Below, piece after piece: positions 1 to 64,000 of a DNA stretch of 64,000 bases. Under the pieces are notes generated by a model. It saw only the letters and a program-made list of their open reading frames with translations, was not told the origin of the DNA and did no database searches. The number at the start of each line of letters is the position of its first letter. The stretch's first letter is position 1. Position numbers and translations under genes: made by a program. The DNA comes from Gemmatimonadaceae bacterium (GTDB taxonomy: Bacteria; Gemmatimonadota; Gemmatimonadetes; Gemmatimonadales; Gemmatimonadaceae): contig JAIEMN010000008.1 of the NCBI GenBank assembly GCA_019752115.1, positions 1-64,000 on the forward strand. The letters are read 5' to 3'.

Positions 1-355
<355 letters not shown>

Positions 356-491
356 CCCCATGGTTTTACCACCATGGACGAAGCAATCCCGCAGAGCACA
401 CGCACGTCTTGCAGCACTCGCCCGGAGTGGCGATGCTGCCCCATGATCACCCCTTCCGTTTGTCGAATCTTGAGCCCTCGGGCTCCCGATT

Positions 492-609
<118 letters not shown>

Positions 610-615
610 CCCCTT

Positions 616-655
616 CGAACCCCCCGTCCCTCCCTGCGAGGGATGGGGGGTTCGT
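616..655 (+). terminator. Intrinsic terminator of the rRNA operon
   Basis: CGAACCCCCC-GTCCCTC pairs with GAGGGAT-GGGGGGTTCG around a short loop (616-653), starting 7 bases after the 5S end. The stem is very GC-rich. The T-run is weak (TTCGTGTAT), but the position fits the end of the rRNA operon. Confidence 0.7.
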
Positions 656-658
656 GTA

Positions 659-664
659 TATACT
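659..664 (+). promoter_or_regulatory. Possible -10 element for era
   Basis: TATACT lies just after the rRNA terminator and 75 bases before the era start, the only promoter-like hexamer in this gap. No convincing -35 is seen upstream, so this is tentative. Confidence 0.25.
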
Positions 665-739
665 TGGGTCTCTGCCTATGATCGCTCTCTTCGCCCCCCA
701 GGTCACCACGCGCCCCGTGCCCGCACCGGCGGCGCACCC

Positions 740-1618
740 GTGACCCGCGCCGGTATCGTCACCGTCGCCGGCTTCCCCAATGCCGGGAAGTCCACCCTCC
801 TCAACCGACTGGTCGGCGAAAAGCTCGCCATCACCTCGGCCAAGGCGCAAAGCACCCGCCATCGCATCGTCGGGATTCGCACCGAGGGCGATGCGCAGAT
901 GGTCATTCTCGATACGCCCGGACTGCTCGAGCCCCGCGACACCCTGCACAGCGCCATGCGCAATGCCGCCCTCGCGGCGGTGCGTGATGCCGATGTGCTC
1001 GTGCATGTCGTCGACGCCAGCGGCACCATTCCCGAAAGCTTCCAACACGCGGCGCAACTCGACCACGCGCCTCGCGCCGTCACCATCCTCGCGCTCAACA
1101 AGGCAGATCTCCTCACCGCCGATCAGCGCGAGGCACTCCAGGTCCTGCATCCCGACGCCGTCTTTCTGTCGGCGACGAGCGGCAGTGGGGTCGATACGCT
1201 GGTGAGCACCATCACCGGCAAGTTGCCGGTCAGTCCGTATCTCTATCCGGACGACGAGATCTCCACGCAACCGGTGCGATTCTTCTGCGCCGAGTTCGTG
1301 CGGGAAACGGCACTGGATCAGTTGGGTGACGAGCTCCCGCACGCGCTCGCGTGTGAGATTGAGGAGTTTCGCGAAGGCTCATCACCGCTGTACATTCGGG
1401 CCGTCCTGCACGTTGAACGCGACAGCCAGAAGCGAATCGTGATCGGAGCCAACGGCCAGCAGATCAAGAAGCTTGGGAAGAGCGCTCGGGAAAAGATCGA
1501 GCGCTTCGTCGGCCAACCGGTCTACCTCGACTTGTGGGTCAAGGTCCTGCCCAACTGGCGCAAGAACCGGAGTGCGGTCCGCCGCCTCGGGTACGGCGAC
1601 CCGGAACAGCGGCCCTGA
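740..1618 (+). CDS. era: GTPase Era
   Basis: Era is an essential GTPase that binds the 3' end of 16S rRNA and acts in 30S subunit maturation. The 292-residue protein, close to the usual 300, shows the P-loop GFPNAGKS (about 11-18), the G2 region SAKAQSTR typical of Era, DTPG (about 58-61), NKAD (about 120-123) and a C-terminal KH domain with a GANGQQ loop near 237. The GTG start at 740 is chosen because the family sequence begins there. The open frame continues upstream through the 5S gene, which cannot be coding. The stop overlaps the next start (TGATG at 1616-1620). Its place directly behind the rRNA operon suits its role, but a separate promoter is likely because of the intervening terminator. 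Confidence 0.95.
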   Translation: MTRAGIVTVAGFPNAGKSTLLNRLVGEKLAITSAKAQSTRHRIVGIRTEGDAQMVILDTPGLLEPRDTLHSAMRNAALAAVRDADVLVHVVDASGTIPESFQHAAQLDHAPRAVTILALNKADLLTADQREALQVLHPDAVFLSATSGSGVDTLVSTITGKLPVSPYLYPDDEISTQPVRFFCAEFVRETALDQLGDELPHALACEIEEFREGSSPLYIRAVLHVERDSQKRIVIGANGQQIKKLGKSAREKIERFVGQPVYLDLWVKVLPNWRKNRSAVRRLGYGDPEQRP

Positions 1619-2592
1619 TGTCCGGGCGTCGTATCCGGCTGTGGCTCACCATGACGCTGGTCGTCATGCTGAGCGCTCTGGCCCGTCCTGCCGCCGCGCA
1701 GAACGGTGGGCTGTACTTGCTCATGCCCTTCGGCGCACGCGCGGTCGGGCAGGGCGAGGCGGTTGCCGCCGATACGACGCTCGGAAGCGAAGGGATCTGG
1801 TGGAATCCCGCGGCGCTCGCGCGCATGGCGCGTGGCGATCTCGCGCTGCATCACGGCCAGACCGTGGTGGCCACCACCGACATGGTCACCTTCACCCGCC
1901 CGTCCAAGGTGCTGGGGACGCTCGCGGCGTCGGCGTATCTGGTGAACTACGGTGATCAGCAGGCCACCGATCTGAACGGCCAGCCGGTCGGCACGATCAC
2001 CAATCGCAACTACCAGCTCGCGCTGTCGTATGCGACACCGATCGGGAACCGCCTCAGCGCGGGATTGACCTACAAGTTTGCGATGCTGCGCTTCCAGTGC
2101 AGCGGCTCGTGTGGCGATCAGCCGGTGATCTCTGGCTCCACCAGCGCCCTGGACGTCGGCGCGCAGTATGCGCTGCCCACGACCACCCCGGTGTCGGTCG
2201 GGATCTCGGTACGCAATCTGGGGCCCGCGCTTCAGGTGAAGGACGCCGAACAGGCGGACCCCCTGCCGCGCGTGGTGCAGATGGGGATTCGCGTGCAGGT
2301 GCCGAGCAAGGCGTTGGCGGCGCGCAAGACCACGCTCGACGTGGCGGCTGATGTGGTGCACGCCCCCGCGCTCGATGGCGCAGCTGGCGGCGTCGGGATG
2401 ACCCTGGCGTACGACCATCAGCTCTTCGTGCGGGCCGGCTATCGGCAGCAGCCGGGGCAGGGGAAGGGCCCGTCGCTTGGCTTCGGGTATGAGCGGCAAG
2501 GCTTTGGCGTTGACCTCGCGCAGCGCTACGACGCCGTCTCGAGTCAATCGGGCAAGTCGGCGACCTACTTCACCTTGCGGGCGCGCTTCTGA
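1618..2592 (+). CDS. PorV/PorQ-like outer-membrane beta-barrel protein
   Basis: The 324-residue protein has a signal peptide (basic start, hydrophobic stretch, ARPAAAQ cleavage near 27). The mature part resembles the PorV/UPF0164 family: an early GARAVGQGEA segment and GIWWNPAALA are typical of this barrel family, and it ends in an aromatic residue (LRARF), as outer-membrane barrels do. In Bacteroidetes PorV serves type IX secretion, but no other T9SS gene lies in this window, so that role is not supported here. The start overlaps the era stop (TGATG) and the stop abuts the next gene, suggesting translational coupling. Exact function is unknown. Confidence 0.7.
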   Translation: MSGRRIRLWLTMTLVVMLSALARPAAAQNGGLYLLMPFGARAVGQGEAVAADTTLGSEGIWWNPAALARMARGDLALHHGQTVVATTDMVTFTRPSKVLGTLAASAYLVNYGDQQATDLNGQPVGTITNRNYQLALSYATPIGNRLSAGLTYKFAMLRFQCSGSCGDQPVISGSTSALDVGAQYALPTTTPVSVGISVRNLGPALQVKDAEQADPLPRVVQMGIRVQVPSKALAARKTTLDVAADVVHAPALDGAAGGVGMTLAYDHQLFVRAGYRQQPGQGKGPSLGFGYERQGFGVDLAQRYDAVSSQSGKSATYFTLRARF

Positions 2593-3473
2593 TGCGCCGT
2601 GAACGTGTGCCGCTCGTGCTCGCCGGCGCCCTGTTGTTGGGAGCCGCGCCCTCATGGCTCCTCGCCCAGCCGCGCGAGACGCGGGCGGGCCTCGGCCGCG
2701 CCTCGCCGAGCACGAAGCCGGCGCTGACACCGGCGCCCTCGGCGTCGCCCGCGTCGTGGTGGGCGCCGCTCGCGTCGCTGGCCGTACCGGGGGCGGGGCA
2801 GTCGATGCTCAAGCAACCGCGCAGCGTGGCCTACGTGGCAGCGGAAGCGTTTCTCGTGATTCAGTATCTCGCCGCGGAGCGGGACGGCAACCGGGATCGC
2901 GGCGCGTATCGGCAGCTCGCGAGCGAGGTGGCGCGCAAGCCGTACGGGGGAACGCGCATCGGCACGTGGGATTACTACGAGTCGATGGAGAAATTTCTCG
3001 AGAGTGGTGCGTACAGCAAAGCGTCGAGTGGCGCGGTGGAACCGGAGACGGATCCGACCACGTACAACGGCGCGCGCTGGCTGCTCGCGCGGCAGAACTA
3101 CTGGGCCAATCCGAACGTCACGCCGGCCAGGAACAGCCCCGAGTATCAACGGGCGCTCGCGTTTTATCTCGCGTCGGCGGTGACCGATGAGTATCGGTGG
3201 AGTTGGCGCGATCAGCAGCTGCAGCAGGACGTCTATCGTCAGACAATCCGCAGTGCGAATCGGAGCTATCAGCGCGCCACGACGTTGCTTGGCGTGGTCG
3301 CGATGAACCACTTGAGCAGCCTGATCGACGCCTATATCAGCGTGCGGGTCCGCCGCTTCGGCACGGGCAAGGAGGGGCGGACCAGCGGCCTTCGCCTCGA
3401 CGGCGTCACGACCGACTACGCCGCGACGCCCACCGGGCAGTCGCAACTGCTAATCGGTTTGCGGGCGCGCTGA
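2592..3473 (+). CDS. Secreted or membrane protein, DUF5683-like
   Basis: This is a 293-residue protein with a signal peptide (about 1-25, SWLLAQ). A Pro/Ala/Ser-rich linker follows, then a segment with APLASLAVPGAGQ and later MNHLSSLIDAYISVRV. These two blocks resemble DUF5683-type envelope proteins, in which a Gly/Pro-rich turn precedes membrane helices and a conserved 'DA' segment follows. It is translationally coupled to the PorV-like gene (TGATG at 2590-2594), so the two products probably act together in the envelope. Function unknown; the family call is from motif memory only. Confidence 0.5.
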   Translation: MRRERVPLVLAGALLLGAAPSWLLAQPRETRAGLGRASPSTKPALTPAPSASPASWWAPLASLAVPGAGQSMLKQPRSVAYVAAEAFLVIQYLAAERDGNRDRGAYRQLASEVARKPYGGTRIGTWDYYESMEKFLESGAYSKASSGAVEPETDPTTYNGARWLLARQNYWANPNVTPARNSPEYQRALAFYLASAVTDEYRWSWRDQQLQQDVYRQTIRSANRSYQRATTLLGVVAMNHLSSLIDAYISVRVRRFGTGKEGRTSGLRLDGVTTDYAATPTGQSQLLIGLRAR

Positions 3474-3712
3474 GCGCCACTGCCGGTCCCCCGGCGAGGC
3501 CGCGCACCGTTTCGCGACCGGCGTCGCCGTCACGTCACGTCACCAGCTGAGAAAATCCTCACGTGGCGTGTGCGTTTCGTCACGACGAGCTCTGGCGTTC
3601 ACGTGGCGAAGCGCGAATGTGGATCGTCTCCTGACAAAGGGGAACGTGCGCCCGTCCCGAGCGACCGGAGGTTCCGGCGCCGGCATGGTCCCCACCCGAA
3701 TCCGCCGCCCGG

Positions 3713-4738
3713 ATGTCGCTCGCCCTCCTAGACCAGACCGCGCTTCGCCTGACCGATGGTCGGGAGGAACCGGCGTGGCTATCGGCGTGGCTGGATGCCT
3801 TGGGCGGACCGCGGCAGGCGACCGGGCGCCCGGAGGAGATCGTGGCGGCGGCGCTCAAGTCGCGCCCCCGCGTCATCGTGCTGGACGGCCGTGGCGACGC
3901 GGCGTGGGCGGATGCCACGCTGGCGACCTGCCGGCGACTGAAGCGGGATGCCTATACGGGGATCGTACCCGTCCTGGTGCTCACCGATGCCAGTCGCTTT
4001 GCCGCGGCCTTCGCGGCGGGCGCCGATGAGGTGCTGCGCGAGGATGTCTCCGAGGAGGAGGCGGCCGCCCGGGCCGGCGCCCTGCTGCGCCGAAGTGACC
4101 GCGACACCGATGTCCATCCGTCGACCCGCCTGCCGGGGGCCCGGGAGATCGAGGCCGAGCTGGCCCGCCGGGTGGCGAGCGGCGAGAAGTTCGCGGCCTG
4201 TTACGCCGACCTCGATCACTTCAAGGAGTTCAACGACCGCTACGGCTATCACCACGGGGATCAGGTCATTCGGCTGGTCGCGCGGATCCTGCACGACGTG
4301 GTCACGGGGCTGTGCGGCGGCGAGGGGTTCGTCGGGCACATCGGGGGGGACGATTTCCTGTTTACGGTCCCGCTGGCGGCGGCCCCCCGGGTTTGCGACG
4401 AAATCGTGCATGTCTTCGACGAATTGATCCCCTGGCAGTATTCCGAGCAGGATCGCAGAGTGGGATATTTCTTCGGCAAGGACCGCCGGGGACAGTTGCA
4501 CCGCGTGCCGCTGATGACGTTGTCAGTGGGCGTGGTCACGAATCAGCGGCGCCATTTCACGCGAGCGATCGAGGTGAGCGAGTTGGCGACGGAGATGAAG
4601 AGCTACGCGAAGACATTGCCGGGCTCGGTGTGGGCTGTGGATCGGCGCCGCGATGAGGCGCCGGTGGATACCGCGCATGGGGCCGATGTGCGTGCGGACG
4701 AGCGCGTGGGGCTGCGTGTGGTGGGAGGCGCGTCATGA
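3713..4738 (+). CDS. Receiver-like domain plus GGDEF-type domain protein
   Basis: Residues about 1-125 look like a response-regulator receiver fold. VIVLD gives an Asp at 58 where phosphorylation would occur, but the usual acidic pair near the N-terminus and the conserved Lys are not evident. Residues about 135-310 are a GGDEF domain: ADLDHFKEFND (165-175) supplies the metal-binding Asp, and the signature reads GGDDF (211-215) instead of GG[D/E]EF. The inhibitory RxxD site expected just upstream is absent. A diguanylate cyclase role is possible but activity is uncertain. The 239-base gap before it has no gene and only a GTCAC triplet repeat near 3530. The gene overlaps the zinc-ribbon gene by ATGA. 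Confidence 0.7.
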   Translation: MSLALLDQTALRLTDGREEPAWLSAWLDALGGPRQATGRPEEIVAAALKSRPRVIVLDGRGDAAWADATLATCRRLKRDAYTGIVPVLVLTDASRFAAAFAAGADEVLREDVSEEEAAARAGALLRRSDRDTDVHPSTRLPGAREIEAELARRVASGEKFAACYADLDHFKEFNDRYGYHHGDQVIRLVARILHDVVTGLCGGEGFVGHIGGDDFLFTVPLAAAPRVCDEIVHVFDELIPWQYSEQDRRVGYFFGKDRRGQLHRVPLMTLSVGVVTNQRRHFTRAIEVSELATEMKSYAKTLPGSVWAVDRRRDEAPVDTAHGADVRADERVGLRVVGGAS

Positions 4739-5535
4739 CGGTGAATTGCCCGGAGTGCAAGTCCGTCTTTCGTGTGGACCCGGCCAAGGTGCCGGCAACC
4801 GGCGTACGAGCGCGGTGCTCGGTGTGTGGCGGCATCATCGCCATTGCGGCGGGCACGTTGCCCGTGTCGGTGACGCCTTCGGCGGCGAGCCTTGCGGTGC
4901 CGCGGCCGACGCCGTCGGTCCCGGCGAGCCTGCCGACACCGAGTGCGCCCGCCGCCATCGCGCCTTCGCTGGCTTCCGCCGCGCCGGTCTCGCCGCCGGC
5001 GGCGCCTGCGTTCGCGCCGCCGATGCGCCGGACGCCGGCGTTCTCCACGCCGGCGCTCGGTACCGCGGCGGAAGCGGATCGCGCCACGGAACCGCCACCG
5101 CCGGCGGTGATCTCGGTGCCGCCGCGCGCCACGCCCACGTTCTCGGGGATCGCACCGGCATTGGGATCGCCAACGCGCTCGACCCCCGCCTTCGGGACGC
5201 CAGCCGCGACCGCCGTCGCCCCGGCCGCCCCGGCGCCATCCATGGTGCCGACGCCGGCGGGCAGCAAGCGCACGATCAACCCGTTCCTGCGGGCCGACCC
5301 GTCGCAGCGGGCGCGACGCCTCGCCCGGGCGCTCGTGTCCGATCTCGTGGCCTATCACCCGGCCAAGCGTGAAGAAGGGCTGCGCGACGGGACGCTCCGC
5401 CAGCTCTTCCGCGAGGAGATCAAGAAGAGCTACGAGGAGTATGTCGAGCAGGTGGGTCGCGATGTGGCCGAAGGGGCCCCGCATTTCCAGGACGCGCTCA
5501 ACGAGATCCTCGCCGGCGGCCGCCGCCTCTTCTAG
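4735..5535 (+). CDS. Zinc-ribbon protein with Ala/Pro-rich linker
   Basis: The N-terminus carries a zinc ribbon of the MJ0042 type: CPEC (Cys5, Cys8) and CSVC (Cys28, Cys31). Residues about 40-180 are a low-complexity Ala/Pro/Thr linker. The last 80 residues form a charged helical region (LVSDLVAYHPAKREEGLRDG, then EEIKKSYEEYVEQVG). Such zinc ribbon plus linker plus helix proteins occur in Myxococcota and Gemmatimonadota without known function. It is co-translated with the GGDEF-type protein (ATGA overlap), which suggests a shared regulatory or polar role, but that is inference. Confidence 0.65.
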   Translation: MTVNCPECKSVFRVDPAKVPATGVRARCSVCGGIIAIAAGTLPVSVTPSAASLAVPRPTPSVPASLPTPSAPAAIAPSLASAAPVSPPAAPAFAPPMRRTPAFSTPALGTAAEADRATEPPPPAVISVPPRATPTFSGIAPALGSPTRSTPAFGTPAATAVAPAAPAPSMVPTPAGSKRTINPFLRADPSQRARRLARALVSDLVAYHPAKREEGLRDGTLRQLFREEIKKSYEEYVEQVGRDVAEGAPHFQDALNEILAGGRRLF

Positions 5536-5618
5536 GCCGGCTCCGAGCGCCGCACGACTGTTATCCGCCCGCCGGATCCGATAGCTTTGGGCATCGGAGA
5601 GGCAGCAGACAATTTCGG

Positions 5619-5643
5619 GCCGCTTTCCACCGCGGAAAGCGGC
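5619..5643 (+). other. Perfect hairpin upstream of prfB
   Basis: GCCGCTTTCC (5619-5628) and GGAAAGCGGC (5634-5643) pair perfectly over 10 bp with a 5-base loop. No T-run follows. It lies 23 bases before the prfB start and just before its ribosome-binding site (GGAGGA, 5657-5662). It could be a weak terminator of the preceding gene or an mRNA leader element. Confidence 0.5.
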
Positions 5644-5666
5644 TCGCGTCGTACGTGGAGGATGAC

Positions 5667-6792
5667 ATGCAGGACGGCGAACGCCTGAAGGTGCTCGCGT
5701 GGGCGGACGAGCAGCTCACTGAGATGCGGAGGTATCTTTGACATCGACTCCAAGCGCTCGACGCTAGCCGCGTACGAGGAGGAGATGTCCGACGGCGCCT
5801 TCTGGAACGACCAGGAGCACGCGCGGGACATCGTGCAGCAGGTGAAGATGCTCAAGGGCTGGGTGGAGCCGATGGATTCGCTCACCGGCCGCATCGAGGG
5901 CGCCCGGGAGCTCGACGAGCTGCTGCAGCTCGAGCCCGACAAGGGGATGAACGCCGACCTGGATGCGGAAGTGGAGCGCATCAAGGCCGACGTCGAGGCG
6001 TATCAGCTCAAGTCGCTGCTCCGCGGGAAGGACGACTTCCGCGACGCGCAGCTCGAGATTTCCGCCGGCGCCGGCGGGACCGAGGCCCAGGATTGGGCGT
6101 CGATGCTCCAGCGCCTGTACACGCGCTGGTGCGAGCGGAAGGGGTTCGAACTCGAGATGCTCGACCTGTCCGAAGGCGAAGAGGCCGGCATCAAGGGGGC
6201 CGTGCTCGAGATCAAGGGCCAGTATGCGTACGGCTTCCTGCGCCCCGAGTCGGGCGTGCATCGGCTCGTGCGCATCTCGCCCTTCGATTCGCAGGCGCGC
6301 CGGCACACGAGCTTCGCGTCGGTGTTCGTCTATCCGGTCGTCAACGAAGAGATCAACATCGAGATCCGCGAAGAGGATCTCAAGATCGATGTCTATCGCG
6401 CGTCCGGCGCCGGTGGGCAGCACGTCAACAAGACGTCCTCGGCGGTGCGCATCACGCACTTGCCGACGGGCATCGTGTGCGCCTCGCAGCAGGAGCGGTC
6501 GCAGTTCAAGAACAAGGCGACGGCGATGAAGCAGCTCAAGAACCGCCTGTATCAGCTCGAGGCGGAGAAGCAGGCGGCCGTGAAGGCGGCCTTCGATGCG
6601 AACAAACAGGACGTCACGTTCGGCAGTCAGATCCGCAGCTACGTCTTCCAACCGTACACGATGGTCAACGACCACCGCACCGAGCTCAAGATCGCCGACG
6701 TCCAGAAGGTGATGGACGGCGATATCGATCCGTTCATTCAGGCGTATCTCAAGCAGGAGAGCGCGGCCGGCGCCGAGGGAGGCGTGTCGTGA
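5667..6792 (+). CDS. prfB: Peptide chain release factor 2, made by programmed +1 frameshift
   Basis: RF2 releases peptides at UGA and UAA codons. Translation starts at ATG 5667, preceded by GGAGGA, and runs 24 codons to an in-frame TGA at 5739. A +1 shift at CTT-T-GAC continues the frame from 5740 to 6792, giving 374 residues. The codon-recognition tripeptide SPF is at about 204-206 and the catalytic GGQ at about 249-251, almost the same numbering as in E. coli. The joint reads RRYL-DIDSKR, matching RGYLDYDAK of E. coli. Without the frameshift a start at 5785 would drop the conserved N-terminal helix. The stop overlaps the lysS start (GTGA). Confidence 0.95.
5727..5742 (+). promoter_or_regulatory. 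RF2 autoregulatory +1 frameshift site
   Basis: CGG-AGG-TAT-CTT-TGA-C is the canonical RF2 slippery site: an internal Shine-Dalgarno-like GGAGG, then CTT and a UGA stop followed by C. When RF2 is scarce, termination at UGA is slow and ribosomes slip forward one base to make full-length RF2. The match to the well-studied E. coli site is nearly exact. Confidence 0.93.
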
Positions 6793-8333
6793 GCGACGAG
6801 ACGCTGAATCCGGGCGCCGAACCTGAACTGACCGCCGAGCAGAAGCGCGAAGAACTCAACTTCGTGATGAAGGCGCGGCGCGAGAAGCTCGAGCGCCTGC
6901 GGGCCGGTGGCGTGGAGCCGTTCGGCTACTCCTTCGATCGCACGCACACGGCGAGTGCCGCCGTGGCCGCGCTGGGCGACGCGGAGGAGGGGCCGGCGGT
7001 GCGCGTGGCGGGGCGCCTTGTCTCGTGGCGCAGCCAGGGCAAGACGGCCTTTGCCCACCTGGTCGACATGGACGGGCGCGTGCAGCTCTACTTCCGCAAG
7101 GATGAACTGGGCGACGCGCTGTTCGCGCAGTTGGGTGACTACGATCTCGGCGACTGGATCGGTGTAGGCGGCACGATGATGCGGACGCGCACCGGTGAGG
7201 CCACGATCAAGGTGAGCCACGTCGAACTGCTCTCCAAGTCGCTGCGCCCGCTGCCGCTCGGCAAGGAGCAGATGGTCGACGGGCAGCTCGTCCGCTACTC
7301 GGCGTTCGCCGATACCGAACAGCGGGCGCGCCAGCGCTACGCCGACCTGGCTGTCCATCCCGAAGTCCGCGCGTTCTTTCGGGCGCGCTCGGCGCTCACG
7401 CGCACGATCCGCGGGCATCTCGACGCGCTGGGGTATCTCGAGGTGGAGACGCCGGTGCTGCAGCCGCTCTATGGCGGCGCGGCGGCCCGGCCGTTCATCA
7501 CGCATCACAACACGCTCGACATGCCGCTCTATCTGCGCATCGCGGACGAGCTGTATCTCAAGCGCCTCATCGTGGGCGGCTTCGAGCGCGTGTATGAGAT
7601 CGGCCACGATTTCCGCAACGAAGGCATCGACCGGACGCACAATCCGGAATTCACGATGCTCGAGTTCTACGAGGCGTTCGCCGACTACACCACCATGATG
7701 GGGCGCGTCGAGTCGCTGCTGGTGGCGGCGGCCGATGCCGTGCGTGCGATTCCGGGCGTGGGCGAGAAGGTCCCGACCTTCAGCACGCCGTTCCCGCGGA
7801 TCGAGTGGGTCCCCAGCCTGTCGAAGGCGGCGGGGCTCGATGTGATGACGGCCAGCGATGCCGAGCTGCGGGCCGCCGCCGAGCGCATCGGCGTGGCAAA
7901 GGTCGCCACGCTCAGCCGCCCGAAGGTGCTCGACGAGATGTTCCAGGCGCTGGTCGAATCGAAGATCGATACGCCGACGTTTGTGGTGGATTATCCGAAG
8001 GAGCTTTCGCCGCTTGCCAAGCCCAAGCGTGGCGGGCCGGCGGGCATCACCGAGCGCTTCGAGCTGTTCGCGAAGGGCAAGGAGCTCGCGAATGCCTTCT
8101 CCGAGCTCAATGACCCCATCGATCAGCGCGAGCGCTTCGAGGCGCAGGCGGCGCTGCGCGCGGCCGGTGACGACGAGGCGAGCGGCGTGGACGAGGATTA
8201 CCTGCGGGCGATGGAGTACGGCATGCCGCCCACCGGTGGCGTGGGCATCGGTATCGACCGGTTGTTCATGTATCTCACCGATACGGCGAACATCCGCGAC
8301 GTGATCCTCTTCCCGACGATGCGCCCCGAGTGA
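6789..8333 (+). CDS. lysS: Lysyl-tRNA synthetase (class II)
   Basis: LysS charges tRNA-Lys with lysine. The 514-residue protein has an N-terminal OB-fold anticodon-binding domain (about residues 65-175), then the class II core: motif 2 in [20 protein letters not shown] and motif 3 in [15 protein letters not shown] near the C-terminus. The length is typical of the bacterial enzyme. The GTG start at 6789 overlaps the prfB stop (GTGA). A longer upstream frame is out of register with the family and lies within prfB. Only 16 bases separate it from the next gene. Confidence 0.95.
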
Positions 8334-8349
8334 TCCGGGCCAGCGGACG

Positions 8350-9600
8350 ATGAGGGGCATCGAGCTCGGCATCGCATGGCGCTACCTGCGCAGTCGTCGC
8401 GGGTCGCGTCTGCTGTCGCTGATCAGCGTGATCGCCATCGGCGGCGTGCTGGTTGGCGTCAGTGCGCTGATCGTGATCATGGGCGTCATGAACGGCCTGC
8501 AGCGGGACCTCCGCGAGAAGATTCTCGTGGGGAGCCCCGACCTGCGGGTGCTGCCGTACGGCTCGGACATGCGCATGGTGGATTGGCCCGCCGTGCGCAC
8601 GAAGGTGATGCAGGTGCCGGGGGTGGTGCGCGCGGCGCCGTTCATCACGACGCAGGGGCTCGTGCGGAATCTCTCGGGCTACCAGACCGGCACGCAGATC
8701 GTCGGCATCCACCCCGCGGACTCCGCGGGGAGCGACGTCACGACGATCCGGTCGCATGCCATTCTGGGAGACTTCTCGTTCCGCCGTGACAGCATCGCCT
8801 TGCCGGGCGCCGTGCTGGGCAAGCTGCTGGCGAGCAAGCTCAATGCGTTTCCTGGTGACACTGTCGTGCTGTTCGGCGCGGCGGGGCTCGAGATGAACGC
8901 CAGCACCGGCGCGATCATTCCGCGAGTGGATACCGTGGTGGTGAGCGGCGTGTTCGAGACCGGCATGTATGAGTACGACGATGCGTATCTCTACATCGAC
9001 TTGCCCGTCGCCCAGCGCTTCGCGGGCTTTGGCAACGATGTGACCGGTATCGAGGTGCGCACGCGCGATCGCTGGACCGCGCCCGCGGTGGCGGATTCCA
9101 TCCGCGCCTCGGTGGATGCGCCGGTGCGGGCTCTCGACTGGCAGGAGCAGAACCGCTCGCTCTTTCAGGCGCTCAAGCTGGAGAAGCTGGGGATGAGCGT
9201 CATCCTGCTGCTGATCGTGCTCGTGGCAGCCTTCAACATCGTGTCGACGCTGACCATGGTCGTGGCCGACAAGACGCGCGAAATCGGGATTCTGCGCGCG
9301 ATGGGGATGCCCGCCACGAGCATTCGGCGGATCTTCCTCATGCAGGGCGTGGTGGTCGGTGCGGTGGGCACGTTCGGCGGGCTCGTGCTGGGGCTCGCGG
9401 TGGCGCTCCTGCTCGAGAAGTATCAGCTCATCGCGCTCGATCCGTCGGTGTATTTCATCGATCATCTGCCGGTGGCCATGCAGCTGCTCGATGTCGTGAT
9501 GATCGTGGTGGCCAGTCTGGCGATCTCGGCGCTGGCGACGCTGTATCCCGCCTCGCAGGCGGCGAAGCTGTATCCGGTCGAGGCCATCCGTCATGAATGA
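8350..9600 (+). CDS. LolC/LolE-family ABC transporter permease
   Basis: The 416-residue protein has the LolC/E and FtsX-type layout: one N-terminal helix (about 20-46, ISVIAIGGVLVGVSALIVIM), a large periplasmic domain (about 50-275), then three helices (about 282-305, 332-357, 376-398) around the cytoplasmic REIGILRAMG coupling motif. LolCDE extracts lipoproteins from the inner membrane for transfer to the outer membrane. Only one permease is present, so it may act as a homodimer (LolF-like). The next gene, the LolD-like ATPase, overlaps by 8 bases. A generic MacB-type role cannot be excluded. Confidence 0.85.
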   Translation: MRGIELGIAWRYLRSRRGSRLLSLISVIAIGGVLVGVSALIVIMGVMNGLQRDLREKILVGSPDLRVLPYGSDMRMVDWPAVRTKVMQVPGVVRAAPFITTQGLVRNLSGYQTGTQIVGIHPADSAGSDVTTIRSHAILGDFSFRRDSIALPGAVLGKLLASKLNAFPGDTVVLFGAAGLEMNASTGAIIPRVDTVVVSGVFETGMYEYDDAYLYIDLPVAQRFAGFGNDVTGIEVRTRDRWTAPAVADSIRASVDAPVRALDWQEQNRSLFQALKLEKLGMSVILLLIVLVAAFNIVSTLTMVVADKTREIGILRAMGMPATSIRRIFLMQGVVVGAVGTFGGLVLGLAVALLLEKYQLIALDPSVYFIDHLPVAMQLLDVVMIVVASLAISALATLYPASQAAKLYPVEAIRHE

Positions 9601-10333
9601 CCTGCGGGCGGGGGGCGCGGCTGCGTCGGATGCGCCGGTCATCGAGGCCGAGGGGCTCGTGAAGGAGTTCACGGGCGGCGACGGGGGCGTGATCCGCGTG
9701 CTCGACGAGGTCGGGCTGACGGTCCAGCGCGGCGAGATGGTGGCGATCGTGGGCGCGAGCGGCGCCGGGAAGAGCACGCTCCTGCACGTCCTCGGGGCGC
9801 TGGAGCGGCCGTCGGCGGGGCAGATCCGCCTGGCCGGCCAGGCGGTGGGATCGCTGTCCGACGAGGGGTTGGATGCGCTCCGGAACCGTGCCGTGGGGTT
9901 CGTGTTTCAGTTTCATCATCTGCTGCGCGAGTTCTCGGCGCTCGAGAACGTCATGATGCCGCTGCGGATCGGCGGGGTGGCGGAGGCGGAGGCGCGCACG
10001 CGCGCGACGGCACTGCTGGAGCGCGTGGGGCTGTCGGCGCGGCTGCATCATCGTCCGGCGGCGTTGTCCGGGGGCGAGCAGCAGCGCACGGCGGTGGCGC
10101 GCGCGCTGGCGGCCCGCCCGGCGCTGCTCCTGGCCGACGAGCCGAGTGGCAACCTCGACTGGCACAACGCCGAGCAGTTGCACGATCTGTTTGCCGAGTT
10201 GGCCCGCGATCAGTCGCTCGGACTGGTCGTGGTGACGCACAACCAGTCGCTGGCTGCGCGGGCCGATCGGACGCTATTGTTGGAGGGGGGCAAGTTGGTG
10301 CCGTCAGACGGACATCGAACGGTGGGGAGCTGA
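9593..10333 (+). CDS. lolD: LolD-like lipoprotein-release ABC ATPase
   Basis: The 246-residue ATPase has Walker A GASGAGKS (54-61), a Q-loop in VFQFHHLL (about 104-111), the signature LSGGEQQR (158-165) and Walker [10 protein letters not shown] (178-186). The [16 protein letters not shown] segment is typical of LolD. It overlaps the permease gene upstream, so the two form one transporter. Its TGA overlaps the mcsA start (TGATG at 10331-10335), which ties lipoprotein export and protein quality control into one transcript. Confidence 0.88.
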
Positions 10334-10830
10334 TGCTCTGCGACAACTGCAAGGAGCGCGACGCGGTCGTGCATCTGACGCGGATCGTGGACAACGCGGT
10401 CACGCAGCTCCATTTGTGTGAGAAGTGCGCGGCCGCCAAGGGCGTCGAGACGACGCTGGCGGTGCCGCAGCACCCGCTCGGGGACATCCTCCAGGCGGTC
10501 CAGCAGCAGGCGCCCACGACCGCCGGCGATGCCGCACAGTGCGCGTTCTGCGGCGCCACGTCGCGCGATTTCAAGGCGACCGGACGTCTGGGCTGCCCGT
10601 CGTGCTACGACACCATGGAGCGCAGTCTGCGCGAATTGCTGCGGCGCCTGCATGGCAGCTCGCGGCATGTGGGGGTGCGCTACGAGGCGCCGGTGGCGCA
10701 TCTGCTGGAGAAGCCCGACAGCCTGCATGATCTGCGCGACCGGCTGCGGCGCGCGATCGAGGCGGAGCAGTTCGAACTCGCGGCGGAGCTGCGTGATCGT
10801 ATCCGGGTGCTGGAGAGTCCGGTCGCATGA
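10333..10830 (+). CDS. mcsA: McsA-like zinc-finger UVR-domain activator
   Basis: The 165-residue protein has two zinc-binding CxxC pairs twice over: Cys3/6 with Cys29/32, and Cys70/73 with Cys88/91. A C-terminal UVR motif follows (about 130-163; LRRAIEAEQFELAAELRDRI). In Bacillus, McsA activates the arginine kinase McsB and the ClpC unfoldase. It overlaps mcsB by 4 bases (ATGA), so the assignment is supported by both sequence and context. Confidence 0.9.
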   Translation: MLCDNCKERDAVVHLTRIVDNAVTQLHLCEKCAAAKGVETTLAVPQHPLGDILQAVQQQAPTTAGDAAQCAFCGATSRDFKATGRLGCPSCYDTMERSLRELLRRLHGSSRHVGVRYEAPVAHLLEKPDSLHDLRDRLRRAIEAEQFELAAELRDRIRVLESPVA

Positions 10831-11927
10831 CAGCCCCCCGACCTGGTCTCGATTTGTCGCTGCTCCCCGATGGCGGCGTCCGGTGGCTCGATGCGTCGGG
10901 GCCCAACAGCGATGTGGTGATTTCGACCCGCATGCGGCTGGCGCGCAACGTCTCGGGGTATGCCTTCACCGGGCGGGCCCGCGAGGGGGAGCGGCTCCGG
11001 ATGCTCGCGCAGGTCCGTGACGCGCTCACCGGCGTGCCGAGTCTCGCCGGGAGCCTGCTGGTCCGGATGGAGGAGCTCCCGACGGTTGACCGGCAGCTGC
11101 TGCATGAGCGGCATCTGGTCAGCAAGGAGCTGGCCGGGCTGGATCCCCAGCACCCGGTCCGCAGCGGGGCGGCGGTGTTTCTGGGCGAGTCGGTGGGGCT
11201 CCTCGTGAACGAGGAGGATCATCTGCGGCTTCAGGCGCTCCGGTCGGGCTTTGCCGTGCCGGAGGCGTTCGGAGCCGTCCAGCGGCTGGATCAGGAGCTC
11301 GGGGGGCAGGTCCCGTACGCGTTCCATCGGGAATTCGGCTTCCTGACCGCCTGTCCCACCAACGCGGGCACCGGATTGCGGGCGTCGGTGTTGATCCATT
11401 TACCGGGGCTGGTCCTGACCAAGGAGATCGGGAAGGTCCTAGCCGGCCTGCAGCAGATGGGGCTCACCTACCGCGGCCTGTACGGCGAGGGGAGTGAGGT
11501 CGTCGGGAATTTCTTCCAGTTGTCGAATCAGACGACGTTGGGGCGTTCCGAGGAGGAGTTACAGGACCTGCTGGTGCGCGTCGTACGTCATACGATCGAG
11601 CGCGAGGAAGAAGCGCGTCGTGTGCTGGTGCGGGACGCTGGGTATATTATCGAGGACAAGTTGTGGCGCGCCTACGGCACGCTGCGGTATGCCCGCAGCT
11701 TGACGTTCGACGAGGCCATGAACTATCTGAGCGGGGTGCGCCTGGCGGTCGGCCTGAAACTGATCACTGGGCTCAGTGTATACACTCTCAACAAGCTCCT
11801 GATTTTTGCGCAGTCGGCGCACCTCTCGCATGGTGAGGGGAAGGTGCTGACGGAGAGCGAGGCCAACCTGGCGCGCGCGCGATACGTGCGGCAGGTGCTC
11901 GTGAGCGAAGGCGGCGGCGTCGAATGA
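10827..11927 (+). CDS. mcsB: Protein-arginine kinase McsB
   Basis: McsB phosphorylates arginines on misfolded proteins, tagging them for ClpCP. The 366-residue enzyme keeps the phosphagen-kinase motifs: ISTRMRLARN (32-41), NEEDHLR (128-134) and ACPTNAGTGLRAS (175-187). GLYGEGSEVVGNFFQLSNQ follows. It lies between mcsA and clpC, as in Firmicutes, but the CtsR repressor gene that normally leads that operon is missing; the upstream neighbour is lolD. Known McsB proteins occur in some non-Firmicutes, so a functional pArg system in an LPS bacterium is plausible. Confidence 0.93.
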   Translation: MTAPRPGLDLSLLPDGGVRWLDASGPNSDVVISTRMRLARNVSGYAFTGRAREGERLRMLAQVRDALTGVPSLAGSLLVRMEELPTVDRQLLHERHLVSKELAGLDPQHPVRSGAAVFLGESVGLLVNEEDHLRLQALRSGFAVPEAFGAVQRLDQELGGQVPYAFHREFGFLTACPTNAGTGLRASVLIHLPGLVLTKEIGKVLAGLQQMGLTYRGLYGEGSEVVGNFFQLSNQTTLGRSEEELQDLLVRVVRHTIEREEEARRVLVRDAGYIIEDKLWRAYGTLRYARSLTFDEAMNYLSGVRLAVGLKLITGLSVYTLNKLLIFAQSAHLSHGEGKVLTESEANLARARYVRQVLVSEGGGVE

Positions 11928-11955
11928 TCCGCTTCCCAACGACCCTGAGGGGACG

Positions 11956-14463
11956 ATGAACGGCTACAACTTCACCGAGCGGGTGCGGAAGGTGCTGGCG
12001 ATGGCGCGCGAAGAAGCGGCGCGCCTCCATCACGAGTACGTCGGGACCGAGCACATCCTGCTCGGGCTGATCCGTGAGGGTGAGGGCGTTGCGGCGGCGG
12101 TGCTGCAAAACCTCAACGTCGATCTCGACGACGTCACGCAGAAGATCGAAGACACGGTCAAGAAGGGGAAGGCGGCGCAGGCCACCGGCCCGGATCTGCC
12201 GTATACGTCGCGCGCCAAGAAGGTTTTGGAGCTCGCGATGGCCGAAGCGCGCGATCTCAATCACAGCTACGTGGGCACGGAGCATCTGCTGCTCGGCCTG
12301 CTGCGTGAGGAGAAGGGGATCGCGGCGCAGGTGCTCACCGATGCCGGCGTGAATCTCGATGCGGCGCGCGCGGAAACGCTGCGCCTGCTCGGGACGGAAA
12401 TGCCGCAGGGCGGACCGACGCCGCCGGCCGAGAAGGCGGGCGCGGGCGCCCCGCCGTCGGCCGCACCGGCCAAGGGCGACAAGAAGTCCAAGACGCCGGC
12501 CCTCGATCATTTCTGCCGCGACCTGACGCAGCTGGCCGCGGAAGGCCAGCTCGATCCGACGATCGGGCGCGCCAAGGAGATCGAGCGCGTGATGGAAGTC
12601 CTCACGCGGCGCAAGAAGAACAACCCGGTGCTCATCGGCGAGCCGGGGGTGGGCAAGACGGCCATCGTCGAAGGGCTCGCGCAGCTCATCGCGAACGGCG
12701 ACTGCCCGGATTCGCTGCGGGATCATCGCGTCCTGTCGCTCGACATGGCGGCGGTGATCGCCGGCACCAAGTATCGCGGCCAGTTCGAAGAGCGCCTCAA
12801 GGCGGTCATGAACGAGATCGCGCAGAACAAGCAGGTCATCCTGTTCATCGACGAGCTGCACACGCTCGTCGGCGCCGGGGCGGCCGAAGGGGCGATCGAC
12901 GCCAGCAACATGCTCAAGCCGGCGCTCGCGCGCGGTGAGCTGCAGTGCGTCGGGGCCTCCACGCTGAACGAGTATCGCAAGTACATCGAGAAGGACGGGG
13001 CCCTCGAGCGTCGCTTCCAGACGGTCGTGGTGGAGCCGCCTTCGATCGATGAGACCGTGCAGATCCTCCAGGGGCTGCGCAAGAAGTACGAAGATCACCA
13101 TCGGGTGAACATCCCCGACGAGACGCTGCTGGCCGCGGCCAAGCTGTCGGAGCGCTACATCACCGACCGCTTCCTGCCGGACAAGGCCATCGACGTGATC
13201 GACGAGGCCGGCGCGCGCGCGCGTCTGGCCGCGCAGGTGCCGCCGTCGGAAGTGGCCGAACTCAAGGAGCAGCTGGAAGCGATCAACGCCGAGAAGGAAG
13301 CGGCGGTGCGCGACCAGAACTTCGAGCGCGCGGCGTCGCTCCGCGACAACGAGCGCGAAGTGCAGGCCCAGATCCGCAAGAAGCAGGAGGAGTGGGAGCA
13401 GCGGCGGCAGTCGTTCCGCCCCACGCTTGGCGAAGACGAGATCTCCTTTATCGTCAGCCGCTGGACCGGCATCCCGGTCACGCGCCTGCAGGAAGCGGAA
13501 ACGTCGCGCCTGCTGCGCATGGAAGAGGAGATGCACCAGACGGTGGTCGGACAGGACGAGGCCATCAAGGCGCTCGCCCGCTCCATTCGCCGCAGCCGCG
13601 CGGGCCTCAAGGATCCGCGCCGGCCGATCGGCTCGTTCATCTTCTCCGGCCCCACCGGTGTCGGTAAGACGGAGCTGGCGCGTTCGCTGGCCAAGTTCCT
13701 CTTCGCCGATGCCTCGGCGCTGATCCGCGTCGACATGAGCGAGTACATGGAGAAGTTCTCGGTGTCGCGCCTGATCGGCGCGCCCCCGGGCTACGTGGGC
13801 TACGAGGACTCCGGCACGCTCACCAAGGCCGTGCGTCGCAAGCCGTACAGCGTGGTGCTCCTCGACGAAATCGAGAAGGCCCATCCGGATGTGTTCAACA
13901 TCCTGCTGCAGGTGCTCGATGAGGGTCACCTCACCGACAACTACGGCCGCGTGATCGACTTCAAGAACACCGTCGTCATCATGACGTCGAACGTGGGCGC
14001 GAAGGACATCACGAAGGGCAAGTCGCTCGGCTTCGCCACGCAGGACTCGCGCGGGGACTTCGAGCGGATCTCGGACAAGGTGAAGGAAGAGATGGGCCGG
14101 GTCTTCAATCCCGAATTCCTGAACCGCCTCGACGACGTGATCGTGTTCCACCCGCTCGGGAAGGAGCACATCTCGCAGATCGTGTCCATCCTGTTCGCCG
14201 ACGTGCAGAAGCGTCTGGCCGAGGAGGAGATGAAGATCGCGCTCACCCCCGAGGCGACCGAGTTCCTGGTCAACCACGGGCACGACGAGCACTTCGGCGC
14301 CCGTCCGCTCAAGCGGGCGATCCAGCGCTACGTTGAGGATCCGCTCTCGGAGAAGATCCTGACGGGTGAGTTCTCGAAGGGCGACGAGATCGAGGTGGCC
14401 GTCTCGACCACCGAGAAGGAGAAGCTCGAGTTCCGGGTCCTGTCGCCCACGCCGCAGGCGTAA
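11956..14463 (+). CDS. clpC: ClpC-type AAA+ unfoldase
   Basis: The 835-residue protein has two Clp N repeats (about 5-145, [14 protein letters not shown] and later [14 protein letters not shown]), AAA domain 1 with GEPGVGKTA (about 228-236), a middle UVR-containing helical domain (about 445-480, [11 protein letters not shown]), and AAA domain 2 with GPTGVGKTE (about 566-574). Such N-repeat plus UVR architecture is ClpC, the unfoldase for ClpP that recognises pArg-tagged substrates. No clpP is seen in this window. It starts 28 bases after mcsB with GAGGGGA upstream of ATG. Confidence 0.96.
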
Positions 14464-14528
14464 GGCGACCGGGGACGGGCGGGGTGGCCCGGCCGGCAAC
14501 GCCCGGCCCGGGAATGGGTGTCAGACGA

Positions 14529-14567
14529 CGGTCGGTCTCCGTAGGGAGACCGGCCGTTTGTCTGTTT
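14529..14567 (+). terminator. Intrinsic terminator after clpC
   Basis: CGGTCGGTCTCC and GGAGACCGGCCG pair around a 4-base loop and are followed by TTTGTCTGTTT, a U-rich tract. This ends the prfB-lysS-lol-mcs-clpC transcript. Confidence 0.8.
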
Positions 14568-14643
14568 CCGGGGTACGACCTGCCGCGGGATTCGTCCCGG
14601 CGGATGGGGGCCTCGGGTGCCCCCTCCACCCCCGGTATCCGGT

Positions 14644-14649
14644 TATATT
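14644..14649 (+). promoter_or_regulatory. Possible -10 element directly before bamA
   Basis: TATATT ends 8 bases before the bamA ATG, with no ribosome-binding site in between. A transcript starting at the usual distance would begin almost at the ATG, which would make the mRNA leaderless. No clear -35 is seen. Confidence 0.35.
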
Positions 14650-14657
14650 CCAAGGCT

Positions 14658-17138
14658 ATGCTGAGAAGCGCTCCCCTGAAGCCTTTCGTTCGGTCCCTCC
14701 GCCAGGTCTGTGCGGCCGCCTTGACGGCCGTGGTGACCGTGGCCGCTCCTGCCGTCGTGTCGGCGCAGGAGATTACGGGTCGCTGCGCCACGCCCGACTC
14801 GGTGGCGATTCGCGGCAACCAGAACGTGGCCGAGGCGCGAATCCGCGCCGAGCTCGGGTTGGCGCCGGGCGCCCCGCTGAGCTTTCCCGCGGTGCAGCGC
14901 AGCATCAAGGCGCTCTATAACCTGGCCCTGTTCGACGATGTGCGCATGGCGTGCGACGTCGAGAGTGTGGCCGGCAAGGTGCTCATGGTTGTGCTCGTGC
15001 AGGAGCGCGCGCTCCTCGGTGACCTCAAGGTCATCGGGCCGAGCGCGATCTCCGAGCGCACCATCAAGGACAAGGTCGATCTGCTGATCGGCCGGCCCAT
15101 CGATCCGATGCAGGTGGCGAAGGCGCGCGCGCGCATCGACTCCACCTACGAGGCGAATGGCTACTACCTGGCGCGTGTGACCATCGATTCGACGCCGCTC
15201 GAGGATGGGCGCATCGGGCTGACCTATCGCATCGACGAAGGGCGACGGCTGGCGATCTCGGGGATCGACATCGAAGGCAATCGCCGCGTGAAGGACAAGG
15301 AGATTGCCGGCGCGATGAAGATTCGCCCGGAAGGCTTCTTCTGGTTCCGGAAGGGTGAGTTTGACGAGGACAAGTACGTCGGTGACCTCGGCGAGCGCAT
15401 TCCGGGGCTCTATGCGCGTCTCGGCTTCGTGGACATGCGCATCACCAAGGACACGCTGATCGTGGACCGTGAGCGCGGCAAAGGCCTCGTGCAGATCGGT
15501 GTGCAGGAGGGCCCGCAGTATCGCGTGGGCACGTTCGAGATTGCCGGCAACCGTCGCTTCCCCACTGAGCAGCTCAAGGCGTTCTATCCGTTCGCCGGCT
15601 ACGATCCGACGCTGACGCAGCGCGTCAAGGCGCTCATCAAGCGTGAGGCCGCCGCGCCCGAGGGGATGTTCGACCAGCACAAGTGGGACGACGCCCTCGA
15701 GAAGGTGAACAACGAGTATCGCAACAACGGCTACCTGTACGCGCAGGTGCGGCCGGTGGTCGAGCGGCGCAAGGAAGGGACGGACTCGGTGCCCACGGTG
15801 AACCTCCGCTGGGAGATCGACGAGCGGAATCCGGCCATCGTGAACCGCATTGAGATCCAGGGCAATGACTATACGTCGGACGAGTGCATCCGCCGACAGA
15901 TCTTCATGGTCCCCGGCGGCCCATTCAGCCAGCAGCAGATGATCCGCAGCTACCAGAGCATCGGGAACCTGAACTTCTTCGAGTCGCCGCTGCCGTTCCC
16001 CGATTCGAAGCCGATCAACGATCAGGGCGATGTGGACATCGTCTTCAAGGTGAAGGAGAAGCGCACCGGCAGCGTGAACTTCGGTGCGTCGATGGGCCAG
16101 GGGGGCGTGGGCTTCGGCGGGTTCGTCGGGCTCGAACAGCCGAACCTCTTCGGCAACTGCAAGCAGGGGAAGGTGAACTGGCAGTACGGCCGGTTCTTCA
16201 ACGACTTCACGGCGACCTACACCGACCCGGCGCTCAAGGGCACGCGTATGTCGGGCGCGCTCAGCGCCTATCGTACGCAGTCGCGCTTCGTGATCGGCAA
16301 CCTCGGGCAGAATGTGCGCACGGGCAGCTCGTTCCGTCTCGGCCTGCCGGTGCCCTGGAACTACTTCTCGTCACTCGCGCTGTCGTACACCGGGGAGGCC
16401 ACGACTTTCACGTCGGGCTTCGTGCAGAACAGCACCTGCCAGCGGAACTGCTTCCGTTCGAGCATCGGCCTCGGCTACCAGTATGACACGCGTGTGGACA
16501 TGCCGTTTGCCACGCAGGGATCGCTGCGCTCGATCAACACCGACTTCACCGGCGGCCTGCTCGGCGGCACGGTGAACTTCCAGCGCGTCGATACGGAAAT
16601 CCGGTCGTACGCGCTGCTCGGGCAGTTCGGCGGCAGCACGCCGGGCTCGCAGCCGGTGAAGGTCACGCTGGGGCTGCAGGCGAAGGCCGGGGCGCTGTTC
16701 GGCAACTCCGGGCCCTTTTTCTTCCAGCAGCAGTTCTCGGTGGGTGGCGTGATGTTCGGTCAGGCGCTCCGTGGCTATCCGGAGTTCTCGATCACGCCGA
16801 CCGGTTTCAACCCGAACGTGGACCAGTATCGGTCGGACCCGGCGTCCTTCGGCAATGCGTTCATGACGATGACCGGGGAGATCGGTATCCGTTTCAATCA
16901 GATGTTCTACGCGAACGTGTTCTCGGATGCCGGCAACAACTGGGCGTCCGCGCGTCAGATCAACCCGACCCGCCTCTTCCGATCCGTCGGATTCGGGGTA
17001 TCAACCGTGACGCCGCTCGGCCCGCTCGGGCTCGACATGGCGTACGGCTTCGACCGGACAAGAGTGGATCTCACCACTGGCTTGGTCGTGAAGGACCCGC
17101 GTTGGCAGTTCCACTTCCGTCTCGGCCAGCTCTTCTAA
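14658..17138 (+). CDS. bamA: Outer-membrane protein assembly factor BamA
   Basis: BamA folds and inserts beta-barrels into the outer membrane. The 826-residue protein starts with a signal peptide (ending VVSAQ near 36), has five POTRA-type repeats over about 40-430 (for example IEGNRRVKDKEI and IAGNRRFPTEQL), and a C-terminal 16-strand barrel. The conserved L6 loop motif appears as LRGYPE, and the chain ends in Phe (FRLGQLF), the usual barrel C-terminus. The ATG at 14658 is chosen because the signal peptide begins there; longer upstream frames cross a terminator. It heads the skp-lpx operon. Confidence 0.95.
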   Translation: MLRSAPLKPFVRSLRQVCAAALTAVVTVAAPAVVSAQEITGRCATPDSVAIRGNQNVAEARIRAELGLAPGAPLSFPAVQRSIKALYNLALFDDVRMACDVESVAGKVLMVVLVQERALLGDLKVIGPSAISERTIKDKVDLLIGRPIDPMQVAKARARIDSTYEANGYYLARVTIDSTPLEDGRIGLTYRIDEGRRLAISGIDIEGNRRVKDKEIAGAMKIRPEGFFWFRKGEFDEDKYVGDLGERIPGLYARLGFVDMRITKDTLIVDRERGKGLVQIGVQEGPQYRVGTFEIAGNRRFPTEQLKAFYPFAGYDPTLTQRVKALIKREAAAPEGMFDQHKWDDALEKVNNEYRNNGYLYAQVRPVVERRKEGTDSVPTVNLRWEIDERNPAIVNRIEIQGNDYTSDECIRRQIFMVPGGPFSQQQMIRSYQSIGNLNFFESPLPFPDSKPINDQGDVDIVFKVKEKRTGSVNFGASMGQGGVGFGGFVGLEQPNLFGNCKQGKVNWQYGRFFNDFTATYTDPALKGTRMSGALSAYRTQSRFVIGNLGQNVRTGSSFRLGLPVPWNYFSSLALSYTGEATTFTSGFVQNSTCQRNCFRSSIGLGYQYDTRVDMPFATQGSLRSINTDFTGGLLGGTVNFQRVDTEIRSYALLGQFGGSTPGSQPVKVTLGLQAKAGALFGNSGPFFFQQQFSVGGVMFGQALRGYPEFSITPTGFNPNVDQYRSDPASFGNAFMTMTGEIGIRFNQMFYANVFSDAGNNWASARQINPTRLFRSVGFGVSTVTPLGPLGLDMAYGFDRTRVDLTTGLVVKDPRWQFHFRLGQLF

Positions 17139-17156
17139 ACTCAGGACACTCCTCTC

Positions 17157-17765
17157 ATGCGTTTCTCCTCCTTCGTAGGCGCTTGCGTACTCCTTGTGAG
17201 CGCCTCCACTGCGGCTCAGGCCCAGCAGAAGTTCGCGTACGTCAACTCGCAGGCGCTGATGGCCAGCGCGCCCGGGCGCACCGAGGCCGAAGCGGCCTAC
17301 GAGAAGGAAATGGGCCCGCTGCGCGACAAGATGAACAAGCTGCAGGATTCGCTGCAGGCGTTGCAGGAAGGGTGGGCGAAGGAAGAGCCCACGCTGCAGG
17401 GCGCGGCGAAGGAAGCGCGCCTCAAGGTGCTCACCGAGAAGCAGCAGGCCTGGCAGACGCAGGCGCAGAAGCTGCAGGAGCAGGCGCAGACGCGTCAGCA
17501 GGAGCTGATGGCGCCGATCATGGACGGCATCCGCAAGGCGCTCGACGATGTGCGCGCTGAAGGCGGCTATGCGTTCATCTTCGACGTGGCCGTCGAGATG
17601 CCGTACATCGTGTCGGCCGACAAGAACCTGGACATCACCGACCGCGTGGTGGCCAAGCTGCGTCTGAGCGCCCCGAAGATGGCCGCGCCGGCCACGGCGA
17701 AGCCGTCGACGGGTCCGGCCACGGCGCCGGCGGGCATCAGCACCAAGAAGCCGCCCACGGCGTGA
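17157..17765 (+). CDS. skp: Periplasmic chaperone, OmpH/Skp family
   Basis: Skp holds unfolded outer-membrane proteins in the periplasm. The 202-residue protein has a signal peptide (about 1-21, TAAQAQQ), the family opening KFAYVNSQALM, and a long charged coiled coil (about 45-125, rich in Glu, Lys and Gln) typical of the Skp tentacles. A Pro/Ala/Thr tail follows (about 175-202). It sits between bamA and lpxD, the classic order. Its TGA overlaps the lpxD start (GTGA). Confidence 0.9.
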   Translation: MRFSSFVGACVLLVSASTAAQAQQKFAYVNSQALMASAPGRTEAEAAYEKEMGPLRDKMNKLQDSLQALQEGWAKEEPTLQGAAKEARLKVLTEKQQAWQTQAQKLQEQAQTRQQELMAPIMDGIRKALDDVRAEGGYAFIFDVAVEMPYIVSADKNLDITDRVVAKLRLSAPKMAAPATAKPSTGPATAPAGISTKKPPTA

Positions 17766-18874
17766 GCGATTCGTCGCCCGGCGGGATGACGGTCACGGGC
17801 GGCGGTGATGGGCAGGTGCCCATCACCGCCGCTGACGTTGCGGCACAGGTGGGCGGACGCCTCATCGGCGACGGCCAGATTGTGGTGCGCGGGATCGCGC
17901 CGCTCGATCGGGCGGGTGCGGACGAGCTCAGCTTCCTCGCGCATCAGCGCTATTACGCGTGGTTCACCGCGTCACGGGCCGGCGTCGTTCTCACGGCGCC
18001 CGCGTTCGAGCACGCCGAGGGTGGACCGGTCACGCGCATCATTGTTGACAAGCCCATGGATGCGCTGGTCACGCTGCTGGCGCGGTTCCATCGGCGGGCG
18101 CCGCGCGCGGCCGGGGTGCATCCGACGGCGGTCGTGGCTCGCTCCGCCCGCCTTGGCGAGGGCGTCACCATCGATCCCTACGCGGTGATTGGCGAGGACG
18201 TGGTGCTCGGTGACGGCTGCTGGATCGGCGACGGCGCCAGCGTCGGCGCCGGCAGTGTGCTCGGGCGCGACGTGCGTCTCTTCCCGCATGCGGTGGTGTA
18301 TCCGTTCGTCGAGCTGGGCGACCGCGTGGTGTTGCATGCCGGCGCGCAGGTCGGCCGTGAAGGATTCGGCTTCGTGCCGCAGCCGACGGGCGTGGCGCGC
18401 ATTCCCCACGTCGGGCGCTGCGTGCTGGGGGCGGATGTCGAGATCGGCGCCAACAGCTGCGTGGATCGCGGCAGCGTTGATGATACGATCATTGGCGCCG
18501 GCACCAAGATCGACAACCTCGTGCAGATCGGGCACAACGTACGGATTGGCCGCTTCTGCTTCGTGGCCTCGTTGACGGGCATCGCCGGGTCCTCGCGTAT
18601 TGAGGATGGCGTGCGCATCGGCGGGCAGGTCGGCATCGGCGGGCACCTGACGATCGGCGCGCAGGCGACGATCGCGGCCCAGGCGGGCGTGTTCGGCGAT
18701 GTCCCGGCGCGGGAAACGTGGTCCGGCTATCCGGCGCGTCCGCACAAGGAGCAGCTGCGCGCGCAGGCGGCGCTTGTGCGGCTGGCCAAGCTCATTCGCC
18801 CGCTGGAGCGCCTGCTGGCCTCCCACGAGGCGCCTTCCACCGCCTCGCCGTCTACGCCCGGAGCCTCGGAGTGA
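17762..18874 (+). CDS. lpxD: UDP-3-O-acylglucosamine N-acyltransferase LpxD
   Basis: LpxD adds the second acyl chain to UDP-3-O-acyl-glucosamine, the third lipid A step. The 370-residue protein has the LpxD N-terminal domain (about 20-110), then a left-handed beta-helix of hexapeptide repeats with GREGFGFVPQ and QIGHNVRIG; His258 in the latter is the expected catalytic histidine. The length is slightly above the E. coli enzyme (341), partly from an N-terminal extension. The GTG start at 17762 overlaps the skp stop, and the stop overlaps lpxC-fabZ. Confidence 0.95.
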   Translation: MSDSSPGGMTVTGGGDGQVPITAADVAAQVGGRLIGDGQIVVRGIAPLDRAGADELSFLAHQRYYAWFTASRAGVVLTAPAFEHAEGGPVTRIIVDKPMDALVTLLARFHRRAPRAAGVHPTAVVARSARLGEGVTIDPYAVIGEDVVLGDGCWIGDGASVGAGSVLGRDVRLFPHAVVYPFVELGDRVVLHAGAQVGREGFGFVPQPTGVARIPHVGRCVLGADVEIGANSCVDRGSVDDTIIGAGTKIDNLVQIGHNVRIGRFCFVASLTGIAGSSRIEDGVRIGGQVGIGGHLTIGAQATIAAQAGVFGDVPARETWSGYPARPHKEQLRAQAALVRLAKLIRPLERLLASHEAPSTASPSTPGASE

Positions 18875-20139
18875 GTCGTCGCACCATTGCCGGGGAGGCC
18901 GCCGTTGAAGGCATCGGCCTCCATCTGGGCCAACCCTGTCGCCTGACCTTTCGTCCGGCCGCGTCGGGCACGGGCATCGTGTTTCGTCGCGTGGACCTGC
19001 CGGAGGCCCCGCTGGTGCCGGCGCGGGTGGACGTCGCGGTTGAGGCCGAGCGGCGCACGCAGCTGGGTACGGGGGCGGCGGCGCTCCACACGGTGGAGCA
19101 TGTCTTGGCGGCGGTCGGCGGGCTCGCGATCGACGACCTCCTGATCGACATGGACGGCCCGGAGCCGCCCATCATGGACGGCAGCGCGCAGCCCTTCGTG
19201 GCGGCGCTCGAGCAGGCCGGGCTGGTGGCGCAGGAGGGCCGCCCCGAGTGGCTGGTGCTGCGCAAGTCGATTCGCGTGGAGGACGGCGAGTCGGTATATG
19301 AGGCGCATCCGTGTTTCGGCTGCCATCTCGATGTCTCGATCGATTTTCCGCACCCGCTGATCGGCCCGCAGCGCGGCACCTATCAGGTCACCGAAGCCAC
19401 GTTCCGCTCGGAGCTCGCGGCGGCGCGGACCTTCGGGTTCCTGCATGAAGTGGACGCGCTGCGCCGAAAGGGATTGATTCAGGGAGCCTCGACGGCGAAT
19501 GCGGTGGTGATGGACGCCGAGGGGCTGGTGGAGACCACGCTGCGGTGGTCGGATGAATTCGTGCGGCACAAGGCGCTCGATTGCGTGGGCGATCTCGTGC
19601 TCGCTGGTGCGCGCCTTCGGGCCCGCATCGTGGCCCACAAACCCAGTCACCGGGGCACTGTTGCCCTGGTGCGCGCGTTGGTGCAACACGCCGTCCGGGA
19701 GCCTGCCTTGTACAACATCGAAGACATCATGCAGGTGCTGCCGCACCGCTATCCGTTTCTCCTCGTGGATCGCATCCTCGAGCTCGAGGAAGGCAAGCGG
19801 ATCGTGGGCCTGAAGAACGTCACGATCAACGAGCCGTTCTTTCAGGGGCACTTCCCCGGACATCCGATCATGCCGGGCGTGCTGATCATCGAAGCCATGG
19901 CGCAGGTGGGCGGCATGCTGCTCATGCGCACCGTGCAGGATCCGGCCAGCAAAGTCGTGTACTTCATGACGCTCGACAACGTCAAGTTCCGCCGCCCGGT
20001 GAAGCCGGGTGACCAGCTGCGCTTCGAGCTTGAGGTCACCCAGATGCGCGGCGCGATCTGCCGCATGAAGGGCGTGGCGTATGTTGACGGGCAGGTGGCC
20101 ACCGAGGCGGACATGGCCGCCACCATTCGCGATCGGTAA
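18871..20139 (+). CDS. lpxC-fabZ: Bifunctional LpxC deacetylase / FabZ dehydratase
   Basis: The 422-residue protein fuses two enzymes. Residues about 1-275 are LpxC, the zinc deacetylase that commits to lipid A: HTVEH (73-77), His233 and Asp237 in HKALDCVGD supply the zinc ligands and His260 (PSHRGT) is the catalytic acid. Residues about 280-422 are FabZ, which dehydrates beta-hydroxyacyl-ACP: PHRYPFLLVDR (291-301) and GHFPGHPIMPGV (326-337), with His327 and Glu341 as catalytic pair. Such fusions are known from Bacteroidetes and relatives. Both halves look intact. The GTG start overlaps the lpxD stop (GTGA). Confidence 0.96.
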   Translation: MSRRTIAGEAAVEGIGLHLGQPCRLTFRPAASGTGIVFRRVDLPEAPLVPARVDVAVEAERRTQLGTGAAALHTVEHVLAAVGGLAIDDLLIDMDGPEPPIMDGSAQPFVAALEQAGLVAQEGRPEWLVLRKSIRVEDGESVYEAHPCFGCHLDVSIDFPHPLIGPQRGTYQVTEATFRSELAAARTFGFLHEVDALRRKGLIQGASTANAVVMDAEGLVETTLRWSDEFVRHKALDCVGDLVLAGARLRARIVAHKPSHRGTVALVRALVQHAVREPALYNIEDIMQVLPHRYPFLLVDRILELEEGKRIVGLKNVTINEPFFQGHFPGHPIMPGVLIIEAMAQVGGMLLMRTVQDPASKVVYFMTLDNVKFRRPVKPGDQLRFELEVTQMRGAICRMKGVAYVDGQVATEADMAATIRDR

Positions 20140-20145
20140 CGCTCA

Positions 20146-20925
20146 ATGTCCAGTGTGAAGATTCACCCCACGGCCATCGTCGATCCGTCGGCCCAGCTGG
20201 GCGACGACATCGAGATCGGGCCGTGGGCCATCGTCGGCCCACAGTGCACCCTCGGCACCGGCACGCGCCTCGCGGCTCGCGCCACGCTCGAGCGCAACGT
20301 GCGCCTCGGCGAGCGCGTCCACGTGGGCATCGGGGCGATCCTCGGTGGCGATCCACAGGATCTCAAGTATCGCGGCGAAGAGACGTGGGTGGAGATCGGC
20401 GACGATACGGCCATTCGTGAGTACGCGACGATCAACCGGGCGACGGCGCACTCGATCACGACGCGGGTGGGGAAGGGCTGTTTCCTCATGAGCTATGTGC
20501 ATCTCGCGCATGATTGTCACCTGGGCGACTCGGTGATCATCTCGAACGGCACCCAGCTCGCCGGTCATGTGCAGGTCGAGGACAGGGCGATCATCTCGGG
20601 GCTCTGCGCCGTGCACCAGTTCGCGCGCATCGGCAAGCACTCGTTCATCGGGGGCTGCTCGCGCGTATCGCAGGACGTGCCTCCGTACGTGCGCGCGGTG
20701 GGCAATCCGATCAAGCTGTTCGGTCTGAACTCGGTGGGGCTGCAGCGCAGTGGGTTCGACGACGCCGTGGTCAAGGCGCTCAAGCAGGCCTACCGTTTCT
20801 GCTTCCGCTCCGATCTCAACCTGTCGCAGGGCATCGAGAAGGCGCGCGCGGAGATGACGATCATTCCCGAAGTCGATCACTTCCTCACGTTCATCGAAGC
20901 CAGTCAGCGCGGCGTCGGGTTCTGA
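20146..20925 (+). CDS. lpxA: UDP-GlcNAc acyltransferase LpxA
   Basis: LpxA performs the first lipid A acylation. The 259-residue hexapeptide-repeat protein keeps HLAHDC (His122, equal to catalytic His125 of E. coli) and IGGCSRVSQDVPPYV, where Gly170 aligns with the E. coli Gly173 hydrocarbon ruler. That residue predicts a long acyl chain (about C14), though this is only inference. It starts 6 bases after lpxC-fabZ. Since the next gene resembles GnnA, the substrate could be UDP-GlcNAc or its 3-amino analogue. Confidence 0.95.
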   Translation: MSSVKIHPTAIVDPSAQLGDDIEIGPWAIVGPQCTLGTGTRLAARATLERNVRLGERVHVGIGAILGGDPQDLKYRGEETWVEIGDDTAIREYATINRATAHSITTRVGKGCFLMSYVHLAHDCHLGDSVIISNGTQLAGHVQVEDRAIISGLCAVHQFARIGKHSFIGGCSRVSQDVPPYVRAVGNPIKLFGLNSVGLQRSGFDDAVVKALKQAYRFCFRSDLNLSQGIEKARAEMTIIPEVDHFLTFIEASQRGVGF

Positions 20926-20945
20926 GACCTTCCGAGGCATTTGGC

Positions 20946-21998
20946 ATGACGCAGCAGGGCACCGATCGGCACCAGTTTTCCCGGCCCGGCGCGCCGCGCC
21001 TCGGCGTGGTTGGCGCCGGTGGTCTGGGGACGCACCACGTGCGCATCCTGCGCGACCTGTGCGGTGAACGATTCGTCGGCTTCGTCGACGAGAATCCGGC
21101 GCGCGCCGCGGAGATCGCAGCCCAGTACGGCGTGTCCGCGTTCCCCTCGCTCGACCGCTTGCTGGATGAGGTCGATGCGGTGTCGGTCGTCGTGCCGACC
21201 ACGGCGCATCACGCGGTGGCCTCGCAGGCCATCGCGCGCAGTAAGCACGTCTTTGTCGAAAAGCCGTTCACGGTCACGCTCGAGGAAGCCGATGACCTGC
21301 TGAGCAAGGCCAAGGCGGCGGGCGTCATCGTGCAGGTCGGGCACGTCGAGCGCTTCAATCGGGCGGTGCGGGCCGCCATGCCGTATGTGGACGGGCCGCG
21401 GTTCATCGAAAGCGATCGCCTGGCGCCGTTCAATCCGCGTGGATCGGATGTCGCGGTCGTGCTCGATCTGATGATCCACGATCTCGATCTGGTGCACACA
21501 CTCGTCGGCACGCGCGTGGCCGATGTGCAGGCCATGGGCATCCCCGTGCTTACCCCGCAGGTGGACATCGCCAATGCGCGGCTGACGTTCGCGAACGGGG
21601 CGGTGGCGAACATTACCGCGAGCCGGGTTTCGCGGGAGCGGCTGCGCAAGCTGCGCATCTTTCAACGCAGTGGGTATCTCTCGCTCGACCTCGCCGCCGG
21701 CACGGGAGAGTACTTCCGGCTGCGTGGCGACTTCGATCCGATGCAGCTGGCGCGTGCGCCGCGCGCGCTCGAGGACTTCGTGGAGCGAGTCGTCCTCGAG
21801 GCGCCGGAAGCGGAACCACTGGTGCTCGAGCTGTCTCAGTTCCTCGGGGCACTGACCGGCCGCAACAAGGTGGCCGTGACCGGCGAGGAAGGGCGCGATG
21901 CGCTTGAAGCGGCGCTGCGCATTGTCCACGCGATCGAGCAGGCGCACCAGGTCATGCGCGCGAGTGATGCGGCCGCAGCCGGGGCCGCGCGTGCGTGA
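20946..21998 (+). CDS. Gfo/Idh/MocA-family oxidoreductase in the lipid A operon
   Basis: The 350-residue protein has an N-terminal Rossmann fold with GVVGAGGLGTHH (about 20-31) and the family's FVEKPF motif, whose Lys is catalytic in relatives. Its place between lpxA and lpxB recalls gnnA of Acidithiobacillus and Leptospira, which oxidises the 3-position of UDP-GlcNAc so that the aminotransferase GnnB can make UDP-GlcNAc3N for lipid A with amide-linked chains. No gnnB lies in this window, so the role is unproven. The ATG at 20946 is in frame and 20 bases after lpxA; a longer frame overlaps lpxA and is rejected. Confidence 0.8.
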   Translation: MTQQGTDRHQFSRPGAPRLGVVGAGGLGTHHVRILRDLCGERFVGFVDENPARAAEIAAQYGVSAFPSLDRLLDEVDAVSVVVPTTAHHAVASQAIARSKHVFVEKPFTVTLEEADDLLSKAKAAGVIVQVGHVERFNRAVRAAMPYVDGPRFIESDRLAPFNPRGSDVAVVLDLMIHDLDLVHTLVGTRVADVQAMGIPVLTPQVDIANARLTFANGAVANITASRVSRERLRKLRIFQRSGYLSLDLAAGTGEYFRLRGDFDPMQLARAPRALEDFVERVVLEAPEAEPLVLELSQFLGALTGRNKVAVTGEEGRDALEAALRIVHAIEQAHQVMRASDAAAAGAARA

Positions 21999-23109
21999 CG
22001 TGCTGTTCGTCGTCGGCGAAGCGTCCGGCGACCTGCACGCAGGCAAAGTGGCGGAGGTGCTGCGGGCCGCGCTCCCCGCGCTGCGCATGCGCGGTGTCGG
22101 CGGTGGCCATATGCGGCGCGCCGGGGTGGAGATCCTCGAAGACGTCGAACAGCTGGCCGTGATGGGCTTCGTGGAGGTGCTGCAGCATGTGCCCAAGCAC
22201 TGGACGCTGCTGCGTCGTATTCGGGCGGAACTCGCCAGTGGTCGGGTCGGGCTGGTGGTGCTGCTCGACTATCCGGGATTCAATCTCAAGGTCGCGGCCG
22301 CGGCGAAGGCTGCGGGCGTGCCCGTGCTCTACTACATCACGCCACAGGTGTGGGCCTGGGGGGCGAAACGCCTGCCGGTCATTGCCGACGTCGTGACCAA
22401 GGCGGCCTGCATCCTCCCGTTCGAAGAGGCGCTGCTGCGTCAGCATGGCGTCGATGCCACCTTCGTTGGGCATCCGCTCCTCGACCGCGCCCAATCGTTG
22501 CCGTCGCGCGCGGAGGCGCGTGCGCAACTTGGGCTCGACCCGGACGCGCCCGTCCTTGCCGTCTTCCCCGGCAGTCGCCGCGCCGAGATTGAGCGGCATC
22601 TCGTGCCGTTCATCGACGCGGCGCGCGCCGTGCAGGCGCGCCGCCCGGACGTGCAGGTCGTCGTGGGCGTGGCGCCCACGGTCCGTATTGATCCGTCGCA
22701 GTGCCCGTTTCCGCTGGTGCAGGGTGCTTCGTTCGTGGTCCAGCGCGCCGCCACGGCCGGCATCCTGAAGAGCGGCACGAACACGCTCGAAGCGGCGGTG
22801 GCCGGCTTGCCGCACGTGATCGGCTATCGCACGAATCCGATCACCTTCGCCATTGCAAAGCGCCTGGTGAAGATCCCGCACATCGGCCTGGTGAATGTCG
22901 TCGCGGGGCGCGAAGTCTCGCGCGAGTTTGTGCAGGATGCCTTCGTGCCCGAGCGCGTAGCCGATGCGGTGTTGCCGCTGCTCGATGCCGCGAGCGCAGC
23001 CCGCCGTGAGGCCGAGGCCGGACTCGAGGCCGTGCGCGGCAAGCTGGGAACGCCGGGGGCGTCGGCGCGGGTCGCGACGCTCATCCGGCAGTTGCTCGGG
23101 AACGCATGA
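21967..23109 (+). CDS. lpxB: Lipid A disaccharide synthase LpxB
   Basis: LpxB joins UDP-diacylglucosamine and lipid X. The 380-residue protein (E. coli 382) has the family opening VVGEASGDLHAG, YYITPQVWAWG and FPGSRRAEIERHL, and a GT-B fold. Two starts fit: ATG 21967, used here, overlapping the preceding gene by 32 bases, and GTG 21991, overlapping by 8. Neither has a strong ribosome-binding site. The stop overlaps the acyltransferase start (ATGA). Confidence 0.94.
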   Translation: MRPQPGPRVRDVLFVVGEASGDLHAGKVAEVLRAALPALRMRGVGGGHMRRAGVEILEDVEQLAVMGFVEVLQHVPKHWTLLRRIRAELASGRVGLVVLLDYPGFNLKVAAAAKAAGVPVLYYITPQVWAWGAKRLPVIADVVTKAACILPFEEALLRQHGVDATFVGHPLLDRAQSLPSRAEARAQLGLDPDAPVLAVFPGSRRAEIERHLVPFIDAARAVQARRPDVQVVVGVAPTVRIDPSQCPFPLVQGASFVVQRAATAGILKSGTNTLEAAVAGLPHVIGYRTNPITFAIAKRLVKIPHIGLVNVVAGREVSREFVQDAFVPERVADAVLPLLDAASAARREAEAGLEAVRGKLGTPGASARVATLIRQLLGNA

Positions 23110-23795
23110 GCCAAAGTGACACGCCGCCGCGCGCGCTCGATTGGAAGACGCGGCTCGCGATCACGCTGGGCGGATGGCTCGTGCGCGGACTCGCGCGCAC
23201 GTGGCGCTATCGCGTGGTGGGCAACGAGGCGCTGCTGGCGCGCGTGCCGGGCACGCAGCCGGTCGTCTACACGCTGTGGCACGGACAGATGTTGCCCACG
23301 CTCTTCGCGCACCGGTTCCGCACGGGCGTGCTCATCAGCGAGCACAAGGACGGGGAGATCATCACGCGTATCGTCTCGCTGTTCGGCATGTTCGGCGTGC
23401 GCGGCTCGAGTTCGCGGGGCGGCACCCGTGCGTTGTTGGAGGCGGTGCGTGTGGTGGAGCAGGGCGCCGATATGGCGTTCACGCCGGACGGTCCGCGCGG
23501 GCCGCGGCACAGCTTCGCGCAGGGGGCGCTGATTCTGGCGCACCGGGCCAAGGTCCCGGTGGTGTTCATTCTGGCGCACACCGATCAGAAGTGGCAGCTG
23601 AAGAGCTGGGATGGTTTCGAGATCCCGAAGCCGTTCGCCCGCATCACCGTGCTGTACACGCCGCCGATCACGCTGGATGATCCCGATGTGCGTCAGGCCG
23701 CGGCGCGGAGCGACGAGTTTCAGGCGCGCATGATGGACGCGTTGCGCGAGGTCGAGCGCCTCCACCATGACCCCGCGGGGCGCCCGACGTCATGA
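23106..23795 (+). CDS. lpxJ: DUF374 lysophospholipid-type acyltransferase, LpxJ-like
   Basis: The 229-residue protein belongs to DUF374: LWHGQMLP (about 57-64), SEHKDGEIITRI, and FTPDGPRGPRH. In epsilonproteobacteria a DUF374 protein, LpxJ, adds a late (secondary) acyl chain to lipid A and does not need Kdo first. Here it lies between lpxB and lpxK with ATGA overlaps on both sides, and no LpxL/LpxM homologue is seen, so the same role is likely. The symbol is given by family and context, not by an experiment. Confidence 0.8.
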   Translation: MSQSDTPPRALDWKTRLAITLGGWLVRGLARTWRYRVVGNEALLARVPGTQPVVYTLWHGQMLPTLFAHRFRTGVLISEHKDGEIITRIVSLFGMFGVRGSSSRGGTRALLEAVRVVEQGADMAFTPDGPRGPRHSFAQGALILAHRAKVPVVFILAHTDQKWQLKSWDGFEIPKPFARITVLYTPPITLDDPDVRQAAARSDEFQARMMDALREVERLHHDPAGRPTS

Positions 23796-24835
23796 CCGCG
23801 CTCCGGCGGTTCGCCGAGTGGACCTGGTACGACGAGCAGGTGGCGTCGGCGGTCGTGCGCGCGGCCTTGACCCCACCGGCGTGGCTGTTCGGCCGGATCG
23901 TGCAGGCGCGCAACGAGCGGTTCGATGGACAGGCCGCGGTGGCGGCACCCATTCCTGCGGTCTCGGTCGGCAATCTGACGGTGGGAGGCACCGGTAAGAC
24001 GCCGATCTCGTCGTGGTTCGCGGCCCGGCTGCGTGCCCGCGGCGCGAACCCGACGTTGGTGCTGCGCGGCTACGGCGATGACGAGTGGCGGGTGCACGAG
24101 TTGCTCACGCCCGATGTTCCGGTGCGCGTGTCGCCCGACCGACTCGCTGCGCTGCAGGCGGCGCGCAGCGCAGGGCATGACTGCGCCGTGCTCGACGATG
24201 CGTTCCAGCACCGCCGGGCCCCACGGGTGGCCGATGTGGTCCTGGTGAGTGCCGACCGCTGGAATGGGCGCGTGGACCTGCTCCCCGCCGGGCCCTATCG
24301 CGAACCCTTCCGCAACCTGTCGCGCGCCACGGCGGTGATCGTCACCGTCAAGGCGGCGGATGCGGCCCGGGTGGAGGCGGTTTGCGCCCGCATTTCCGGG
24401 ATCCCGACCCGCGACGGCGGCACTCATACGCCCGCGGTGGTCCGCCTCATGCCGGATGCGCTGCACGATGCGCGCGCGGCGGCGGGCGCGGCCCCCCGCC
24501 CCCTGTCCACGCTGGCCGGGACGCGGGTCGTGGCCCTCTCCGCGATCGCCGATCCGGCGGCCTTTGCGCAACAGTTGCGGGACTGCGGCGCTCAGGTCGT
24601 GCACGACCTGCGGTTTCCCGATCACCATGGCTTTTCGGCCACGGATGTGACCGGTGTTTCTCGCGTGTTACACGGTGCCGATCTGGTGGTCTGTACGTTG
24701 AAGGACGCCGTGAAGCTGGCCGCCCTCTGGCCTCGCGAAGCGACGCCGCTTTGGTATGTTTCTCAGACCGTCGTGGTTGATCGAGGCGCCGAGGTCCTGG
24801 AGCGGGAGTGTGACCGGGTTCTGGCGGCGCGCTGA
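23792..24835 (+). CDS. lpxK: Tetraacyldisaccharide 4'-kinase LpxK
   Basis: LpxK phosphorylates the 4' position of the lipid A disaccharide. The 347-residue membrane-associated kinase has the family P-loop [14 protein letters not shown] (about 61-74) and the later LDDAFQHRR motif. It ends the lipid A operon; LpxH or LpxI, needed between LpxD and LpxB, is not in the window. The start overlaps the preceding stop (ATGA). Confidence 0.94.
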
Positions 24836-24888
24836 CTACGACACTCCCACCGCCGGCCTGCCCGGCAAAAAAACCGACTCCCCGCCTC

Positions 24889-26199
24889 ATGGCCATCGAT
24901 CTGCTGCGCCTGCCGACGGACAGCATCGTTCGTCCGGACAAGGACCGCTTTCTTCAGGAAGAGAATCCGTTCGAAGCGATGATGTCGCGCTTCGACCGCG
25001 CCGCCGAACTGCTCGATCTCGAGCCCGGCATCTACAAGATCCTGCGCAATCCCGAAAAGCAGTTGACCGTCTCGATTCCCGTGCAGCTCGACAACGGCGA
25101 TGTCGAGGTGTTCATCGGGTATCGCGTGCTCTACAACACGTCGCGCGGCCCCGCCAAGGGTGGAATCCGCTTCGACATGAATGTCACGCTGGAAGAGGTG
25201 AAGGCCCTCGCCGCCTGGATGACGTGGAAGTGCGCCGTCGTGAATCTGCCGTTCGGTGGTGCGAAGGGTGGCGTGATCTGCGACCCGCTCTCGATGAGCG
25301 TGGGTGAACTCGAGCGCGTGACGCGCCGCTACACCAAGGGCATCATCTCGCTGCTCGGGCCGGACACCGACGTGCCGGCGCCGGACGTCAACACGAACGA
25401 ACGCGTGATGGCGTGGGTCATGGACACGTACTCCATGCATGTCGGGCGCACCGAGAACGCGGTCGTCACCGGCAAGCCGGTGGAGATGGGGGGCTCGCTG
25501 GGCCGCAAGGAGGCGACCGGTCGCGGCTGCATGCTCGTCACGCGCGAAGCGCTGCAGCATCTCGGCATGTCCATGAAGGGCGCCACGGTGGCCGTGCAGG
25601 GCTTCGGCAACGTGGGTTCCACGGCGGCCACGCTGATGGCGCGCGAAGGGTGCAAGATCGTGGGCATCAGCGATCGCACCGGCGCGTACTACAACGCGAA
25701 TGGCATCGATGTGGACGCGGCGAATGCGCACGTGCGTCAGCATCGCACGCTCGAAGGGTTCAAGGGCGGTGACGCGATCGATCCCGAGGAGCTGCTCACG
25801 CTCGAAGTGGACGTGCTCGTGCCGGCGGCCCTCGAGAACGTGATCACCACCAAGAATGCGCCGAAGATCCGCGCGAAGGTCATCTGCGAAGGCGCCAACG
25901 GGCCGACGACCGCGGCGGCCGATCCGATTCTCGACGAGAAGGGGATCTTCGTCATCCCCGACATCCTCGCGAACGCTGGCGGTGTGACCGTGTCGTACTT
26001 CGAGTGGGTGCAGGACCGCATGGGGTACTTCTGGTCCGAGGCGACGGTCAACGAGCGGCTCGCCGACATCATGACCCGCAGCTTTGCCGACGTGCTGCAG
26101 CTCAGCAAGCAGCACAAGGTGAACATGCGCACGGCGGCCTACATGCTCTCGATCAGCCGCGTGGCCACCGTGCATCGCCTGCGCGGCATCTACGCCTGA
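24889..26199 (+). CDS. Glutamate dehydrogenase
   Basis: The 436-residue enzyme interconverts glutamate and 2-oxoglutarate with ammonia. The N-terminal domain shows [10 protein letters not shown] and [10 protein letters not shown], where the catalytic and substrate-binding lysines lie, and the dinucleotide domain shows [11 protein letters not shown] (about 233-243). The C-terminus AANAGGVT-like segment is [14 protein letters not shown]. Length and sequence fit the hexameric, catabolic GdhA/RocG group. Cofactor preference cannot be read with confidence. It has a 53-base gap to lpxK and 14 bases to rlmH. Confidence 0.94.
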
Positions 26200-26213
26200 T
26201 CGCCGCCTGATTC

Positions 26214-26678
26214 GTGAAGGTGTCGGTTGTGGTCATCGGCCGGCCTCGCCATGCGGGGCTGGCCGATGCCATTCAGGACTATGAGACCCGCGCGGCGCGC
26301 TACTGGCCGCTCGAGGTGGCGGAGGTGCGCGAGGAACCCGGCCGCGGCCTGACGCCGGAGGTGGTGCGCGACCGGGAGGCGACGCGGTTGGCTGAGCGGT
26401 TGCCGTCGGATGCCCTGGTGGTGGCGTGCGATCCCGGGGGCGTCGTGATGGAGTCGGAGCCCTTCGCGCGCTGGCTCCAGCAGTGCCGGGATGAGGCGCG
26501 GAGCGTGGCCTTCGTGATTGGCGGCGCGCACGGGCTCGGGCCGGCCATTCGCGGCCGGGCGGCCCGGCGGCTCTCACTAGCGCCCTGGACGCTCCCCCAC
26601 GAGGTTGCTCGACTAGTTTTGGCGGAGCAGCTCTACCGGGCGGGCACGATCATGCGCGGCGAGCCGTACCACAAGTAA
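26214..26678 (+). CDS. rlmH: 23S rRNA pseudouridine-1915 N3-methyltransferase RlmH
   Basis: RlmH methylates m3-pseudouridine 1915 of 23S rRNA. The 154-residue SPOUT protein has the knot motifs VVACDPGGVVM, FVIGGAHGLGP and LSLAPWTLPHEVARLVLAEQLYRA (shown here as two parts, LSLAPWTLPHE and LVLAEQLYRA), and ends GEPYHK as the family does. The start is GTG at 26214, 14 bases after the glutamate dehydrogenase stop. Length matches the family (155-160). Confidence 0.95.
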   Translation: MKVSVVVIGRPRHAGLADAIQDYETRAARYWPLEVAEVREEPGRGLTPEVVRDREATRLAERLPSDALVVACDPGGVVMESEPFARWLQQCRDEARSVAFVIGGAHGLGPAIRGRAARRLSLAPWTLPHEVARLVLAEQLYRAGTIMRGEPYHK

Positions 26679-26724
26679 TCTTTGGTATCGTCGAGATCCG
26701 GGCCGTTGGAACGAGGAGCAACGC

Positions 26725-28371
26725 GTGAACGCAGGCAGCGCTGAGGAGGGCATGGCCGGGCGTGTCCCGGAGGGACTGCGCATTCGGCGCGCGCCCCTGG
26801 GCGGCAGCGCGCTCTCGCAGGCCGCGCAGCGCGGCGAGCTGGCCGCGTGGTACGCCCGATGTCCACGCACCAACGCCGACTGGCGTTCGCATGCGGCGGC
26901 GGTTCGGCAGGCGTCGCCGGCCGACTGGCTGACGCCGCTGGCCGCCGCCTTCGCGGCGACCGGGGCGGCGGCCGACCGCCTGACCCGTGCGGCCGCCGGG
27001 GGCGTCCTTGTGACGACCGGGCAACAGCCGGGGCTCTTCGGCGGACCGGCCTACACGTTCAGCAAGGCCATGAGCGCGCTCGCGCTGGCCGACGCGCTGG
27101 AACCGGTGCTCGGCGTTCCGGTGGCCCCCGTCTTCTGGGCGGCGACGGACGACGCCGATTGGATGGAAGCGGCGGTCACATCGTTTGCGACTACGCGCGG
27201 CGTCGTGAGCGCGCAGTTGATGGGCCCCGCCACCGAAGGGGTGGCGATGTCGGAGGTCCCGCTCGGGGACCTGTCCACGGCCCGCGCCGCGTTGACCTCG
27301 GCCTGTGGGTCGGCGGCGCACGCTACGGTGCTCGAGCTGATCGACACCGCCTACGTACCGCACGCCACCATCGGCGGGGCGTATCTGCAGCTGCTGCGCG
27401 CGTTGTTGGAGCCGCTGGGCATCGCTGTTCTCGATGCGTCGCATCCGGCCCTGCGCACCGCGGCCGATCCGTTTTTGCGGCAGGCGCTGCGCCGGGCCGG
27501 GGCGGTGCAGAGCGCCCTGCAGGCGCGCACGCACGCCATCACGGCGGCCGGGTACGCGCCGCAGGTCGATGTCGTGGATGGGCTTTCGCTGGTGTTCCGC
27601 ACCCAACTCGAAAGCCAGCAGGGCGTGGCACAGCGCACACGCGAGCGCGTGCCGCTCGACAGTGCCGCCACGGTGGCCCGCGAAGCGGAGGTGGGCACGC
27701 TCGGCGCCAACGTGTTGCTGCGCCCGGTGCTCGAACGTGCCTTGCTGCCGACCGTGTGTTATCTCGCCGGCCCCGGTGAGTACGCCTACTTCGCCCAAGT
27801 CGCTCCGGTGGCGGAGGCGCTGGAGGCCGCCGCACCGGTCGCCGCGCCGCGCTGGGCGTGTGAAGTCGTGGAGACGCGCGCGTTGGAGCATCAAGCCGCG
27901 CTCGGGCTCGATGATGCGGCGCTGCGCGATCCACATGCGGCCGAGCAGATTCTGGCGCGCGCACGGCTCGACGAAAACGTGGCGGACACGTTCGAGCGCC
28001 TGCGGGTCACGCTCGATGCACAGGTGCGCACGCTCGGGGAATCGTTGGCCGGCGAGGAGTCGCCCGTCGCTCCCGAAACGGTGCAGGGGCTCTCGCGAGA
28101 CCTGACGCATACCCTCGACCGGTTCGAGCGGCGCTTGCTGGCGGGCGTCAAGCGCCGTGAGACGGAGGCGATGCGTGAGGTCGCCGCCGTGCGGGCGGCA
28201 CTGCGCCCCAATGGCGCCTCGCCGGAGCGCGTGCTCAATCTGATGCCGATCCTCGTGCGTTATGGGACGGGCGTGCTGACCGCCATGGCCGACGCGGCGG
28301 CGGAGCATGCAGCGGCGTTGGTGCATGGCGATGCCGCGGCACCGGTAGCGGAGACCGCAGGCGCGTCATGA
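26725..28371 (+). CDS. bshC: Putative bacillithiol synthase BshC
   Basis: BshC adds cysteine to glucosaminyl-malate in bacillithiol synthesis. The 548-residue protein has the family's early TTGQQPGLFGGPAYTFSKA (about 93-111) and PVFWAATDDADWMEA (about 133-147), and a coiled-coil region near the C-terminus, as in BshC structures. The start is GTG 26725 with GAGGAG at a good distance upstream. BshA and BshB, the partner enzymes, are not in the window. It overlaps murJ by ATGA. Confidence 0.85.
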   Translation: MNAGSAEEGMAGRVPEGLRIRRAPLGGSALSQAAQRGELAAWYARCPRTNADWRSHAAAVRQASPADWLTPLAAAFAATGAAADRLTRAAAGGVLVTTGQQPGLFGGPAYTFSKAMSALALADALEPVLGVPVAPVFWAATDDADWMEAAVTSFATTRGVVSAQLMGPATEGVAMSEVPLGDLSTARAALTSACGSAAHATVLELIDTAYVPHATIGGAYLQLLRALLEPLGIAVLDASHPALRTAADPFLRQALRRAGAVQSALQARTHAITAAGYAPQVDVVDGLSLVFRTQLESQQGVAQRTRERVPLDSAATVAREAEVGTLGANVLLRPVLERALLPTVCYLAGPGEYAYFAQVAPVAEALEAAAPVAAPRWACEVVETRALEHQAALGLDDAALRDPHAAEQILARARLDENVADTFERLRVTLDAQVRTLGESLAGEESPVAPETVQGLSRDLTHTLDRFERRLLAGVKRRETEAMREVAAVRAALRPNGASPERVLNLMPILVRYGTGVLTAMADAAAEHAAALVHGDAAAPVAETAGAS

Positions 28372-29966
28372 GCGGACGTGAGGGCGGACGCTCGGCGTTC
28401 GTCGTCGGCGCAGGGATCCTCGTCAGTCGCCTCATGGGACTGGTGCGCAACTACGTGGTCACGTCGGCGTTCGGTCTCAATGCGGTGACCGACGCCTACA
28501 ACACCGCGTTCAAGATTCCCAATGCCGTGCGCAACCTGCTCGGCGAAGGCACAATGTCGGCGTCCTTCGTGCCGGTGTACAGTGGGCTCCTCGCCCGTGG
28601 TGATGAGCGCGGGGCGCGCGCGCTGGCAAACGCGATGCTCGGGTTGCTGCTGGCGGCCGTCTCGGTGCTCACGCTCGTGGGTATCGTGTCGGCGCCGCTC
28701 CTCACGCGGGTGTTTGCGACGGGCTTCCAGGGCGAAACCGCCGAGCTCACGACCCGACTGACCCGAATCCTGTTCCCCATGACCGGTGTCATGGTGTTGA
28801 GCGGCTGGTGTCTCGGCGTGCAGAACGCCCATCGCCGTTTCTTCTGGAGCTATGCGAGCGCGGCCATGTGGTCGCTGGTGCAGATCGTGGTGCTGCTGAT
28901 CGGCGGTCCGCGCGCGGCCGACGCGGTGCAATTGGTGACGTGGCTCGCCTGGGCCACCCTCGGCGGTGCGCTGCTGCAGATCGCTGCACAACTGCCGGAG
29001 GTGCTGCGGCTTGCTGGCCCGCTGCGCCCCACGCTGGACCGCACCGTGACGGGCGTCGTGCAGACGCTCCGGAATGTCGTGCCGGTGGTGACGGCGCTCG
29101 GCGCCGTGCAGGTGTCGAGCTTCATCGACCTGTGGATCGCTTCGTATCTCCCCGAGGGTGCGGTGACGAGCATGACGCTCGCGAACAACATCGCGCTGCT
29201 CCCGGTGTCGTTGTTCGGTGTGTCGGTGGCCGCCGCGGCGCTGCCGGAGTTCTCTCGGGAGTCGGGGACGCAGGCGATGGACGCGCTGCGCGAGCGACTC
29301 CGCGGGGGCTGGCAGCGCATTCTCTTCTACATCGTACCCAGCGCCCTCGCATTCATTGCGCTCGGCAACTACATCGTGGGCATGCTGTATCGTGGCGGCG
29401 AGTTCACCGCCGCGAATCAGCACACGGTGCACATCGTGTTGGGAGCGTTCGCCGTGGGGCTGGGCAGCTTTGCGTCGGTGAAGCTGCTGGCGTCGTGCCA
29501 CTACGCGCTGCAGGACTACAAGACGCCGTTGCGCGCGTCGCTCACGAGCATTGTCGTGTCGGCCATTGCGTCGGTCGTGCTGGCCTACGCCCTCCGCCAT
29601 ACCACGTACGCTGCCGCCGGTATCGCGCTCGGCACGTCGCTCGGATCGTATACCAACCTGAGTATCCTCATGCGCGGGCTGCGCGCGCGACTCGGGACCA
29701 TCTACACGCCCGCCATGTGGCAGGGCACCCGACGCATCGCCCTGGCCACGGCCGCGGCCACCGGGGTCGGCGTCACGGGCATGCTGGCGCAGCAGCAGTG
29801 GGCGCCGGATCTGCATACGCGCCTCGCGGGGATCCCGGTGCTGATGGCGTTCGGGCTCACGTATCTCGTGGTGGCCTGGTGGATGGGCTCGGCCGAGGCG
29901 GCACGATGGCTGCGTCAGCGTCCGCGGGGGCGCGCGGCGACCGCCGGAGCGGCCAATGAGCAGTGA
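28368..29966 (+). CDS. murJ: Lipid II flippase MurJ
   Basis: MurJ moves lipid II across the inner membrane for peptidoglycan growth. The 532-residue polytopic protein starts with ILVSRLMGLVRNYV and AFGLNAVTDAYNTAFKIPN, the signature of the MVIN family, and LLGEGTMSASFVPVYS. About 14 membrane helices can be read from the hydrophobic blocks. It overlaps bshC upstream and uvrC downstream (11 bases). Confidence 0.94.
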   Translation: MSGREGGRSAFVVGAGILVSRLMGLVRNYVVTSAFGLNAVTDAYNTAFKIPNAVRNLLGEGTMSASFVPVYSGLLARGDERGARALANAMLGLLLAAVSVLTLVGIVSAPLLTRVFATGFQGETAELTTRLTRILFPMTGVMVLSGWCLGVQNAHRRFFWSYASAAMWSLVQIVVLLIGGPRAADAVQLVTWLAWATLGGALLQIAAQLPEVLRLAGPLRPTLDRTVTGVVQTLRNVVPVVTALGAVQVSSFIDLWIASYLPEGAVTSMTLANNIALLPVSLFGVSVAAAALPEFSRESGTQAMDALRERLRGGWQRILFYIVPSALAFIALGNYIVGMLYRGGEFTAANQHTVHIVLGAFAVGLGSFASVKLLASCHYALQDYKTPLRASLTSIVVSAIASVVLAYALRHTTYAAAGIALGTSLGSYTNLSILMRGLRARLGTIYTPAMWQGTRRIALATAAATGVGVTGMLAQQQWAPDLHTRLAGIPVLMAFGLTYLVVAWWMGSAEAARWLRQRPRGRAATAGAANEQ

Positions 29967-31959
29967 GACGGGGCCGCACGTCCCGGTTGGTGGTGGCGTG
30001 CAGGAGCAGAGCATCGAACAGTTGCCGCTGCCCGACGACGAGTGGACCCGAGCCGCCCTCGCACGGGGCATGCCCGAGCGCGTCGCGCGTCGCTTGCCGC
30101 ATCTGGCTGATGGCCCGGGCGTGTACCTGTGGAAGGATGCCGACGGTGCGGTGCTGTACGTGGGCAAGGCCAAGCGGCTTCGCAGTCGCGTGCGCAGTTA
30201 CTGGACGCAGGATCACGAGACGAGCCCCAAGACGCGCGGACTGCTGCGGAAGGTGCGCGACCTCGACACGATCGTGGTGCCGAGTGAAGCGCATGCGCTC
30301 ATTCTCGAAGCCACGCTGATCAAGGAGTATCGCCCGCGCTTCAACATTGCGCTGCGCGACGACAAGTCGTACCCGTACATCAAGGTCACGGTGCAGGAGC
30401 CGTTCCCGCGGGTGATCGTAACGCGGCGCCTGCTCGAAGATGGCGCGCGGTATTTCGGACCGTACACCGACGTGGGCGCGATGCGACGCGCCCTCAATGT
30501 GGTGAAGCGGATCTTCACGGTCCGTTCGTGCCACTACGCGCTGCCGCGTGAGGCACCGGAGCGGCCCTGTCTCGACTACTTCATCAAGCGATGCAAGGCC
30601 CCGTGCGTGGGCTATCAGTCCGTCGAGGACTACCGCACGATGATCGATGAAGTCGTGTGGTTCCTCGAGGGCCGCACCGGTGAGGTCGTGCGTCAGATCA
30701 AGTCGCGCATGCTCGAGGCGTCCGAGCGACTCGACTTCGAGACGGCCGGCGAGTTACGCGACGCGCTCCGGCATCTCGAGAAGATGGAAGAGCCCACGGT
30801 GGTGCTCGAGGTGGAAGGCGGAGACCGCGACGTGGTGGGCTATGCCCGCGATGGCGAAGATGCGTGCGTGGTGATTCTGCGTATTCGCGGTGGCAAGCTG
30901 CTGGCGCGCGATCATCGCCTGCTCGAGCATGCTGAGGGCGAGGAGGATGAGAGCGTACTCGCCGCCTGTCTGGCGCAGTGGTATCGCACCGCCGAGGCGC
31001 GCGCGGCCGATCTGCTGGTGCCGTTCGACTTCCCGGATCGCGAGATGTTGGAGGCGTCGCTCGAGGGCACCCACATTCGCGTGCCGCAGCGTGGCTCGCG
31101 CCGGGCGCTCGTGGATCTGGCCGATCAGAACGCGCGGCATCTGCTCGAAGAGTTCAAGCTGGCGTCGCTCGAGGCGGACGAACGCGCGGCCGATCCAGTC
31201 TACGAGCTGCAGCGTGAACTTGGGTTGCCGCGTTTGCCGCGGTCGCTCGTGTGCTTCGATATCTCGCACGCGCAGGGCACCGATGTCGTGGCCAGTGCGG
31301 TGTGGTTCGAGAACGCGCGCCCCAAGCGCAGTGAGTACCGCAAGTTCAAGATCCAGATCTTCGAAGGCAACGACGACTTCAAGTCGATGCATGAAGTCGT
31401 GACCCGGTTCTTCCGACGCCGGCTTGACGAAGAGAAGCCGCTTCCCGATCTCGCCGTGATCGACGGGGGCAAGGGGCAGCTGGGCATGGCGCGCGACGCG
31501 CTCGATGCGCTGGGCGTCACCCAGATCGGTCTCATCAGCCTGGCGAAGAAGGATGAAGAGATCTTCCTGCCCGGACAGTCGGACCCGGTTCGACTGCCCC
31601 GACGGTCACCCGCGTTGCGCATGCTGCAACAGGCGCGCGATGAAGCGCACCGGTTTGCGATCACGTTCCAGCGACAGAAGCGCGCGGCGCGTACGATCAC
31701 ATCAGAACTGCTCAAGATCCCGGGGATTGGCCCCAACAAGCGTCGCGCGCTCCTGCACGTCTTTGGCAGTGTGCAGGGCGTCAAGGACGCCAGTGTTGAG
31801 GCGATCGCTGCCGTTCCGGGATTTGGCGAGACCTCGGCGCGCAAGGTCCTGCAGGCGCTGGGGGTCGAGCTTCCGGTAGCACCGGCCCCCGACATCGCGG
31901 CTGCAGCACCACCGCCGTCATCCGACCTCGTTTCCGACTCTCCTTCCCCCTCCGAATGA
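29956..31959 (+). CDS. uvrC: Excinuclease ABC subunit UvrC
   Basis: UvrC makes both incisions in nucleotide excision repair. The 667-residue protein has a GIY-YIG nuclease domain (GVYLWKDADGAVLYVGKAK, about 55-73), a four-Cys cluster (CHYALPREAPERPC, then CKAPC), a UVR motif for UvrB binding (about 255-285; LDFETAGELRDALRHLEKM), the RNase H-like nuclease (CFDISHAQGTDVVASAVWF) and two helix-hairpin-helix motifs (IPGIGPNKRRALL and VPGFGETSARKVL). The N-terminus is about 35 residues longer than usual. The stop overlaps thrC (ATGA). Confidence 0.95.
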   Translation: MSSETGPHVPVGGGVQEQSIEQLPLPDDEWTRAALARGMPERVARRLPHLADGPGVYLWKDADGAVLYVGKAKRLRSRVRSYWTQDHETSPKTRGLLRKVRDLDTIVVPSEAHALILEATLIKEYRPRFNIALRDDKSYPYIKVTVQEPFPRVIVTRRLLEDGARYFGPYTDVGAMRRALNVVKRIFTVRSCHYALPREAPERPCLDYFIKRCKAPCVGYQSVEDYRTMIDEVVWFLEGRTGEVVRQIKSRMLEASERLDFETAGELRDALRHLEKMEEPTVVLEVEGGDRDVVGYARDGEDACVVILRIRGGKLLARDHRLLEHAEGEEDESVLAACLAQWYRTAEARAADLLVPFDFPDREMLEASLEGTHIRVPQRGSRRALVDLADQNARHLLEEFKLASLEADERAADPVYELQRELGLPRLPRSLVCFDISHAQGTDVVASAVWFENARPKRSEYRKFKIQIFEGNDDFKSMHEVVTRFFRRRLDEEKPLPDLAVIDGGKGQLGMARDALDALGVTQIGLISLAKKDEEIFLPGQSDPVRLPRRSPALRMLQQARDEAHRFAITFQRQKRAARTITSELLKIPGIGPNKRRALLHVFGSVQGVKDASVEAIAAVPGFGETSARKVLQALGVELPVAPAPDIAAAAPPPSSDLVSDSPSPSE

Positions 31960-33101
31960 CCACGTTCACCTGGACGCTCCGCTGCTCGGCGTGTGATACC
32001 GAGGTTCCCGTCGCCGGCGCCTCGCTGTGCCCGGCCTGTCATCAGCCGCTGTTCGCGCGCTACGCTCCGGTGCCCAAGGGCACCCCGTTGGCGCCGCGGT
32101 GGGATATGTGGCGGTACACGCCCTTCCTGCCGCTGCTCGCCGGTGAGACGCCGGTGTCGCTCGGCGAAGGGCTCACGCCGCTGATTCCGTCGCCGGAGTT
32201 GGCGAAGGCGGTTGGCGTGCGCGCGCTGTGGATCAAGGACGAGAGCCAGAACCCGACGGGCTCGTTCAAGGCGCGGGGCATGAGTGCGGCGGTCACCCGC
32301 GCGAAGGCGGCCGGGGTGCCGGGCATCGTCGTGCCGACCGCCGGCAACGCCGGGGCCGCGCTCGCGGCGTATGGCGCGGCCGCGGGGGTGCCGATTCGCG
32401 TATACGCCCCCCGCACGACTCCTCGGCCGATTCTCGATACGATCGAGGCCATGGGGGCGGAGCTCATTCGCATTGACGGCCATATCGGCGATGCCGGCAA
32501 GATGTCACTCGCCTTTGCGGCCGAGTCCGGCTACGTCGCCATCTCGACGCTGCGCGAGCCCTATCGCGCGGAGGGGATGAAGACGATGGGCTTCGAGCTG
32601 GCCGAGCAGCTGGGCTGGCGCATCCCGGACGTCATCGTCTATCCGACCGGGGGCGGGGAAGGGACCGTGGGGATCTGGAAGGCCTTCCAGGAGCTCGCGG
32701 CGGGTGGGTGGATCGACGCCGCGCGGGTCCAGCCGCAGTACGTCGTCGCGCAGGCGGCCGGGTGTGCGCCCATTGCGCGGGCCTTCGCGGCGGGCGCCGA
32801 GAAGGCGGAACCGTGGGTCGATCCGGTGACCTACGCGGCCGGTCTTCGCGTACCGTCGCCGCTCGGCGACCGCATCCTCCTGCGGGTCCTTCGCGAGACG
32901 AATGGCGTCGCCGGAACGGCCTCCGAGGAGGCGATCAAGGAGTGGACGTTCCGGGTCGCGAAGGCCACGGGCGTGGACTCCGCGCCAGAGGACGGCTGCG
33001 CCCTCTCCGTGCTCCGCGATGCGGTGCAGGCCGGCACGGTGAGCGCCGACGCCGAGGTGGTGGTGTTCAATACCGGCAGCGGGGCGTCGTACCGCCAGTA
33101 A
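31956..33101 (+). CDS. thrC: Threonine synthase
   Basis: ThrC converts phosphohomoserine to threonine with PLP. The 381-residue enzyme has an N-terminal zinc-ribbon (Cys10, Cys13, Cys25, Cys28), the PLP lysine Lys105 in NPTGSFKARGM, and a glycine-rich phosphate loop (PTGGGEGTVG). The zinc-ribbon form is common in archaea and many bacteria. It ends the bshC-murJ-uvrC-thrC overlapping operon. Confidence 0.93.
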   Translation: MTTFTWTLRCSACDTEVPVAGASLCPACHQPLFARYAPVPKGTPLAPRWDMWRYTPFLPLLAGETPVSLGEGLTPLIPSPELAKAVGVRALWIKDESQNPTGSFKARGMSAAVTRAKAAGVPGIVVPTAGNAGAALAAYGAAAGVPIRVYAPRTTPRPILDTIEAMGAELIRIDGHIGDAGKMSLAFAAESGYVAISTLREPYRAEGMKTMGFELAEQLGWRIPDVIVYPTGGGEGTVGIWKAFQELAAGGWIDAARVQPQYVVAQAAGCAPIARAFAAGAEKAEPWVDPVTYAAGLRVPSPLGDRILLRVLRETNGVAGTASEEAIKEWTFRVAKATGVDSAPEDGCALSVLRDAVQAGTVSADAEVVVFNTGSGASYRQ

Positions 33102-33119
33102 AGCGGGTTGGTTCGCGGC

Positions 33120-33150
33120 GCCGAAGTCCATGCAATTGATTGACTTCGGC
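33120..33150 (+). terminator. Hairpin after thrC
   Basis: GCCGAAGTC (33120-33128) pairs perfectly with GACTTCGGC (33142-33150). It lies 19 bases after the thrC stop. A short TTTT run comes only at 33167-33170, so termination strength is uncertain. The right arm overlaps the -35 of the next promoter. Confidence 0.5.
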
Positions 33151-33168
33151 CACTCCGGTTCGTAGATT
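33140..33168 (+). promoter_or_regulatory. Sigma-70-type promoter of the DUF512-der operon
   Basis: TTGACT (33140-33145) and TAGATT (33163-33168) are separated by 17 bases, the optimal spacing. This is the best-looking promoter in the window. The predicted start of transcription is near 33175, leaving about 80 bases of leader before ATG 33256. Confidence 0.65.
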
Positions 33169-33177
33169 TTCTCAGGT

Positions 33178-33249
33178 GGGCGGCAACGATCCCGTTGTCG
33201 CCCGTCTGCTTTGGGGGTGGGTCCTCGGGTCCCGCCCCCCTTCTTGTCC
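33178..33249 (+). promoter_or_regulatory. Tandem-hairpin leader, possible attenuator
   Basis: Hairpin 1 pairs GGGCGGCAACG (33178-33188) with CGTTGTCGCCC (33193-33203). Hairpin 2 pairs GGGGGTGGG (33213-33221) with CCCGCCCCC (33231-33239) and is followed by CTTCTTGT, so it resembles an intrinsic terminator ahead of the coding start. The layout suggests transcription attenuation, but no ligand-binding fold is recognised. Confidence 0.4.
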
Positions 33250-33255
33250 CGGGGC

Positions 33256-34551
33256 ATGGTTCGCGTCACGCGTGTTGAGCCGGGGAGCATTGCCGATGAC
33301 CTTGGCATCGTTCCCGGCACTGAGCTGCTCGCCGTCAACGAACGGCCGCTGGAGGACTTCCTCGATTGGGAGTTCCTCACGGCGGACGATGCGTTTGTCG
33401 TGTCGGCACGCCTCCCCGATGGACAGACGGTCGAGTACGAGATCGAGCGCGAAGGCGGCGAGTCCATGGGGGTGGAGCTGGCGCCGCCCACCGTGCGCCG
33501 CTGCGCGAACCGTTGCGAGTTCTGCTTCATCGAGGGGCTCCCGAAGGGGCTCCGGAAGGGGCTCTACATTCGCGACGACGATTACCGGTTGTCGTTCGCC
33601 TACGGCAACTTCGCGACGCTGTCGAACGTGAAGGAGCGCGATATCGCGCGCATCCTCGAGTACCGCCTCTCGCCGCTTTACGTGTCGGTGCATGCCACGC
33701 CGTGGGAAGCACGGAAGGTGCTGCTCAACAATCCGCGCGTGCCCAACATCGTGGAGCAGATGACGCGCCTGGCGGAGGGGGGCATCCAGTTCCACTGCCA
33801 GATGGTGGTGGTGCCCGGGCTCAACGACGGCGAGGTGCTCGAGCAGTCGCTGACGGATCTGTGGAATCTGGGCGATGCCGTGATGTCCGTTGCGCTGGTG
33901 CCGGTGGGGGTGACGCAGTTCAGTCACCTGTATTCGGGCAAGCCGATGGACGCCGAAAATGCCAAGCGTCTGCTCGACGCGGTGCATCGCTGGGAAGAGC
34001 GCGGGCTCGCCGAGCGCGACGACCGGTGGGTGTTCGGCTCCGATGAGCTCTATCTGCTGGCCGGCGAACCCCTGCCAGATGTGGAGCACTACGGCGAGTT
34101 CGTGCAGATCGAGAACGGCGTGGGGGCGGTGACCTCGCTCCGGGCCCGGGTCGCCGAGGGGCTGGCGCAGCTGCCGCGCCTGGAGGGCAAGCGGATCGGG
34201 ATCGTGACGGGTGTCTCCATGACCCCGCTGATGCCCGAACTGCTCGAGCAGCTTCACGCGGCCACCGGCGCCGAGTTCGTGCTGATTACGGCCGAGAACT
34301 CGCTCTTCGGGCCGACCACCACGACGGCCGGCCTGCTGGTCGGTGCCGACATCCGGCGCGTGCTCGCGGATCGCCACGATCTCGACCTCGCGCTGATCCC
34401 GGCCGAGTGCATCAACGATGACGGGCTGTTCCTCGACGAGGACACCTTCATTGCCGTACGGGAATCGCTGCCGATGCCTGTGTATCCCTCCTACGATTTC
34501 ATCGACGCGCTCGTCCCGGAAGGGAATGCGGCGGTGCCTTCCATCGCCTGA
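33256..34551 (+). CDS. DUF512-family radical-SAM protein with PDZ domain
   Basis: The 431-residue protein starts with a PDZ domain (about 1-70; VEPGSIADDLGIVPGTELL) and then has a CxxxCxxC cluster (Cys83, Cys87, Cys90 in CANRCEFCF) that would bind a 4Fe-4S cluster of the radical-SAM type. The C-terminal half matches DUF512. The family lies next to der in Firmicutes and cyanobacteria, as it does here, but its reaction is unknown. ATG 33256 is chosen because the PDZ domain starts there; upstream in-frame GTG or TTG codons lie in the leader hairpin. Confidence 0.85.
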   Translation: MVRVTRVEPGSIADDLGIVPGTELLAVNERPLEDFLDWEFLTADDAFVVSARLPDGQTVEYEIEREGGESMGVELAPPTVRRCANRCEFCFIEGLPKGLRKGLYIRDDDYRLSFAYGNFATLSNVKERDIARILEYRLSPLYVSVHATPWEARKVLLNNPRVPNIVEQMTRLAEGGIQFHCQMVVVPGLNDGEVLEQSLTDLWNLGDAVMSVALVPVGVTQFSHLYSGKPMDAENAKRLLDAVHRWEERGLAERDDRWVFGSDELYLLAGEPLPDVEHYGEFVQIENGVGAVTSLRARVAEGLAQLPRLEGKRIGIVTGVSMTPLMPELLEQLHAATGAEFVLITAENSLFGPTTTTAGLLVGADIRRVLADRHDLDLALIPAECINDDGLFLDEDTFIAVRESLPMPVYPSYDFIDALVPEGNAAVPSIA

Positions 34552-34569
34552 GCCCCTGCCTTTCGGATC

Positions 34570-35880
34570 ATGAGTCTTCCTGTCGTTGCCGTCATTGGTC
34601 GCCCAAATGTGGGCAAGTCGCACCTCTTCAACCGCGTGATCGGCGAAGCTACCGCCATCGTGAGCGATGAAGCGGGGACGACGCGCGATCGGCATTTCGG
34701 CCAGGCCGACTGGGCCGGCCGCAAGTTCTGGCTGGTGGACACGGGCGGGCTGGTCGAAGACTCGACCCTGCCGATGGACACCGCGATTCGTCATCAGGTC
34801 ATGCAGGCGATGGACGAGGCCGACCTGATGCTCTTCGTGGTCGATGCCAAGGTGGGCGTGCATCCCAGTGACGCCCGCATCGTGGACCTGCTGCGCAATG
34901 CGCGGAAGCCGTGGCTGCTCGTCGCCAACAAGGTGGACGACCCGAACAGCAGCGACTTTTACGAGTTCTATCGGCTGGGCGTGACCGACGTCTATCCCGT
35001 GTCGGCGGCAAATGGGAAGGGCTCCGGCGATCTGCTCGATGCCGTCGTCGCGGCGATTCCGGAGGCGGAAGTCGAGGAGTCCGAAGCCGTGCGCGTGGCC
35101 GTCATCGGCCGTCCGAACGTCGGCAAGTCGAGCTTCGTGAACCGCCTGCTCGGTGAAGAGCGGCTGGTGGTGAACGACGAGTCCGGCACGACGCGCGACG
35201 CCATCGACGCGCCGATGCGCTACCACGACCGCGACCTGATCTTTGTGGATACGGCCGGTTTGCGCCGTCAGTCCAAGATCGACGATGGCATCGAGTTCTA
35301 CTCGGCGCTGCGCACGCGGCGCGCCATCGACTCGAGCGACGTGTGCGTGCTCATGATCGATGCGACTGAGGGCCTGCAGAATCAGGACCTCAAGATCGCC
35401 ACGCTTGCCTGGGAAGCCGGGCGCGGCCTGATCATCGTGATCAACAAGTGGGACCTGTACGAGGACAAGACCGACAAGAGTTCGGCCAAGTTCCGCAAGG
35501 ATGCTGTGGAGAAGGCGCCGTACCTCGAGTACGTGCCGTTCCTGTTCACCTCGGCCAAGACCGGGCAGCGCGTCACCAAGGCGCTCGATCTCGTCCTTGA
35601 GGTGCAGGAGCAGCGGCTGCGGCGTGTGAGCACGTCGCAGGTGAACGACGCGCTGGCCGAGATCGTGGCGAAGCTGCAGCCGCCGCAAGCCGCCGGGCGT
35701 GAGGTGAAGCTGAACTACGCCACGCAGGTGGAAGTCGCGCCGCCGACGTTCGCGTTCTTCGGGAACGCGCCGGAGCTGATCCCCGAGCACTACATCCGCT
35801 ACATCCACAATCAGCTCCGCGACAAGTGGGGCTTCACCGGTGCGCCGGTGCGGATCGTGCTCAAGAGGAAGAACAGTTGA
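34570..35880 (+). CDS. der: Ribosome-assembly GTPase Der (EngA)
   Basis: Der has two GTPase domains in tandem and acts on the 50S subunit. The 436-residue protein has GRPNVGKS twice (10-17 and about 180-187), GTTRD in each G2 region, and a KH-like C-terminal domain (about 350-436). Length is typical. The stop overlaps the plsY start (TTGA). Confidence 0.97.
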   Translation: MSLPVVAVIGRPNVGKSHLFNRVIGEATAIVSDEAGTTRDRHFGQADWAGRKFWLVDTGGLVEDSTLPMDTAIRHQVMQAMDEADLMLFVVDAKVGVHPSDARIVDLLRNARKPWLLVANKVDDPNSSDFYEFYRLGVTDVYPVSAANGKGSGDLLDAVVAAIPEAEVEESEAVRVAVIGRPNVGKSSFVNRLLGEERLVVNDESGTTRDAIDAPMRYHDRDLIFVDTAGLRRQSKIDDGIEFYSALRTRRAIDSSDVCVLMIDATEGLQNQDLKIATLAWEAGRGLIIVINKWDLYEDKTDKSSAKFRKDAVEKAPYLEYVPFLFTSAKTGQRVTKALDLVLEVQEQRLRRVSTSQVNDALAEIVAKLQPPQAAGREVKLNYATQVEVAPPTFAFFGNAPELIPEHYIRYIHNQLRDKWGFTGAPVRIVLKRKNS

Positions 35881-36512
35881 GCCCCCTGTCCCCGATGCTG
35901 TGGATCGCGCTTGGGCTGGCGTACGTCGTGGGGTCGTTCCCCACGGCGTTTCTCGTCGGCAAGGCCAATGGCGTGGATCTGCGGACCGTCGGATCGGGGA
36001 ACCTGGGTGCGACGAACGTCTTCCGCACGCTCGGGTGGAAGTGGGGGCTGTTGGTCTATGTCGTGGATTTCCTGAAGGGGTTGCTGCCCGTGCTCTACCT
36101 GCCGGCGTTTGCCGGGGTGGCGGGGGGGACCTCGGCCTGGGCGATGGCGTTCGGCGTGCTCGCGATCGTGGGACACGTGAAGCCGGTATTCCTGCTCGGC
36201 AAGGGCGGTGGCAAGGGCGTGGCGACCGCCAGCGGCGTGTTCGTGGCGCTCTCGCCGGTGGCCGCTGGATTGGCGGTCGCGGCGTTTGTGGTGTGCGTGG
36301 CGATGACGCGATACGTGTCGCTGGGATCGCTGGTTGGCGCGGCGGTACTCGCGGTTACGCTGCTCGTGCGCGATGGGTCGACGCTGCTCACGTGGCTCGG
36401 GTGTGTCATCGCGGCCTTCGTGTTTTACACGCATCGCGACAACATCGGCCGTCTGCGGCGCGGCGAAGAGCGTCGCATCGGTACCAAATCGACAGTGGGA
36501 GGCACGGCCTGA
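35877..36512 (+). CDS. plsY: Glycerol-3-phosphate acyltransferase PlsY
   Basis: PlsY uses acyl-phosphate to acylate glycerol 3-phosphate, the first step of phospholipid synthesis. The 211-residue membrane protein shows the three conserved motifs: VGSGNLGATN, FLLGKGGGKGVATA, and a late loop with HRDNIGRLRRGEE. A TTG start at 35877, overlapping the der stop, is chosen because AGAGGAAG sits at the right distance upstream. ATG 35895 is the alternative. The stop overlaps gpsA (TGATG). Confidence 0.93.
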   Translation: MSPLSPMLWIALGLAYVVGSFPTAFLVGKANGVDLRTVGSGNLGATNVFRTLGWKWGLLVYVVDFLKGLLPVLYLPAFAGVAGGTSAWAMAFGVLAIVGHVKPVFLLGKGGGKGVATASGVFVALSPVAAGLAVAAFVVCVAMTRYVSLGSLVGAAVLAVTLLVRDGSTLLTWLGCVIAAFVFYTHRDNIGRLRRGEERRIGTKSTVGGTA

Positions 36513-37519
36513 TGGGCGGAGGCACGACGACGTGCGCCGTGATCGGCGGTGGCGCGTGGGGCACGGCGATTGCCGATCGCCTCGCGCGGAACGGTCATCC
36601 GGTGCGTCTGTGGGCGCGCGAAGCCGACGTCGTGGCCGCGGTGAACACGCAGCACGAGAATCCGCGCTTTCTGGCGGGTCATGCGCTCGCGCCCACGCTC
36701 GTGGCCACGAGTGACATGGCCGCCGCGCTGCAGGATGCCGCGCTCGTGGTGTATGCGGCGCCGTCGCATGTGCTGCGCGGGGTGGTGGCGGCCGGTGCCG
36801 CCTCGCTGGCCCCGCAGGCCGTGTTGAGCGTGGCGACCAAGGGCATCGAACGCGAGACGCTCGCGCTCATGACCGATGTGGTGCACCAGGAAGCGGGTGC
36901 GCATCCCGTGGTCGCGGTGAGTGGCCCCAGCTTTGCCGCCGAAGTGGCGCAGGGGCAGCCGACCGCCGTCGTCGCCGCGTGCACCGATCATGACGCCGCG
37001 CGTCTGGTGCAGGCGGCGATGAGTGCGTCGGCCTTTCGGGTCTACACCAGCGATGACGTGACCGGTGTAGAGCTCGGCGGCGCGCTCAAGAACGTGATGG
37101 CCGTTGCGACCGGGATCCTCGATGGGCTCGGGCTGGGCTTCAACCCGCGGGCGGCGCTGATGACGCGTGGCCTGGCCGAGATGACGCGACTGGGCGTGGC
37201 GTTGGGCGCGAAGGCCGACACCTTCGCCGGCCTCGCGGGGCTCGGCGATCTCGTGCTCACGTGCACGGGGGCGCTCTCCCGGAACCGCGCGGTCGGCGTC
37301 GCGATCGGGCAGGGGCAAACACTCGAGCAGTTTCTCGCCGGCAAGGACAGCGTGGCCGAGGGGGTGCTCAACACCCAGAGCGCGAAGGCGCTCGCCGACA
37401 AGGTGGGCGTGGAGATGCCCATCGTGGACGCGACGTATCGCATCCTGTTCGAGGGGCAGGCGCCACGGACCGCGGTGGCCGAGCTCATGGCGCGCGAGCT
37501 ACGGGCGGAGCGCGACTGA
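36512..37519 (+). CDS. gpsA: NAD(P)+-dependent glycerol-3-phosphate dehydrogenase
   Basis: GpsA makes glycerol 3-phosphate, the substrate of the neighbouring PlsY. The 335-residue enzyme has the nucleotide-binding GGGAWGTAIA (about 12-21), SGPSFAAEVAQGQPTAVV, the catalytic Lys in GGALKNVMAVATG, and NPRAALMTRGLAEM. The ATG at 36512 overlaps the plsY stop; the much longer open frame upstream is an accident. Confidence 0.95.
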   Translation: MGGGTTTCAVIGGGAWGTAIADRLARNGHPVRLWAREADVVAAVNTQHENPRFLAGHALAPTLVATSDMAAALQDAALVVYAAPSHVLRGVVAAGAASLAPQAVLSVATKGIERETLALMTDVVHQEAGAHPVVAVSGPSFAAEVAQGQPTAVVAACTDHDAARLVQAAMSASAFRVYTSDDVTGVELGGALKNVMAVATGILDGLGLGFNPRAALMTRGLAEMTRLGVALGAKADTFAGLAGLGDLVLTCTGALSRNRAVGVAIGQGQTLEQFLAGKDSVAEGVLNTQSAKALADKVGVEMPIVDATYRILFEGQAPRTAVAELMARELRAERD

Positions 37520-37520
37520 C

Positions 37521-37907
37521 ATGGCCACGGTCCGCGGCGAACTGGTGCAGGAGTTCTACTCGATCGGTGAGGTGTGCGCGCTCACCGAGCTCAAGCCGCA
37601 CGTGCTGCGCTACTGGGAGAGTCAGTTCAAGCCACTCAACCCGGCCAAGAACCGCAGCGGCAATCGCGTCTACTCCCGACGCGAGGTGGAACTGATTCTG
37701 CTGGTGAAGCATCTGCTGTATACCGAGAAGTACACGATCGACGGCGCACGGCAGAAGCTGGATGAACACCGCAAGGGCGGCTCGCTGCGCACCGCGGCCC
37801 GTGCGGCGCTCGAAGTGGAGGCGCTCGAAAGCATCGAACGCGAAGTGAACGACCTGCTGTCGCTGCTGAACGCGCCGTTGACCGACGACCCCCCGCGCGG
37901 CGCCTGA
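37521..37907 (+). CDS. MerR-family transcriptional regulator
   Basis: The 128-residue protein has an N-terminal winged-helix of the MerR type: YSIGEVCALTELKPHVLRYW (about 13-32), then NRSGNRVYSRREVELI (about 44-59). A C-terminal helix (about 85-120) would dimerise it. No metal-binding cysteines are seen. It begins one base after the gpsA stop. Such MerR proteins next to gpsA are common; the target is unknown. Confidence 0.88.
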   Translation: MATVRGELVQEFYSIGEVCALTELKPHVLRYWESQFKPLNPAKNRSGNRVYSRREVELILLVKHLLYTEKYTIDGARQKLDEHRKGGSLRTAARAALEVEALESIEREVNDLLSLLNAPLTDDPPRGA

Positions 37908-37933
37908 GCCTGCGCCGACCCTCATTCCGCTCC

Positions 37934-38692
37934 ATGCGCATTCTCCTCAGCAACGACGACGGTATTCTGGCCAAGGGGCTCGGCGTGCTCGAACGCGCCT
38001 GTGAGCCTCTGGGCGAGCTCACCGTGGTCGCCCCCGATCGCGAACAGAGCGCCACAAGCCACTCGCTCACCCTGCATCATCCCCTCCGCCCGGTCCGGCT
38101 GGGCGAACGCCGGTGGCAGGTGGACGGGACGCCCACCGACTGCGTCATGCTGGCCTGCGAGGCCCTGCTCGACGCGCGCCCGGAGTACGTGATCAGCGGC
38201 ATCAATCACGGCCCCAACATGGGTGAGGATGTCCTCTACAGCGGCACCGTTGCGGCGGCGATGGAAGGGCTGGCCCTGGGCATTCCGGCGATCGCCATGT
38301 CGTTCGCCGGGAGCGTGCTCCGGGCGGACGCAGTGCTCGAAACACAGATCGAGCGTATCCGGGACTTGCTGCGCCATCTGATCGCGCTGCCGGCCTTCCC
38401 GCGCGACACGCTGCTCAACGTCAATCTCCCCGCGGTGCCTGGAGATCAGATCAAGGGCGTGAAGCTCACGCGCCTTGGGCGGCGGGTGTTCAGCGATTCG
38501 ATCACCCGCATGAAGGATCCGTGGGGGCGGGAGATCCTGTGGATCGGCGGCGGCTCGGTGGAGTGGAGCGGTCCGGAAGATTCGGATTTCCGCGCGGTGC
38601 ATGATGGCTACATCTCGGTGACGCCACTGCATCTCGATCTGACGCACCGCGATGTCCTCAACACGGCGACGGACTGGTGGCGGGACCTGTAG
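37934..38692 (+). CDS. surE: 5'/3'-nucleotidase SurE
   Basis: SurE dephosphorylates nucleotides and helps survival in stationary phase, often beside pcm. The 252-residue protein has the metal motif NDDG (7-10), an APDREQSATSHSLT block, and SGINHGPNMGEDVLYSGTVA (about 97-116). The next gene is pcm, overlapping by 16 bases, a classic pairing. Confidence 0.95.
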   Translation: MRILLSNDDGILAKGLGVLERACEPLGELTVVAPDREQSATSHSLTLHHPLRPVRLGERRWQVDGTPTDCVMLACEALLDARPEYVISGINHGPNMGEDVLYSGTVAAAMEGLALGIPAIAMSFAGSVLRADAVLETQIERIRDLLRHLIALPAFPRDTLLNVNLPAVPGDQIKGVKLTRLGRRVFSDSITRMKDPWGREILWIGGGSVEWSGPEDSDFRAVHDGYISVTPLHLDLTHRDVLNTATDWWRDL

Positions 38693-39333
38693 AGCCGGAG
38701 TACCGCGGCGCCCGCCGCCGGCTGGTCGAGGCGCTGCAGGACAAGGGAATCCGCGACCTCGCCGTGCTGCGCGCGATCGACACCGTACCGCGCCACCTGT
38801 TCGTGCCGCCCATGGTACGGCATCGTGCGTACGAGGATTCCGCGCTGCCGATCGGCAACGCGCAGACGATCTCGCAGCCGTATGTGCATGCGCGCGCGAT
38901 CGAACAGCTGATGCTCACCGGGAAGGAACGCGTGCTGGAGATCGGCACGGGCTCCGCATATCAGACGGCGCTGATCGCCGAGTTGGCGGCGCAGGTCTTT
39001 TCGGTGGAGCGCTTCCGGGAGCTGCTGGACCGGGCGCGGCCGCTGCTGGCGCAGGCCAACGTGCGCAACGTGAGTCTGTCGCTGGGCGACGGGACGCTCG
39101 GCTGGCGTGAGTATGCGCCGTACGACGGCATTGTCGTGAGCGCGGGGGCGCCGGCGGTTCCGCCGGCCCTCGAGTCGCAGCTCGCGGAAGGCGGGCGGAT
39201 GCTGATCCCGATCGGGGACAAGGAGGAGCAGATGCTGACGCTCTATACCAAGCGGGGCGGGCGCCTCGAGCGCCGTGACATCACGCCGGTCCGCTTCGTC
39301 CCCTTAATTGGGGCGCAGGGGTGGCCAGGGTAA
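38677..39333 (+). CDS. pcm: Protein-L-isoaspartate O-methyltransferase
   Basis: Pcm repairs isoaspartyl residues in aged proteins using S-adenosylmethionine. The 218-residue protein has VLEIGTGSAYQTALIAEL (about 87-104, motif I), SQPYVHARAIEQLML, and GGRMLIPIG (motif III). The GTG start at 38677 keeps the usual N-terminal helix. Confidence 0.94.
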   Translation: MAGPVEPEYRGARRRLVEALQDKGIRDLAVLRAIDTVPRHLFVPPMVRHRAYEDSALPIGNAQTISQPYVHARAIEQLMLTGKERVLEIGTGSAYQTALIAELAAQVFSVERFRELLDRARPLLAQANVRNVSLSLGDGTLGWREYAPYDGIVVSAGAPAVPPALESQLAEGGRMLIPIGDKEEQMLTLYTKRGGRLERRDITPVRFVPLIGAQGWPG

Positions 39334-39435
39334 CTCTGGTTTGCGCCGGTCGCGCTCCCCAGCGCATCTTCGCGAACGGCGTTTCGATGGTGGCCGATGC
39401 CGGCCGCGGTCCTCTGCCTCTGGTCTGATCCCGAC

Positions 39436-40782
39436 ATGACGACTTCCGCCTCCGCGTCCGGCCCTTTCTCCTCTCAAACAGCGCGCTTTTCGGTGCCGCC
39501 GTTTGCCGGTCCCTCGACGGGTTTGGCGAGCGCGGTGCTCACGCCCGCGCCCCGCTGGGATACCGGGCCGTTCGTGCCGGCGCCCTGGCGCGCGAGCATG
39601 TCGACGCGACTCGTGGCGACCCCCGCGCTACCGGCAGCGGCCATCGGCACGCCGGTGCGGAGTGCCACGCCCGTCATGTCCGCGGCGCCGATTGCCACGC
39701 CGAGTGACTCCGTACCCGCGCTGTTCAGTCACGTCACCGACGAGCATCCGCTCCCGTCGATTCGGGAGTTCCTGAGCAGCGACGCCACCACCGAGCGCGA
39801 GACGTCGGGCGAGCTGCCGTGGATCGATCAGTTCCTCGCGAATACGCCGGTGGCGCCGATGGAAGCGATCGCCGGCCCGCCGGATGCCTATCGCTACTCC
39901 ACGCCCATCTCGTCGCCGGTGATCGTGCCGAATGACGCGCTCGAGTCGGCGATGATCGAGTCGGCGATGATCGAGGCGGCGATGAGCGAGGTGGAGGCCG
40001 CTGCCGAAGCGCCTGTCCTTGAGCCGGAGTCCGCGCCAAAGTCGGCGCTGGAAGCGGAGCCGGATGCGGCGCCGATCCAGGAATCAGCATCGCCGTACGT
40101 GGCCGACACGTCGTTTGCGCAGCCGACGCCGTTGTACAACACGCCGGTGTCCTTCACGCCGGTCGCGAGCCACACGCCGTTGCGGGTCGATGCGGTGCCG
40201 CCGTTTGTGCCACCGTATGTACCGCCGGCGGAGGCATCGGCTGAAGCCGCCGCGGAGACGGAGATCGAGCCGGTGTCCGAGCCGATCGCCGAGCCGGTTG
40301 GCGAGCCGATTGCCGAGCGATTCGAGACCCACGCACCGGAGGCGGTCACGGAGCCCGTCGCCGACGAGTGGCCGCTCGCCGAGACGGCGCACGCGCTCGA
40401 CGAACTCGCGCGCGATCTGTCGGTGAGCGCCGCGGAGGCGGCGGAGAATCCCGCGCGGCTCTTCAGCGAGCCTGCCGATGCGGCGGCGCTCCCGGCGTGG
40501 AGCGACGACGATCTGCTCAACATCATGCCGACGCGTCCGGTGACGCCGGTGACGGGCACGCCGATTCACGCGACGCCCGTGCAGGCACTCTTCGCGGAGG
40601 AAGCGGAACCCGAGCAGGCCGCCGCCGATGCGAGTGCGATTGCCGCGGCGCAGGCCCTGGAAGTGCTCGCGCAGCGCGTGCGCAACGGCGAGCTCCAGTT
40701 GCCGGGCTACGATCCGCGCATGGGCGATGCGGCCGCGCTCGTTTCGGCGTTGGCGGCGCTGTTGGGGATTCGACTGGGGTGA
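39436..40782 (+). CDS. Low-complexity Ala/Pro/Glu-rich protein of unknown function
   Basis: The 448-residue protein has no domain I recognise. It is acidic and rich in Ala, Pro, Glu and Thr, with recurrent short blocks such as TPV/TPI, tandem repeats (see 39943-39987 and 40267-40314) and no clear signal peptide or membrane helix. The last 60 residues look more ordered and helical (AAQALEVLAQRVRNGELQLP, then ALVSALAALLGIRLG). The ATG at 39436 is chosen over one 39 bases earlier because of position only. It overlaps the acylphosphatase start (GTGA). The ORF is long and on the operon strand, so it is probably real. Confidence 0.7.
   Translation: MTTSASASGPFSSQTARFSVPPFAGPSTGLASAVLTPAPRWDTGPFVPAPWRASMSTRLVATPALPAAAIGTPVRSATPVMSAAPIATPSDSVPALFSHVTDEHPLPSIREFLSSDATTERETSGELPWIDQFLANTPVAPMEAIAGPPDAYRYSTPISSPVIVPNDALESAMIESAMIEAAMSEVEAAAEAPVLEPESAPKSALEAEPDAAPIQESASPYVADTSFAQPTPLYNTPVSFTPVASHTPLRVDAVPPFVPPYVPPAEASAEAAAETEIEPVSEPIAEPVGEPIAERFETHAPEAVTEPVADEWPLAETAHALDELARDLSVSAAEAAENPARLFSEPADAAALPAWSDDDLLNIMPTRPVTPVTGTPIHATPVQALFAEEAEPEQAAADASAIAAAQALEVLAQRVRNGELQLPGYDPRMGDAAALVSALAALLGIRLG
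39943..39987 (+). repeat. Three tandem 15-bp units
   Basis: GAGTCGGCGATGATC occurs twice in a row, then a third copy with two changes (GAGGCGGCGATGAGC). It codes for ESAMI-ESAMI-EAAMS within the low-complexity protein. Confidence 0.9.
40267..40314 (+). repeat. Four tandem 12-bp units
   Basis: Four degenerate units of GAGCCG followed by two codons encode EPVS-EPIA-EPVG-EPIA, an EP-rich spacer within the low-complexity protein. Confidence 0.85.
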
Positions 40783-41099
40783 GTGCGCCTGACGCCGGAC
40801 CGGTCGACGAGGGCGGCGCCACCGGGCATCGTTTTCGGGTGGCCGGGCGCGTGCAGGGGGTGGGCTTTCGCTGGTTCGTCCGTGAGCGCGCCCGCGCACT
40901 CGGCGTGGCCGGCTGGGTGCGCAATGAGCCCGATGGCACCGTGCTGCTCGAAGTCGCCGGCGCCGCGGACGCGGTGCAGGCGCTGCGCGAGGCGATTGCC
41001 GTTGGGCCGAGTGGTGCCCAGGTGAGTGCGGTGCACGCGGAGACGATCTCGGTCGTCGATGCCGGAGCGCTCCCGCAGCCCTTTGCCGTGCACCGCTGA
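40779..41099 (+). CDS. acyP: Acylphosphatase
   Basis: Acylphosphatase hydrolyses acyl phosphates. The 106-residue protein has the motif GRVQGVGFRWFVRERARALG (23-42) with catalytic Arg31 and VRNEPDGTV with catalytic Asn49. Its 17-residue N-terminal extension is unusual but small. The GTG start overlaps the preceding stop (GTGA). Confidence 0.93.
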   Translation: MSAPDAGPVDEGGATGHRFRVAGRVQGVGFRWFVRERARALGVAGWVRNEPDGTVLLEVAGAADAVQALREAIAVGPSGAQVSAVHAETISVVDAGALPQPFAVHR

Positions 41100-41122
41100 G
41101 CGACGCGCACTATTTTCGGCGC

Positions 41123-41671
41123 ATGTCGAGCACTCTGCCTGCGCGCCTCGCGGCGACCATTCGCGACGTTCCCGATTTCCCCACGCCGGGGATTCTCTTC
41201 AAGGACATCACGCCGGTCCTGGCCAATCCGGGGCTGATGCGTGAGGTGACCGCCGCGCTGGCGGCGCCGTTCGTCGCGGCGGGGATCACGCATGTCGTGG
41301 GTGTGGAATCGCGCGGCTTCCTGTTCGGCATGCCGCTCGCGCTGGCGCTCGACTGCGCCTTCGCCCCCGCGCGTAAACCCGGCAAGCTCCCGTGGAAGAC
41401 AGAGCGCGAGGCGTACGCGCTCGAGTACCGCAGCGACGTCCTCGAGATGCATACCGACGCGCTCGCGATCGGCATCGCCGACGGACACCGCCCGCGCGTG
41501 CTGGTGATCGACGACGTCCTCGCGACTGGAGGGACCGCGGCGGCCACCTGTCGGCTGGTGGAGCGATTGGGCGGGGAGGTGGTGGCGGTGGGCGTGCTGG
41601 TCGAGCTCGCGTTTCTGTCGGGGCGCGCCGCACTTGGCGATCGCACCGTGCACTCGGTGGTGACCTTCTGA
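41123..41671 (+). CDS. apt: Adenine phosphoribosyltransferase
   Basis: Apt salvages adenine to AMP with PRPP. The 182-residue protein has the PRPP-binding loop VLVIDDVLATGGTAAAT (about 127-143), the family motif DFPTPGILFKDITPVL (about 15-30) and GVESRGFLFG. The length is standard. The stop overlaps the next start (TGATG). Confidence 0.95.
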   Translation: MSSTLPARLAATIRDVPDFPTPGILFKDITPVLANPGLMREVTAALAAPFVAAGITHVVGVESRGFLFGMPLALALDCAFAPARKPGKLPWKTEREAYALEYRSDVLEMHTDALAIGIADGHRPRVLVIDDVLATGGTAAATCRLVERLGGEVVAVGVLVELAFLSGRAALGDRTVHSVVTF

Positions 41672-42141
41672 TGCGCGCGGTGCGGCGGATGGTCGGCGCG
41701 TTCGCGGCGGTCGGTGCGGCCGGCTGCGCCTCGACGTCAGCGCGCACGCCGGCGCGCACGCCAGCGGATCGCTCAGCCGCCATGAATGCGCTCGTGACCC
41801 AATGCCGCTCGGGTACGGCGACCTACACCGTCAAGAACGAACTCGCGCGGCGCGTCGCGATCTATCAGACCGGCGGCGGCTCGGGCACCATCCCGCGGTT
41901 CGTGGACGTGCTCGACGCCGGCGAGAGTCTCCAGATCGAAGGCTTGCCGATCACGGCCACGAGTACGGCCAAGGGCGCGCGGCTCTCGACGGTCTACTTC
42001 TTTGGCAGCGACGACATGGGTGGCGAAACGCACCCCAGCCCCCTCCGGTTATTCGAGCAGCGCAGCATCAAGACGAAGATCACCTGCGACGCCCCGAAGC
42101 CGCCCGAGCCGGAGTTGTGGGCGTCACACCGGCGGCACTAG
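41671..42141 (+). CDS. Small lipoprotein of unknown function
   Basis: The 156-residue protein has a lipoprotein signal: a basic start, a short hydrophobic stretch and the lipobox VGAAGC with Cys19. The mature domain has no motif I recognise; two further cysteines (in TQCRSGT and KITCDAP) might form a disulphide. It overlaps apt by one base. Confidence 0.65.
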   Translation: MRAVRRMVGAFAAVGAAGCASTSARTPARTPADRSAAMNALVTQCRSGTATYTVKNELARRVAIYQTGGGSGTIPRFVDVLDAGESLQIEGLPITATSTAKGARLSTVYFFGSDDMGGETHPSPLRLFEQRSIKTKITCDAPKPPEPELWASHRRH

Positions 42142-42164
42142 TTTCCGAAGCCGTCTGATGGTCC

Positions 42165-42240
<76 letters not shown>

Positions 42241-42246
42241 TGACGC

Positions 42247-42280
42247 CAGCCCGGTGTTCGCGGAATGCGAACCCGGGCTG
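42247..42280. terminator. Bidirectional terminator hairpin after tRNA-Arg
   Basis: CAGCCCGG-(T)-GTTCGC pairs with GCGAAC-CCGGGCTG around a 5-base loop, over 14 base pairs with one bulge. No long T-run lies on either side, so strength is uncertain. It separates the tRNA from the convergent MoaD-like gene. Confidence 0.6.
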
Positions 42281-42287
42281 GTGTGCG

Positions 42288-42614
42288 TCAGCCCCCGGCC
42301 ATCGCGCCCACGATCAGGAGCGGCTCATCGCCGCGGCGCACCGCTTCGGGCAGGGGCTCGGCCAGATCCTGATGTGACCAGTCGCGGGCGCAGGCATAGA
42401 AGCGCACAAAGGCGCGTCGCTGGCGCGTGCTGCGATCGCGAATGGTGCCGCGCAGCATGGGGTACATCGCTTCCAGGGCATCCACCACGGCGTGCACGTT
42501 TGCGGGCGCCGCGAGCGACACGCGCACTTCACTCGCGGCACCGGCGAGCGCGCGCAGGGGCGATGGGAGTACGACGCGGATACACTCCGCGGCCCGGGCT
42601 GGCGCGTCGCTCAT
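42288..42614 (-). CDS. MoaD/ThiS-like beta-grasp sulfur-carrier protein
   Basis: The 108-residue protein has the beta-grasp pattern of MoaD and ThiS ([14 protein letters not shown] at the start, then [15 protein letters not shown]) and ends in GAMAGG. A free C-terminal Gly-Gly is the site that is adenylated and thiocarboxylated by an E1-like enzyme. It is encoded after, and overlaps by ATGA, the Asp-box propeller gene, so the two are co-translated; a MoeB-rhodanese E1-like gene lies divergently next to them. A role in molybdopterin synthesis is not supported by any moa gene nearby. The ATG at 42614 is in frame; a longer ORF is not needed. Confidence 0.85.
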
Positions 42615-43726
42615 GCGAGCGTCTGCACCTCGACAGACAGCACCGGCGGCAGATCGTGCACAATGGCCGACCAGTGATCGCCCCCATCGGGGCTGACATA
42701 CACTTGCCCACCCGTGGTACCGAAGTAGATGCCGCAGCTGTCGAGTGTGTCCACGGCCATCGCATCGCGCAGCACGTTCACGTAGCAGTCGCGCTCGGGC
42801 AGCCCGTTCCCGAGGCATTCCCACTCGTGGCCACCCGTGCGGCTGCGATACACACGCAACTGGCCATCGGGCGGAAAGTGGTGCGCGTCGCTTGTGATGG
42901 GCACGACGTACACGGTATCCGGTTCGTGGGCATGCACATCGATGGGAAAGCCGAAGTCGGTGGGGAGATTGCCGCTCACCTCATACCAGCTGTCGCCCCC
43001 ATTATCGCTGCGCATCACATCCCAGTGTTTCTGCATATAGAGACGCTGCGGATTGCTGGGGTGCATCGCGATGCGGTGCACGCAGTGACCAACTTCGGCG
43101 TCCCGATCGGGGATCTGCTCTGATCGCAGCCCCTTGTTGATTGGCGTCCACGTGGTGCCGCCGTCGGTCGATCGAAACGCCCCCGCCGCGGAGATCGCCA
43201 CGTAGAGGCGGTTGGCGTCGGCCGGATCGAGCACGATCGTGTGCAGGCACATCCCACCCGCGCCCGGCTGCCAGTGCGGGCCACTGCCATGGCCGCGCAG
43301 CCCCGACAGCTCCTGCCAGCTGGCGCCGCCGTCGGTGGACTTGAACAGCGCTGCATCCTCCACGCCGGCGAAGACGGTGTCGGGCTCGGTGAGCGACGGC
43401 TCGAGATGCCAGACGCGCTTGAACTCCCACGGATGCGGCGTGCCGTCATACCACTGATGCGTGCCCGGCACGCCATCGTAGGCGAAGTGGTTGTCCGTGG
43501 CCTGCCACGTGCGTCCCCCATCGTCGGAACGCTGAATCAGCTGGCCGAACCATCCGCTCGACTGCGACGCGTACAGGCGATCGGGATTGAGTGGCGACGC
43601 CTTGAGATGATACATCTCCCACCCCGGGAAGTGCGGCCCGTCGACCGTCCATTCGCGGCGCGCGCCATCGGCGCTCAGGATGAAGGCGCCCTTGCGGGTT
43701 CCGACCAACACGCGAACACGACTCAT
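42611..43726 (-). CDS. Asp-box (BNR-repeat) beta-propeller protein, sialidase-like
   Basis: The 371-residue protein holds six Asp-box motifs (S/D-x-D-x-G-x-x-W): RSDDGGRTW (66-74), KSTDGGASW (129-137), RSTDGGTTW (185-193), RSDNGGDSW (239-247), RSRTGGHEW (294-302) and VSPDGGDHW (344-352). That predicts a six-bladed propeller. No signal peptide is seen (it starts [13 protein letters not shown]), so it is probably cytoplasmic, unlike true secreted sialidases. It sits upstream of and overlaps the sulfur-carrier gene. Function unknown. Confidence 0.85.
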
Positions 43727-43856
43727 GCGTGACTCCGGTAGAGGTGGGGACGCTGAACATACGGGGCAGGGACGGGACCGGCCGGATCACCCGCACCGAT
43801 TGCCTCGCGCCCGCCGCGGCCTCACACTTCGACTTCCACCCGAGCCGGAAATCATC

Positions 43857-45032
43857 GTGGGTTCAGCCGCTCCGCCAGACGCCCGCACCGCGCATGCCGC
43901 GCCGCTCTCCGCCGATGAGCGCGCCCGGTACGCGCGACACCTCATCCTGCGCGACGTGGGCGAGGCTGGGCAACTGCGCCTCAAGCAGGCCCGGGTGCTC
44001 CTGGTGGGCGCCGGTGGGCTGGGGTCCCCCTGCGCCCTGTACCTCGCGGCCGCGGGCGTCGGGACGATCGGCGTGGTGGACCACGATCGGGTGGACGTCA
44101 GCAACCTCCAGCGTCAGGTGTTGCACGGCACCCGCGACGTCGGGCGCTCGAAGCTCGAGTCGGCGGCGGATCGGCTGCATAATCTCAACCCGCATGTGCA
44201 GGTGCAGGGGCACGATGCGTGGCTGACCAGTGCCAACGCGCTGCACCTCATCCAGCAGTACGACGTCGTGGTAGACGGCACCGACAACTTCGCGACGCGC
44301 TATCTCGTCAACGACGCGTGCGTGCTGACGGGACGCCCGAATGTCCACGCCTCGGTGTTCCAGTTCGATGGCCAAGCGTCGGTCTTTGCCACGGAGCAGG
44401 GGCCGTGCTATCGCTGCCTCTATCCCGAGCCGCCGCCGCCCGGCCTCGTGCAGAACTGCGCCGAGGGCGGGGTGCTCGGCGTGCTGCCGGGGCTGCTTGG
44501 GACGATCCAGGCGGTGGAGACGCTCAAGCTGTTGCTGGGAATCGGCGAGACACTTGCCGGCCGGCTGCTCATGGTGGACGCGCTGGGGATGGCCTTTCGC
44601 ACGATCGCGATTGAGCGCGATCCGGCGTGTCCGGCCTGCGGGACGCGCACGCTCACGGCGCTGATCGACTACGACCAGTTCTGCGGGACGGCGCCCTTGA
44701 GGGACACGGGTACGCCCGCGGTTCGTGCGGTCACCGTGGCGGAGGCGCGCGCGCAACTGGCCGCGTCGCGGCCGCCGGGGGTGCTGGACGTTCGGGAGCC
44801 GGACGAGGTAGCCGCCGGTATGATCCCGGGGGCGGTGCACATCCCGCTCGGGCAGGTCGCCGCGCGTGCCGGCGAGCTGCCCGCCGACCGCGCCTGGCTC
44901 GTGGTCTGCCGGAGCGGCAAGCGTAGCACGGAGGGGGCGCGGCTGCTGGCCCTAGCGGGCCTGTCCGATGTGGCGTCGCTGGCGGGGGGGATGCTGGCCT
45001 GGGAGGCAGCGGGGGCGCCGATCTCCCGGTAG
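43857..45032 (+). CDS. moeB: MoeB/ThiF-type E1 enzyme fused to rhodanese
   Basis: This 391-residue protein adenylates the C-terminus of a MoaD/ThiS-type carrier and transfers sulfur to it. The E1-like domain has the ATP loop GAGGLGS (51-57), two zinc CxxC pairs (CYRC 184-187, CPAC 258-261) and the expected catalytic Cys201 (NCAEGG). The rhodanese domain (about 290-391) has its active-site Cys351 in CRSGKRS. The GTG at 43857 is chosen because it starts the family's N-terminal helix region; the frame reaches further upstream into the divergent promoter area. It is divergent from the carrier-propeller pair. Confidence 0.93.
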   Translation: MGSAAPPDARTAHAAPLSADERARYARHLILRDVGEAGQLRLKQARVLLVGAGGLGSPCALYLAAAGVGTIGVVDHDRVDVSNLQRQVLHGTRDVGRSKLESAADRLHNLNPHVQVQGHDAWLTSANALHLIQQYDVVVDGTDNFATRYLVNDACVLTGRPNVHASVFQFDGQASVFATEQGPCYRCLYPEPPPPGLVQNCAEGGVLGVLPGLLGTIQAVETLKLLLGIGETLAGRLLMVDALGMAFRTIAIERDPACPACGTRTLTALIDYDQFCGTAPLRDTGTPAVRAVTVAEARAQLAASRPPGVLDVREPDEVAAGMIPGAVHIPLGQVAARAGELPADRAWLVVCRSGKRSTEGARLLALAGLSDVASLAGGMLAWEAAGAPISR

Positions 45033-45126
45033 TGCGCCTCCGGGGGTGGTGCCTTGCGCGGCCTGAGTACGCTATCTTGCTAGGCTAGTTTGCTGGTCCT
45101 TCTGTCCCTTATCCGGCCGTATCCGC

Positions 45127-45786
45127 ATGGCGCAGGCATCCCGTTCCGCCCAGTCCTCCGCGTCCAGTGAGGACGCTCTCGAGTCGCTGTCTACGTGGTT
45201 CCAGACGAACAGCAAGCTGATCGGTGGTGTGATCGGCGGCGCCGCGGTGGTTGGCGCGCTGATCGTGGGCTACCGGAGCTGGAGCGGCTCGACGCGTGAG
45301 AAGGCGTCGACGGCGCTGTACCAGGCGCAGGGCGCGTTCGCCGAGGGCAAGTGGGCGGAAGCCCAGTCGTCGCTCGAGAAGGTCGCGACGCGATACTCGG
45401 GCACCGCCTCGGGGCAGCAGGCGGCCGTGCTGGCGGCGCAGGCCATGTACGAGCAGAAGAAGTACGACGACGGGATCAAGGCGCTCGAGAAGGCGTCGGC
45501 CGGCGCGTCGTCCGACTTCAAGTCGGCGATCGAGGCGCTGATCGCGGCCGGGTACGAGATGAAGGGGTCGTGGAACGACGCCGCGACGCACTACGCCAAG
45601 GCGGCCGACGCGGCGCCGTTCCCGGCGGACAAGCACCAGTACCAGGCGTCGCAGGCCCGGAGCCTTCAGGCGGCCGGCAAGACGGCTGAGGCCAAGAAGC
45701 TGTGGGAGACGCTGGCGGCCATCGACGGCGACCCGGTGCAGCAGGAAGCGAACGTCCGCCTGGGCGAGCTGAGCGCGAAGCCGTAA
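45127..45786 (+). CDS. Membrane-anchored TPR protein (YfgM-like)
   Basis: The 219-residue protein has a single membrane helix (about 31-49, LIGGVIGGAAVVGALIVGYR) after a short cytoplasmic tail, then tetratricopeptide-like repeats in the periplasm (about 60-215; for example YQAQGAFAEGKWAEAQSSLE). YfgM, the E. coli relative by layout, assists envelope protein export. It is the last plus-strand gene before the terminus. Confidence 0.75.
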   Translation: MAQASRSAQSSASSEDALESLSTWFQTNSKLIGGVIGGAAVVGALIVGYRSWSGSTREKASTALYQAQGAFAEGKWAEAQSSLEKVATRYSGTASGQQAAVLAAQAMYEQKKYDDGIKALEKASAGASSDFKSAIEALIAAGYEMKGSWNDAATHYAKAADAAPFPADKHQYQASQARSLQAAGKTAEAKKLWETLAAIDGDPVQQEANVRLGELSAKP

Positions 45787-45793
45787 CCCGGTT

Positions 45794-45827
45794 GTTCACA
45801 TGACGCGATCTCGCGTCGGAATGTGAC
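45794..45827 (+). other. Imperfect hairpin after the TPR gene
   Basis: TCACAT-GACGCGA and TCGCGTC-GGA-ATGTGA can pair with a 2-base loop and a small bulge. It directly precedes the terminator at 45829. Confidence 0.5.
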
Positions 45828-45828
45828 G

Positions 45829-45868
45829 AGGCGGCCCGGTCCACATGGATCGGGCCGCCTTTACTTTT
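45829..45868 (+). terminator. Intrinsic terminator after the TPR gene
   Basis: AGGCGGCCCG pairs with CGGGCCGCCT and is followed by TTACTTTT. It ends plus-strand transcription at the chromosome terminus. Confidence 0.85.
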
Positions 45869-45993
45869 GTGAGCGGCGACCTGGCCATGATTGCCATCGC
45901 TCACGGATCGGCGTGGCCAGCATATATCCACGAGAGGGGAGATGGTCACACTTCTGAAATGAGACGCTTTGCTGTGCATATCCGGCAATCATT

Positions 45994-46021
45994 AGTGCGC
46001 ATAATACATGTTATGTAAACT
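45994..46021. other. dif: Chromosome-dimer resolution site dif
   Basis: The 28-base site has an 11-base left arm AGTGCGCATAA (one change from the E. coli XerC arm GGTGCGCATAA), a 6-base centre TACATG, and an 11-base right arm TTATGTAAACT, identical to the B. subtilis XerD-type arm. XerC/XerD recombine here to resolve dimeric chromosomes. Genes converge on this point from both sides, and the surrounding DNA is AT-rich for this genome, both typical of the terminus. No xer gene is in the window. Confidence 0.9.
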
Positions 46022-46269
46022 AAAGATGGTGGATAACTGTGGGAAAGTTTGAGGAGATTCCCACGCCAGCCTGCACAAAACTGTCTAACCGATTGCAGTA
46101 CATTCTTTTACGATAACCCCGATAGCCCAGACTGCTCCTCGGGAATCACGGATGGTCAAAGTGTCCACCTCTCCACATTCCGATTGGTGATCTGCGAACC
46201 GTGGGCAACCGGCCACCAACGTTGGTGTACGCGTCGCCCGATTCACGCCCGCTTTTGGGCGTTGTGGAG
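46022..46269. other. Gene-free AT-richer region beside dif
   Basis: No gene is supported here. The frames of 84 and 69 codons that exist lack family resemblance and ribosome-binding sites, and lie on opposite strands of the same DNA. The composition is clearly richer in A and T than the flanking genes, as at many termini. Confidence 0.6.
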
Positions 46270-46314
46270 AAAGAAAAAAGTGCGAATCGCTCATCGGTCG
46301 TGAGCAATTCGCAC
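46270..46314 (-). terminator. Intrinsic terminator after dapF
   Basis: GTGCGAATCGCTCA (46280-46293) pairs with TGAGCAATTCGCAC (46301-46314). On the minus strand it is followed by TTTTTTCTTT, so it ends leftward transcription from dapF. Confidence 0.88.
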
Positions 46315-46357
46315 GGTGTGGAGACTCAGGTTTTGTGTTCAGCCTGACTCGCGTGGC

Positions 46358-47194
46358 TCAGCCCAGCTGGTCGATCTGCCCGTGAAAGACGACGCGTCCT
46401 TCGCCCTGGAGCGTGGGCTGAAAGCCCGTAGGGATGGGCGTGAGCCGCACGATGAGGTCGCGCCCGGAACTCGTCCGAATCGTCACCGAGGGGCCCGCGT
46501 CCAGCCCCCAGGTGGCCAGCAGGATGGCCGTCGCGATCGCGCCCGTGCCGCAGGCCTGCGTCTCCCCCTCGACGCCACGCTCGAAGGTCCGGTAGCGCCA
46601 CCGGCCGTCGGGGCGCCGAGACACCCAGTTGACGTTGGCCCCCGCCGAGCCGGTGCTGGGATCCCACCGAAGCCCCGGTCCGCGCCCCTCCAGGTCCACG
46701 GCGTCGGCATCCTCGCACAGAATCACCAGGTGCGGGATCCCTGCCGTCGCGTACCCGATGCGCAGCTCGCCCGGGACCGGGGCGATGGGCATGCGTGGGC
46801 TGATATCGCTGACCGGCTGGAAGTCGATCTCAGGCAGCGCCCCCACTCGGCTGGTGATCAGGCCGGCGCCGGTGGACAGCCGCATCCCGTCGACGCTGCC
46901 GAGGCCGACGGCCGCCGAGAGGGCCGTCGAGCACAGGGTGGCATTGCCGCACAAATCTGCCGGCGTACCATCGCTGTTGAAATAATGGATCTGGACGTCC
47001 GCCCCGTTCGACACTGGCTCGAGAACGACGATGCCGTCCGCGCCTATCCCGTTGTAGCGATTGCAGATCGCTTGAATCGCCTGAGGCTGCGTGACGAGCG
47101 CCCGCGAGACCGTCCGACCGTCGAAGAAGACGAAGTCGTTCCCCGAGCCGGTCATCTTGGTAAACGGCAGACCACACAGATCTTTGATGTCCAC
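46358..47194 (-). CDS. dapF: Diaminopimelate epimerase
   Basis: DapF converts LL- to meso-diaminopimelate for lysine and peptidoglycan. The 278-residue protein has FTKMTGSGNDFV (11-22), catalytic Cys82 in DLCGN and Cys215 in ACGTGA. The segment after the first Cys reads CGNATLC where most enzymes have CGNGxRC, so an Arg is missing there. The start is GTG 47194 with GGGGAG upstream. It is the last minus-strand gene before the terminator and dif. Confidence 0.93.
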   Translation of the reverse strand: MDIKDLCGLPFTKMTGSGNDFVFFDGRTVSRALVTQPQAIQAICNRYNGIGADGIVVLEPVSNGADVQIHYFNSDGTPADLCGNATLCSTALSAAVGLGSVDGMRLSTGAGLITSRVGALPEIDFQPVSDISPRMPIAPVPGELRIGYATAGIPHLVILCEDADAVDLEGRGPGLRWDPSTGSAGANVNWVSRRPDGRWRYRTFERGVEGETQACGTGAIATAILLATWGLDAGPSVTIRTSSGRDLIVRLTPIPTGFQPTLQGEGRVVFHGQIDQLG

Positions 47195-47267
47195 AGCTCC
47201 CCGCTGTCCCCTGAATCTTTATGGATGAGTTCGCTTGAAGCAGTGGGCAGCCGCGACCCGTGCGAGC

Positions 47268-48029
47268 TCAGGCCCGGCCCGTCAGCGCCCACCAGCGGAG
47301 GCGCCAGACCATCCAGATGGCCTCACGCACAATCCGCTTCGACATCTTCGACTCCCCTTCTGTGCGATCGTGGAATACGATCGGGATCTCCGCGATCCGG
47401 AAGCCGCGCTTCCAGGCCCGGAAGCTCATTTCGATCTGAAAGGCGTAGCCGTTCGACCGGACCTGATCGAGCGGAATGGCCTCCAGCACGCGCCGGCGGA
47501 AGCACTTGAACCCCCCGGTCCCGTCACCCAGATGCATCCCGGTGACCGCCCGGGCATAGATGTTCGCCCCGTAGGACAGCATGAGCCGGGTCATCGGCCA
47601 GTTGACGACCGTGACCTTCCCATCGCGGTAGCGCGAGCCGAGGACCAGATCGGCCCCCTGGATCGCCGCCAGAAACTCCGGCAGATGCGCCGGGTCATGG
47701 GAGAAGTCGGCGTCCATCTCGAAGATGTAGTCGTAGTCCCGTTCGAGGGCCCACCCGAAGCCCGCCAGATAGGCGCGGCCCAACCCCTCCTTGCCGGCCC
47801 GGTGCAGCACGTGCACCCGGGGGTCGGCCGCAGCCATCTCGTCGGCCAGGCGGCCGGTGCCGTCGGGGGAGTTGTCGTCGACGACGAGCACCTCGAGCCG
47901 TGGATCCTGCTGCAGGATCAGCGGCACGATGCGGGTGACGTTCTCGCTTTCGTTGTACGTCGGAACGATGACCAGCCCTTTCTCACCGGTCGTCAGCGCC
48001 CCGCGCGGGGGCGTCGCCATGCGCATCAT
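47268..48029 (-). CDS. Polyprenol-phosphate mannose synthase-like glycosyltransferase
   Basis: The 253-residue family 2 glycosyltransferase resembles DPM1 (dolichol- or polyprenol-phosphate mannose synthase): VIVPTYNESENV (about 20-31), VDDNSPDGTG, the metal motif EMDADFSHDP and GSRYRDG. It would transfer a sugar to a lipid carrier at the inner membrane. No membrane helices follow, as in soluble DPM1. The donor sugar cannot be read from sequence. Confidence 0.88.
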   Translation of the reverse strand: MMRMATPPRGALTTGEKGLVIVPTYNESENVTRIVPLILQQDPRLEVLVVDDNSPDGTGRLADEMAAADPRVHVLHRAGKEGLGRAYLAGFGWALERDYDYIFEMDADFSHDPAHLPEFLAAIQGADLVLGSRYRDGKVTVVNWPMTRLMLSYGANIYARAVTGMHLGDGTGGFKCFRRRVLEAIPLDQVRSNGYAFQIEMSFRAWKRGFRIAEIPIVFHDRTEGESKMSKRIVREAIWMVWRLRWWALTGRA

Positions 48030-48039
48030 CGGGCGACCG

Positions 48040-50475
48040 TCAGGCGGCGGCCGCAGCAGCGGCCGGGGTGGCGGGGGGCGTTGGAACAGACCGTCTATCG
48101 AGCATCAGACCAAGAATCCACCAGAGTACAGAGAGGCCAAGCGCCAGCAGTGTAAGCAGTTTGCCGGTTTCATACGGCGCGCTTGTGAAGTACAGCGTCA
48201 CCTTCTTGGCGCCCGTCGGCAGCTCGAGGCCCATGAGGGTGAAGTCTACTCGGGAGACCGGGACCGGCTTGTCGTCCACAGTCGCCGTCCAGCCGGGATA
48301 GAAGTTTTCGGACACCACCAACGCGCTTCCGGCCGGCGCCGGGCCGTCGAGTTCGAGCTCAATGCGTCCGGGCTCATAGCGGCTCGCCGTCACACCGAAC
48401 GGGACCGGCTCCGGGAGCGGCGAGTTCACCGGCTGGGCGGCCACGTTGGCACTCGAGTCAAAGATCGCCACGCGGCGCACGTCGAACAGCGGGTTGAGCA
48501 CCGTGGCCTTGGCGGTCGCATCGTCGAGCTTCACCTTCATCGGCGCGAGCCAGGCCACGGGGTGCTCGCCGGGGAGCTCGTACAGATAGGTCATGGTACC
48601 GGCCGCATTCCGCACCGGACCGGCCACGAGTTTGGCGCCCTGGAACGGAAGCCCCGGCGCGTTGGTGTAGAAGAACCGCGCGTTGACGAGCGACCAGAAG
48701 TTCGGATTGGCAACCGACTGGAAGCCTTCGGTCTTCCCGTATAGCTCCTGATAGCGGCCGAGCTCATTGCCGTGGTAGCCCAGCACGCCGCGAATCTGAT
48801 GGTGCATCAGCGCGTCGCCCAGGACGAACGGATCGTGAGGCGCCATGTTCTCACCGAGCGGAAGTGCAATGACACGGCTCGGTTGCGGCTGCTTCTTGAG
48901 AAACCGGATGATGTCGTCTTCCGCATAGAGCTGGCTCGCCGGCGCGGAGAACGTCCAGTAGTGGCGCTCGATACTCCACAGGTCGAGCGCCACCAAGGCG
49001 GTCAGCAGCCAGCCGGCACGCGCCCCCGTGAGTCGGCCGCGGGCGATCGCGAGCATGAGGCCAGCGGCCACGAAGACCACCGCCGCCGAACGCCAAGCGC
49101 CCAGCACCACGTTCGTGGCATTCGCCTCGATCGCATCACCGCGCGCGTCGCCCAGCAGCGCCATCGCGATATTGGTGAAGCCCCCCGCCGTGGCCATGCC
49201 GGCGACCAGCAGGGCGAACAGCCCCCAGCCGATCGCGTAGCGGGTGGTCCCCTTCCCCGCCAAGACGCGCTCGGCGCCGAACGACGCCAGCACCGCGCAG
49301 GCGAAGGCGGACACATACAGAATGGTGCTCGGGGCCCGGAAGAACTTGCTCCCGGGGACGATGGCGTAGACCAGCTGATAGAACGGCGTGTTGCCCCCCC
49401 ACGCCCACAGCAGCGAGACGATCAGGGCGCCGAGCCAGAACCAGACATGCCCACGGTGCCGGTTGAGGAGGCCGCCCCCGAAGGCAAAGAGCGCGAGGAT
49501 CAGGACGCTGGCCCCGATGTACTCGCTGTGGAAATGGATGCCGTTGCGCCCCCAGTAGTGCTCCAGAATGCCAGAGAACTGGGGGAGGTACATGTTGATC
49601 GTTTCCTCGAGTGGAAACGAAAAGCTGGTGGCGTAGTCGTACCCCTTGCCGCCGGCGCGTGGCGACCAGGCGACGTACTCGCGAACCGGGAGGTACTGGA
49701 TGGCGCCGATGAGGGCACCCAGGACCACCGCCAGCAGGGCGAGTCCGAGCCGCGGGAACCGCGGGGCCTGATCGGCCACCGGACCGTCGTCGGTGGAGAC
49801 GGACGCTGGCCGCAGGGCGAGGAAGAGCGCGTAGGCCCCGCTGGTCAGCAGCAGGTACTGCAGCAGCTGCGGGTGGGGGGAGAGCACGCCCAACCCCACG
49901 ACGACGGCCAGCGCCCCCCAGGCGCCGCGCCGCCCATCGCGGAGGCCGCGGGTCAGGGCCCAGAGGGCCGCGGGCAGCAAGGCGCTGACGAACAGCTTGC
50001 CGTCGTGTCCGGGCGACGCATACGACGCGACCGCGCCGCTCAGGAGATACGCGACCGCACCCACGCAGGCGGCGTGGAACCGCACGCCGGCTGCGCGCAG
50101 AAAGCCGTAGGTAAAGATGCCGGCCAGCATCATGTGGAGCACGAAGCCCCAGGTCATCGCGACGTCCGTCGGCAGGATCAGTCGCAGGAGGAACGTCGGA
50201 TAGAAGATGTCGCCGTGCATGGCCGCGACATACGGCATCCCGCCGAACTGGTAGGGGTTCCAGAGGGGAAAGCCCTGGCCCTCGCGCAGCGAGCGGGCGG
50301 CGAACTCTCGGAACGAGTAGCCCGCGATGTACTGGTCGGAATTCGGATTGACCAGAAAGGCCCCGCCCAACGCGGGCCACGCCAGCAGCAGGGTGGCAAG
50401 TACGCAGACGCCGGCGGCCACCAGAAACGGCTGTTTCGGGGCTGCGGGGGGCGTCGGTGCGTCAGGTCGGGCCAT
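48040..50475 (-). CDS. Polytopic membrane protein, YfhO family
   Basis: The 811-residue protein has about 12 membrane helices in its first 550 residues, with the YfhO-like segments NSDQYIAGYSFREFAA and WNPYQFGGMPYVA, then a large C-terminal soluble domain with ENFYPGWTATVDDKPV, which is typical of the family. YfhO of Bacillus glycosylates lipoteichoic acid using a lipid-linked sugar. It could be the enzyme using the lipid-linked sugar made by the neighbouring DPM1-like protein. ATG 50475 is chosen; a frame from 50607 would overlap the next gene by 91 bases. Confidence 0.85.
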   Translation of the reverse strand: MARPDAPTPPAAPKQPFLVAAGVCVLATLLLAWPALGGAFLVNPNSDQYIAGYSFREFAARSLREGQGFPLWNPYQFGGMPYVAAMHGDIFYPTFLLRLILPTDVAMTWGFVLHMMLAGIFTYGFLRAAGVRFHAACVGAVAYLLSGAVASYASPGHDGKLFVSALLPAALWALTRGLRDGRRGAWGALAVVVGLGVLSPHPQLLQYLLLTSGAYALFLALRPASVSTDDGPVADQAPRFPRLGLALLAVVLGALIGAIQYLPVREYVAWSPRAGGKGYDYATSFSFPLEETINMYLPQFSGILEHYWGRNGIHFHSEYIGASVLILALFAFGGGLLNRHRGHVWFWLGALIVSLLWAWGGNTPFYQLVYAIVPGSKFFRAPSTILYVSAFACAVLASFGAERVLAGKGTTRYAIGWGLFALLVAGMATAGGFTNIAMALLGDARGDAIEANATNVVLGAWRSAAVVFVAAGLMLAIARGRLTGARAGWLLTALVALDLWSIERHYWTFSAPASQLYAEDDIIRFLKKQPQPSRVIALPLGENMAPHDPFVLGDALMHHQIRGVLGYHGNELGRYQELYGKTEGFQSVANPNFWSLVNARFFYTNAPGLPFQGAKLVAGPVRNAAGTMTYLYELPGEHPVAWLAPMKVKLDDATAKATVLNPLFDVRRVAIFDSSANVAAQPVNSPLPEPVPFGVTASRYEPGRIELELDGPAPAGSALVVSENFYPGWTATVDDKPVPVSRVDFTLMGLELPTGAKKVTLYFTSAPYETGKLLTLLALGLSVLWWILGLMLDRRSVPTPPATPAAAAAAA

Positions 50476-50516
50476 GAAGGAGTCGGTGTCGGGAGGCGCG
50501 ACTCCGGGACCGGCGA

Positions 50517-51497
50517 TCAGCCGGGGCGACGGAGCACCGCGCGTTGCCTGGGCGTCAGCAGCAGCAAGCCGATGACCCCGGGCAGAATCTCGAGGATAGT
50601 GATCCATACCCGTGAACTCAGCGCAAGGATCGCTGCGTCACCTTTTCCGGCCATGCCGAGTGCCACGAGCAGCGCGACGAGCGCGGTTTCGCGAAAGCCC
50701 AGTCCACCGGGGGAAAACAGAACCAGATATCCAATGAGATACGAAGCCGTGTAAACTGCGACGAACGCGCTGGGATCGCCACTGACGCCCGGCGTCACGC
50801 CCCGGGAAAAGCACCAGAACGCTGCGCCATATCCCACCCACGAGGCAGCATTGATGGCGGTGGCGGTCCACACGGCGGCCGGTGCGAGATGCTGTTCCGC
50901 GGCCGGCAAGCCGCGCCACGTGGCCAAGCGATCGAGAAGGCGTGGCAGCACGAACGGCAGCGCCGCCACCCCGATCAGGAACAGCGCCGAGGCGACAAGC
51001 GCGACCGGCTGGAGCCCCGGTCGCACGGCGTTGAGCGCCGGTGCCCCCGCGAGCGCCGTAATACCGAACCCGGCGCCGATGTTGAGGAGGGTGCCAAGGA
51101 GCGCCGCACCGGCCGCCGCGATGCCCGAGACGCCTTCATCCTCGGCCATCATCCCCATCGCGCCGACCTGCCACACCTTCCCCGGGATCCACTTCCCGAG
51201 GTTGGCGATCGTCCAGATCTGCACCGCGCGCCCGTACCCGAGCGACCCGCCCCATCCGGCGAGCAGCATGCGCCAGCTTTGCACCAGCGTGGCATGGGTT
51301 GCGAGCACGAGGCCCGAGCCGAGCAGCACGTAGCCCCAGTGAATGGTCAGCTGACGTGCCGAGGCGGCGATCTCCGTCTGCAGGTCGCGCCATTGCGCCG
51401 AGAACCCCCAGGCGAGGGAGACGAACGCGACGGCGAGCAGGGCGAGCCGAAACGCCGGATGTCGCCACCAGGCGATGGACTGCGGCGCGCGGTTCAT
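50517..51497 (-). CDS. UPF0104/LPG-synthase-TM-like integral membrane protein
   Basis: The 326-residue protein has about eight membrane helices and the family's WQVGAMGMMAEDEGVS region and LVLFSPGGLGFRE motif (about 268-280). Related domains form the membrane part of MprF and occur as flippase-like proteins beside glycosyltransferases. The function is unknown. It overlaps the next gene upstream on this strand by 4 bases. Confidence 0.8.
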   Translation of the reverse strand: MNRAPQSIAWWRHPAFRLALLAVAFVSLAWGFSAQWRDLQTEIAASARQLTIHWGYVLLGSGLVLATHATLVQSWRMLLAGWGGSLGYGRAVQIWTIANLGKWIPGKVWQVGAMGMMAEDEGVSGIAAAGAALLGTLLNIGAGFGITALAGAPALNAVRPGLQPVALVASALFLIGVAALPFVLPRLLDRLATWRGLPAAEQHLAPAAVWTATAINAASWVGYGAAFWCFSRGVTPGVSGDPSAFVAVYTASYLIGYLVLFSPGGLGFRETALVALLVALGMAGKGDAAILALSSRVWITILEILPGVIGLLLLTPRQRAVLRRPG

Positions 51498-52690
51498 GAC
51501 GTGGCCTCGGCGTACAGCGCGAGGTAACGCGCAGCCACCGCGTCGGGGGTAAAGCGCGACTGGACAAAGACGCGCCCCTGCAGGCCGGCCTGCACACAGG
51601 CGGCGGGATCGTGCAGCAGACGCGCGAGCGCGGTGGCCAGCGCGGCCCGGTCACCGGCCGTGACCAGCGTCCCGCCATGCTCGGGGCGCACGACATCGAG
51701 CAGCCCGCCTTCCGCATAGGCGACCACGGGGGTGCCGGAGAGTTGGGCCTCCACGGCGACCAAGCCGAGCCCTTCGTTGCGCGAGGGCATCGCCACGACG
51801 GCGGCTTCGCGATAGCGCGCGACCAGCATCGACGGCGTGAGCACGCCGAGCCACGTGAGGCGATCCGTGAGCCCGAGGCGCGCCGCCTGCTGTTCGAGCG
51901 CCGTTCGATCGGGGCCCTCGCCGACAATCGTGAGGCGTTCGGTGGCGAGGCGCGCATCGGCCATCGCCTCCAGCAAGTCGGCGAGCCCCTTCTGCGCATT
52001 CAGGCGGCCGACAAACAACACGCCGTGTCGCGCGTCGTCATCGGCGTGATCGGCGAAGAGGCGGTCGTCCACCGGCATGGGCGCGATCGCAATCTTCGCG
52101 GCCGGGGCGATGCGATGCGCGGCATCTGCCAGCCACGAGGACACCGCGGTCGAGACCCGCGCCGAGGTCAGCACCGCGCGCATGAGCGGATGCGCCACCG
52201 GCTTCTTCTCGGCGAGACGCACGTCCGAGCCGTGCATCGTGATGACGAGCGGCGTCTCGGCGGGGAGTGCTCCCTTGAGCGCGAGTGCCGCCGGAAACCA
52301 CCAGTGCGCATGCACCACGGTGTACGGGTCACCCGCCGTCGCGGCCGCGCGCAGCGCGTGCTGCGTGGCGCGGCGCAGGTGCCACAGCAGTTGCAGCAGC
52401 GCGAAGCGGCCGCTCCAGCTCCCCTGCACCGCTTCCGCCATGGTGCCGGTGTAGGCGAGCGTCATGCGCGCGTCGCTGGCATAGCGCACGCGGTCGATGC
52501 GGACCCCTTCGAGGGTGTCGTGGGGGGCGAGCCCTGGGGCACCGGGGGCGATGATGTCGACGCGCGCGCCAGCGGCCTGCAGTGCTACCGCGAGCCGCAG
52601 CACGAACGAACCGGCGATATCACCGGCCGCGCGAGGCACGTTGTGCGTAACGAAGAGGATACGCGGAGCGGTGCGCCCGGGCGTCCGCAT
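51494..52690 (-). CDS. GT4-type glycosyltransferase
   Basis: The 398-residue GT-B enzyme has ILFVTHNVPRAAGDIAGSF at the start, VITMHGSDV, VLFVGRLNAQKGLADLLEA (about 240-258), and the donor-site MPSRNEGLGLVAVEAQLSGT (about 300-319). It is a cytoplasmic glycosyltransferase for glycolipid or polysaccharide synthesis. The ATG at 52690 is chosen because the Rossmann fold begins there; a longer frame upstream is the mirror of the preceding gene. Its target is unknown. Confidence 0.88.
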   Translation of the reverse strand: MRTPGRTAPRILFVTHNVPRAAGDIAGSFVLRLAVALQAAGARVDIIAPGAPGLAPHDTLEGVRIDRVRYASDARMTLAYTGTMAEAVQGSWSGRFALLQLLWHLRRATQHALRAAATAGDPYTVVHAHWWFPAALALKGALPAETPLVITMHGSDVRLAEKKPVAHPLMRAVLTSARVSTAVSSWLADAAHRIAPAAKIAIAPMPVDDRLFADHADDDARHGVLFVGRLNAQKGLADLLEAMADARLATERLTIVGEGPDRTALEQQAARLGLTDRLTWLGVLTPSMLVARYREAAVVAMPSRNEGLGLVAVEAQLSGTPVVAYAEGGLLDVVRPEHGGTLVTAGDRAALATALARLLHDPAACVQAGLQGRVFVQSRFTPDAVAARYLALYAEATS

Positions 52691-52703
52691 CAGCGTCTCC
52701 GCA

Positions 52704-53726
52704 TCAGCGCGGGTCGACGGTGCCGGCGTCGAGGCTGTCCGCGTCGGCGGCGCGCGTGGCCAGCTCGTCGAGTTCGCGGCGCAGTTCGCGCATCTCGGCG
52801 CGCTGCTGCGCGATCTGCTCGCCGAGCAGCCCCGTGGCAAAGAAGACGGAGCCGAGGAGCAGACACGTCTGGATGAGCGTCCAGACCCAGCGCTGCCCTT
52901 CGCCGGTCGCAGCGAGCCACCCGAGCGCGGTGATGCCGGCGAGGAAGCCCACGCCGAAGAGCGCGGCGCCGAGCATGCCGAAGGCCAGCAACGGCTTCTG
53001 GCCAAAGCGCAGCTCGAACCACACCGCGACCATGTCGAGCACGCCCACCGGAATGCGCGACAGGCCGAACTTGGAGCGGCCGCTGTGTCGCGGGTAGAGC
53101 GGGATCGGGACTTCGGTGACCGTGAAGCCCTGCGCGGCGGCCATGACGATCATGTAGCGGTGGAAGTCGGGGCGCATGGGCAGCGCCGCCATGATCTCCC
53201 GCCGATAGGCCTTCACGTTGTTCAGGTCGCGCACCGGCACGTGAAAGAGTGTGCGACTCAGGCCGTTGTAGATGCGCGATACGAAGGCCTTCTCGTACTT
53301 CCCCTGCTTGTAGCCGGTGACCATGTCCGACTCACCGGCCAGGATGGGCCCCACCAGGCTCGGGATATCTTCCGGCTTGAACTGCAGATCGGCCGGGTAG
53401 AAGACGAGCACCTGCCCCTGGGCGTGGAGATAGCCCGTGCGCAGCGCCTCGGCGATGCCGCGCTGGGCGCGATGGCGCACCGGGCGGAGGAAGTCGAAGC
53501 GCGTGCGGAGCTGCTGCAGCAGCGCCCAGCTGCCGTCGGTCGAGCCATCGTCCACGACCACCACTTCGTAGCGGGCGGACTGCGCGCGGATCATCGCCTC
53601 GCACAGCTCGAGGAAGAGCGCGAGGTTCCCCGCCTCATCCTTGGCGGGGACCAGCACGCTCACGTCGACGAGGGGCGCCTGCGGCTGACGGGGCGTAGTG
53701 CGGAGGGGTCGGGTACTCACGGCCAT
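52704..53726 (-). CDS. Family 2 glycosyltransferase with membrane helices
   Basis: The 340-residue protein has a GT2 domain (about 20-240): SVLVPAKDEAGNLALFLELC, VVVDDGSTDGSW, and FYPADLQFKPEDI as the likely metal motif. Two membrane helices follow (about 250-275 and 285-308), and then a short coiled coil (EMRELRRELDELATRAADAD). The layout resembles ArnC/GtrB enzymes that load a sugar on undecaprenyl phosphate. It begins the glycosyltransferase block (on the minus strand). Confidence 0.88.
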   Translation of the reverse strand: MAVSTRPLRTTPRQPQAPLVDVSVLVPAKDEAGNLALFLELCEAMIRAQSARYEVVVVDDGSTDGSWALLQQLRTRFDFLRPVRHRAQRGIAEALRTGYLHAQGQVLVFYPADLQFKPEDIPSLVGPILAGESDMVTGYKQGKYEKAFVSRIYNGLSRTLFHVPVRDLNNVKAYRREIMAALPMRPDFHRYMIVMAAAQGFTVTEVPIPLYPRHSGRSKFGLSRIPVGVLDMVAVWFELRFGQKPLLAFGMLGAALFGVGFLAGITALGWLAATGEGQRWVWTLIQTCLLLGSVFFATGLLGEQIAQQRAEMRELRRELDELATRAADADSLDAGTVDPR

Positions 53727-53787
53727 GCAGAAGGGTACACGGTCGCGGCGGGCTCCGCGACTGCGGCGCCCGCGCGGACGCCGCCCG

Positions 53788-55287
53788 TCAGACGCGCTTG
53801 CGCATCCGGGCGGGGAGGACGCCCAGCTGGTCGCGATACTTGGCCACCGTACGACGCGCGATGTTGACGCCGGTCTGCTGGAGGATCTCGACGATCGCCT
53901 GGTCGGTCAGCGGGTTCTTGGCGTCCTCGCCGGAGACCAGCTTCTGGATCTGGTCCTTGATCCCGCGGGCGGAGACGTCGTCGCCATCGGCCGTGGAGAG
54001 GCCGGAGGAGAAGAAGAACTTGAGCGGCAGCACGCCCCGTGGCGTCTGGACGAACTTCTCGTTCGTGACGCGGCTGACGGTGCTTTCGTGCATGCCGACG
54101 GCTTCGGCCACTTCGCGCAGGGTGAGCGGGCGCAGCGCCTGCACGCCACGCTCGAAGAAGTCCTTCTGCCGATCGACGATGTAATGCATGACCTTGAGCA
54201 TCGTCTGCCGACGCTGCTCGATGGCCTGAATCATCCAGTTCGCCGAGTTGAGCTTGCTGGCGATGAAATCCTTGCTCTCCGCGTCGTACTTCTTCTTGTC
54301 GCGCGCGATTTCCTGATAGGTGCGCGAGAGCTTGAGGCGCGGCAGATTGCCGTCGTTCAGGAAGATGTGGTAATGCCCTTCGATCTTCTCGACGACGAGG
54401 TCGGGGATGATGTAGTTGTCGCTGCCGGCGCTGAAGCGGAGGCCCGGGCGCGGATCGAGCTTGGCGATTTCGTCGGCGGCGCCCTGCACGTCCTGCGCGG
54501 AAATACCAAAGCGCTTGGAGAGCTCGCTCCACCGATGGGCGATGAGCTCCTCGAACGCCTCTTCCACGAGGCGATACGCGAGCGACTCCCGCTGACCGGC
54601 GGCACGGAGCTGCAGCAGCAGGCATTCGCGCAGATCCCGCGCGCCGACGCCCGGCGGATCGAGATCCTGAATGATCTGCAGCATCTGCAGAATCTCGGCG
54701 TCGGTAAAGACCGGCACCGTGCCGTCGATGTCGCGTTCTTCGGCTTCCTTTTGCAGCAGCTCGTTCACGCCGCGCTGGATTTCTTCCAGCGAGCAGGCGA
54801 GCCAGCCGTCGTCGTTGATGTTCCCGACGAATTCCTCGGCGAGAAACGCCTGACGCGGCGACAGCTCGAGGAGCGAGAGCTGCTCCGTGAGGTGGTCGCC
54901 CAGATCGCGGGAATCGACGGTGACGGGCTCGTACCACTCCCGCTGCTCGTGCTCTTCGCGCTGGCCCCCGGTTTCGAAGCCATCGAGCAGCACGGCTTCC
55001 CAGTCGACGTCGTCGTCGCCCGTCTTCTCGGGCTCGGCGGCGGCTTCCGAGGTGGTTTCCGGCTCGGCCAGATCCTCCGGTTCCGACGACTCCTCCGCAT
55101 CGGGGCTGTCGTCGTCGTCCTCCTCGGGCTCGACGAGCTCGAGGAAGGGATTGGTGAGCAGCTCCTGCTTGAGGTGCTGCTGGAGGTCGAGCAGGGGCAT
55201 GTAGAGCAAATCCATCGCCTGATACAGGCGTGGATTGACCTTGAGCTCCTGTCGGAGTCCGGCGTGTTGCTGGAGACCTGTCTTCAT
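53788..55287 (-). CDS. rpoN: RNA polymerase sigma-54 factor
   Basis: RpoN directs RNA polymerase to -24/-12 promoters that need an enhancer-binding protein. The 499-residue protein has the Gln/Leu-rich activator domain (about 1-50, [18 protein letters not shown]), an acidic linker (about 53-105), a core-binding domain and the RpoN box [10 protein letters not shown] near the C-terminus ([10 protein letters not shown] in most). Its place between lptB and the glycosyltransferases matches the common lptB-rpoN order. It overlaps lptB by ATGA. Confidence 0.96.
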
Positions 55288-56489
55288 TCGGTCAGCACTC
55301 CCTCGTCTGCTTCGGCGAAGCGTCGGCGGAGTCGGGCCGCCAGGGTGGGCCCGAGATAATCCTCCGCGACGGAATCGTCGAAGACGAGTTCACGAACTGT
55401 ACCGGAGACCTTCACCTGCCCCTCGAACATGATGTACGCCCGATCGACGATGTCGAGGGTCTGTTCGACGTTGTGGTCGCTGATGAGCACGCCGATGCCA
55501 CGGTGGCGGAGGTCCGCCACGATGGTCTGAATATCGTGGACCGCGATCGGGTCCACGCCGGCGAACGGCTCATCGAGCATCATGAACTTGGGTTGCGTGA
55601 CCAGAGCGCGGGTGATCTCGAGACGGCGACGTTCGCCGCCCGAGAGTTGATAGGCCTTGCTCTTGCGCAGGTGCTTGATGCTGAGTTCGTCCAGCAGGGT
55701 CTCCAGACGCGCCTTCCGCTCCTCGGCGGAGATGGGCAACGTCTCGAGGACCGCCAAAATATTCTGTTCGACCGTCAGCTTACGGAAGATTGACGGCTCC
55801 TGTGAAAGGTAACCGATCCCCTGCCGTGCGCGGCGGTACATGGGCATGTCGGTGATGTCGTTGCCATCCAAGCGGATACGCCCGGCCTGGGGAGCAATCA
55901 ACCCGACCAGCATATAGAACGTGGTGGTCTTGCCGGCGCCGTTCGGTCCCAGGAGCCCGACGATCTCACCCTGCGCCACGCGGAGGGCGACGTCGTTCAC
56001 GACCCGGCGGCCCTTGTAGATCTTCACGAGGCCGTCGGCGCTGAGGACCGAGGCTGGCGCGGCGGCCGACGTGGAGGCGGGGGTCGGGGACGGCCGCCGA
56101 TGCTCGCCCGTGGCCCGAAGCTGCCGTGCCACTTCGGCACGTTGGGCCTGCAGGGCCGGCCAGACGGCGGCGGTAAAGCGGACCGTGGCCTCGGGGGGCA
56201 ACGGAGGGCTGGCGGGCGCCTCGATCAGCCCAGTGGCAGCCAGCCGCGGCAGCACCGCCGCCGCCAGATGGCTGCGGACTTCGTCGGGCGACGGACGCTG
56301 CGCATCGGCGAGGTCGGCGAGATATCGGGCGACCAGCGCCTGCACCGGCGCGGCGCCGTTGGCGTCGGCAGCGTCGAGCATCGCCTGCACCATGGCGGCG
56401 AGCGCACGGTCCCCGTGCACCGCCCGGGCGACCAGGGCCAGGACGCCGGCGTCGTCAGTGGGTGGGGCGAACGAGTCGGGATGGCTCAT
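55284..56489 (-). CDS. lptB: LPS-export ABC ATPase LptB with an N-terminal extension
   Basis: LptB powers extraction of LPS from the inner membrane with LptFG. The ABC domain starts near residue 148: Walker [10 protein letters not shown] (181-189), signature LSGGERRR and Walker [13 protein letters not shown] are intact. Typical LptB is about 240 residues; this one is 401 because of an extra 147-residue N-terminal region that looks like an Ala-rich helical domain with a low-complexity tail. No in-frame Met lies between residue 38 and the ABC domain, so a shorter start is unlikely but an alternative codon could exist. It overlaps rpoN downstream and the OstA-like gene upstream. Confidence 0.9.
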
Positions 56490-58204
56490 GGGCGTCGGGA
56501 CCGGAAAGCGACCAGCGCGAGCGGCGGCAGGGCTGCGTCAATGGGGGTGGGCGGTTTGGCGGGTGGCTTGGCGGGGGCCTTGGCCGGCGGGGCTTTCCCC
56601 TTCGGCGCGTTCTTCCCCCCCTTCTTCGCCGCCTCGGCGGCCTTGGACAGGCTGTCCCTGACCGCCGCCGAATCCACCACGGTACTGTCTTCGGGCTCGA
56701 GATAGATGCCCGAGGCCTGCTGATCGACCCGCACCGTGCGGACCGCCCCGGTATCGAAATTGACCCAGATGCGCAGGCCGCGCACGTAGTTGATCGACGG
56801 TCGCGCCTCGCGCCCCTTGTTGCTCGCCATGTGAAAGAGCGAGGAGGCGTTCCCGATGGCGCGGATCTCCTTGATCGGCGGCCCCTTCACGGTGTCCTTC
56901 ATCGCCGTTTCGGAGCTGTCGAAGTACGCGAAGATGCTGTCGCCGCGCAGCACGTCCTTCTCGGGCGACTTGATCTTGGTGGAGTCCACGGCGCCGACGG
57001 CCTTGGCGCCCCCGATGGCGTGCACCTCACGGGCGACCTTGTCGACCATGCGGATGCGCAGCGAATCGGCCTCGACATCCTGTTGCGGCGTCTTGGCCTT
57101 CGCGCGGCCCTTGCCGAAGGCGAAGGCTTCGGTGAGCTGCTGATTCTTGAGCCGGAGATCGATGATCTCGGCGTCGAGCTGCATGTCGTCGGTGGTCGCG
57201 TGGCCAATGTGGCGCGCGATCACGCGGTCGAGCTGGCGATTCTGACTGTACAAATCGATGGTGTCGCCGTTCAGCGTGAAGCGCCGCGCGGAATCGTTGT
57301 TCACGATGCGCGCGCCACGCATGAGGCGCGACTTCTCGGTGACCTTGTCGAAGAGCGAGCTGTCGGCGCGGCCGACGAGGCGCTCGCGCTGGATCACCAC
57401 TTCGCCCCACGCATACAGCAGCGAGTCGCCGGCGTCTTCGAAGCGATTGGCGGTGATGGAGGTCGGCGGCCCGGGCTTGCCGGTGACGCTGTCCTTCTCG
57501 ATGAGCGTGGCCGTGGAGCGCATCGGTGCGACGAGGCGGGCCACCGGCCGTTCGGCGGTCGCCCGGTAGTACTCCATGCTCTGGCCGGTGAACGTGCTGC
57601 CCGATTCGAGCCCGGTGGCGATCACGCCGCCATCGGCGAAGAGCCGCCCTTCGCGGGTGAAGTAGATCGCGTGCGTGGCCCGCACCTGCATCTTCTTCGG
57701 CTCTTCATACACGACGTTGCCAAAGAGATTGATGATGCCGGGACCTTCGAACTGCTCGGCGCTGTCGGCGCGCAGCTTGTTGTCCTCGCCCTGACAACGG
57801 CCCACGAACCCACCACCGATGAACGTGTTCGACACGCCTTCGCTGATGCGCTGGTAGAGCAGCCGGTTGTCGGGCGGGGACTCGGCCATGTCCAGCAAAC
57901 AGTTCTTGCTGGCGGGGGCCGGCTTCTTCTTGGGGACCGGCTTGGAATCCACCTTCTTGGTGGAGTCGGCCGCGGGCGCCTTGGCGCTGTCCGACTTGGG
58001 CGCGGCCGGCGTGCTCGTGTCCTTGGGCGCCGCGGCAGTCTCCGGCTTGGCGGGCGCCACCGGCGGCTGCGGCGCGGGGGCCTTGCCACCGGCGCTCCCG
58101 CCACCACGGCAGGCCGCCGCGACGAGCAGTGCGATCGCGCTCAGACGCCACAGCGCCGCGGTGCGGCGTGTCGGCGTGGCGAGCGGCGCGTGACGATCGG
58201 TCAC
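56486..58204 (-). CDS. LptA/OstA-like lipoprotein
   Basis: The 572-residue protein has a lipobox (LLVAAACR, Cys32), a Pro/Ala/Lys-rich linker (about 35-105), and a long OstA/LptA-type beta-jellyroll region (about 110-500), for example [20 protein letters not shown] and [11 protein letters not shown]. LptA bridges LPS transport across the periplasm, but E. coli LptA is 185 residues and not a lipoprotein. The C-terminal Ala/Pro/Lys tail is disordered. The GTG start at 58204 overlaps the lptC stop. It could instead be the N-terminal part of an LptD-like protein. Confidence 0.75.
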
Positions 58205-58764
58205 TTCGTGGGTACCTGCACCGCGCCAGTAAACTTGCACGACTTCAGGCACTTGGACGTCGTCATCTTCGGATCGCTTTCGAAGCCGATGCCCGTCATG
58301 GTCCGCTTCGGCTCATTGAGCGTGAACGCCGAATCGGTGAAGAACTGATTGCGCTGCTGATCGTAGACCAACTGCGGCGTGCTGAGCCGCTTGCCATCTT
58401 CGCGCACGACCACAACGTTGCCGCGCACTTCCAGGCGCTGCAGCCGCTGGTTGTACGTGCCCCACTTGGCGGTCATCACGCCGTCCTTGGCTCCGGTGGT
58501 GGTGTAAAACGTCATATTCACCGGATACAAGACAAGGCGCGTGCCATCCTCGTACGTGAGCGCGGTATCGCTCAAGAGCTCGCCCTTGTTGACGCCGCGG
58601 TCCGTCAGGACGACCCGGGTGCCGAAGGCGATCGTTTCCGCCGAGTCGGGGATCGTCAGCCGCTTGGGGGCGACGCCTGCTGTCTTCTTCTGGGGACACG
58701 CGGCGGCCCCCAGCAGGGACACGGCGGCCACCGCCATCGTCACGACCTGTGCGCGCCGCATCAC
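58201..58764 (-). CDS. lptC: LPS-export protein LptC
   Basis: LptC links LptFG to LptA in the inner membrane. The 187-residue protein has an N-terminal lipobox (SLLGAAACP, Cys23) in place of the usual membrane helix, followed by the LptC-like beta-jellyroll (VLTDRGVNKGELLSDTALTY, then LSTPQLVYDQQRNQFFTDS). The order kdsD-lptC-lptA-like-lptB supports the call. It overlaps kdsD by 4 bases. Confidence 0.82.
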   Translation of the reverse strand: MMRRAQVVTMAVAAVSLLGAAACPQKKTAGVAPKRLTIPDSAETIAFGTRVVLTDRGVNKGELLSDTALTYEDGTRLVLYPVNMTFYTTTGAKDGVMTAKWGTYNQRLQRLEVRGNVVVVREDGKRLSTPQLVYDQQRNQFFTDSAFTLNEPKRTMTGIGFESDPKMTTSKCLKSCKFTGAVQVPTK

Positions 58765-59723
58765 ACCGCTCCCGCGCGCATGAGGTCATGCAGATGAACG
58801 ACCCCGACGAGCGTTCCGCTCGCGGAGGTCACCGGCATCGCCATGATGCCATGCGTTTCCATGCGATGCACCACCGCACTCCCCAATTCGTGCTCCTGCG
58901 CCAGGCGCGGCGACGTGGTCATGACGGAGGCCACGGGAACCGTGAGCACATCCTGGTGGCGCTCCAGCAGACGCGTGAGATCGCCAGCGGTGACGACCCC
59001 GGAGACGCGCTCCTGTTCCACCACGATGGCAATGCCCCGGCGCTCGGCGAGCAGCACCACGGCCTCGCGCATCGTGGCCGACTTCGGCAGCACGGGCAGC
59101 CGTTCGGTTTCCATAACGTCACTCACGCGCGTCAACAGCTTGCGGCCAAGGGCTCCACCGGGATGCAGGCGCGCAAAGTCTTCGGCACGGAATCCCTTCT
59201 CGGCCATGAGCGCCACCGCCAGCGCGTCGCCCAGCGCCAGCGTGACGGTCGTGCTGGTGGTCGGGGCGAGATCGTGTGGGCACGCCTCCTCCTTCACCAG
59301 CAGATCGAGCGTGACATCGGTGAGGCGCGCGAGCCGCGACTCGGGGCCGGCGGTCATGGCGATCATCTTGACCCCCATGCGCGCGAGCGCCTCGATCAGC
59401 CCGAGCAGTTCGTCGCTCTCGCCACTCTTCGAAATGAGAATGGCGACGTCATCCGGGCCCACGATGCCAAGGTCGCCGTGCAGGCTCTCCACCGGGTGGA
59501 GAAACATGGCCGGCGTGCCCGTACTCGTGAACGTCGCCGCCATCTTGCGGCCCACGAGCCCCGACTTGCCGACGCCGGCGACGATCACGCGCCCGCGACA
59601 ACCCGCCAGCAATTGCACCGCGGTGACGAACGAGGCGCCAAGCGCCTGCTCCACGTTGCGCAGCGCCTCCGCCTCGAGCGCAAGGACGCGCTGACCGCGC
59701 GCGATGATCTCGGCCTGGCTCAC
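58761..59723 (-). CDS. kdsD: Arabinose-5-phosphate isomerase KdsD
   Basis: KdsD makes arabinose 5-phosphate for Kdo synthesis. The 320-residue protein has a SIS sugar-isomerase domain (about 30-190; VIVAGVGKSGLVGRKMAATF and ISKSGESDELL) and two CBS domains (about 200-320). GTG 59723 is chosen: it matches the family start and overlaps the kdsC stop (GTGA). The long frame beyond it is the mirror of kdsC. Confidence 0.95.
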   Translation of the reverse strand: MSQAEIIARGQRVLALEAEALRNVEQALGASFVTAVQLLAGCRGRVIVAGVGKSGLVGRKMAATFTSTGTPAMFLHPVESLHGDLGIVGPDDVAILISKSGESDELLGLIEALARMGVKMIAMTAGPESRLARLTDVTLDLLVKEEACPHDLAPTTSTTVTLALGDALAVALMAEKGFRAEDFARLHPGGALGRKLLTRVSDVMETERLPVLPKSATMREAVVLLAERRGIAIVVEQERVSGVVTAGDLTRLLERHQDVLTVPVASVMTTSPRLAQEHELGSAVVHRMETHGIMAMPVTSASGTLVGVVHLHDLMRAGAV

Positions 59724-60351
59724 TGACGCACCTCCGTCACCACATCGCCATCCACGCTGCGACTCGCGACATACCGCTCCACCGCATCGATCCATTCGCC
59801 CCGCGCGTGCAGCAGTGCCTCGGCAAATTCGCGTACCGCCCCGCGCCCGCCCGTCCTGGCGAGCTGCAGATGGGCCGCGCGGGCGACCTCGGCGACGCAG
59901 TTGCCCACGGCCACGGGGAGCCCCACTGCGCGCAGCACCGCCAGATCGGGCAGGTCGTCGCCCACGAACGCGACCTCGTCGAGCGTCATGCCCCATTCGT
60001 CGCAGAGTCGCCGCAGCGCGGGCAGCTTGCGCGCGTGCGGATCCTGGATGCACGCATCCACCCGCAGCTCCCGACCGCGCGTGGCCACGCTTTCGGACAC
60101 GCGCCCGGTGATGATCACGACCTTGAGTCCGCACTCGCGCAGCATCGCCATCCCGAGACCGTCCTGGATGTCGTAGCGCTTGAGCTCGAATGGCAGCCAC
60201 GCCTCGTCATGGCGCGTGCTGCCGAGGTAGACGCCGCCGTCGGTGAGGACGCCGTCCACATCGAAGCCGACCACCTTGATGCGCTTGGCCACCGCGGGCT
60301 CGATCCGCGGTGCATACACCGTGAGCGGCGCGAGGCCGTCAGCGTCCATCA

Positions 60352-60352
<1 letters not shown>
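59720..60352 (-). CDS. kdsC: Kdo-8-phosphate phosphatase KdsC
   Basis: KdsC removes phosphate from Kdo-8-phosphate. The 210-residue HAD enzyme has VVGFDVDGVLTDGGVYL (about 27-43), with the two catalytic Asp, and VAFVGDDLPDL later. The ATG at 60352 overlaps the kdsA stop (TGATG on the minus strand); ATG 60349 is equally possible. It lies between kdsA and kdsD. Confidence 0.93.
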
Positions 60353-63628
<3,276 letters not shown>

Positions 63629-63650
63629 TGGCCGGTCGAAAGGGGCGTGG

Positions 63651-63678
63651 TTGCAGCAAAATTCACGCCAATTAAGAT
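63651..63678 (+). promoter_or_regulatory. Possible promoter for the TerC-family gene
   Basis: TTGCAG (63651-63656) and TAAGAT (63673-63678) are 16 bases apart and 58 bases upstream of the ATG at 63737. This intergenic region also serves the divergent kdsB gene. Match is moderate. Confidence 0.35.
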
Positions 63679-63736
63679 ACCCGGTTCGGCGGCTGAAGGC
63701 AAACAGGTCGCACGTCGTCACTTCCAACGCTTCGGC

Positions 63737-64000
63737 ATGCCCACATCGTGGTGGATCGGCTTCAACGCCCTGGTCCTGTTCCTGCTGGCGCTCGACCTCG
63801 GGGTGTTCAACCGAAAGGCGCACGCCGTGTCGGTTCGGGAAGCCCTGTCGTGGAGTGCCGTGTGGGTGACGCTGGCCATCGGCTTTGGCGGCTGGATCGG
63901 CCTCGAGATGGGGCGGGCGTCGATGCTGGAGTTCTACGCCGGCTATCTCGTCGAACAGGCGCTGTCGGTCGACAACCTGTTCGTCTTCATCCTCATCTTC
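63737..64000 (+). CDS. TerC-family membrane protein (partial)
   Basis: Only the first 88 residues are in the window; the gene runs off the right edge. Two membrane helices (WWIGFNALVLFLLALDLGVF and a second at about 42-57) and VEQALSVDNLFVFILIF match the TerC/Alx family, integral membrane proteins linked to tellurite resistance and metal homeostasis (Mn2+ export). The Asp in SVDN is part of the conserved metal-binding site. Confidence 0.9.
   Translation, partial: MPTSWWIGFNALVLFLLALDLGVFNRKAHAVSVREALSWSAVWVTLAIGFGGWIGLEMGRASMLEFYAGYLVEQALSVDNLFVFILIF

Follow-up and report, generated by a model that had tools for sequence, protein, structure and literature searches.

The dif site of a bacterial chromosome is usually viewed as a 28-bp sequence that is controlled via FtsK. 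The locus described here raises the question of whether the working site in the phylum Gemmatimonadota is longer than this, and of what the additional sequence might do. The window (the whole stretch of 64,000 nucleotides that was analyzed) consists of positions 1-64000 of a 128,915-bp contig, C8, in a genome assembly (G000) that is 97% complete. A preliminary description of this DNA had recognized a dif site in it. We found this to be right, but conserved elements beside dif had been overlooked.

The dif site and its intergenic gap

On re-reading the positions, we found the 28-mer AGTGCGCATAATACATGTTATGTAAACT at exactly 45994-46021, where it had been placed. It divides into AGTGCGCATAA-TACATG-TTATGTAAACT, with a XerC arm and a XerD arm in the 11-6-11 layout. 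The site and the genes that border its gap are as follows.

45127..45786, plus strand: gene for a TPR-like protein, left border of the dif gap (ORF; named by inspection only)
45994..46004, plus strand: XerC-side arm of dif, AGTGCGCATAA, a single base off the E. coli XerC arm
46005..46010, plus strand: central hexamer of dif, TACATG, nearly invariant among genus members
46011..46021, plus strand: XerD-side arm of dif, TTATGTAAACT, kept throughout the phylum
46358..47194, minus strand: dapF (diaminopimelate epimerase), convergent on dif (ORF; named from its sequence by inspection)

As previously described, the gap itself (45787-46357) is gene free and AT rich, and the genes on either side converge; its GC content is 53.9%, compared with 67.8% for the window. 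No Rfam match reaching the gathering score, and hence no RNA element, was found in the gap. The single-base difference between the left arm and the E. coli XerC arm (GGTGCGCATAA) holds when compared on strain MG1655. The right arm we take to be identical to that of B. subtilis.

A relaxed dif pattern (at most three mismatches) matches the window only at 45994-46021 and had 0 matches in 100 dinucleotide shuffles. Throughout the genome (5,171,001 bp, 83 contigs), the site itself, again with at most three mismatches, likewise has one match, as expected of a single-copy site, and the reversed site, used as a control, has no match anywhere in the same 5,171,001 bp. Nearly all of 29 relatives searched from the same genus carry one dif with the hexamer TACATG; one relative has two, both located on short contigs. 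Named genomes that share this dif and its flank are those of Gemmatimonas sp. and other Gemmatimonadota. We conclude that 45994-46021 is the single chromosomal dif of a Gemmatimonas-like bacterium.

The earlier remark that dif is rarely annotated in such genomes is fair, yet the site had already been predicted in this phylum. When only one Gemmatimonadetes genome was available, Kono et al. 2011 predicted a dif site in it, and we claim no novelty for dif as such (PMC3025954). Their site is from the same phylum and of the same kind as that in the window; their report covers one genome only, and a flanking element was not found in its text (PMC3025954).

Position at the chromosome terminus

The genome that contains the window is fragmented, and we placed the terminus by using three relatives in the genus with complete genomes. 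Each of these is a single contig in which dif is opposite dnaA, as proposed, at a distance of 42-45% of the chromosome: dif is at 2,121,490 and dnaA at 499 in a chromosome of 4,716,552 bp (G028), at 1,930,286 and 449 in 4,636,964 bp (G021), and at 1,421,887 and 3,688,209 in 5,179,092 bp (G029). A switch in GC skew at dif had also been anticipated, and this was borne out in part. Across 40 kb on each side, the skew changes sign in all of G028, G029 and G021 (the three changes being 0.071 to -0.036, 0.073 to -0.016 and 0.025 to -0.047), but the contig of the window shows merely a decrease, from +0.058 to +0.010, with its sign unchanged.

The FtsK-orienting 8-mers (KOPS) GGGNAGGG converge on dif, which agrees with the polarity that had been predicted. 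In contig C8, 22 of 24 copies point toward the site (toward/away: left 9/0, right 13/2; Fisher p = 4e-5). The corresponding counts are 33/6 and 25/4 in the complete relative G028 (p = 4e-9), and 6/0 and 9/0 in G029. For GGGCAGGG taken alone, the ratio is 59:1 toward dif.

The recombination machinery is encoded as well. Both XerC (on contig C82; TIGR02224, 338 bits with a cut-off of 335) and XerD (C8:65337-66287; TIGR02225, 358 bits with a cut-off of 330) score above curated NCBIfam cut-offs, which answers the check proposed in the preliminary description, and an FtsK with alpha, motor and gamma domains is present. The site thus resembles the dif/XerCD/FtsK systems of E. coli and B. subtilis in its 11-6-11 layout, its XerC-type left arm and XerD-type right arm, its XerC, XerD and FtsK-gamma proteins, its KOPS polarity, and its terminus position.

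We made two side observations on chromosome organization. In all four genomes of the genus examined, the xerD gene is on the same side of dif as dapF, at a distance of 17-21 kb. Also, in a complete genome from the same order (G225), parB and dif are separated by only some 26% of the chromosome, so its replichores are unequal, or parB has moved.

A conserved box array beside dif

Alignment of the genus shows that conservation does not end with the XerD arm. Six bases past this arm, at 46028-46046, is the sequence GGTGGATAA-C-TGTGGGAAA, and a further pair of boxes lies in inverted orientation downstream.

46022..46027, plus strand: spacer AAAGAT, free in sequence (column identity at chance level), of nearly fixed length in the phylum
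46028..46036, plus strand: box 1, GGTGGATAA (genus alignment), lattice position 28/29
46038..46046, plus strand: box 2, TGTGGGAAA, lattice position 38/39 in most Gemmatimonadota; phylum consensus TGTGG[AG]NAA
46161..46178, minus strand: inverted box pair, reading ATGTGGAGAGGTGGACAC on the minus strand (genus alignment; plus-strand consensus CTGTNCACCTGTCCACAT)

In the genus, a variable 6-bp spacer is followed by the block [G/C]GTGGATAA(C/G)TGTGGGAAA, which is conserved as strongly as dif. The inverted pair is nearly 170 bp past the dif start in the window and up to about 190 bp past it in relatives. The genus alignment shows no conservation on the upstream (XerC) side of dif.

The array is also specific to this place in the chromosome. 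In all eight genomes searched in full, the only exact copy of GTGGATAA(C/G)TGTGGGAAA is at dif; three of these genomes have one extra match with two mismatches away from dif. The tandem lattice GTGG[AG]NAA-N2-GTGG[AG]NAA occurs once per dif region and nowhere else in the approximately 1.27 Mb examined. In one part of the order, family f2 (for example, G290, G145 and G143), a further conserved block, approximately TCAGTTAATCACAC, is present a few bases past box 2.

Helical phasing across the phylum

We searched for similar arrays in two ways. A box-selected scan of 84,980 species required a dif core followed by GTGGATAA within 4-20 bp, and yielded 115 stretches, about half from Gemmatimonadota (judged by record title or sequence). 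Spacing to the box is 8-9 or 18-19 bp in the Gemmatimonadota matches and scattered in the others. For an unbiased scan, we used the dif core alone in 395 Gemmatimonadota genomes and read the next 45 bases; 75 sites were retained among the matches listed, with near-identical neighbors thinned by eye.

Of the 75 sites kept among the matches listed, 69 have GTGG[AG]NAA in the 44 bp that follow on the XerD side, and about 8% are without a clear box; the sites share ancestry, and these counts are not independent. Composition shuffles of the same 75 sites among the matches listed gave a mean of 0.56 sites with a box and a maximum of 5. As a control, we used the order to which Larsenimonas belongs (Oceanospirillales-type Gammaproteobacteria): none of 46 dif sites from it has a box, and the dif flank of E. 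coli MG1655 has no box array. Gemmatimonadota dif thus differs from that of E. coli in its phase-locked array on the XerD side.

The boxes keep a strict position. Counted from the first A of ATAA in the dif core, the 86 box starts in the 75 sites among the matches listed fall at 28/29 (n = 24), 38/39 (n = 59) and 48 (n = 2), with one at 36. Under a looser box rule, 28 of the 75 sites among the matches listed have both boxes, 38 the second only, and 8 the first only. Identity among the sites in the matches listed is at chance level in the spacer (0.29) and in the stretch after the boxes (0.28), compared with 0.56 in the box core. The boxes therefore form a lattice with a 10-bp period that keeps its register with dif, although the spacer between them is free in sequence. 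Such a pattern, with position held and intervening sequence free, is of the kind that a protein complex of fixed geometry leaves, although the sites share ancestry. A fixed-phase accessory sequence adjoins the dif core here, as cer/psi-type Xer sites require.

This phasing bears on other functions that the array might have. A polar replication-fork barrier with a Tus/RTP-like function, which would cause forks to meet at dif, would be expected at the terminus, and the array is there, oriented and on one side of dif only. However, known fork traps are distributed across many kb to either side, unlike this single-sided array that is bound to the phase of dif, and we consider a barrier quite improbable. 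It is still harder to credit the array as a place beside XerD at which FtsK gamma docks or is unloaded. The array is on the XerD side, and gamma activates XerD directly (PMC5052618), but the polar FtsK motif in these genomes is GGGCAGGG-like and does not resemble TGTGG[AG]NAA. Moreover, gamma uses one and the same surface to bind KOPS DNA and to contact XerD, so a single gamma domain cannot hold KOPS-type DNA and XerD together (PMC5052618).

The array next to dif was previously unreported, and it is the part of this work that we consider new: our search of the open-access literature revealed no link of DnaA boxes or of any accessory element to chromosomal dif.

Gene neighborhood

The gene dapF is the nearest gene on the array side, and converges on dif, in 69 of 75 Gemmatimonadota loci, a set that differs from the 75 scan sites and in which some loci were fetched via a query containing the box. 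In these 69 loci, the dapF end is 32-590 bp from dif. Because this distance is variable, the boxes are tied to dif and not to dapF. The dapF homologues at dif share 42-70% protein identity (the window's own locus was left out). Among the six remaining loci, two (L012 and L029) have fewer than 180 bp on the array side, and a third (L177) has about 200 bp. The adjacency of dapF and dif across Gemmatimonadota is an unusually stable case of terminus synteny; in E. coli, dapF belongs to the xerC operon.

Integrative elements in other bacteria use dif-like sites (PMC5357621), and the 28-mer could in principle belong to a plasmid or mobile element (a pdif or phage attachment site) rather than to the chromosome. 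We give this almost no credence, given a single copy that is vertically conserved with dapF through the phylum and on which KOPS converge.

Proposed role of the array

We think it probable, although well short of certain, that dif and the XerD-side array together form a site whose accessory part is bound by a sequence-specific protein that shapes or licenses synapsis. XerC and XerD, activated by FtsK, would convert chromosome dimers to monomers at the terminus dif. The working site in Gemmatimonadota would exceed 28 bp, including one to three DnaA-box-like 9-mers, TGTGG[AG]NAA, past the XerD arm. With these boxes spaced by one helical turn and keeping register with dif, an accessory protein could bind them beside XerD along a single face of the helix. 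The bound protein might contact XerD; in this genus, the inverted pair could instead allow contact with a second protein cluster. The resulting complex may shape or license the synapse much as ArgR and PepA do at plasmid cer, but from the XerD side.

Plasmid cer and psi sites (ArgR or ArcA, PepA) likewise have an Xer core flanked by sequence-specific accessory DNA. In cer, this DNA is on the XerC side. The cer accessory DNA is about 180 bp and plasmid borne (PMC5357621), whereas the Gemmatimonadota array is chromosomal, is located on the XerD side, and has a different motif. Since the phylum keeps the array in helical register with dif, an additional partner of chromosomal Xer recombination is implied. 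The array site is short, unique and directly testable, and it makes dif, and hence the terminus, easy to find in draft genomes of Gemmatimonadota.

Candidate binding proteins

Box 2 reads TTNYCCACA on the other strand, which is close to the DnaA box TTATCCACA. Its most common 9-mers in the 75 sites among the matches listed are TGTGGAGAA (23), TGTGGACAA (15), TGTGGGAAA (9) and TGTGGATAA (6). The commonest, TGTGGAGAA (= TTCTCCACA), differs from a canonical DnaA box, neither box in the window's genus is perfect by this standard, and the boxes at dif are mostly imperfect. DnaA of the genus has domain IV with an intact GGRDHSTV motif. Also, a perfect TTATCCACA, conserved in the genus, is located in the dnaA promoter region between TTGAC and GGTACCTT (for example, at G000:C20:96581 and G028:C1:85). 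It is the only perfect TGTGGAYAA in the 65-110 kb around dnaA in four genomes, and likely serves dnaA autoregulation.

Because the array boxes are near TTATCCACA, domain IV is intact, and the promoter box is perfect, DnaA, or a protein with a DnaA-type DNA-binding domain, is our first candidate for the array binder, although another protein could equally well fill this role. The dif array shares with DnaA-box arrays (oriC, datA, DARS) its 9-mers near TTATCCACA and its tandem and inverted pairs; it differs in being at dif and in register with it, and in that the third base of the box is free and the fourth is C or T.

These similarities also suit an ordinary dif beside which a DnaA titration or inactivation site (datA/DARS-like) has become fixed, with no role in Xer recombination. 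Some boxes match DnaA boxes exactly (TGTGGATAA, TGTGGACAA), and the genus has box pairs in both orientations. Such a site would need neither helical register with dif nor a spacer of near-constant length and free sequence, and we consider it improbable. Titration, a fork barrier and FtsK docking all account for the phasing less well than does an accessory protein acting at dif.

Were DnaA the accessory protein, the initiator would be linked to both termination and dimer resolution. We entertain only tentatively the more specific idea that Gemmatimonadota couple dimer resolution to initiation in this way, with DnaA or a domain-sharing paralogue on the phased array licensing or delaying XerCD/FtsK recombination; as it stands, we regard it as rather unlikely.

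We looked for oriC boxes for comparison. No cluster of at least three boxes in 400 bp was found in the 65-110 kb around dnaA in four genomes, nor was a box cluster found in the surroundings of parB, so the dif boxes could not be matched to oriC boxes. A TGTGGATAACTGTGGATAA pair downstream of parB in G072 was rejected as oriC: it falls within sequence that encodes a signal peptide and is missing from other genomes. For lineages with other boxes, dnaA was absent from the twenty contig starts examined. The boxes are not KOPS: they have another motif and face away from dif. Nor, by inspection, does their motif correspond to an ArgR site.

A protein of 587-654 amino acids with two DnaA ATPase domains is encoded in each of the seven genus members examined (for example, G000:C83:1820-3784 and G028:C1:1881547-1883310; loci L127 and L111); in three complete genomes, its distance from dif is about 240-290 kb. 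We rejected it as the binder: Pfam shows no domain IV in the two that were read, and without this domain the protein cannot recognize the boxes in the usual way.

Similar sites outside the phylum

Metagenome-assembled genomes of Peregrinibacteria/Peribacteria type contain a near-palindromic dif-like sequence, TTAACATAA-N6-TTATGTTAA, followed by TGTGGATAA at 11-14 bp (L142, L146, L151, L153, L215, L217, L224, L234 and L246; the taxon of the last three was judged from sequence only). If chromosomal dif is indeed coupled to DnaA, this combination would be a second, independent case. Some of these sites also have TTATCCACA on the other side.
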